Of a stretch of 32,286 bases of DNA, positions 1 through 32,286 are shown piece after piece. Numbering within the stretch: the stretch's first letter is position 1; every line of letters starts with the position of its first letter. The DNA lies in assembly GCA_903906515.1 (NCBI GenBank), contig CAIVKO010000162.1:1-32286 (forward strand). The letters are read 5' to 3'. Made by a program: the position numbers and the translations under genes. Under the pieces are notes generated by a model. It was given only the letters and a program-made list of their open reading frames with translations, searched no databases and was not told where the DNA came from. This DNA comes from Akkermansiaceae bacterium (GTDB lineage Bacteria > Verrucomicrobiota > Verrucomicrobiia > Verrucomicrobiales > Akkermansiaceae).

Positions 1-13
1 CGGTATTTCAGTC

Positions 14-1771
14 ATGTGGAAATCCCTGACTGTCTGGCTTTCGGTGGCGTGTCTTGCTCACGCCTCTCTCTCGGATATACCGCATCCGAGAGTGTGGTTG
101 CCGACATCCGCCGAGCCGGCACTGCGCGAAACCCTCCGCAAGGATCCGCTTGCGGCGCAACTCCACCAATCCATCCTCGCCGAGGCCGGCCGGATCCTCA
201 ATGCAAGGACCTGCCGTTATGAAATTCCCGATGGCAAGCGCCTGTTAGCCGAGTCCCGCCTGGCGCTCCACAACATCACCCAGTGCGCCTGGGCTTGGCG
301 GATCGAAGGTGGTGAACCCTACCGGCTCCGGGTGATCGCCGAGATGGAAGCTGCATGTGCGCTCAAGAATTGGAATACCAGCCATTACCTCGATACAGCC
401 GAGATGGCAGCCGCCGTCGCCATCGGTTACGATTGGCTCTACCCCACACTCACAGCGGCACAGCGGACGATGTGTGAGCGCGCCATCATCGACAAAGCAC
501 TCAAACCCAGCAAGGACGCCTACGGCGGCAAACCCCAGTGGTGGGCGAATAAGCCCCGCAACAATTGGTCGCAAGTCTGCGGATCCGGTGTCTCACTGGC
601 CGCCGCCGCCGTCGCCGGCCATGACGAGGGTCTTTCCGAAAACCTCTTTGCCGCCGGACTCTCACTTGTAAATCGCTGTGATGCATTCTACCAACCGGAT
701 GGTATGTATCCTGAAGGGCCTGGTTACTGGCACTACGGCACCGATTATCACACCATGCTACTCGCCGCCTGCCAACCTTTGGGCGTTAAAGTCGAGGAAG
801 CGCCCATCCTGCGCCAAGCCGGTGCTGCGATCATGCACCTTACCAGCCCCACGCGCCTCAACTTCAATTTCGCCGATGCCAATGCCCACGTCGAATCCCC
901 CAGCCCTGCCCAATGTTGGATCGCCTCTCATTTTGGCGACAAGGTGCAGGCCCGCCATGTCCGCAATCTGTTTGCCCGATCCCTTGCCGAGTCCAAGGGT
1001 GGTTCGCGGGGCGAGCGCGTTTCTGTGCTTTCCCTTCTTTGGTTGCCCGCCGATCCCGGGGAAGTGTCGCTCCCGAATGCCGCCGCGTTTCATGGAGAGC
1101 AATCGGTGGCAATTTTCCGGAATTCTTGGGACCCCAAAGCCGCTTGGTTTGCCATCAAAGGTGGGACTGCGGCCGCCAGTCACGGCCACATGGATGTCGG
1201 ATCTTTCGTCTATGACATCCATGGCGAGCGTTGGATTTACGATCTCGGATCGGATAATTACAATATGCCCGGATATTTTGGCAAAAACCGTTGGGATTAC
1301 TATCGCATGCAGAACCGCTCTCACAACACGCTGGAAATCAACGGTAGTCTGCAAACCAAGGACGCAAAACCCTGTCCGCTCCTTTCCTCCTGCCTCACCG
1401 GGCCAACACCCGGCGCGTCGTTCGATCTCAGTGGCGCTTATCATGGAGTCGCCTCCAAGGTGGTTCGCTCATCTACGTTCGATGCCACCACTGGAGTCGT
1501 GCGCCTCAACGATGAAATCAACGCCCCTGCCGGTCCGGTCGTCTGGCGCGCCTTCACCGATGCCCAAACCGAGATCCGTGGAAACGATGTGATCCTGACC
1601 AAAAAAAACCACAGCATCACGCTGCGCCGGATTTCCAATACCGGCACCTGGTCCATCACCGACGCGAAATCACCCACCGCTGCCGAGAACCAGAACAAGG
1701 GTTTCAGGTCCATCGCCCTTACCGTGCCCAAGGCGGATGCGGTCTCTATTGGAGTCGAAATCCAACCTTGA
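14..1771 (+). CDS. Exported heparinase II/III-family polysaccharide lyase
   Basis: The 585-residue protein starts with a signal peptide (hydrophobic run about residues 4-18, cleavage near AHA-S). An alpha-helical toroid-like region (about 40-330) contains NNW near 185 and a Tyr/His-rich YPEGPGYWHYGTDYHT stretch near 235, where alginate lyases and heparinases of this fold carry catalytic Tyr/His. A beta-rich second half begins with SHGHMDVGSF near 395, the usual heparinase II/III C-terminal domain motif, followed by RSHNTLEING. In this family the enzyme cleaves uronic-acid-containing glycans by beta-elimination; the substrate cannot be read from sequence. Only 13 bases precede the ATG, so the promoter lies outside the window. 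The next gene follows 49 bases downstream on the same strand and may be co-transcribed. Assignment to the fold is secure; assignment to heparin, alginate or another uronan is not. Confidence 0.85.
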   Translation: MWKSLTVWLSVACLAHASLSDIPHPRVWLPTSAEPALRETLRKDPLAAQLHQSILAEAGRILNARTCRYEIPDGKRLLAESRLALHNITQCAWAWRIEGGEPYRLRVIAEMEAACALKNWNTSHYLDTAEMAAAVAIGYDWLYPTLTAAQRTMCERAIIDKALKPSKDAYGGKPQWWANKPRNNWSQVCGSGVSLAAAAVAGHDEGLSENLFAAGLSLVNRCDAFYQPDGMYPEGPGYWHYGTDYHTMLLAACQPLGVKVEEAPILRQAGAAIMHLTSPTRLNFNFADANAHVESPSPAQCWIASHFGDKVQARHVRNLFARSLAESKGGSRGERVSVLSLLWLPADPGEVSLPNAAAFHGEQSVAIFRNSWDPKAAWFAIKGGTAAASHGHMDVGSFVYDIHGERWIYDLGSDNYNMPGYFGKNRWDYYRMQNRSHNTLEINGSLQTKDAKPCPLLSSCLTGPTPGASFDLSGAYHGVASKVVRSSTFDATTGVVRLNDEINAPAGPVVWRAFTDAQTEIRGNDVILTKKNHSITLRRISNTGTWSITDAKSPTAAENQNKGFRSIALTVPKADAVSIGVEIQP

Positions 1772-1820
1772 TTCCGCATAGTTGTTATGGCAATGGTATT
1801 TGGCAATCGGTTGCACCTGC

Positions 1821-2993
1821 ATGAGAAAATCGAAACCATTCCGGAGCCTCCTTGCCTCATGCGTGGCATTTGTGCTGACGGTCGCCTTGGTTCCCTGTGA
1901 GGTCCGGGCTGCGGGCGTGGCGATTTTGAAGGAACAGACGTTCCATCGCGACAGCACGGCGAAGCCGGTGGCCTACCGGCAGATCATCTACTCCAGTGGC
2001 CCCTATTTGCGGATCATCAGCGGCAACCGCAATATCGACGTCCTGAAATCCAAATTGGTGAATTATATCGAAGTTCCGGACCAGATGCCGGCGACGATCA
2101 TGGAGGAGAAAGACCTTGCGGATTTACGCGAGTCGCTGGCGGAAATGAGGAAATTCTCAAAACGCTATCCGCTGAGCGCCCCGTATTTGGAGTCGCGCAT
2201 CGCGGTGCTGTCCGGCCATATTGCCTGCTTTGATGCCGGCGAATTGCGCTTCGAGGGTGATTGGGTGACTCGCGTTGAACTCGCCAAAGTTCTTGAAATC
2301 CGGAAAAACGAAGCGGAGATGCAGAGGCAACATGAGATCGAGCAACTCGTTTTCGATGAGGCCCAGAAGGTTAAGGGACTGGTACTGGTGCACGGCAATT
2401 GGGTGACCGAGGAGCAAGCCCGGAAACGCCCGCCAACAGAGCATACCGAATTAAGCAACGCTCTCTGGCCGCTCCTGAGCTACGACATCGAGGGCGCCCG
2501 TATCGCCCTGGAGCACCTCGCAATTCTCGCCTCCCGCCAAAACGGAGCCATGAAAGTCCGGACGGAACGCCTCCATAAGGTCATTAAGAACCTCTTTCTC
2601 GCCGAGCTCCAGCTATCCAAACAAATTGTTGCATCCAACGCGGCCGCCGTAAAGGCCACCGAACACGAGCGACGCGCAACACAATGGCTCAAACCGAATG
2701 CTTTCGGCACCATCCAGAAGGATGCCGCGCGTGACTCCCAGAACAGGGCGGCGGCACTCCGGAACCAGGCCGATCAGCAGCTTGCAGCCTGCCGCGCGGA
2801 GTTGCTGAACCAACTGCACGAGGCGGATATCGTCACCGAGGATTTCCTCAATATCCGAGAACACCGTGTGGCGCTGATGCTCGGAGAAACCGTTAGAATC
2901 ATCTCCTCCCGGAACATCACCGCCGGAGAATTCCGTTCCTCATTCCCTGACGAATCACTGGCCGCCATTCGCAATAGCATCACTCCGCCGTAG
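1821..2993 (+). CDS. Exported coiled-coil protein of unknown function with two GxWVT motifs
   Basis: I do not recognise this 390-residue protein. The ATG at 1821 is preferred over one 39 bases upstream because it places a clear signal peptide (basic MRKSK, then a hydrophobic stretch ending near RAAG, about residue 32) at the N-terminus. After a short beta-type region it becomes strongly helical and charged. Two short motifs recur, GDWVT at about 146-150 and GNWVT at about 192-196, each followed within a few residues by an acidic or polar helix start. This pattern occurs as repeats in exported planctomycete and verrucomicrobial proteins of unknown role (a recollection, not a search). The helical part from about 220 to 350 resembles a long coiled coil. 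There is no enzyme motif. It follows the heparinase-like gene by 49 bases. Confidence 0.7.
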   Translation: MRKSKPFRSLLASCVAFVLTVALVPCEVRAAGVAILKEQTFHRDSTAKPVAYRQIIYSSGPYLRIISGNRNIDVLKSKLVNYIEVPDQMPATIMEEKDLADLRESLAEMRKFSKRYPLSAPYLESRIAVLSGHIACFDAGELRFEGDWVTRVELAKVLEIRKNEAEMQRQHEIEQLVFDEAQKVKGLVLVHGNWVTEEQARKRPPTEHTELSNALWPLLSYDIEGARIALEHLAILASRQNGAMKVRTERLHKVIKNLFLAELQLSKQIVASNAAAVKATEHERRATQWLKPNAFGTIQKDAARDSQNRAAALRNQADQQLAACRAELLNQLHEADIVTEDFLNIREHRVALMLGETVRIISSRNITAGEFRSSFPDESLAAIRNSITPP

Positions 2994-3451
2994 TATCAAT
3001 TCGTGAAGTGGAGCCTTCGATTGTTGATCTCTTTCGGATACGCAACAATATTTCGTCGGTGTCATCCAATGGATCAGCATTACAGCACTTTGAGAAATAT
3101 CGTAGCCACTATGATGGCATCGTGGCGGCGGTTTATAACCGCCAAGCCTCTTTTTTAGGTATTGGGTGTGGCGGTTGAAAATTGCCTTCGGCCAACCGGC
3201 ATGCGCTTCGCGATTTGCCTGTGTAGCTAACGCTACCTGCTGGTTTGCCGCAACATTTGCGGCCACACGATTTCAGGATTTGGCAGGTATTTTGCGGGTT
3301 GCGGTGTGGCGATCCGGTGACTGTGGTGGTCGTGTTTCCGATAGCAGGTAATCTCCAGGCTCCGAGGTGTTCTGGGAACCTGCACAATTTCCTTTTTTAG
3401 AGGCGCCGGACAGGATGCCCGGGCCATCTGGCGAGGGAATGATCGGGGAGC
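2994..3451. other. Hairpin-rich intergenic region without a supported gene
   Basis: This 458-base gap lies between two convergent genes. Open frames on both strands are short, rich in Cys, Arg, Pro and His, and lack start context, so I call none. It contains several short self-complementary segments: a GGCGGTT/AACCGCC terminator-like stem (3127-3143), GTAGC/GCTAC around a TAAC loop (3222-3235), and GCCGCAA/TTGCGGC around CAT (3247-3263). The phrases AGGTATT and GTGTGGCG occur near 3156-3176 and again near 3286-3311, suggesting a decayed repeat or a structured element. Nothing here matches an RNA family that I know. Confidence 0.5.
3127..3156 (+). terminator. Rho-independent terminator
   Basis: A perfect 7-bp stem, GGCGGTT with AACCGCC around a TAT loop, is followed after seven bases by six T residues (3151-3156). 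It lies 134 bases beyond the stop of the unknown exported protein and would end transcription of the heparinase/unknown pair. There is no U-run on the opposite strand, so it would act on the plus strand only. Confidence 0.6.
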
Positions 3452-5383
3452 TTATTTCACCGGTGTCAGGGTGAAATCCCTGATCGACAATCCTTTGAGT
3501 GGATCGACGCGCGAGAAGCGGAGGATATTCTGGCCCTTGACCAGTGAGACTTCCACGGGCGGGGTCTTATCCCACATGCCGACGGTGAATGGCACTGCGA
3601 TATCGATCGGCTCCTTGGCATCGTTGGCCGCAACGAACAGGTGCTGCTCGGCGCTGGTCGTCACGACCCGTGCGCTGAGTGCGTATTTTCCAGCCGTCGG
3701 CACATCGATGGTGTATTCGAAATTCTCGGGGGCTCCGTTCCGGTTGTAATGCAACTGCATTCCACCCAATGAGCTCTTCATGAAAATGAGCTTCTCCGTG
3801 GTTGCAGTGGGTTTGCTGCAGGCCACGGCCGGAATCGTGATCACTCCGTCCTTGCCGACGACGATTTTCTTGTCCGCTTCGGATAGAGTCACGGTCTCAA
3901 CGACATCCTTTTCCTTGGATTCATTGGCCTCGCCGATGTCGGTGCCGACGGCTGCCAGTGCCACCGCCTTGGACTCTTCGATGATTTTCCGCTGCTGATA
4001 GAGCGCCACGCCAGTCCAGAAGCCGGTCGCCTCGTCATTGAAACCGAAGGTTGCAGTTTCGCCAACGACCGCGCCCGCCCACTTGGCACGGAGCACCTGC
4101 GGGAATGATTTTTCAACCCTTCTTGCCTGTGTGTAAGCCAGGAAATCCGTGTCTTCACCAAGCGTGGTCCATCCCCATCCCCAGCCTGCGCCGAGATTGA
4201 TCACCCAGCCATCGGGCGTCCAGTGGACCAAGGTGGCATGACCCTTCTGGGGACGAGCCAAGGTGGGCAAGCCGAAGCTGCGAAGAATGAACCGACCAAA
4301 GAACGCGCGTCTGCCGCACACGCCACCATTCATGATGATATTCTGATAGTTCTGCAGCGTCGGCATATCGTTCTTCTGATCCTGCGATCCGTATTTGACC
4401 TCGGTCTTGACGGCCTTCACATAACGCCAGCGATAGTCCGATGTGGAAATCTCGTCAGGCCGGTAGTTCCGGAGCATCGTGCGGCCCCAGGCCAGAATAT
4501 CATCGGGCTCATCGCCATTGGCGACCCAGCGGTAGTCCCAGGCCGTTAGATTCTTGAAACCGGGATCCAGTTCGCCATCGAGGAATGCCTTCTCGAAATG
4601 AAGATAGCGTTTGACCGGATCCACTGTGGCGGGCGCATTGGTCGCTGCTGCAGGGTTCACCTGCGCAATCGGCACCGCATGCTCCAGACTGATGCCAAGC
4701 GCCAATCGTTGCAGGTTGCCGTCCTTGGCTTTCGCGCTCGCCTTCTGAATATCGGTGTAGATCTTCATGGCCCGGCCATATTGACCATCCTTCGCGCCAT
4801 CAGCGATGACCATTTGCTTCATCAGATCCGCGTCTGAAAGCAGTTTTTCGACCAGAGCTTCCTGCTCCGATCCCTGTTGGGCGAACTCGGGCAGCGCTTG
4901 TGAAGCACCTTCGGAAAGAACGATGAATTTGATCAGTTGTGCGTCGAGCTTGTCGTTCGTTAGAAACTTCTCCAATTCCACGAGCACGGCCTTGACCGGA
5001 CCCTTGGCGTTTTTTTGTGACTGATCGAGGGCCTCTTTGGCGGTAAGGTGGGCTTTTTCGGAGGCCTCCTTGTCCTTGCTCTTGGCACCGGCCCGCATCG
5101 CGTTCAATTCGGCAGCCGTCGTGCTGGCTTCTTCCTGATAAGCTTTGAGGAAAGCGGCCTTTGGTGCTTCGGCGACTTTCGGCAACGTTTTTTCAAGCTC
5201 AGCCTGCAGGGTTTTGAGTTCTGCCGAGTATCGGGCTTGCAGCTTTTGGCCGGTGGCATTCAATTCAAGCTGCGGCACATCCGGCCGCTTGTCGGGTTTT
5301 TTTGTGGCTGCCCACGCGCCGGGTGCTCCGATCACCATGGCCATCAGCGCCGCACAAGTCCCTGTTATCTTGATTGTTTTCAT
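3452..5383 (-). CDS. Exported transglutaminase-like protein with C-terminal CBM-like domain
   Basis: This encodes 643 residues from the ATG at 5383; that start gives a signal peptide (MKTIKITGTCA...GAWA), whereas in-frame ATGs further upstream do not. Residues about 35-210 are Lys/Glu/Ala-rich and predicted helical. A transglutaminase/papain-like core follows: GGVCGRRAFFGRF places a Cys at about 356, GHATLVHW a His at about 382, and GWVINLGAG an Asn at about 396 where the fold usually has Asp. The apparent triad is therefore Cys-His-Asn. The C-terminal ~120 residues look like a carbohydrate-binding beta-sandwich of the CBM6/35 type (FEYTIDVPTAGKYALSARV ... GQNILRFSRV ... LSIRDFTL). The protein may act on protein or peptidoglycan amides at a glycan surface, but the reaction is not known. 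The serpin gene lies 156 bases upstream. Confidence 0.75.
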   Translation of the reverse strand: MKTIKITGTCAALMAMVIGAPGAWAATKKPDKRPDVPQLELNATGQKLQARYSAELKTLQAELEKTLPKVAEAPKAAFLKAYQEEASTTAAELNAMRAGAKSKDKEASEKAHLTAKEALDQSQKNAKGPVKAVLVELEKFLTNDKLDAQLIKFIVLSEGASQALPEFAQQGSEQEALVEKLLSDADLMKQMVIADGAKDGQYGRAMKIYTDIQKASAKAKDGNLQRLALGISLEHAVPIAQVNPAAATNAPATVDPVKRYLHFEKAFLDGELDPGFKNLTAWDYRWVANGDEPDDILAWGRTMLRNYRPDEISTSDYRWRYVKAVKTEVKYGSQDQKNDMPTLQNYQNIIMNGGVCGRRAFFGRFILRSFGLPTLARPQKGHATLVHWTPDGWVINLGAGWGWGWTTLGEDTDFLAYTQARRVEKSFPQVLRAKWAGAVVGETATFGFNDEATGFWTGVALYQQRKIIEESKAVALAAVGTDIGEANESKEKDVVETVTLSEADKKIVVGKDGVITIPAVACSKPTATTEKLIFMKSSLGGMQLHYNRNGAPENFEYTIDVPTAGKYALSARVVTTSAEQHLFVAANDAKEPIDIAVPFTVGMWDKTPPVEVSLVKGQNILRFSRVDPLKGLSIRDFTLTPVK

Positions 5384-5458
5384 AATTTCATGTCCGTTCC
5401 TTGGTTGTTTGATCGAAGACTTTCGAGTTCGGTCGAGCTGCAACATTTTTAGAAGCGA

Positions 5459-5470
5459 AGGACCGGTCCT
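5459..5470. promoter_or_regulatory. 12-bp perfect palindrome upstream of the transglutaminase-like gene
   Basis: AGGACCGGTCCT is self-complementary over all 12 bases. It lies about 75 bases upstream of the ATG at 5383, in the gap that should hold that gene's promoter. It could be an operator, but a single short palindrome is weak evidence. Confidence 0.2.
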
Positions 5471-5539
5471 GCTGCTACACCGGAAAGAGCTCGTGTCTTT
5501 CAAAATGTTTTCATCACCGCAAATGATCATCGGTCGGCT

Positions 5540-6754
5540 TTACTGGTGGTCCTCCCCAGCGACCGGCGCGGGCTCGGTCATGCGCCCGATGAAGAGACAG
5601 GCACCGGTCGGGATGTGCTGAATCGCGAAAATAAAGGGATGATCACAGCGGACGACAACGTGCGGAATCTCGTGCGGGACACCATTTTTCGGCCGCATGA
5701 TGATGGCGGTGGATGCCGCGGCCTTGGTGCCGTTCTCGTCCAACTCGATGAAAGTGCGGTGGAATATTTCATCGATCATCAGATCATTCCCGCTGCCTGG
5801 TTTCGAGATGCCTGTGAGATCGGCGCCCGCGCCGAATGCGGCTTTCATGCCGAGCTTCTGCAATGCGCCTTTCATAGCTATGGAAGGTGGTTCTATTTTC
5901 ATGCGAGGCAGCGTCAAACGGACTTCGGCTGTGGGCATCTTGGCGCACTCCGCGAGAAGCTCTGGCGTAAGCGCGGCTTCGACTTTTGCGAGACCTTTCA
6001 CGTCGTCTGGCAGGATGACGAGGAACTGAAGCTGTGCACCGGCATACGGCAGGGTGGCGATCTGGAATCCGTCCTTGCGCGCGTAGCGCTGGCGATGTTG
6101 CTTGAACATGAGGGGCACGTTCTTATTGCTTCCATCCGACAGCACGAATGGCGCGGTCTGCGTCAGTTCCTTCGTGAATAGCTCGTCCCATGGCATGTCG
6201 AAATAGAGGGCGTTGACAATCACGAGCTTCGTGAGCGGATCCAATGCCTCTTCAGGAATCACGGACGGAATCTTCTTTTCCGTCTGAGCGCTGACCCAGT
6301 CGTTGATCGTTTTCGTGGCGGCGGTCAGGTTCGAGAAATCCTGAATCCGGGGTTCGGCCCCGTAGGAATTTCTCGTAAGCTCTAACCATTCTGAATTCAA
6401 TGGCAAAATCCCCGCGATGAAGAGACGGTTCGCTGAATGCAAAGGCTTAATCCCATCGACTTCGGAAACGAGTGCGTCACCTGCTTCGCGAAGGCGCTTG
6501 AACCCTTCGTGCAAAGCCGTTGCATCCTCACCATAACCGAGCGCGGCCTTCATCTCCTCGCGCGTTTTCCCGTTCGCCCCGGCATAGACCATTGCGAGCG
6601 ACTGCTGGAGGGACCATGGTGAAATGAGCGAGTTGCCCTCGGTCTGCCGCAGCAAGCCGAGGCCGAGCTGGTTGACTGCTTTGCCAGCCACATCATCCGC
6701 GGCCGATGCGATGAAAGGAAAAAGCGAGAATGAGAGAATGATGCGGAGAACCAT
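5540..6754 (-). CDS. Secreted serpin (serine/cysteine protease inhibitor)
   Basis: This is a full-length serpin of 404 residues from the ATG at 6754, with a signal peptide (MVLRIILSFSLFPFIASA). Family landmarks are in order: NSLISPWSLQQSLAMVYAGA near the N-terminus, LVIVNALYFDMPWDELF in the middle, and FIELDENGTKAAASTAIIM as the hinge of the reactive-centre loop (E at about 340, G at 342, T at 343). It ends with DHPFIFAIQHIPTGACLFIGRM. The small-residue hinge (AAAST) is intact, so the protein should be inhibitory. Counting 17 residues from the hinge Glu puts P1 at Lys356, with Arg at P3, which favours a trypsin-like target; the loop is about six residues longer than in alpha-1-antitrypsin, so P1 is uncertain. 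Serpins trap proteases by loop insertion. It sits 107 bases downstream of the glycosidase and sulfatase run, on the same strand. Confidence 0.93.
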   Translation of the reverse strand: MVLRIILSFSLFPFIASAADDVAGKAVNQLGLGLLRQTEGNSLISPWSLQQSLAMVYAGANGKTREEMKAALGYGEDATALHEGFKRLREAGDALVSEVDGIKPLHSANRLFIAGILPLNSEWLELTRNSYGAEPRIQDFSNLTAATKTINDWVSAQTEKKIPSVIPEEALDPLTKLVIVNALYFDMPWDELFTKELTQTAPFVLSDGSNKNVPLMFKQHRQRYARKDGFQIATLPYAGAQLQFLVILPDDVKGLAKVEAALTPELLAECAKMPTAEVRLTLPRMKIEPPSIAMKGALQKLGMKAAFGAGADLTGISKPGSGNDLMIDEIFHRTFIELDENGTKAAASTAIIMRPKNGVPHEIPHVVVRCDHPFIFAIQHIPTGACLFIGRMTEPAPVAGEDHQ

Positions 6755-6861
6755 GGTGGATGAGTGGCTTGGAAAGGTAAGTATCATTCACATGTGAGTA
6801 TGAAATGCGGTCAAGGCTTTTTCATTTGAGTGACTTCTGAATCATCTGAGGTGACGAGCCA

Positions 6862-8496
6862 CTATGGTTTTCTCCGCGCGATGCGAATTTCCTCGCCCTG
6901 CGTTGGCAGGAGAACCGGAGTTTGATGATCGCACGTCACTTTCCCCGGTCCTGTTGGTTCCGAAATTACCTTGATGCGGATACTCTCAACGTCAGCCCGA
7001 ATGCTGTAGATACCGCCGCGATAATTAACGTGTCGGACTTCCAACCACGGCAAGGCTTGCGGCAGACGCGGATTAACAACCAGCGCATCGGGGCTGGCAT
7101 CCAAACCCATGAAACCCAAGGCTATGGTGGCAGGAACCAATCCTGATTCAGGAAATTCGCCAATGATGCCCCATTTCCAAGCGGCTCCTTTGTTGTTATT
7201 CGGATCGCGTTTCAATTGATCCATGCGGAATTCCTTCAAAATCCCTTCAAACCTCTGCCAAGCATTATCCGGCCCGAATGTCCGCAGGCGTGACATCATA
7301 TCATAGTGCGAAACATAGAAAATCGCACCGCCGTTCTCCACGTGTTCTCCGTAACTGGCATTTTTATCGACAGTGATCTTGTTGCCGAGATGCCACCACC
7401 AGTATTTTCCGTCAACCTTGATGCTTTCTACGGCACGCGTCGTAGAAACAGGCGCCCAACCGAGGGCATATATCTCAGCGCCGGACGCGCCAGTCATCCG
7501 CTTTCCGATCTCCTGCTTGTCATCTGCAATGATGCGTTTCCCATCAAGCCATTCAAAGATCCGGGCGGCTTGTTGCTCCGAAGCCAGGCCGTAGGTGATC
7601 GCTTCCAGATTCAGATAGGTGAAGCCGAAGTCCCACGACCGTCCAGTTCGATCAACACAGCCGATGAACCGTCCCTGTCGGGCGTCCCAGAAAGTCTTGT
7701 TGTAGGCTTCTTTAACGCGTTCGGACAATACCATGAGCTCAGCTGCCCGCGGGTGATTGTTCAGACTGGCTTCCAGATCCGCCATGGCCAGGAGCGAGGC
7801 GTAGAAGTAGATATTGAGATAGGCGGATTTGTAACCAAAACGAAAATTGTCCCAGTAATCACTCGGCAGGCCATCTACCGTGCCATCGCATGCCGGATCG
7901 CTAACAATGGCCAGCCCGGATTGTCCTTGGAGCGTCTTCAACTGATAGTCCATGGCAGCTCGCAGTTTCTGCAAAACCGTGCGCCCATTGGACACATCGC
8001 TCTGATTTGGACGATCAGATGCAGCGGTCGTTGCATCCACCTCCTTGAGAAACTCCGCCCCGCCCTGCCAGCAATAGTAGCGCCATGCTGCCAGGATATA
8101 CTTGGCATTGTTTTCGTTGTGCCGCACATGATGGGTTGGCCAACCTTCTTCCGATCCCCAGGTCCATATATACCCGTCCTTCGCCTGCGGCCAGTTAACC
8201 AGAAAGCGGTGCAGTTGTTCCCGATACTCAGGTGTGTCAGACCAGCAATGTTTGCGCGCCATCCATTCATACCATCCCGGTTCATTCCCAAACGGGGTCA
8301 GCCTGACATTCTCCCCCCTTCCGAAGGTCGCCCACATCAGATTCATCTGGTGAGTAACATCGTCATCCGCCCCTGACATGAACATGTCCCGTGGGTCAAT
8401 CGACGGCGTTGCCTCAGCGGAGCTCCCTCCGGCGACGGCATGGCCAGCAACTCCCAATGCGAACGAGACCATAGCGATAAGGGGTAACATCATCAT
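6862..8496 (-). CDS. Exported six-hairpin (alpha/alpha toroid) glycoside hydrolase
   Basis: This 544-residue protein begins with a signal peptide (MMMLPLIAMVSFALGVAGHAVAG). Residues about 40-450 have the Trp-rich helical pattern of six-hairpin glycosidases, with WGSEEGWPTHHVRHNENNA near 115 and YGEHVENGGAIFYVSHYD near 395. The last ~90 residues contain DALVVNPRLPQALPWLEV and HVNYRGG, typical of the small beta-domain that closes rhamnosidase-like and GH63-like toroid enzymes. The exact GH family cannot be fixed by eye. The stop codon of the upstream rhamnosidase gene (TAA) directly abuts this ATG, so the two are almost certainly translated from one message and may act on the same glycan. The gene starts with ATGATGATG, so the exact first residue is ambiguous. 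Confidence 0.75.
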   Translation of the reverse strand: MMMLPLIAMVSFALGVAGHAVAGGSSAEATPSIDPRDMFMSGADDDVTHQMNLMWATFGRGENVRLTPFGNEPGWYEWMARKHCWSDTPEYREQLHRFLVNWPQAKDGYIWTWGSEEGWPTHHVRHNENNAKYILAAWRYYCWQGGAEFLKEVDATTAASDRPNQSDVSNGRTVLQKLRAAMDYQLKTLQGQSGLAIVSDPACDGTVDGLPSDYWDNFRFGYKSAYLNIYFYASLLAMADLEASLNNHPRAAELMVLSERVKEAYNKTFWDARQGRFIGCVDRTGRSWDFGFTYLNLEAITYGLASEQQAARIFEWLDGKRIIADDKQEIGKRMTGASGAEIYALGWAPVSTTRAVESIKVDGKYWWWHLGNKITVDKNASYGEHVENGGAIFYVSHYDMMSRLRTFGPDNAWQRFEGILKEFRMDQLKRDPNNNKGAAWKWGIIGEFPESGLVPATIALGFMGLDASPDALVVNPRLPQALPWLEVRHVNYRGGIYSIRADVESIRIKVISEPTGPGKVTCDHQTPVLLPTQGEEIRIARRKP

Positions 8497-11460
8497 TTAT
8501 TTCCGGGTTGGGAGCTCACTCACCTTCAATGTGACCGGGCCTAGTAATCCGGACGGCAACAGCGGGTTGCCGGGTTTGTATGGGTTCCGGGTCGTCTTCG
8601 TCAGTTGCTCGCTTGCGGGCAGCCCTGCGTCCTTGATCAGGCGGTTGGGCCAGAGATTGGCAACGTGGATGCGCAGTTCGTTGCCAGTCGGCTTCAGCAA
8701 TCCTGAAGGCACGGAAACCTGCCATGGAGCGCACCAGACGCCACCGAGATCGCGACCGTTGAGTTCGACTCGCGCCATGCCATTCAACACGCCCAGATTG
8801 AGCACCGTGGTTTTGTCCGTCATGGCCGACGCCGGCGCGTCAAATGTTTTCACGTAACTCGCAATGCCGGAGTAATACCTGATGCCATCCTCGTGACGCT
8901 TCGTCCAATCTTCCAACGTTTCGAACTTCACCGGTTCCTTAGGCCCGCCCCACTTCGGATCGAATGCAACATCCCATGCGCCGGAAAATACCTGGACCGG
9001 CTCCATCTCGGGAAAATTCTTTTGCGTTTCCAATAGAGACTTTTCGTCCTTCCCGCCGAACACGACAAAGAAACTCTGAAAGGCATCGAACTCCATGGGA
9101 ATGCTCGTCAATCCATCGGCACACTGGTATTGCGTGAGGGGTCGCAGTTCGCCGGTCACCGGATCCCAGAGTTGCGGGCTACCTTGGCCGACACGGAAAC
9201 GGCAATCGGTTTTGATCGGATCACTTGTCTTGTTAGAGACGAAGTAGATGTCCCGATCGTTGGTGTGTCTATGGCCATAGCGCACGTGGCCGGTCGCGGT
9301 GAAATCCTCCACCACACCCATTGACTTCAAGATCGCCGCCGTGGTCTCATAGGATGGATAGATCGCCGGAAGACCCGTCAGTTCGCCGCCCCCGTGGACA
9401 AAGCCTTTGCCATAACTGCGTTTTGTTGCTGTCTTTGGCATATCCAGGCTTCCCCATAGATCCTTGGCGAGCGTCTGGACTTCACCATCGCACGCGGGAT
9501 AGCCCGAGAGGCTGGGTGATTTGACCGGCGGCGATCCGACAATCGTGGCTCCGGCTTTCACCAAGTCGCGTATTTTTGTTAGCGCCGCCGGGGTCATCGT
9601 TGCAACCTGCGGCAAGACCATCAAGCGGTAGGAACTTCCGCCCGGAAAGGTGATCAAACCGTCCTTCACTTCGGCACGATCGATGAGGATTTTCGGTGAG
9701 CAGGCATCAAAACCGTAACCTTTCTTGTCTGGCAGCATGCTTGCGGCATCATGGAGAGCGCTGTCCGGCGCCCGGAATACGTGCGGCGCACCTTCGGGTG
9801 TTAGATAGAGAATGTCAGAGACCGTCACGCCTTGTTGCAGCAGATGCGAGCATCGCGCAAGGTATTGATGATAGCCGGTCAGCAGCGGCCAGAATGTCTG
9901 CGTCCGCTCCCAGTGAAGACCATACATCGAAAATGTCATCCCGGGCGAACGGTCCAGCCACGGCTGGTGGGCGAAAGACACGATCACAAACCGGTTGATG
10001 CCCGCAGCGAGAGCCCAATCTCCCTGGTTCTTCAAGGTCCATGGATTTTCCGTCCAATCGGTTTTCACAGCTGTGAATGCTTCGGCCGCGACAATGGGTT
10101 TGCCCATGATATGCCCGATGGATGCGGCCTCGATGCAGCTCCAGGCCGAGTTGAACGTGTTATGCCAGAATTCGCCCTGGGGGATATCAGCAAATGAGCC
10201 AAGATCGAGATCGTTGGCGGGAGTCATGTCATAGGGCTCAATGGTCAGTTGCAAACCGCGCGCATGACATAACGCTTTCATGTGCGCGATGTGGTTTCCT
10301 AACAATAGATCCTGACACGTCATGCGCACATCCCAGAGAAAGCGTTCGGTAATTTCCCGACTGCCCACCACGCGTCCGGAATAGGCGGGGAAATAGGGCC
10401 ATGGATCGTAGCCACGCCGCGTCTTGAACTCCTCGCGGAATCCGGGTGTCCAATTCTGGGCACTCATCTCCCAACTGTCGGCATCCAGCCCGGTAAAACC
10501 CGTCGTGCGATCCAGCGGCCGCGGACCGATGCGTTTGAGAAGCGGGTCAAAGTAGGCCTCGAAATGGGATTCCAGGGCCTTCTTGTCGAACTTGTTACTC
10601 TCGAATCCGAGCCCGGCTGCCGGTGCGGGGCGGGTGTTGGCTCCGGTCGATCGCCGACCCATGCGCAGGATCGTCCACTCACCGGGTGGCACCTCCCATT
10701 GCAGGCGTCCGTCGGCCTGCAATTGGTGAGTCAGGTCGATGATCTTTGCGGGATCGATTCCTTGTGACTTGTCGGTTTCCGGGAATTCGGCTGGTGATGG
10801 GAAGTGTGTCCTGACGCCCGGCATGGAAGTGTAGGGATTGCGAACGAAGAGCGCCTTCTCATCGATATTCTCGACCACGGGATCGCGCCGTGGGAACGCA
10901 TACACTGCGACATCCTCGTAGAACGCGGCGAGTGATTCGCGCATCTCCGGCGTTTGTGTTTTGTGATACGTCGAAACCTGCGGCTGTGGTTTTGGCAGGA
11001 CTTCGTTGAATGTTGCCGGACCCTTGGTATTCACGCTCACAGGGAGCAGGTGCTGCATCGATCCGTTTGCCTTGACCCATGGTCCGCCGGTGCCGGTCCA
11101 ACCGGGTCCCGTGATCGTGGTGAACTCGAGCCCGAGTCGCTCGCATTCGAGGATGGCATGCCGGAAATTATTCTGCCAGATCTCGCTCATGAATGGAACC
11201 TTTCCCGGGGGAACTCCCACATCCACATCCATGTGGATCATCCCCGCTATCCCGGCCTCCTTCATGGACTCGAGATCGGCCGTGATCCCCTCCTTTGTGA
11301 AATGGCCATCCATGTTGATCCAGTAAACCCATGGCTTGGCCGGATGCGGCGGGCTGCGAAACTCGTCTTCGAGCGTGGCGGCATTTGTCTGCGGAGAAAT
11401 ATGCAGCAATGCGGTGAGGATCGCCACACACTGAACCAATTTGCTTTGCCTGCGAATCAT
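8497..11460 (-). CDS. Exported GH106-type alpha-L-rhamnosidase
   Basis: The protein has 987 residues and a signal peptide (hydrophobic VAILTALLHI, cleavage near TNA). The region FRSPPHPAKPWVYWINMDG followed by FTKEGITADLESMKEAGIAG is the N-terminal signature of GH106 alpha-L-rhamnosidases and related proteins. The TIM-barrel region continues with FTTITGPGWTGTGGPWV and, further on, TGLDADSWEMSAQNW and QLTIEPYDMTPANDLDLG, which should hold the catalytic carboxylates. The C-terminal part (about 790-985) looks like a galactose-binding beta-sandwich (VLNLGVLNGMARVELNGRDL). Enzymes of this family release terminal L-rhamnose from complex glycans such as pectin or sulfated polysaccharides. It lies between the sulfatase (51 bases upstream) and the toroid glycosidase (directly abutting), all co-directional, so an operon is likely. 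Confidence 0.83.
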   Translation of the reverse strand: MIRRQSKLVQCVAILTALLHISPQTNAATLEDEFRSPPHPAKPWVYWINMDGHFTKEGITADLESMKEAGIAGMIHMDVDVGVPPGKVPFMSEIWQNNFRHAILECERLGLEFTTITGPGWTGTGGPWVKANGSMQHLLPVSVNTKGPATFNEVLPKPQPQVSTYHKTQTPEMRESLAAFYEDVAVYAFPRRDPVVENIDEKALFVRNPYTSMPGVRTHFPSPAEFPETDKSQGIDPAKIIDLTHQLQADGRLQWEVPPGEWTILRMGRRSTGANTRPAPAAGLGFESNKFDKKALESHFEAYFDPLLKRIGPRPLDRTTGFTGLDADSWEMSAQNWTPGFREEFKTRRGYDPWPYFPAYSGRVVGSREITERFLWDVRMTCQDLLLGNHIAHMKALCHARGLQLTIEPYDMTPANDLDLGSFADIPQGEFWHNTFNSAWSCIEAASIGHIMGKPIVAAEAFTAVKTDWTENPWTLKNQGDWALAAGINRFVIVSFAHQPWLDRSPGMTFSMYGLHWERTQTFWPLLTGYHQYLARCSHLLQQGVTVSDILYLTPEGAPHVFRAPDSALHDAASMLPDKKGYGFDACSPKILIDRAEVKDGLITFPGGSSYRLMVLPQVATMTPAALTKIRDLVKAGATIVGSPPVKSPSLSGYPACDGEVQTLAKDLWGSLDMPKTATKRSYGKGFVHGGGELTGLPAIYPSYETTAAILKSMGVVEDFTATGHVRYGHRHTNDRDIYFVSNKTSDPIKTDCRFRVGQGSPQLWDPVTGELRPLTQYQCADGLTSIPMEFDAFQSFFVVFGGKDEKSLLETQKNFPEMEPVQVFSGAWDVAFDPKWGGPKEPVKFETLEDWTKRHEDGIRYYSGIASYVKTFDAPASAMTDKTTVLNLGVLNGMARVELNGRDLGGVWCAPWQVSVPSGLLKPTGNELRIHVANLWPNRLIKDAGLPASEQLTKTTRNPYKPGNPLLPSGLLGPVTLKVSELPTRK

Positions 11461-11511
11461 CGGTTAGTCATCCTGTGGTCAAGGACGTAATGAATGTTAG
11501 AACTGCGTGTT

Positions 11512-13125
11512 TCATCGTTTCACCTTGGGTTGTTCAGATAGGGTCTTGCGGGCCAGCGTGGTGAACGAGTCGGTCTGCTGCTGCCAGGCTTGCTCCAGTT
11601 CCTTCACTTTTTCCGGCATCTTCTTTGCCAGATCGATTTGTTCGGAGCGATCGGTCCGCATGTCGTAGAGTTCCCACGGATCGCCGTTGGCTGCGACCAG
11701 TTTCCAGTCGCCAACCTGCACGGCGCGATTGCCTTCATGCAACCACCAGAGGCTTTCGCGCTGGATGGTTAGATCCTTGGCGAATGCGGGAACGAGGCTG
11801 TGTCCCGGGGCCTCGGGGATCGGTTCGCCTTTCCAATCCTTCGGTTTCTCGACACCGGCGATCTCAAGCACGGTGGGCGCGATATCGACGAAATGACCGA
11901 GGGTGTGACGCAATTCGTTCTTGGCGGTGATGCCTGCCGGCCAGTGCGCGATGAGCGGTGTGCTGATACCGCCTTCGTGGACCCATGTCTTGTGCCGGCG
12001 GAATGGTGTGTTACTGGCATTGGAAAAGCCAGGGCCGAGGCAGAGGTAGGTCTTGGCACTTCCGGGCTGCGCAGACGGATCATGACCGCCATCGCGGATC
12101 ATCATTTCGGCGCTGGCACCATTGTCGGAGGCGAAGAAGATGATCGTATTTTCGAAGACATCCATCGCCTTGAGCTGCGCGATGATGCGCCCGATCTCCT
12201 GATCCATGCGGTCCACCATCGCGGCGTGGATTGCCATTTTGGTGGCTTGAAACCGGCGCTGCTCGTCCGTGAGTCCATTCCATGGCACGGGCCGATTCAC
12301 TTCACCGGGGCCATATTTTTTCATGATCTCGGGGAAGGCATAGGGCGGCCCGATGTTGCGCTCGACGGCGGACAAGGTCGTGTTGGTGATGCCCATTTCC
12401 TTTTGTCGACCGAAGCGTGCTTCCCGCATGGCATCCCAGCCGACGAGGTATTTGTCGCGATACTTCTCAATATCCTTCGGCAGCGCTTGCAGCGGAAAGT
12501 GAGGCGCGGTGAAGGCGACATAATGGAAGAACGGCTGTTTCGGATAGGTCGTGGCATGGTCCTTCAAGCAATCGATGGCGTGATCGGCGATGGCGATGGT
12601 GGAGTAGTAACCGTCCTCGTTGGCTGCCGGAGTCACGTCATGATCGTTGATCCAGGTACCCTTGGCGGAAAAATAGTTGCCCTGATGATCCACTTTGAAC
12701 GATCGGTCGAAGCCGCCGTCTAGCACATTTCCGTCGATGTGCCATTTGCCGCTGTGGTAGCACCGGTATCCTGCGGGCTTGAGGAAGTCCGGCAGCAGGC
12801 GGGCCCACGACTGGCGCACGCCGAGGGCACCGCCGTCGAGCTTGGGCAGGGTGTCGCGGTGGATTTGCTGGGCATAATAGCCGGTGAGCAGCGCACCACG
12901 CGAGGGCCAGCAGCGCGCGGTGTTGTGGATTTCCGTAAAGCGCAGGCCGTTGTGGGCTAGTGAGTCGAGATTTGGCGTCGAGATCTCACCGCCGTAGCAG
13001 CCGAGGTCGGAAAACCCGAGATCGTCGGCGAGGATGAAAACGATGTTGGGTTTCGATTCCGCCGCGCCAGCTCCTGCGTGAAGCGCGGAAAAAGCGAGGA
13101 TGGCGGTGATCAGGTGCTTCAGCAT
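11512..13125 (-). CDS. Exported formylglycine-dependent sulfatase (S1 family)
   Basis: This is a complete 537-residue sulfatase with a signal peptide (MLKHLITAILAFSALHAGAG). NIVFILADDLG supplies the two N-terminal Asp metal ligands (D34 and D35). RCWPSRGALLTG contains C72-x-P-S-R, the motif whose Cys is converted to formylglycine. IIFFASDNGAS holds the later Asp/Asn metal ligands, and KTWVHEGGISTPLI the usual active-site Lys/His region. As a Cys-type sulfatase it would need a formylglycine-generating enzyme or anaerobic maturase, which is not present in this window. It is the first gene of the sulfatase, rhamnosidase and glycosidase run, and is divergent from the fucosidase. This points to desulfation of a sulfated glycan carrying rhamnose or fucose. 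The position attacked on the sugar cannot be inferred. Confidence 0.95.
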   Translation of the reverse strand: MLKHLITAILAFSALHAGAGAAESKPNIVFILADDLGFSDLGCYGGEISTPNLDSLAHNGLRFTEIHNTARCWPSRGALLTGYYAQQIHRDTLPKLDGGALGVRQSWARLLPDFLKPAGYRCYHSGKWHIDGNVLDGGFDRSFKVDHQGNYFSAKGTWINDHDVTPAANEDGYYSTIAIADHAIDCLKDHATTYPKQPFFHYVAFTAPHFPLQALPKDIEKYRDKYLVGWDAMREARFGRQKEMGITNTTLSAVERNIGPPYAFPEIMKKYGPGEVNRPVPWNGLTDEQRRFQATKMAIHAAMVDRMDQEIGRIIAQLKAMDVFENTIIFFASDNGASAEMMIRDGGHDPSAQPGSAKTYLCLGPGFSNASNTPFRRHKTWVHEGGISTPLIAHWPAGITAKNELRHTLGHFVDIAPTVLEIAGVEKPKDWKGEPIPEAPGHSLVPAFAKDLTIQRESLWWLHEGNRAVQVGDWKLVAANGDPWELYDMRTDRSEQIDLAKKMPEKVKELEQAWQQQTDSFTTLARKTLSEQPKVKR

Positions 13126-13174
13126 GGTCGGTTAGATTTTTTCGTCTGTTTCGGAAAAGATCGGTTTTTTTCGT

Positions 13175-13201
13175 TAAGGTAACGGGAAACGACCTTATAA
13201 T
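13175..13201. promoter_or_regulatory. Candidate operator and -10 box in the sulfatase/fucosidase divergent gap
   Basis: The gap 13126-13340 separates the divergent sulfatase and fucosidase genes. It holds an inverted repeat TAAGGT-N11-ACCTTA (13175-13197) that overlaps a perfect -10 hexamer TATAAT (13196-13201) reading toward the fucosidase. No good -35 is visible 16-18 bases upstream, which would suit an activator-dependent promoter. A regulator bound here could control both genes. The rest of the gap shows no gene. The predicted fucosidase leader would be about 130 bases. Confidence 0.35.
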
Positions 13202-13340
13202 TGGCGGTCAATCCATGTTGGGTTTTGTTTTACCTGATACAATCCTGAATCATGGGAAATTTCACTCCCACCTTGAAAGAGGCCGTCGACCCGGCCCGTT
13301 TGAGGATGACCCCATAGTCAATCACAACATCCAAAGCGCC

Positions 13341-14708
13341 ATGAACCTACGATCGACCCTCGCCGCATTCACCCTGCCCATGCTTGCTTGCACGCTGGCC
13401 CACGCTGAAACACCCACTGAAAAAGACGCCCGCATGCAGTGGTTCAACGAAGCCCGCTTCGGCATGTTCATCCACTGGGGTGTTTATTCCGAGGCTGCTG
13501 GAAATTTCAAAGGCAAACCTGTGCCCGGTGCCGGCGAGTGGCTCCAGAGTGGCGGTAAAATCCCCGCCGCCGAATACCGTGAGGAACTCCTGCCGAAATT
13601 CAACCCCGTCAAATACGACCCCGAGGCATGGGTGATTGCAGCGAAAAATGCCGGCATGAAATATATCGTCATCACCTCTAAACACCACGACGGTTTCTGC
13701 CTCTGGGACTCGAAACTCACCGATTGGGACGTCGGCTCCAGCCCCTACAAGAAGGACCTGCTCAAGCCGCTTGCCGATGCCTGTGCCAAGCACGGCATCA
13801 AATTCTGCCTCTACCATTCGATCATGGACTGGTCCCATCCGGACTGGGGTACCAAGATGCCCTGGCGTGGCAGCGCGGCCAACCCGAATCCGGACATGGA
13901 CCGTTTCACCACCTATCTGAAAGGCCAGCTTGAGGAGATCGTGACGACCTATCACCCCGGCATCCTCTGGTTTGACGGCGAATGGGAAGCCGCATGGACG
14001 CACGAACGTGGAGTGGATCTTTATGATTACCTGCGGAAACTTGATCCCGCGCTCATCATCAACAACCGTGTGGACAAGGGTCGCAAGGGCATGGAAGGAC
14101 ATACCACGGATGCCAAGTTCAAAGGCGACTACGGCACCCCGGAACAACAAATCCCCGCCACCGGCTTCGGCGAGGGCGTGTCGTGGGAATCATGCATGAC
14201 CATGAATGGCACCTGGGGATTCAAAACCAATGACACCAAGTGGAAATCCACCGAAGTCCTCGTCCGCAATCTCATCGACATTGCCAGCAAGGGCGGCAAC
14301 TACCTGCTCAATGTGGGTCCCACAGGTGAGGGCGAAATCCCCGCCGCCTCACTGGAACGCCTCGCCGCCATGGGCGAGTGGATGAAAGTCAATGGCGAGT
14401 CGATCCATGGCACCACCGCCTCACTGTTTCCGAAGGTCTCATGGGACGGTCGTTCAACCACCCGCAAACTTCCTGATGGAAACACCCGTGTCTATCTGCA
14501 CGTCTTCAAGCGCCCTGAAGGCGGCAAGCTCACAGTCAACGGCCTCGTCAACCGACCGGTTTCCGCATCCATTCTCGGCAAGGGTGCCCCCCTCGAAGTC
14601 TCCGGCAAGGAAGGTGACTGGAGCGTCCAACTTCCTGAAGCCCCCCTCGATCCGATCGCGACCGTGGTCACTCTTTCATTCAAAGACAAACCGACGATCA
14701 AACCTTAA
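13341..14708 (+). CDS. Exported GH29 alpha-L-fucosidase
   Basis: This encodes 455 residues from the ATG at 13341; an in-frame ATG at 13215 would add 42 residues ahead of a clear signal peptide (MNLRSTLAAFTLPMLACTLAHA) and is rejected. GH29 motifs are plain: MQWFNEARFGMFIHWGVYS, YIVITSKHHDGFCLWDS, and GILWFDGEWE, whose Asp at about 212 is the expected nucleophile of this retaining family. LIDIASKGGNYLLNVGPTGEG is the usual late barrel motif. A short C-terminal beta-domain follows. The enzyme would release alpha-linked L-fucose from glycans such as fucoidan or host glycoconjugates. It is divergent from the sulfatase operon and convergent with the gingipain-like gene, with which its stop codon overlaps (TTAA shared at 14705-14708). 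Confidence 0.95.
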   Translation: MNLRSTLAAFTLPMLACTLAHAETPTEKDARMQWFNEARFGMFIHWGVYSEAAGNFKGKPVPGAGEWLQSGGKIPAAEYREELLPKFNPVKYDPEAWVIAAKNAGMKYIVITSKHHDGFCLWDSKLTDWDVGSSPYKKDLLKPLADACAKHGIKFCLYHSIMDWSHPDWGTKMPWRGSAANPNPDMDRFTTYLKGQLEEIVTTYHPGILWFDGEWEAAWTHERGVDLYDYLRKLDPALIINNRVDKGRKGMEGHTTDAKFKGDYGTPEQQIPATGFGEGVSWESCMTMNGTWGFKTNDTKWKSTEVLVRNLIDIASKGGNYLLNVGPTGEGEIPAASLERLAAMGEWMKVNGESIHGTTASLFPKVSWDGRSTTRKLPDGNTRVYLHVFKRPEGGKLTVNGLVNRPVSASILGKGAPLEVSGKEGDWSVQLPEAPLDPIATVVTLSFKDKPTIKP

Positions 14709-17083
14709 CGGGCTGGCTGCTGGAACTCGATTTTATAGTCGATTCTGTCGAGTTTGTTAGTGATGACGCCGGTTGTCTGATCGAAATCAGCCAGGCGCAC
14801 GCGCCAGCGGTAGGTGCGGGAACCGTCCGGGTTTTCATCGACCGTGTGCTTGCCGGTCCATCCGAGCGGTGCGGGTGGTTTTTGCCTCTGGGTGATCGAT
14901 TTGATCTGGCGGGTGGTGGTCACCTCGGCATTGATGAAGGTTTCCTCCTTGTCGTATTCCTCCTTGCACCAGGAGTTGTGGGCGTAGGTGCCTGCGCCAC
15001 GGAGAACATAAAGCGGTTTGTTAGCCCAAAGTTTCCAGTCTTCGGGCACGCGCATTTGCACCTTCCACCAGGTCGCGGGGCCATGCACCGTGACGGTATC
15101 GCCCTTGACCTCGACTTTCGCCGGTGCGGACTTGGGAGGCGAGGGCAGGTAGGGTTTGAACGCCGGGTCGCCGAAGAGTGAGCGGATGTAGAGTTGATAG
15201 TGATCGGGTCCGCCGCGGGTTTGGCCGGTTTCGAGGACGAGGGCAGCCATGCTGTTTTCCGCGCGTCGATGTGCTTCACCGATGGTCTGGCCGGTGAAGA
15301 TGCCATTCCAGAATTCGAGCCGTTGTTGTTGCTGCTGGGCTATGCCCGGGCGCGTCTGACCGCAGAAACTCAGCGCCCCGTTGCGGAACATGCGTGAGAT
15401 CACCGAACGGAGTCCCGGTTCATAGTCGAGATTGCAGGTCATGCAACCGCCCGATTCGATGACCGTCGGCGCCAGTAACACGCTGGTGTTCATGTCATAA
15501 GTTTGTCCGATATCCTTCCACCATGAGTGGGCCATGTGGGAGATAAAGGCAACACGGGTCAGCGGGGAATCCTGGCTGATCGATTGCTCGCGCTTGCCTT
15601 TGTTTTTGTTTTTTTCGGATGGAGGCTCAATCCATTTGAGATCATCGACATCGTGGTGTGCCGAGGTATCGAGCCCGACGTTCTCGAAGTTTCCGCCCAT
15701 CGTGTTTTCCCACCGGGCTTGGCCAGCTCGTGAACTCCATGAGGGGTCTAACAACGAGTCATGGGTCACGGTCCGGCTGGCATGGAGGGTGGCGAACATG
15801 GCATTTTCGGCGATGATCCGTCCCACCGCGATTTCGGAAAACAAATCATCGTCGGCATTGGCATACGGGAGATCCGATGTGATGTCGGTGTCTTCTTTTG
15901 TTAGGATGGCCTGGGGGATTGAGTCTGGAAATCCGACGATGCACAGGTAACGCGGGATGCCGGTTGCCGCGTAGAGCTTGCGGAGAGGGGCGATGATATC
16001 CTCCGCAGTTCCGGTAGTGACTGATAGGTCGCAATTGCCACTATATCTCCGTCCGAAATCGAGGGTGCGGGGTTTACCGAGCAGGGTGACCACACCGTTT
16101 TTCTTCAGCGGTCCTTCACCCGGTCCGTCGAAACTGCCATTGCCATCGAGATCGAGGGAAAGGAGAAATTCCTTGCCGGAGGGTCCGAAGCTGAGAACGA
16201 AAGGCACCTTGCCTTCAGGTAGATCGATGACACCCGCCTTCGGCGATTTGGCTCCTGCAGGAATTCCCTTGGGAAGATCGCCTTTGACCGGAGTGCCGGT
16301 GAATGGAACCCGCCAGCGAATGTCGGCATCGACGGGAACCACCATCCCATCGTGCGCGGCTGCGAGGATCGGCGCTGCGAGTGAAATCTTGTGGACCGTG
16401 GTGCTCTTGCGGTCGCGGATATTGACCAGCGCAAGATAAGGCGTCGCTAGCTTTTGTTTCTTCAGGAATTCTAACACGCTGCGTATGTCCGGGAGTTCAT
16501 TGACTTTCAAATTCGCAGGCGCTTTGCCAACGAATAGTTTCTCCTGAACATGGAGACTTTGGAAAACCTCGCTGGTTTTTTTGGAAAGCCCCTGCTCACC
16601 GCAAAAAAGCAGAGGAACACCGAGCCGCGCGGCCAGTGATGAGGCCATCAGCGCGGACGCGTAGTCATCTTCACGGCACAGTACGACGCGGTTGCTGCTG
16701 CTCCAGAAATTGGTGGCGCACAGGTTGGCCGCCTCGGCGGCGGATGCGCACGGCATTTCAAGAAGCTTGCCGAACTGCGGGGCCGGAGTGAGCGGTTTGA
16801 TCCCCAGGTGATAAACTTCATCAGGCTTGAACCGGCGGAGATAATCATCGACCTCACGAGGAATCTGGCCTGATTCATCGAGCGCGATGACAGAGCCGTT
16901 CACCAGGTTGGCCATGTGCGACGCAGGCACGGCGGCGAGGAAGGCGAAATCCTGCCAGCAAGCTTCAGCGGGCTGCGTTACGAACAAGACCGTTTTTTTG
17001 GGGGTCGGCGACCCGCCCATGACGACGGACGTCGGCAGGGCCAGGGCGAGAATGGGGAGCGCGAGCTTGGCGAGGTGTTTCAT
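14705..17083 (-). CDS. Exported gingipain-like (C25-like) protein with CWB2-like N-terminal domain
   Basis: This is a 792-residue secreted protein (signal MKHLAKLALPILALALPTSVVMG; the ATG at 17083 is preferred over a GTG three codons upstream). Around residues 132-190, VVLCREDDYASALMASSLAA followed by LGVPLLFCGEQGLS and EKLFVGKAP resembles a cell-wall-binding repeat 2 (CWB2-like) unit. Around 311-319, DLDGNGSFD forms an EF-hand-like calcium loop. The C-terminal half looks like the caspase-like fold of peptidase family C25: RVAFISHMAHSWW supplies candidate catalytic His516 or His519, IESGGCMTCNLDYEPG candidate Cys547, and SLFGDPAFKPYLP is the characteristic end of the domain. A beta-sandwich of about 140 residues follows. 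It may be a surface cysteine protease, but the usual SCxxG context is altered (GGCMTC), so activity is unproven. Confidence 0.65.
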   Translation of the reverse strand: MKHLAKLALPILALALPTSVVMGGSPTPKKTVLFVTQPAEACWQDFAFLAAVPASHMANLVNGSVIALDESGQIPREVDDYLRRFKPDEVYHLGIKPLTPAPQFGKLLEMPCASAAEAANLCATNFWSSSNRVVLCREDDYASALMASSLAARLGVPLLFCGEQGLSKKTSEVFQSLHVQEKLFVGKAPANLKVNELPDIRSVLEFLKKQKLATPYLALVNIRDRKSTTVHKISLAAPILAAAHDGMVVPVDADIRWRVPFTGTPVKGDLPKGIPAGAKSPKAGVIDLPEGKVPFVLSFGPSGKEFLLSLDLDGNGSFDGPGEGPLKKNGVVTLLGKPRTLDFGRRYSGNCDLSVTTGTAEDIIAPLRKLYAATGIPRYLCIVGFPDSIPQAILTKEDTDITSDLPYANADDDLFSEIAVGRIIAENAMFATLHASRTVTHDSLLDPSWSSRAGQARWENTMGGNFENVGLDTSAHHDVDDLKWIEPPSEKNKNKGKREQSISQDSPLTRVAFISHMAHSWWKDIGQTYDMNTSVLLAPTVIESGGCMTCNLDYEPGLRSVISRMFRNGALSFCGQTRPGIAQQQQQRLEFWNGIFTGQTIGEAHRRAENSMAALVLETGQTRGGPDHYQLYIRSLFGDPAFKPYLPSPPKSAPAKVEVKGDTVTVHGPATWWKVQMRVPEDWKLWANKPLYVLRGAGTYAHNSWCKEEYDKEETFINAEVTTTRQIKSITQRQKPPAPLGWTGKHTVDENPDGSRTYRWRVRLADFDQTTGVITNKLDRIDYKIEFQQPAR

Positions 17084-17149
17084 GCGAAGCACGTTCTACG
17101 TTTGCATTCGCGCGCGTCTGTCATGGGTTAAAACACATCGCCCTCGTTA

Positions 17150-18424
17150 CTAGTCAGTCGGGGGATCGACCATTCCGTCCTCAGACGGCGGGTCTGGCAG
17201 CATCAAGGCGATGCATGAGGCGGGAATGAAGAGGAAGCCGGCAAACAACATGGCGGCCCGCACATCCGGGACTTTCTGATAGACGCCGAAAAACACCGTG
17301 CCGGCTGCGGCGACGATGCGGCCGAAGTTGTAACAAAACCCCGCGCCCGTGGTGCGCAACAGCACCGGAAAGAGCGGCGGCAGGCACATGGTGAACAGCC
17401 CGAAAACACCTTGGCACACGCCGATGACGAAGAACCAGATCTTTGTGGCCTGCCAGTCCCAACTCCAGTGAAACGCCAGGAACATCGCCACGAAATAGGC
17501 CAGAAACATCGTGAAGATCGCCTTGCGGTAACCCGCCAGTTTCGCGAATCCGCCTGCAATGAAATTGCCGAGGATCGACCCGAACATGATCCACATCAAC
17601 GCGGTCGCAAGCGCGTTGGCCTGCTCCGGCTTCGTCATCGCCGCCACCTCGGGCAGGCCTTTCACGACCTTCGCCTGCCAGAACATGAACGCCCAGTGCG
17701 CGGTCAGCGAAACACCGCAGATGATCAGCACACGCCAGGTCACCCCACGCACCTCGGGGCTGAACAAATCCCAAGCACGCGGGATCGGTTGGCCCGCCCT
17801 CGCCTGCTCCCACTCTTTCGTTTCCGGCACGGCCTTGCGGATCCAGAGTGTTAGAAATGCCGGCAACACCCCGACCAGGAAAAGATAGCGCGGCTCGCTC
17901 GCAGACAACAACCAACCGGCAAGACAGGCTGCCAGAATACCAACGTTCACCGCGCTCTGCAACACGGCTGCGATCCACGGCCGCCAGTTTTTCGGCCATG
18001 TCTCCGCCAGCAGCGACGCACCGACCGCCCACTCGCCGCCGATCCCAAGAGCGGATAGAAAACGGCACAACATCAGGTGCCACCACTCGGTCGCGAAGAA
18101 CGACAGTCCGGTGAACAAGGCATAAGTTAAAATGGTGAGCGTCAGCGCCCTGCCACGTCCTAACAGATCCCCGACGCGACCGAAGATCCAGCCACCCACC
18201 GCCCAACCGACCAGGAAAGCCGCCTGAATGATCGAACCCTTGGTGCCGACATCAGGATGGTCCTCTGCCAGTCCCATCAACTGCGCCACGAACACCGTCC
18301 AGACCAGCGTGTAAATGTGCATGTCCAGCCCGTCGAACAACCAACCCAGCCACGCGGCAGCGCCGGATTTCCACTGCTGGGGCGAAAGATCGCGGAGGTG
18401 TTTGATATCAGTGCTTCCGTTCAT
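17150..18424 (-). CDS. MFS transporter, sugar/organic acid:H+ symporter type
   Basis: This 424-residue membrane protein has about twelve hydrophobic segments. FGRVGDLLGRGRALTLTI after the second segment is the MFS loop 2-3 signature (G-x3-D-x2-G-R-x-R). FLSALGIGGEWAVGASLLAE followed by TWPKNWRPW is typical of the NanT-like, aromatic-acid and metabolite:H+ symporter branch. GWLFDGLDMHIYTLVW in TM1 carries the family's conserved Asp pair. It would import a small acidic or neutral metabolite across the inner membrane, driven by protons; the substrate is not evident. It sits 66 bases upstream of the gingipain-like gene and 106 bases downstream of the DUF1080/beta-helix gene, all on the minus strand, so uptake of a sugar product of this cluster is plausible. 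Confidence 0.88.
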   Translation of the reverse strand: MNGSTDIKHLRDLSPQQWKSGAAAWLGWLFDGLDMHIYTLVWTVFVAQLMGLAEDHPDVGTKGSIIQAAFLVGWAVGGWIFGRVGDLLGRGRALTLTILTYALFTGLSFFATEWWHLMLCRFLSALGIGGEWAVGASLLAETWPKNWRPWIAAVLQSAVNVGILAACLAGWLLSASEPRYLFLVGVLPAFLTLWIRKAVPETKEWEQARAGQPIPRAWDLFSPEVRGVTWRVLIICGVSLTAHWAFMFWQAKVVKGLPEVAAMTKPEQANALATALMWIMFGSILGNFIAGGFAKLAGYRKAIFTMFLAYFVAMFLAFHWSWDWQATKIWFFVIGVCQGVFGLFTMCLPPLFPVLLRTTGAGFCYNFGRIVAAAGTVFFGVYQKVPDVRAAMLFAGFLFIPASCIALMLPDPPSEDGMVDPPTD

Positions 18425-18530
18425 GCGGCGGATCTAGAGTTCTCAAATGAACCCGAATGGCGAGAAAAGATTCAGAACTGCGCGGTGAATTTCATCGGAT
18501 AACCGGGTTGCCATGCCATCCGCCTACCCG

Positions 18531-20384
18531 CTACCTCGGGCCTGCGGGCAGCTTGTGGAGCGGCAACAGTTTGACTGGGTCGAGGTCCGGATCGACGCCA
18601 TACACCCCCTCCGTTTCCTCCACCGGCAGGTCTGGGCGGGAACGGTCCGGTGCGTCGGATGCAAACCAATGATTGCCTCGAAAATCAAAGGTCTTCGGTT
18701 CTGTATCGGGCCCGATGTTGACGATAGTCCTGACCTTGGAGCGCTCTAAAACGATAATATTGTTAGAAATACGGTTGTTGCCGCAGCGGACGAAGCGGGC
18801 GTCGCGCTGCTCCTGCAGGATCCGAAAAACCCACTTCTCCGGTCGTTCGATCGTATTGAAGCGGCATTCGCATTCGGTCGCCCCGGTGAAAGCCACGGCA
18901 CATTCGCCGCCGCTGATCACGTTGTCCTCGATCCGGATCCGGGTCGCCTCATACGGCGCACCCTGGGGACGGAAGAACTCCAATCCCGTCGAGCCACCGG
19001 CCTGGATCGGTCGCGCGCCCGCGTTTTCCAAGCGGCAATGATGAATCCACACATCGGATGAACCGCCTTTGAACTGCGGACCCGTGTGCTGGCTGAAACC
19101 CGGTTTTCCGGTGATGCGGCAATACCGGATCTCGGCATGATGACAGCCAACGAAATCAATTGCCTGTCCGCCCCAGCCGGTGATGCGGCACTGCCGGATC
19201 AGCAAGTCGTCCAATCCCGAGCACTTGATTGCATCAAAGTTTCCGTTAGGTCCGGTGTCTTCGACTTGCAGGTGGGCGAGGGTAACGTGATGGCTCGGGG
19301 TATCGAAGCTGCCGCCGTCATCGACATTGATCCCGTTGCCGCTTTGGCCATGGAAATGGAGCCAGCGGAGTTCTAAATGTGAGACGTCACTGAGATGCCA
19401 TGCCTCGTTGCCTCCTTCAAAAAGTGGCGGTGACCGTGGGTCGAGGCCTTCGATGAGAATCGGCTGCCCGGGCGTGCCGTTGATATTTTTCAAACTCACG
19501 CCCGACCGGTAATTTCCTGGTGCAATCCGCACAACCGAGCCCGGCCGCAGGGCTGCAAGCGCGCCGCGCAGTTGGCTGTCGTCCCGCACCACTGTGACCG
19601 CCAACTGTTCTGTTAGTTCCGGCAATTCCCGGATTCGCAAATCCTTGAAACGGATCTTCAGGTCATCACCCGCGTGAAGCTGCAGGGCAATATGCCCGCG
19701 CACCCCGACCTGACTGCGGCGGTGGGCTTCATCGTCGAGAATTCCGGTGCCATCAAAACGGCTGATCGGCAAACCATTGATTTCCGTTTCGATTCTCGGT
19801 CCGCGGGCGACGATCCGGACGCGGTTCCAGTTGCCCGATGACACGGGCGGTTTCATAGCTGGAACAGAAAGGATCGTTTTGCCATCGGCATGCACCCACC
19901 CCCAACTTCCCGGGGCCTGTTCCGGTGTGATGTTAGAATCCGGCAGCGGCGGGCAGATCCAACGTTGGGTGCCACGGGTTTCATCGTAGATCATACCGCA
20001 GCGCCATGGTGCGGGCGGATGCAGGTCGATCTGCGGGCCATGCATCCAACCGCCATCGGCCGCATCGTTGACAAACCGGGAACGAATTTGAATACCTGAA
20101 TTGCCGGTCGAGGTGGCAAACGATTGCACCAGGCACTCGAACTCGAAATCGCCGTATTCCCGTTCACTGACCAACCACACATAATCGTGTTTCCGGTCGC
20201 CGGCGGTATTGCATTCGATCGTGTCATCGCGCACCTGCCAGTATGCCTTGTGGCGGTCTTTCTCGAGGCAACCGATTTTCCATCCACCCAGGTCACGATT
20301 GTTAAAGAGCGGCTCCCAATCCGGGGCCGCCGACGTAGCGAGTGATGACACTAGCCAAGTGAAGCATGCAATACGAAGGATCAT
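18531..20384 (-). CDS. Exported DUF1080 (3-keto-disaccharide hydrolase-like) and beta-helix fusion
   Basis: The 617-residue protein has a signal peptide (MILRIACFTWLVSSLATSA) and two domains. Residues about 22-255 form a DUF1080/concanavalin-like jelly roll: DWEPLFNNRDLGGWKIG at the start, YGDFEFECLV, GNSGIQIRSRF and GPQIDLH. DUF1080 is linked to 3-keto-disaccharide hydrolysis in characterised members. Residues about 265-600 form a right-handed parallel beta-helix, with repeating NNRISNNIIV-like rungs, ending DPDLDPVKLLPLHKLPAGP. The N-terminal part of the helix, RPGSVVRIAPGNY, resembles PL6/chondroitinase-B-type folds, which bind and cut uronic acid glycans. The fusion could couple chain recognition or lysis to removal of a modified sugar. 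It precedes the MFS transporter by 106 bases. Catalytic residues were not identified with certainty. Confidence 0.78.
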   Translation of the reverse strand: MILRIACFTWLVSSLATSAAPDWEPLFNNRDLGGWKIGCLEKDRHKAYWQVRDDTIECNTAGDRKHDYVWLVSEREYGDFEFECLVQSFATSTGNSGIQIRSRFVNDAADGGWMHGPQIDLHPPAPWRCGMIYDETRGTQRWICPPLPDSNITPEQAPGSWGWVHADGKTILSVPAMKPPVSSGNWNRVRIVARGPRIETEINGLPISRFDGTGILDDEAHRRSQVGVRGHIALQLHAGDDLKIRFKDLRIRELPELTEQLAVTVVRDDSQLRGALAALRPGSVVRIAPGNYRSGVSLKNINGTPGQPILIEGLDPRSPPLFEGGNEAWHLSDVSHLELRWLHFHGQSGNGINVDDGGSFDTPSHHVTLAHLQVEDTGPNGNFDAIKCSGLDDLLIRQCRITGWGGQAIDFVGCHHAEIRYCRITGKPGFSQHTGPQFKGGSSDVWIHHCRLENAGARPIQAGGSTGLEFFRPQGAPYEATRIRIEDNVISGGECAVAFTGATECECRFNTIERPEKWVFRILQEQRDARFVRCGNNRISNNIIVLERSKVRTIVNIGPDTEPKTFDFRGNHWFASDAPDRSRPDLPVEETEGVYGVDPDLDPVKLLPLHKLPAGPR

Positions 20385-20483
20385 GCCCGTTTTTTGATCG
20401 TTCTTAGGTTGCTTACAGGGTCCAGATCTTTGGATTCCATATTCGGGTTTCTTTGAAAAGTTGGTTCCTGGACGATTTCAATC

Positions 20484-21020
20484 TCATGGATTAATCGTAA
20501 TCGGCGTCTTGACAGGCACCAGTCGATATAGCGCTTCAATATCAGCATCATCCAGCGCCACACATCCCCATGTCCAGTCGGGTGAGGAACCTCTGCCATG
20601 CACGAAAACCTCTCCACCGAGCTTGGTGTTCCACGGCGGTGGTTTGCGGTCTGCATCCGCCTTTAGGATCGCATGGTATTCCTGCTTCGAGATGAGATTG
20701 GCCTTCAGTCCGCGTTTGGCATCCGCAGGCCCCGGATAGCTGATGGCCAGGGAAAGATGATACTGACTCTGCGGATTCTTGAGGCAGATGAAATACGACC
20801 CTTCCGGCGTGGCCCTGTCGCCCTGACGTTCTTTAGCCGGCACGGGATTGGACCCGAGAGCGACAGGGTATGTCTTTACAAGCTTGTCTCCGTCATAAAG
20901 CAGCAACTGTCGCTTGGCTTTGAAGACCTCAATGCGTGGTTTGACGAGATTTTCCGCGATGAGTGGACCAAGGCAACAGACAAACGCCAGAAGACATGTG
21001 ATGGCTCGTGAGTGGATCAT
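20484..21020 (-). CDS. YkuD-family L,D-transpeptidase
   Basis: This encodes 178 residues from the ATG at 21020, which begins a signal peptide (MIHSRAITCLLAFVCCLGPLIA). An in-frame ATG 42 bases upstream would overlap the fmt gene and is less likely. The YkuD domain covers about residues 28-175: RIEVFKAKRQLLLYDGDKLV at its start, GDRATPEGSYFI in the middle, and FVHGRGSSPDWTWGCVALDD at the active site. His141 and Cys153 match the HGx...(S/T)xGC signature. It would cross-link or anchor to peptidoglycan in the periplasm; small members of this family also serve as amidase-like or murein-lipoprotein-linking enzymes. It begins 35 bases after fmt and is probably co-transcribed with it. Confidence 0.88.
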   Translation of the reverse strand: MIHSRAITCLLAFVCCLGPLIAENLVKPRIEVFKAKRQLLLYDGDKLVKTYPVALGSNPVPAKERQGDRATPEGSYFICLKNPQSQYHLSLAISYPGPADAKRGLKANLISKQEYHAILKADADRKPPPWNTKLGGEVFVHGRGSSPDWTWGCVALDDADIEALYRLVPVKTPITINP

Positions 21021-21055
21021 GTCAAAATAATACGGACAACCTGTCAAAAAGCAAT

Positions 21056-21997
21056 TCAGCAAAAGCCTGTTGGATTTCTTCCGCGCAGATAATCCGCCGC
21101 GCTCATGCGCCGGCCGCTTTCAGGCTGGACGGATGTCAGGAGCAGGGCCCCCGAACCACAGCCGACCATCAATCGTCCACCATCGGATAGAATTTTTCCA
21201 GGTGCTAGATCCGCATCCATTACTTTGGTGGGCGGGTGGATTTTGAGGCGTTTTTCTCCGGCTCCTTCGATGGCCATGGTGAAGGTGCCGGGCCATGGAT
21301 CATAGGCGCGGATCCTGCGTTCAAGGGCCACTGCAGGTTGCGTCCAATCCAGCCTGCCATCATCCCGTTCCAATTTTGGGATGTATGACGACTGCGCGGC
21401 GTCCTGCTGAATCCGCAATGCGGTCCCGTCGGCCAGCCTGCCAAGAGTCTCGTCGAGCACCTCTGCCGCGAGATCAGCGAGGCGGTCGTGCAAGGTGCCG
21501 CCGGTTTCGTTGGCAGTGATGGGAATGGATTTTTTAAAAATCATGTCGCCTGCGTCGAGTTCGCGGACGACATGCATGGAAGTGACACCGGTTTCCGCAT
21601 CGCCGGCATCGATGGCGGCTTGGATGCAGGCGGCACCGCGATAGCGCGGAAGCAGCGAGGCATGGAGGTTGATAATTGCCTTGCTGGGGAGTGTGAGGAT
21701 GTTGTCCCGCAGGATCTGGCCGTAGGCCATCACCACGAGGATATCAGGAGAAAGCTCGGCAAGCTGCGCGGCGGCATCACCGATTTTTTCCGGCTGGAGC
21801 ACGGGAATTCCGGCGGCCAGCGCCTCGGTCTTGATCGCGGATGGAGAGAGAATCTGGTGGCGTCCCACCGGTTTGTCCGGCTGCGTGACCAAGGCGAGCG
21901 GACGTGGTCCGTTTTCTAACAATATTCGAAACGACGGCAGCGCGATATCGCCGGTGGCGATGAATACAATCCGAGGGTTAAGTGATTGAATCGACAT
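21056..21997 (-). CDS. fmt: Methionyl-tRNA formyltransferase
   Basis: This 313-residue protein is the expected length for Fmt. The N-terminal formyltransferase domain carries RIVFIATGDIALPSF, VTQPDKPVGR and the catalytic set in AIINLHASLLPRYRGAACIQ followed by ELDAGDMI: Asn110, His112 and Asp148 are placed as in the E. coli enzyme. The C-terminal OB-like domain contains RIRAYDPWPGTF. It transfers a formyl group from 10-formyl-THF to Met-tRNAfMet in the cytoplasm. Peptide deformylase, often next to fmt, is not here; instead an L,D-transpeptidase follows and a UbiA-like gene precedes it. The start at 21997 (ATG) is the only sensible one. Confidence 0.96.
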   Translation of the reverse strand: MSIQSLNPRIVFIATGDIALPSFRILLENGPRPLALVTQPDKPVGRHQILSPSAIKTEALAAGIPVLQPEKIGDAAAQLAELSPDILVVMAYGQILRDNILTLPSKAIINLHASLLPRYRGAACIQAAIDAGDAETGVTSMHVVRELDAGDMIFKKSIPITANETGGTLHDRLADLAAEVLDETLGRLADGTALRIQQDAAQSSYIPKLERDDGRLDWTQPAVALERRIRAYDPWPGTFTMAIEGAGEKRLKIHPPTKVMDADLAPGKILSDGGRLMVGCGSGALLLTSVQPESGRRMSAADYLRGRNPTGFC

Positions 21998-22054
21998 GAT
22001 TCTTTGATTGCCTGCGTTAATCAGCGTCCATCTGCGGTTCTATTTTTCTTTCTA

Positions 22055-22933
22055 TCAAGAATTAGAGGCGGCGATGAAGACCAGAACGGGAATCAGCAGC
22101 GCGACATCCGCCAGAACGCGCAGGGCATCCATCGAAAATCTGGAACGCACCCGGTTGAGTACATACAACAGGCCAACGCCCGTCAAGATGGCATGGAAAA
22201 ACGGGCGGTTCGAAAAATCTCCTGGTTTAGCCGTGATGTCATGGTCCGTTAGAGCGAATCCGAGCGCAGCGAATCCCAGCAGCATGAGCGGAAGCGTCAA
22301 CGCCAGCTCATGGGACGCCTTCACCTCCACATCCTGGGAGCGCGCGGCGTGTTCCCACAGATCGATGGCGGAGATGTTGAGGATGCAGAGGACGGCAAAA
22401 CAGATGAACTCGCTTGAAAACAACATCGCCTCAATACCGAATTCATAGCGGTACAAGTGGGCCATGACCGCAGTTCCGAATGCGAAGGTGGTTCCCGCTA
22501 TGATGTTCTTGGTATGCGCCACGTCTTGGGCGTCCTGGGTTGAAATCATCGACAACCCGAAAAATCCGGCGACAAGCACTCCGCCGATCAACAGGTATTT
22601 GAAGATGGCAACAGGCATCATGGTCACCACCATCACGACGGTCACCAGCGCTGCCACGACAAGAGTGATTCTGAAAACCTTCCGGTGTTTGTGATGAAAC
22701 CGGTGGCGAGGTTCGAGTCTGGAAGGAGTGCCCTCGAGCATGGACACGTCGAGCAGGCGATCGGCCACATAGATCACCCACACGGCCAGGGCCAGCGAAG
22801 CATAGACCGCCCATGGCAGGTAAAGTCGCCATGTTTTTGAAAACACATGCAGCCACGCCGCCGCCACCAGCGGAGCATCAAGGCTCAACAGGTTTGGTAG
22901 GAGCCATAGAGGCTTGCGATCTCCGTCAGACAC
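22055..22933 (-). CDS. UbiA-like polytopic membrane protein
   Basis: This 292-residue protein begins with a GTG and has about eight hydrophobic segments. WVIYVADRLLDV at about 52-63 resembles the first Asp-rich motif of UbiA prenyltransferases (DxxxD), and AHTKNIIAGTTFAFG the cytoplasmic loop region after it. The second Asp-rich motif is not intact: only ILNISAIDLWEHAARSQD is seen. The protein probably belongs to the UbiA superfamily, which attaches prenyl chains to aromatic or sugar acceptors, but the degenerate second motif leaves function open. It is upstream of fmt by 57 bases on the same strand. No quinone or heme pathway partner is visible. Confidence 0.6.
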   Translation of the reverse strand: MSDGDRKPLWLLPNLLSLDAPLVAAAWLHVFSKTWRLYLPWAVYASLALAVWVIYVADRLLDVSMLEGTPSRLEPRHRFHHKHRKVFRITLVVAALVTVVMVVTMMPVAIFKYLLIGGVLVAGFFGLSMISTQDAQDVAHTKNIIAGTTFAFGTAVMAHLYRYEFGIEAMLFSSEFICFAVLCILNISAIDLWEHAARSQDVEVKASHELALTLPLMLLGFAALGFALTDHDITAKPGDFSNRPFFHAILTGVGLLYVLNRVRSRFSMDALRVLADVALLIPVLVFIAASNS

Positions 22934-22994
22934 GTTGAGCGCAACATCCCCGAGCGGGCCGTCAAACGCAAGCGCTCAATGCACACAAGACGGA

Positions 22995-23130
22995 AAGGCA
23001 GGACCTGATCTCCGAGCGGGTCGGAGTATGAGTTGAAAACGTGAGCCGATTCCTAGCCAAAAAGACAATCCATCGTCATTTCATTCTCGTTCAATTCGTA
23101 AGGACCGATTAAAGGTCGGATCCCTGCCTT
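22995..23130. repeat. Probable degenerate copy of the palindromic intergenic element
   Basis: This gap begins AAGGCAGG-ACC and TCTCCGAGCGG, then ATGAG about ten bases on, and ends TCCCTGCCTT (23121-23130). The left end resembles the element at 29582-29727 base for base apart from small differences, and its outer ends are complementary to each other over about ten bases. It lies just downstream of the HlyD-like gene and overlaps its stop codon by two bases, so it may also act as a terminator or mRNA end. The middle is not clearly palindromic. Confidence 0.45.
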
Positions 23131-24535
23131 ACGGACTGGCGATCACCTGGCCGATTTCGAGACCGCCGAGGATCTCGGTCTGATCACCGGATGTGCGGCC
23201 GCGCTTGACCGGGCGTTTTTCGGTTTTGCCGTTGGTGAGTTTGACGTCCACGGTCCAGCCTTTGGGGCCGTAGACGATGGCCTTGGTGGGGACGGCGATG
23301 GTGGCGTCCTGTTGATAGACGAGCAGGCGGGCTTGGACGGTGGAACCGGTGACAGGCGTCAGGTCCTTGGGCCAGGTGACGGTGAGATCCGCGCGGTAGG
23401 TGCCATCCAGACCGGGAGAAACAGCGATCTGGCTGAGTTTTACGGAAATTTCCGCGTCTTCACGGCCGGCCAAAGTGGCGAGACCTGTCATCTCCGGTTT
23501 GAGCGCGCGGGCGGTGGCTTCATCGAGAAAAGCGACGAGCGCAAGTTTGGCGGATGTGGGGACGAAGGTGGCGAATGGGCGATTGACCGCCGGGTGTCCA
23601 TGGATGACCAAGGATTTCAGCAACTCCGGATTGGGTGCCGACCAGCGGCCGTTTTCGATCGAGCCATGATAGAACCAGCCGTCGGCCGGGGCTTTGATTT
23701 CAAAAAGCTTACGGTCCTTCTCCAACTCGGCAAGCGCGTCTTTTTCCCGTGCATTCGCGGTTTTCAGGCCATCCAGTTCGATTTTCTTCAGCTCGATGGC
23801 GCGGGGGATATCGAGTTCCGCTTTGGTCATGGCGATGGCGGTATCGCGTTCGTTATTGGCCAGGGTGACCGCCTCGCGTGGGAGAAGCACTTCAAGGGTG
23901 CGTGTGTGGTCCAACTTTTCCATCCGCAGAGCGAACTCGGCAGCAGCCACCGCGTCCTTTTGGCGGGTGAGGATGATTTCCTCGGTATTCTCGGTGACGT
24001 CGTCCGCCTTGTACATTTGGGTGAGCTGCTTGAGTTCCTCCTGTTCGTTTTCGAGCATCTCCTTCCGGCGTTTCAATTGCTGGTCCGCGGATTCCTCCGC
24101 AGCTTTGCGGCGGGTTTGGGTGAAGTAGGCGTTTTCCTCTTTGGCGATTCTCGCGACACGGTGGAATGCCTCCAATTTATGAGGCGAGGTTTCCACGAGC
24201 TTTTTCAAATCCAGTTCCGCCTGCGCGAGGTTGAGGGCACCGGCGGCCAGCGAGTGGCGGACATCGGTGAGTTTTTTATCGATTTCCTCGGTGTCAAACC
24301 CCACCAGCACATCGCCCTTGGCCACCTTGGTGCCGTGTGCGGCGAGTGTGGTGATTTGAAAGTCCGTCCAGCTTTTGGGCTCGACCTGCAGCAGCACGCA
24401 CCCGTTCTCCGGCAGGGCGGTGGCGTTGAATGATTTCTCGATCGTGAATGGATGGGGCTCAACCGTGACTTCTCTGGCATGGGAAGCCGCAGCAAAAAGG
24501 ACAGGAACAAGATAAAATGCGGACGAACGGATCAT
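23129..24535 (-). CDS. Exported HlyD-like periplasmic adaptor (orphan)
   Basis: This encodes 468 residues from the ATG at 24535, which opens a signal peptide (MIRSSAFYLVPVLFAAASHA); an in-frame ATG 279 bases upstream would start inside the divergent gene and is rejected. The plan is that of a membrane-fusion (adaptor) protein. It has a first half of a lipoyl-like domain (GTKVAKGDVLVGFDTEEID, about 70-88) and a long charged helical hairpin (about 90-280) rich in Lys, Glu and Ala. The second lipoyl half is at FEIKAPADGWFYHGSIENG, and beta-barrel-like regions end VYGPKGWTVDVKLTNGKTEK. Such proteins link inner-membrane pumps to outer-membrane channels. No RND, ABC or TolC gene is nearby, so its partner is unknown. 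Confidence 0.78.
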   Translation of the reverse strand: MIRSSAFYLVPVLFAAASHAREVTVEPHPFTIEKSFNATALPENGCVLLQVEPKSWTDFQITTLAAHGTKVAKGDVLVGFDTEEIDKKLTDVRHSLAAGALNLAQAELDLKKLVETSPHKLEAFHRVARIAKEENAYFTQTRRKAAEESADQQLKRRKEMLENEQEELKQLTQMYKADDVTENTEEIILTRQKDAVAAAEFALRMEKLDHTRTLEVLLPREAVTLANNERDTAIAMTKAELDIPRAIELKKIELDGLKTANAREKDALAELEKDRKLFEIKAPADGWFYHGSIENGRWSAPNPELLKSLVIHGHPAVNRPFATFVPTSAKLALVAFLDEATARALKPEMTGLATLAGREDAEISVKLSQIAVSPGLDGTYRADLTVTWPKDLTPVTGSTVQARLLVYQQDATIAVPTKAIVYGPKGWTVDVKLTNGKTEKRPVKRGRTSGDQTEILGGLEIGQVIASP

Positions 24536-24714
24536 GGAAGGGGTGAAAAAACCACACTTCCATGAAAAGATCAACCTGAACCCAGAAGCCGCAAATGGAG
24601 GTGTCGTGGGAAACATCAGATAATTCGCTCCGCCAACCGCAGCCAAACCCCGCCAAATTTTATGAAAGATCCCTGTAACTACGGGGCGTATCGGTAGCAA
24701 CTCGATAAAAAAGT

Positions 24715-25992
24715 ATGATTTCCACACCCCTTTCATTCCCACGCCGCAAGTTCCTTGCGACCGGTGCCGCAGCCCTCGCTTGGGCTCCTCTGGCACGTCT
24801 GCGCGGCCAGACAAGTTCGCCCAACGATGAAATCGCCATGGGCTGTGTCGGGGTCGGCGGTCAAGGCTCGGGAAACATGACGAATTTCCTCAACATCAAG
24901 GGCGTGAGAGTCGTGGCGGTCTGTGACGTGGATGCCGATAAAGCCAAGGCCGCCAAAGCCAAGGTGGACGCATTTTACAAAAACCAGGACTGCAAGATCT
25001 ACGCCCAACACCGCGATTTGCTCCAGCACCCGGGCCTCGATGTGGTGAGCCTTGCCACTCCAGACCACTGGCACGCCCGGATCGGCATCGACTGCGCCAA
25101 CGCCGGCAAGGATGTCTATGGAGAAAAACCTTTCACCTGGGGGCTCGCCGAAGGTCGCCTGCTGGTGGAAGCGTTGAAGAAAAACAACCGCGTCTGGCAA
25201 ACCGGCTGCTGGCAGCGCTCGACCGGCGAGTTCCGCCGCTTCAAGGCGCTCATCGAAAACAACACGATTGGCAAACTCACCCGCTTCGAATGCGGCACGC
25301 CATCCGGCATGAGCGTCAAACAACACATCCCCGCAGATCAAGTCGCGGCTTTGCTCGGCAAGCCTCCCGAAAATCTCGATTGGAAAACCTACAGCGCACC
25401 CGTGGGCGATTTCCCCTATCACCCGCTGATCCACCCATGGAACTGGCGCTGGCACAATTCATTCGGCGGCGGGCAATTGCTCGACTGGGTGGGCCACCAC
25501 GTGGACATCGCGTTGTGGACGCTCGGTCTGGATGGCACCGGACCGGTCAAAATGGAAGGCTCCGGCGAAGCTGGCACCCACGAGTTTTTCAACACTTACG
25601 TCAAATATTCCTACCAGGGCACCTTTGCCGATGGCCGCGTCCTCGAAGTCCGCAGCGACTTCGGCGGCACCAAGTTCACCGGCGAAAAAGGCTGGATCCA
25701 CGTCAACCGCGGCAAACTCGAAGCCTCTGACCGCGAAATGCTCCGCAACCTTCCGGCCGACTTCGATACCAAGCCACCCAGCCATTACCAGAATTTCATC
25801 GACTGCGTCCGCTCGCGGAAGCTGACGGTTGCCCCTGCCGAAGCCGCCCACCGCGCCGCTTCGTTCGGCCAACTCGCCATCGTCGCCATGGACACCAAAC
25901 AACCCGTCAAATGGGATCCAAAAGCCGAAACTGTGCTCGACAATCCCGAACAAGCCAAGCATACGCGCCTCAGCAGCCGCGTTGCAGGCTGA
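24715..25992 (+). CDS. Tat-exported Gfo/Idh/MocA-family oxidoreductase (1)
   Basis: This 425-residue protein has a twin-arginine signal (R10-R11 in FPRRKFLATG, then a hydrophobic region). The NAD(P)-binding domain starts IAMGCVGVGGQGSGN and VRVVAVCDVDADK; VSLATPDHWHARIG and DVYGEKPFTWG follow, with the catalytic Lys at about 138. The second domain includes LLDWVGHHVDIALW, the family's H-x2-D region. Related secreted proteins in Verrucomicrobiota and Planctomycetes oxidise or reduce sugars, including steps that yield 3-keto sugars. It lies at the head of a co-directional set: DoxX 47 bases on, then a second Gfo/Idh/MocA protein. It diverges from the HlyD-like gene; the 179-base gap 24536-24714 should hold both promoters but shows no clear boxes. 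Confidence 0.9.
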   Translation: MISTPLSFPRRKFLATGAAALAWAPLARLRGQTSSPNDEIAMGCVGVGGQGSGNMTNFLNIKGVRVVAVCDVDADKAKAAKAKVDAFYKNQDCKIYAQHRDLLQHPGLDVVSLATPDHWHARIGIDCANAGKDVYGEKPFTWGLAEGRLLVEALKKNNRVWQTGCWQRSTGEFRRFKALIENNTIGKLTRFECGTPSGMSVKQHIPADQVAALLGKPPENLDWKTYSAPVGDFPYHPLIHPWNWRWHNSFGGGQLLDWVGHHVDIALWTLGLDGTGPVKMEGSGEAGTHEFFNTYVKYSYQGTFADGRVLEVRSDFGGTKFTGEKGWIHVNRGKLEASDREMLRNLPADFDTKPPSHYQNFIDCVRSRKLTVAPAEAAHRAASFGQLAIVAMDTKQPVKWDPKAETVLDNPEQAKHTRLSSRVAG

Positions 25993-26039
25993 TCCACATC
26001 TTCTATCCATATCTCATCCCACACCAAACCTATACTATT

Positions 26040-26591
26040 ATGAGCACTGAATCCAATGAATGCACCGAATCCCCCTGCAAGGAATCCTGCTGTGGCGGAG
26101 CCAAACTCGGCCATGTTTATGGCTCGCTGATCCTTCGTGGATGGCTCGCAGTCCGCGCCATCCAGACCGGCATTGAAAAATACTCGGGACTCAAAGCGAC
26201 CACCCAGTTGGTCAAGGTCGATGGAGTCGCTAACGAGCAGGGACTCGCTGCCGATGCCGCTAAAGAATACGCATTGGCCCATTACCACGGCGTGCCGAAG
26301 GGGCTTTATGACAAATTCCTCACCGAGCCGATGATGCCAAAAATGATGCTCCCGTTCTACGACAAGGTCCTAGGCCCGGCACTCATCGTCCTCGGTCTCA
26401 CCATCCTGCTCGGCCTGGCATACCGCACCTCGCTTTTCCTTCTGGGCGGCCTTTACATCAGCCTTACCTGGGGACTGATCCTCATCAAGCAAGACGACGG
26501 CGTCTCATGGCTCGGGGTCCACATGATCTTGATCGTCATGGCCCTGATGCTTGCCGACCAAAACCGCTTCTCCATCCTCAAGAAATGGTAA
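26040..26591 (+). CDS. DoxX-like membrane protein with Cys-rich N-terminus
   Basis: This encodes 183 residues from the ATG at 26040; longer in-frame starts lie inside the preceding gene. The first 20 residues hold four cysteines (C8, C13, C17 and C18 in ECTESPCKESCCGG). Hydrophobic segments follow at about 28-45, 110-135, 137-152 and 155-172, matching the DoxX/SURF4-type four-helix plan. RGWLAVRAIQTGIEKY is the usual first-helix motif of such proteins. DoxX-type proteins are linked to redox or quinol-associated membrane functions but are poorly defined. The next gene starts 4 bases after its stop, so it is very likely in one operon with both oxidoreductases and may carry their reducing equivalents. 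Confidence 0.8.
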   Translation: MSTESNECTESPCKESCCGGAKLGHVYGSLILRGWLAVRAIQTGIEKYSGLKATTQLVKVDGVANEQGLAADAAKEYALAHYHGVPKGLYDKFLTEPMMPKMMLPFYDKVLGPALIVLGLTILLGLAYRTSLFLLGGLYISLTWGLILIKQDDGVSWLGVHMILIVMALMLADQNRFSILKKW

Positions 26592-26595
26592 CCCC

Positions 26596-27996
26596 ATGAA
26601 CCCCGAACCATCCAACCTCAGCCGACGCGATTTCCTCTCGAAATCCGTCGCAACCGCCGGCGCGGGTCTCGTGCTCGGCGCTCCTAACATCCTCCGTGCC
26701 GCGAACTCCTCTTCGGAGGACACGATCAACGTCGCTTTGATCGGCTTCGGAAAACAGGGAGATGTGCTCTTCAATTGCTTGAAAAACATCCCCGGCCTGC
26801 ATTTCCAAGCGATCTGTGATATCTCAAAGAATTCACAAAATAAATTCCGCTCCGCCAGCCGCGGCATGCCGAATGCCGAAGGTGCCAAAATCTACATGGA
26901 CATCGACGAGCTGCTCGCCACGGAAAAAGACTTGCATGCGGCGGTCATCGCCACACCGGATTTCTGGCATTCGCCACACACGGTGAAGTGCCTGGAGGCC
27001 GGTTTGAACGTCTATTGTGAAAAAATGATGTCCAACACCATCGATGGCGCCCGCGCCATGGTTAAGGCGATGGAAAAAACCGGCAAACTCTGCCAGATCG
27101 GCCACCAACGTCGCAGCAATCCGCGTTATCGCTTCACGCTCGATCATCTGATCAACGGCAAGAAAATCTGCGGCCAGATCATCAACGCCAACGCCCAGTG
27201 GAATCGCGCGCTCGGTTCATCACAAGACATTGGCGGCAAGAAGCTCGCCAAGAGCACCATTGTTCCTGATGATGTTCTCAATAAATATGGCTTCAAAAAC
27301 ATGCACCAGTACCTCAACTGGCGCTATTACCGCGATCTTTCCGGCGGCCCCATTTCGGACCTCGGGGCCCACCAGATCGATATCTTCAACTGGTTCCTCG
27401 GTGGAGCGCCGAAGTCGGTCTTCGCTTCCGGCGGACACTCCTACTTCAAAGAACGCGAGCACTTCGACAATGTCATGGCGATCTTCGAGTATGACACCCC
27501 GCAGGGCAACGTGCGCGCGTTCTATCAGGTGCTGACCACGACCAGTTCCGGCGGTGGCTTCTGGGAAAGCTTCATGGGCACCGAAGCCACAATCAAGATC
27601 TCGGAAATCTCTTCGTCCTCGGCGATCTACCGTGAAAGCGGCGAGTATGTCCCATCGTGGGACGATCTGGTGAACAAGGGATATGTAAAGAAAAAGCCCG
27701 CGCCGCCGAAGCCAGATGTGAGCGCCGGAGCGGTTGCATCCTATGAATCCAAAGCTCCCGAAGTTTTCGAACTTCCCGGAGACCTGCCGGTCATCACACT
27801 CAAGAGCGGTAACACCACTATCAAGCCGGCGCATCAACCGCATTTGGAGAATTTCTTTGCTGCTGTGCGCGGCAAGGCAAAACTCAATTGCGACGCCCGT
27901 CATGCGTTTGAGAGCGAAGCTCCCATCTTCTACGTCAATCCGTCCGCTCTCAGCGGCCAGCCCATCGTATTTACCCCTGAACAACTATCCGTATAA
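26596..27996 (+). CDS. Tat-exported Gfo/Idh/MocA-family oxidoreductase (2)
   Basis: This encodes 466 residues from the ATG at 26596, chosen because it opens a good Tat signal (SRRDFLSK, then a hydrophobic stretch ending near LRAAN). The Rossmann region is INVALIGFGKQGDVL and LHFQAICDISKNS, and VIATPDFWHSPHTVKC follows. The usual EKP is EKM here (VYCEKMMSN), so the proline is lost but the lysine kept. SDLGAHQIDIFNWFLGG is the expected H-x2-D motif. The substrate is unknown. It is 4 bases after DoxX and 5 bases before the discoidin-type lipoprotein, so the operon order is oxidoreductase 1, DoxX, oxidoreductase 2, lipoprotein. Confidence 0.9.
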   Translation: MNPEPSNLSRRDFLSKSVATAGAGLVLGAPNILRAANSSSEDTINVALIGFGKQGDVLFNCLKNIPGLHFQAICDISKNSQNKFRSASRGMPNAEGAKIYMDIDELLATEKDLHAAVIATPDFWHSPHTVKCLEAGLNVYCEKMMSNTIDGARAMVKAMEKTGKLCQIGHQRRSNPRYRFTLDHLINGKKICGQIINANAQWNRALGSSQDIGGKKLAKSTIVPDDVLNKYGFKNMHQYLNWRYYRDLSGGPISDLGAHQIDIFNWFLGGAPKSVFASGGHSYFKEREHFDNVMAIFEYDTPQGNVRAFYQVLTTTSSGGGFWESFMGTEATIKISEISSSSAIYRESGEYVPSWDDLVNKGYVKKKPAPPKPDVSAGAVASYESKAPEVFELPGDLPVITLKSGNTTIKPAHQPHLENFFAAVRGKAKLNCDARHAFESEAPIFYVNPSALSGQPIVFTPEQLSV

Positions 27997-28001
27997 CCAC
28001 C

Positions 28002-28694
28002 ATGAAAAACAAACTGACCATCCCCGCGCTCTGCGCATTCGCCGCGTTCGCCATTTCGAGCTGCGATAAGAAAGCCGAAACATCGGGTTCGGGCGGCACT
28101 CCAGGTGGAGTCCCGCTCACCACCGAGTTGCCGCCGGAACTCATCGAAGGCACACCGAAGCCGATTAACGTCCCCAACCTCGCGCCGGCTCCCACCGAGG
28201 CACCGCAGTTCGGCGTTCCGGAAGGCACCGTGCTGCTCTCCAAAGGCAAGAAAGTCACCAGCAGCGACAGCAATCCGATCATCGGTTCGCTCGACCTGAT
28301 CACCGATGGAGACAAGGAAGCCGGCGAGGGATACTTCGTCGAGCTGCTCGATGGATTGCAATGGGTCCAGATCGACCTGGAGAAAACCTCCACCGTTAAC
28401 GCTATTTGGCTGTGGCACTTCCACTCCCAGAAACGCGCCTATAATGATGTGATCGTCCAGATTTCCGATGATCCGGCATTCAAGACGGGCGTCACCACCG
28501 TTTACAACAACGATTTTGACGAATCCGCCAAGATGGGCAAGGGCACGGACCGCCCGTATGTGGAAACCCGCTTCGGCAACATCGTCGATGGCAAAGGCAC
28601 CAAGGGCCGCTACGTCCGCCTTTACAGCAATGGCAACAGCGCCAACGAGATGAACCACTACATCGAGGTGGAAGTCCACGGCAAAGCCTCCTGA
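28002..28694 (+). CDS. Lipoprotein with discoidin (F5/8 type C)-like domain
   Basis: This 230-residue protein has a lipoprotein signal (MKNKLTIPALCAFAAFAISSC; the lipobox I-S-S-C puts Cys at 21). Residues about 22-75 are Gly/Pro-rich linker. About 80-230 form a beta-sandwich resembling F5/8 type C domains: GSLDLITDGDKEAGEG, FVELLDGLQWVQIDLEKTST, VNAIWLWHFHSQKRAYNDV, and the C-terminal RYVRLYSNGNSANEMNHYIE. Such domains bind sugars, often on the outer surface. It follows the second oxidoreductase by 5 bases and probably ends this operon. A role in delivering or holding a sugar substrate for the two oxidoreductases is plausible but unproven. Confidence 0.85.
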   Translation: MKNKLTIPALCAFAAFAISSCDKKAETSGSGGTPGGVPLTTELPPELIEGTPKPINVPNLAPAPTEAPQFGVPEGTVLLSKGKKVTSSDSNPIIGSLDLITDGDKEAGEGYFVELLDGLQWVQIDLEKTSTVNAIWLWHFHSQKRAYNDVIVQISDDPAFKTGVTTVYNNDFDESAKMGKGTDRPYVETRFGNIVDGKGTKGRYVRLYSNGNSANEMNHYIEVEVHGKAS

Positions 28695-28805
28695 TTATTT
28701 CGTATTTTGCCTTGCATGGTCGGCCTGACCCGCTAGAGTAGCCAGCGAATTGGTGCCCTGTCGGGTGTCAATCCATTGACAACATCAAACACAGTAAACC
28801 ATATT

Positions 28806-28907
28806 ATGAAACTTGTCCTTATCGCCGCCGCCGCCGCTGTTCTTGCCGCCTCCTGCTGCCCCAGCGCGCCCCCAAGCAAGCCTGCCTACGTGCAACCTGC
28901 TAAGTAA
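28806..28907 (+). CDS. Micro-lipoprotein (33 residues)
   Basis: The reading frame from 28806 encodes 33 residues: a positive start (MK), an Ala-rich hydrophobic run and AASCC at about 15-19, then a short Pro-rich tail (PSAPPSKP). The Ala-Ser-Cys site is a passable lipobox, so the mature part would be only about 16 residues. A strong terminator follows at once, which supports it as a real gene. The next gene (29008) has the same plan. They may be entericidin-like small lipoproteins, but there is no sequence proof. The 111-base gap before it shows a GTCAAT-CC-ATTGAC palindrome (28767-28780). Confidence 0.6.
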   Translation: MKLVLIAAAAAVLAASCCPSAPPSKPAYVQPAK

Positions 28908-28913
28908 TTCATT

Positions 28914-28958
28914 TTCCGCCCGGTTTCCCTGATGGAACCGGGCGGAATATTCTTTTTT
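28914..28958 (+). terminator. Strong Rho-independent terminator
   Basis: TTCCGCCCGGTT (28914-28925) is perfectly complementary to AACCGGGCGGAA (28936-28947), and a TC/GG extension can tighten the loop. A run TATTCTTTTTT follows (28948-28958). It begins 6 bases after the micro-lipoprotein stop codon. Confidence 0.88.
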
Positions 28959-29007
28959 AATATGGGCATGTTCAAAACCCTTCCGAACTTTTAAAGCACT
29001 TGATTCC

Positions 29008-29172
29008 ATGATTCGCATACTTTCCGCTCTTGTCGCTTCCGTTTTCGCTATGTTGGCCGCCTCCTGCTGCTGCACCGGAGAGGCGAAGCCCGCCCCATTG
29101 CGCCCGCTCCCTCAATTCCATGAAATCGAGGCTGCCCAAGCACCGGCTCCTGTAGTGCATTACGAAAAGTAA
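29008..29172 (+). CDS. Micro-lipoprotein (54 residues), paralogue-like
   Basis: The frame encodes 54 residues. It opens MIRILSALVASVFAMLAASC, with the lipid-accepting Cys most likely at 20, followed by two more Cys. A Pro/Ala/Glu-rich tail ends VVHYEK. The start, hydrophobic run and AASCC junction match the 33-residue gene at 28806, so the two look like tandem relatives with little conserved beyond the signal and tail. It lies between two hairpin terminators, which suggests a separate single-gene transcript. Confidence 0.6.
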   Translation: MIRILSALVASVFAMLAASCCCTGEAKPAPLRPLPQFHEIEAAQAPAPVVHYEK

Positions 29173-29210
29173 TCTTTTCCGGATACCGGCATCAGAGATC
29201 TGATTTTCCA

Positions 29211-29246
29211 GCGTCCCCCTTTCATAAGGTGGGGCGTTTTGCTTTG
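29211..29246 (+). terminator. Rho-independent terminator (one bulge)
   Basis: CGTCCCCCTT (29212-29221) pairs with AAGGTGGGGCG (29226-29236) with one G-T wobble and one bulged base. GTTTTGCTTTG follows. It lies about 40 bases after the 54-residue lipoprotein gene. Confidence 0.6.
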
Positions 29247-29333
29247 TAAGGTGCGCATTTTCTGAAAATCCTTCTTTACGTCCGTGGTTGAAATTCGTTA
29301 GCTGATCGCCCCCCTCCATCCTGACTCGTTGTC

Positions 29334-29555
29334 ATGAACCGCCTACCCCCTCAGAATGAAAAGCCCCGGTTTTCCGGTGCTCTTCGTCATTATCACCGTT
29401 CGGGTTGCCAAACCCAACGGACATGGGAAGAATGGGTGGATGGAAAAGCCTCGCGCTCATGGGTCACCAAAAAATCGATTGCTGTCATCGTGATCACGCT
29501 GGCGGTGCTTGCGCTAGCCGGGATTATCACCGGACTTATCATCGAACTGCGGTAA
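29334..29555 (+). CDS. Small one-TM membrane protein
   Basis: This 73-residue protein has a polar N-terminal part with WEEWVDGKASRSWVTKKS, then a single hydrophobic helix at about 49-69 (AVIVITLAVLALAGIITGLI) and a short ELR tail. The lysines just before the helix suggest a cytoplasmic N-terminus. It is preceded by a terminator and followed by the palindromic element, so it is probably monocistronic. I do not recognise a family. The amphipathic or Trp-rich segment before the helix supports a real protein. Confidence 0.5.
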   Translation: MNRLPPQNEKPRFSGALRHYHRSGCQTQRTWEEWVDGKASRSWVTKKSIAVIVITLAVLALAGIITGLIIELR

Positions 29556-29581
29556 CGCCCGCATGAGGGGAGATGCCAAGG

Positions 29582-29727
29582 CAGGGACCGTCTCTCCGAG
29601 CGGTCCGGCGAATGAGAAACGCGAATGGCTGAGTCGCTCCGATTCCCCCATTCGCATTTCTCATGATTGTGAAGAGGCTTTTCATTCTCTTTCCATTCAC
29701 GCGGATCGCTCGGAGAGACGGTCCCTG
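29582..29727. repeat. 146-bp palindromic intergenic element (MITE-like or structured RNA)
   Basis: The outer arms (29582-29606 and 29703-29727) are complementary over 25 bases with a single G-T wobble; the left arm begins CAGGGACCGTCTCTCCGAGC. A second inverted repeat sits inside: 29612-29628 (starts ATGAGAAACG) pairs with 29648-29664 (ends TTTCTCAT), 16 of 17 bases. The transcript could fold into a long hairpin. A related, degraded copy occurs at 22995-23130. Both are in intergenic gaps. It encodes no transposase, so it is either a non-autonomous mobile repeat or a repeated structural element. It spans most of the gap between the one-TM protein and leuC. Confidence 0.8.
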
Positions 29728-29766
29728 TCCAGCGTATCATTTCTGGCTCTTTTTTGGCATGTGGCT

Positions 29767-29795
29767 TTGACAATCCACCCTGACAACGACAGATT
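29767..29795 (+). promoter_or_regulatory. Candidate leuC promoter
   Basis: A consensus -35 box TTGACA (29767-29772) is followed after 17 bases by a weak -10 (CAGATT, 29790-29795; three of six consensus positions). Transcription would begin about 30 bases before leuC. There is no leader peptide rich in Leu codons, so attenuation of the classic leu type is not visible. Confidence 0.35.
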
Positions 29796-29830
29796 CCCGC
29801 CCCGCCGATAACCACGGCGCCATTTTCACC

Positions 29831-31255
29831 ATGGGAAAAAGCCTATTTCAAAAAGTCTGGGACGCCCACACCGTCGGCACGTTGGCCGATGGTCGCACGC
29901 AGCTCTTCATCGGAACCCACCTCATTCATGAGGTGACCTCACCCCAAGCCTTCGGTATGTTGCGCGATCTCGGGCTCAAGGTGAAGTTTCCGCAACGCAC
30001 GTTCGCCACCGTGGACCACATCGTTCCCACGATCGATCAGGATGCCCCACAGGATCCGCTCGCTGCGGAAATGATGCAGGCACTGCGCAAGAATGCCGAT
30101 GATTTCGACGTCACCTATTTCGACCTCGCATCCGGAAAACAAGGCATCGTCCACGTTGTCGGACCCGAGCAAGGGATCACCCAGCCGGGCACCACCATCG
30201 CCTGCGGCGACTCCCACACCGCCACCCACGGCGCGTTCGGAGCCATCGCTTTCGGCATCGGCACTACTCAGGTGCGCGATGTGCTTGCCTCGCAGACGCT
30301 CGCCCTGGAAGCCCTCAAGGTCCGCCGCATCGAAGTGAACGGCCAACTCCGGCCCGGCGTCTATGCCAAGGACGTGATCCTGCATATCATCAGATTGTTG
30401 GGTGCCAAGGGCGGCATCGGCTACGGATATGAATACGCCGGTGATGTCTTCGAACGCATGTCGGTGGAAGAGCGGATGACCGTCTGCAACATGTCCATCG
30501 AAGGCGGTGCGCGTTGCGGCTACATCAATCCGGACGCCAAAACCATCGCCTATCTCAAGGGCCGCCCATACGTGGACATGACGGATTTCGACGCCACCGC
30601 CTTGCGTTGGCTCTCGTTCGCCTCGGACCCGGATGCGCACTACGACGACATCGTCCGCATCAAGGCGGAGGATATCGAACCCACCGTCACTTGGGGGATT
30701 TCCCCGGACCACGGGATTTCCATTTCCGAAAACATCCCGGATCCTGCCAAGGCTGCGACTCCCTTGGAAAAAGCCTCCATCGAGGAAGCGCTTGCCTACA
30801 TGAAACTCGACGCCGGCACCCCGATCAAGGGCGTCAAGATCGATGTCGCTTTCATCGGTTCCTGCACCAACGGTCGGATCTCGGATTTCCGCGAGGTAGC
30901 GAAATACATCCAAGGTCATAAAGTGGCGGACGGGGTGAAAGCCATCGTTGTTCCCGGATCCCAAATCGTCGCCATCCAATGCGAACAGGAAGGCCTGCCG
31001 AAAATCTTCACCGACGCCGGCTTCGAATGGCGCGGTGCGGGTTGCTCGATGTGCCTCGCGATGAATCCGGACAAGCTGATCGGCGATCAACTCTGCGCCT
31101 CCTCGTCCAACCGCAACTTCAAAGGCCGCCAGGGCTCGCCCACCGGTCGCACCGTCCTGATGTCACCCGTCATGGTCGCCGCTGCCGCTATCAACGGTCG
31201 CATCTCGGACGCCCGCGAACTTTTCCACATTGAACAGGCCGCCACAGTGGCGTAG
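29831..31255 (+). CDS. leuC: 3-isopropylmalate dehydratase, large subunit
   Basis: This 474-residue protein is a full-length LeuC of the aconitase superfamily. FVDHIVPT-type residues occur near 60 ([18 protein letters not shown]). [20 protein letters not shown] is the signature segment. [20 protein letters not shown] gives the first Fe-S Cys, and [17 protein letters not shown] the other two. It works with LeuD to isomerise 2-isopropylmalate to 3-isopropylmalate in leucine synthesis, with a [4Fe-4S] cluster. The leuD gene follows, but is separated from it by the hicB-hicA pair. Confidence 0.97.
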
Positions 31256-31265
31256 ATTCAACACC

Positions 31266-31457
31266 ATGAAGGCACGGATCACCTACTGGCAGGAAAAGGA
31301 CGGCAAGTTCCTTGGCTTCCTCAACGACTATCCCGACCACTGGACCCAAGGCGAAAATCTGGACGACCTTCGGGAGCATCTGCGTGATCTGCATCACATG
31401 TTCACACAAGACGATATTCCGGGCATCCGCCATGAGGAAGAACTTGAAGTCGCATGA
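31266..31457 (+). CDS. hicB: HicB-type antitoxin (short)
   Basis: This encodes 63 residues from the ATG at 31266, ten bases after leuC. YWQEKDGKFLGFLNDYPDHW followed by TQGENLDDLREHL is the HicB N-terminal fold (partial RNase H-like, UPF0150 type). It lacks the C-terminal helix-turn-helix or ribbon-helix-helix domain that many HicB proteins use to repress their own operon, so it may only neutralise the toxin. The stop overlaps the next start (ATGA, 31454-31457). The antitoxin-first order is common for hic pairs. Confidence 0.82.
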   Translation: MKARITYWQEKDGKFLGFLNDYPDHWTQGENLDDLREHLRDLHHMFTQDDIPGIRHEEELEVA

Positions 31458-31636
31458 AGCATCGAGACCTCATCAAAACGCTCACAGAATCCGGATGTGC
31501 GCTTCTTCGCAACGGAGCCAAGCACGACATCTATCACAACCCAACAACCGGAAAATCCCAACCTGTTCCCCGACACAAGGAAATCAACGAACTACTGGCC
31601 AAGAAAATCATCCGTGATCTGACTGCTGAAAATTAG
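31454..31636 (+). CDS. hicA: HicA-type mRNA interferase toxin
   Basis: This 60-residue protein has the HicA double-stranded-RNA-binding-like fold. The motif LLRNGAKHDIYHNP places the catalytic His at 24; PVPRHKEINELLAKKIIRDL is the conserved second half. HicA cuts mRNA when free of HicB. The start codon overlaps the hicB stop by four bases, so translation is coupled. The pair sits inside the leuC-leuD operon, with 10 bases before it and 69 after. Confidence 0.86.
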   Translation: MKHRDLIKTLTESGCALLRNGAKHDIYHNPTTGKSQPVPRHKEINELLAKKIIRDLTAEN

Positions 31637-31665
31637 TTCCTAACTCAAATATCCACTTCCAAAAT

Positions 31666-31697
31666 TTCTCAGCATTTCAGCTTCTCAGCATTTACCT
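31666..31697. repeat. Two-copy direct repeat, 16-base period, upstream of leuD
   Basis: TTCTCAGCATTT occurs at 31666-31677 and again at 31682-31693, 16 bases apart, within the 69-base gap between hicA and leuD. It could be a regulator-binding pair, or a scar of the hicBA insertion. Too short to decide. Confidence 0.4.
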
Positions 31698-31705
31698 TAA
31701 AAAAC

Positions 31706-32286
31706 ATGGCACTCGACCCCGTCAAACAAGTTTCCGGCCGCGCGGTTTTCATTCCCGGCGCGGACATCGATACCGACCGCATCATCCCGGCTCGCTTCAT
31801 GAAATGCGTCACCTTCGATGGCCTCGGAGAATACGCGTTCTATGACGTGCGTTTCAATTCCGAGACCGGAGAAAAAACCGACCATCCTCTCAACGACCCG
31901 CGTTTCCAAGGCGCGTCCATCCTCGTCGCCGGGGTGAACTTCGGCTGCGGATCGTCCCGCGAACACGCCCCGCAATCGTTGAAAAAATACGGTTTCACCG
32001 GCGTCATCGCCGAGTCGTTCGCCGAGATTTTCTTCGGCAACTCGACCACGCTGGCCATGCCCTGCGTGATCGCCACCGCCGCGGATGTCGTCAATCTCCG
32101 TGACGCCATCGTGGCGGATCCCTCCATTACCGTCACCATCGATGTGGACCATCTCCGCGTGACCACTTCCTGCGGACTGAGTTTCCCCGTGACCATGCCG
32201 GACTCCGCCCGTGATGCGCTTATCTCCGGCCGCTGGGATCCAATCCAGGAGTTGCTGGACAACGCCGCCGCCATCGAAGCCAAGGC
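31706..32286 (+). CDS. leuD: 3-isopropylmalate dehydratase, small subunit (3' end outside window)
   Basis: The frame opens MALDPVKQVSGRAVF and continues to the last base without a stop (193 complete codons). FIPGADIDTDRIIPARFMKC and GVNFGCGSSREHAPQSLKK are LeuD signatures; IIAESFAEIFF-like and RWDPIQELL segments follow. LeuD supplies part of the active site and pairs with LeuC. Only the last few residues should be missing, since the family is close to 200 residues long. Start context is TTAAAAAAC-ATG, with no Shine-Dalgarno. Confidence 0.96.
   Translation, partial: MALDPVKQVSGRAVFIPGADIDTDRIIPARFMKCVTFDGLGEYAFYDVRFNSETGEKTDHPLNDPRFQGASILVAGVNFGCGSSREHAPQSLKKYGFTGVIAESFAEIFFGNSTTLAMPCVIATAADVVNLRDAIVADPSITVTIDVDHLRVTTSCGLSFPVTMPDSARDALISGRWDPIQELLDNAAAIEAK

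Follow-up and report, generated by a model that had tools for sequence, protein, structure and literature searches.

The 146-nt palindrome at positions 29582-29727 of the window (the whole analysed stretch of 32,286 nucleotides, from an Akkermansiaceae bacterium) is, with a probability of about 0.93, a REPIN, i.e., a BIME-type head-to-head pair of REP units that represents RAYT-associated mobile DNA of a non-autonomous kind, its insertion site lying between leuC and a small ORF. The first-pass annotation had offered a MITE, a REP-like element, or a structured RNA as explanations. Many copies, units forming hairpins of 21-22 nt, their arrangement as dimers, and the presence of these REPs on both sides of a RAYT gene show that "REP-like" was the correct term, with one letter of the tag differing.

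Structure of the element upstream of leuC

The features of the window considered here were as follows.

22991-23135, no strand assigned: REP dimer, head-to-head and decayed, belonging to the family of 29582-29727 (profile matches in both halves; sequence; ORF list)
29334-29555, + strand: small ORF of 73 aa upstream of leuC, left border of the insertion interval (tblastn, 22 of 30 loci including this one)
29580-29606, + strand: left REP unit, with the tag GGCAG at 29580-29584 and the 22-nt hairpin GGACCGTCTCTCCGAGCGGTCC at 29585-29606 (pattern match; profile match 29573-29632, E 1.2e-14)
29607-29702, no strand assigned: spacer between the REP hairpins, with tails rich in ATG/GAATG as in other copies (self-blast, fold, other copies)
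about 29612-29628 and 29648-29664: arms of the inner inverted repeat in the spacer (self-blast)
29703-29728, − strand: right REP unit, inverted, with the hairpin core at 29703-29724 and the tag ACAG (29725-29728), not GCAG (profile match 29732-29672, E 8.9e-16; sequence)
29831-31255, + strand: leuC-like gene of the aconitase family, bounding the insertion interval on the right (Pfam PF00330, E 2.8e-164)

The gene at 29831-31255 is one that we take, from our reading of the sequence, to be leuC. The palindrome had been described as having an outer inverted repeat with one wobble, and this was confirmed: the 26-nt arms (29582-29607 and 29702-29727), lying 94 nt apart, were paired at 25 of 26 positions (96%), the odd pair being G-T. 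The second, inner inverted repeat was present at 29612-29664 but imperfect, with a 79% match over 53 nt between this stretch and its own reverse complement in self-blast. The fold check proposed with the first description gave −56.5 kcal/mol for the DNA of positions 29570-29740 vs. −25.5 ± 3.1 kcal/mol for 200 dinucleotide shuffles (z = −10.1), none of which was as low. Judging from the sequence, the window element seems to be a longer form, in which the two halves are separated by an additional, inverted copy of the tail.

A degraded relative had been noticed at 22995-23130. This was borne out by matches of the family profile in both halves, at 22991-23055 (+, E 3.1e-6) and 23135-23064 (−, E 0.002), the two halves being arranged head to head. 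The GGCAG tag of this dimer is directly adjoined, on the − strand, by the TAA stop codon of the ORF 23129-24814.

Copies and unit structure of the REP family

The genome carrying the window (4.48 Mb, 265 contigs, 96% complete; hereafter the source genome) contained 84 matches to a strict hairpin pattern, and the reversed-pattern control gave 0. Thus, the search of the genome for further copies found them, and the reading as a single-locus structure falls. Blastn with the element yielded at least 161 matches in the source genome at E ≤ 10, and 40 of 151 first-look candidates were scored. A profile built from 54 units detected 111 units in 40 loci of the source genome; since resemblance to the window element was the basis on which these loci were chosen, numbers derived from them do not amount to a census.

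The REP unit begins with AAGGCAG-GGACCGTCTCTCCGAGCGGTCC and continues into a tail in which ATG and GAATGA are frequent. Among 103 units, found with a search pattern that preset the tag as G[GA][CT]AG and the loop as TCC, the hairpin core was 22 nt long in 83 and 21 nt long in 20; one identical 22-nt core was common to 35 of the 103. Pair 9-15 of the 83 longer units was T-A in 47 cases, C-G in 28, A-T in 5, and unpaired in 3. This pair varies yet stays paired, and therefore the hairpin has been kept by compensatory change at this position. Pairs 6-17 and 8-16 were broken in 21 and 20 of the 83 longer units, respectively; in such units the bulge seems, from the sequence, to be shifted.

Two variant forms were also observed. 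Enlarged REP hairpins with ~65 nt between GACCGTCT and TCCGAGCGG occurred in L046, L047, and L060 (C42:25496-25579, C223:6805-6889, and C48:8265-8350). These inserts contain further small hairpins, one with a compensatory change from T-A to C-G, which makes them a composite REP form. Dimers with common extra flanks (about TCTTAAAAATGG on one side and TGAATATT..AAAGG on the other) were found in L011, L019, L022, L025, L045, L048, L050, L053, and L054, and their sequence gives the impression that the moving unit was longer and carried outer repeats.

Dimers, target sites, and genomic placement

A simple +/− head-to-head pair made up 28 of the 42 unit clusters. Neighbouring unit pairs (n = 69) were oriented +− in 43 cases, in tandem in 23, and −+ in 3. 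The span was 112-116 or 132-137 nt in 21 of 31 measured clusters, out of 40 clusters with head-to-head ends; the rest of the 40, the main element of the window included, were dropped because an end tag did not match the pattern. Simple dimers overall measured 112-146 bp. Tandem REP arrays had periods of 30 bp and 49 bp.

Target-site duplications, proposed earlier as a check, were not found around the 31 clusters (99 vs. a shuffled mean of 100.6), and a test for inverted flanks around clusters was also negative. These data bear on the idea of a classical MITE, i.e., an insertion sequence that has been shortened, has terminal inverted repeats, and is mobilised by a DDE transposase. Such an element would likewise have inverted ends, many copies, an intergenic position, and the length of the simple dimers. 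However, besides the missing duplications, the tandem units and the HUH tyrosine type of the REP-bracketed transposase (see below) argue against it, and we consider it extremely improbable; the term MITE applies only loosely, to any non-autonomous element that is moved in trans.

Genes were predicted with a home-made gene finder that uses codon pairs and had been trained on 15 ORFs of the window. None of the 42 clusters was located inside a predicted gene; several extended over the end of one, by at most 52 nt. Among the 39 clusters with both neighbours, 19 lay between convergent genes, 16 between tandem genes, and 4 between divergent genes. Gene 3′ ends were at a median distance of 16.5 nt (54 cases), and gene 5′ ends at one of 99 nt (27 cases). 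Copies lie mainly just past stop codons, presumably the positions at which they are least harmful. This placement at 3′ ends and between convergent genes agrees with the REP locations given in the parts of PMC3733652 used here.

Arrival at leuC and distribution

Stretches upstream of leuC were compared for 30 loci from 41 genomes of the genus, and the small ORF was recognisable in 22 of the 30, including the source genome. The distance from its stop codon to leuC was 275 bp in the source genome, where it holds the dimer, vs. 93-135 bp at the other 21 loci. The family profile matched only the source stretch among the 30. The intergenic flanks were too diverged among the loci for the exact insertion junction to be read. 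As 21 shorter intervals have no element and the source interval alone has the dimer, the sequence comparison indicates that the element probably arrived at leuC in the source lineage.

The small ORF (here 73 aa with a hydrophobic end) together with a GCATGyGGCTTTGACA-like motif precedes leuC in most of the 22 comparable loci (29334-29830 in the window; orthologues among L185-L209). This motif may belong to the promoter of leuC.

The strict tagged pattern was present in 6 of 59 genomes: the source genome and 5 of 36 others of the genus; 22 genomes representing other families of the order had none. When named genomes were searched for exact 27-mer matches, 27 stretches were returned, all of them in Akkermansiaceae, Verrucomicrobiae, or Verrucomicrobia MAGs.

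The strong fold and the position near gene 3′ ends, with many convergent pairs, would also be expected of a structured RNA or a transcription terminator whose hairpin is selected at gene ends. Against this stand the absence of the element from the 21 other comparable leuC loci and its patchy occurrence in the genus. In addition, no Rfam family was detected at gathering thresholds anywhere in the window, and 29300-29900 contained no terminator-like sites (shuffles give 0.7). A structured RNA or terminator as the explanation is therefore very improbable; the REPIN may have a secondary role in RNA after insertion.

RAYT transposase flanked by the family

Two short divergent RAYTs located on contig C26 led to a third RAYT in the source genome (match region C121:396-803). 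Its frame was open, without stop codons, and REPs of the window element's family were located on both sides of it (3 + 5). Its homologues G018:C12 and G026:C141 were likewise bracketed by the same REP family. With the NCBIfam model NF047646 (REP_Tyr_transpos, cut-off 80), the G018 protein scored 92.9 bits, over the cut-off, and the G026 and source proteins scored 78.4 and 69.2 bits, under it; the source RAYT had the lowest score of the three. Pfam returned nothing for the source or G018 RAYT at E ≤ 0.01. The cognate RAYT was missed by the Pfam model and found via a divergent relative. The G018 RAYT matched the E. coli TnpA-REP structure 4er8 with E 1.1e-10. The HLH motif and the equivalents of W94, Q95, R104, and Y115 were invariant in five RAYTs, and W94, Q95, H101, R104, Y115, and N119 (E. 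coli numbering) were conserved in a 30-row alignment, in which the truncated match L234 is without the first H of the HUH motif.

Other candidates were rejected. The ten PF01797 (Y1) hits of the source genome had no REP of this family nearby, only scattered two-mismatch REP matches and, in L039, a weak match to the tail alone. A RAYT on G026:C187 has a REP pair ~1.3 kb away and is itself flanked by other repeats. A scan of viral contigs contained no relatives of the RAYT.

The two further RAYTs of the source genome at C26:9148-12618 (L039, L040, L148, L149) are accompanied by GTAG-tagged REPs of other sequences; one of these REPs (GCGGTCTGGCTCAGACCGC) has a tail resembling that of the GCAG family.

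The repeats could also be a true REPIN family spread by another enzyme, since lost, with the C121 RAYT being a relic or having another host function. The lowest score among the three REP-bracketed RAYTs, the many diverged copies, and the ACAG right tag of the window copy are in line with this. Nevertheless, the C121 frame without stops and with REPs on both sides, the retained catalytic motifs, and the identical core in 35 of 103 units speak against this, and we regard a lost enzyme as unlikely.

GCAG tag and RAYT phylogeny

Among 65 source copies found with a hairpin-only anchor, the four bases before the hairpin were GCAG in 56 and GTAG in 3, with the remaining 6 having a different tag; this count is free of the tag but has the TCC loop preset, and its stem list mixes 21- and 22-nt cores, so that pair percentages taken from it understate pairing. 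The source family thus departs in its tag from the GTAG-tagged REP superfamily. Since GYAG occurs in some published families, according to the parts of PMC3733652 used here, the GCAG family is a variant of that superfamily rather than an outsider.

Homologues of the RAYT were detected in 26 of 73 genomes of the genus (E ≤ 1e-20) and, across the order, in 36 of 288 (E ≤ 1e-22). In the tree of 51 fetched RAYT loci, 15 lay on one side of a branch with support 100/98; clade labels were given by us after identities and tags had been seen. One locus of this GCAG clade (G168) comes from another family of the order. Tags were counted in two ways, loosely (G[TC][AG]G tags only) and by a both-sides rule (any GNNG, with a hairpin family required on each side of the gene).

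GCAG-tagged hairpins were found near all 15 loci of the clade. At eleven of them the gene was flanked on each side by a hairpin family; GCAG was the top tag in 10 of these and tied with GCCG in L217. L220, L244, L245, and L246 failed the both-sides rule and had 4, 3, 1, and 2 GCAG hairpins, respectively, L245 being weak because of its single hairpin. Other tags within the clade were GTGG in L214 and L220 and GTAG in L224.

GTAG or GTGG was the leading or joint leading REP tag in 35 of the other 36 loci: in 27 by the both-sides rule and in 8 by the looser counts alone (L225, L226, L229, L230, L232, L241, L249, and L264, the last being weak with two hairpins). Under the strict both-sides rule, L225, L226, and L229 gave other tags only, including one GCAG in L225. 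The five GCAG readings of L230 sit directly before GTGG REPs. The remaining locus, L259, was without clear REPs.

Alignment columns separating the clades (30 rows, E. coli numbering) include 29, 32, 55, 83, 108, 113, and 118. We somewhat favour the view that RAYTs of the GCAG clade changed the second letter of the REP guide from T to C, the enzyme having co-adapted so that GCAG is the working tag; the co-adaptation is something that we infer, because the agreement of tag and tree is one split and so one evolutionary event. If this view is true, the residues marking the clade (e.g., D vs. S at 108, W vs. mostly A at 113, and E vs. mostly M at 118) include determinants of guide reading. Sister clades of the GTAG and GCAG sides both occur in the source genome and form a natural experiment for the recognition code. 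How RAYTs recognise REPs and choose the cleavage site has been studied in very few enzymes. Among the open-licence papers searched, we found no description of this REP family or of a GCAG RAYT clade. The data add a REPIN population to Akkermansiaceae-type Verrucomicrobia and suggest that searches limited to GTAG/GTGG tags would miss such families.

Y1 transposases in frame inside host genes

A different type of RAYT/Y1 transposase was observed in frame, without stops, inside host genes, at L274:790-3480 (+) and L273:1508-5782 (−) in the source genome and at L265-L272 in relatives. The ten cases were chosen for long open frames and hence give no rate. The interrupted genes were GcpE/IspG (ispG), methionine synthase (metH), leucyl-tRNA synthetase (leuS), and HsdR-like restriction genes with two cases each, and alanyl-tRNA synthetase (alaS) and the carbamoyl-phosphate synthase large chain (carB) with one each. 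One of the metH cases had two transposase domains. The frame of L270 runs into the contig end, and the Y1 match of L267 is under the Pfam cut-off.

A single match was obtained for the ispG piece in the source genome, and likewise for the leuS piece in both G018 and G010; given these single matches, the interrupted gene appears to be the sole copy in those genomes. REPs within genes are reported in PMC3733652; RAYT genes inside genes are not among the reports of the passages used here. Intein-like guests in essential genes would be remarkable.

Proposed mechanism

By analogy with the enzymes described in the parts of PMC8266576 used here, the RAYT encoded on C121 would bind the single-stranded REP hairpin. 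The tag 5′ of the hairpin, GCAG in place of GTAG, would guide the position of cleavage. The RAYT would then link through its tyrosine and move the dimer elsewhere without target duplication, as in the REPIN model outlined in the cited parts of PMC3116915. If the element influences mRNA ends or supercoiling, this would be a secondary effect. Counting against the overall reading are the scores of the source and G026 RAYTs under the NCBIfam cut-off, the empty Pfam result for the source and G018 proteins, and the dominance of GCAG, a tag that the E. coli and S. maltophilia enzymes handle poorly or not at all (see below).

Comparison with known REP systems

As described in the portions of PMC3116915 drawn on, the REPINs of Pseudomonas fluorescens SBW25 are alike in having two inverted REPs with a spacer, a predicted single hairpin, preferred spacings, tandem clusters, an extragenic position, and a RAYT beside some clusters. 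The family described here differs in sequence, phylum, spans (112-116/132-137 nt), and tag (GCAG).

The GTAG-tagged REP superfamily, in the excerpts of PMC3733652 used, shares the short hairpin, the 5′ tetranucleotide, mostly head-to-head dimers, downstream or convergent placement, and RAYT association. According to the same excerpts, GTAG is found in >90% of members of most REP families, with GYAG and other degeneracy in some, whereas the 65 source copies carry GCAG in 56 cases. Hosts of the superfamily include one of the Verrucomicrobia, Opitutus terrae, whose GTAG-20 elements carry mostly GTGG. Many REPs of O. terrae are reported there as intragenic, in contrast to the present family with 0 of 42 clusters inside genes. 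In PMC6006769, as far as the part used shows, REPs were searched for by their GTAG or GTGG tags.

The REPtrons of E. coli, S. maltophilia, and Marinomonas, as characterised in the sections of PMC8266576 used here, share with the present system a HUH tyrosine protein with W94, Q95, H101, R104, Y115, and N119 conserved by alignment; the present system differs in having a RAYT clade paired with GCAG. In those sections, the E. coli enzyme tolerated no substitution in GTAG, the S. maltophilia enzyme bound GCAG and barely cleaved it, and the Marinomonas Mb enzyme tolerated tag changes better.
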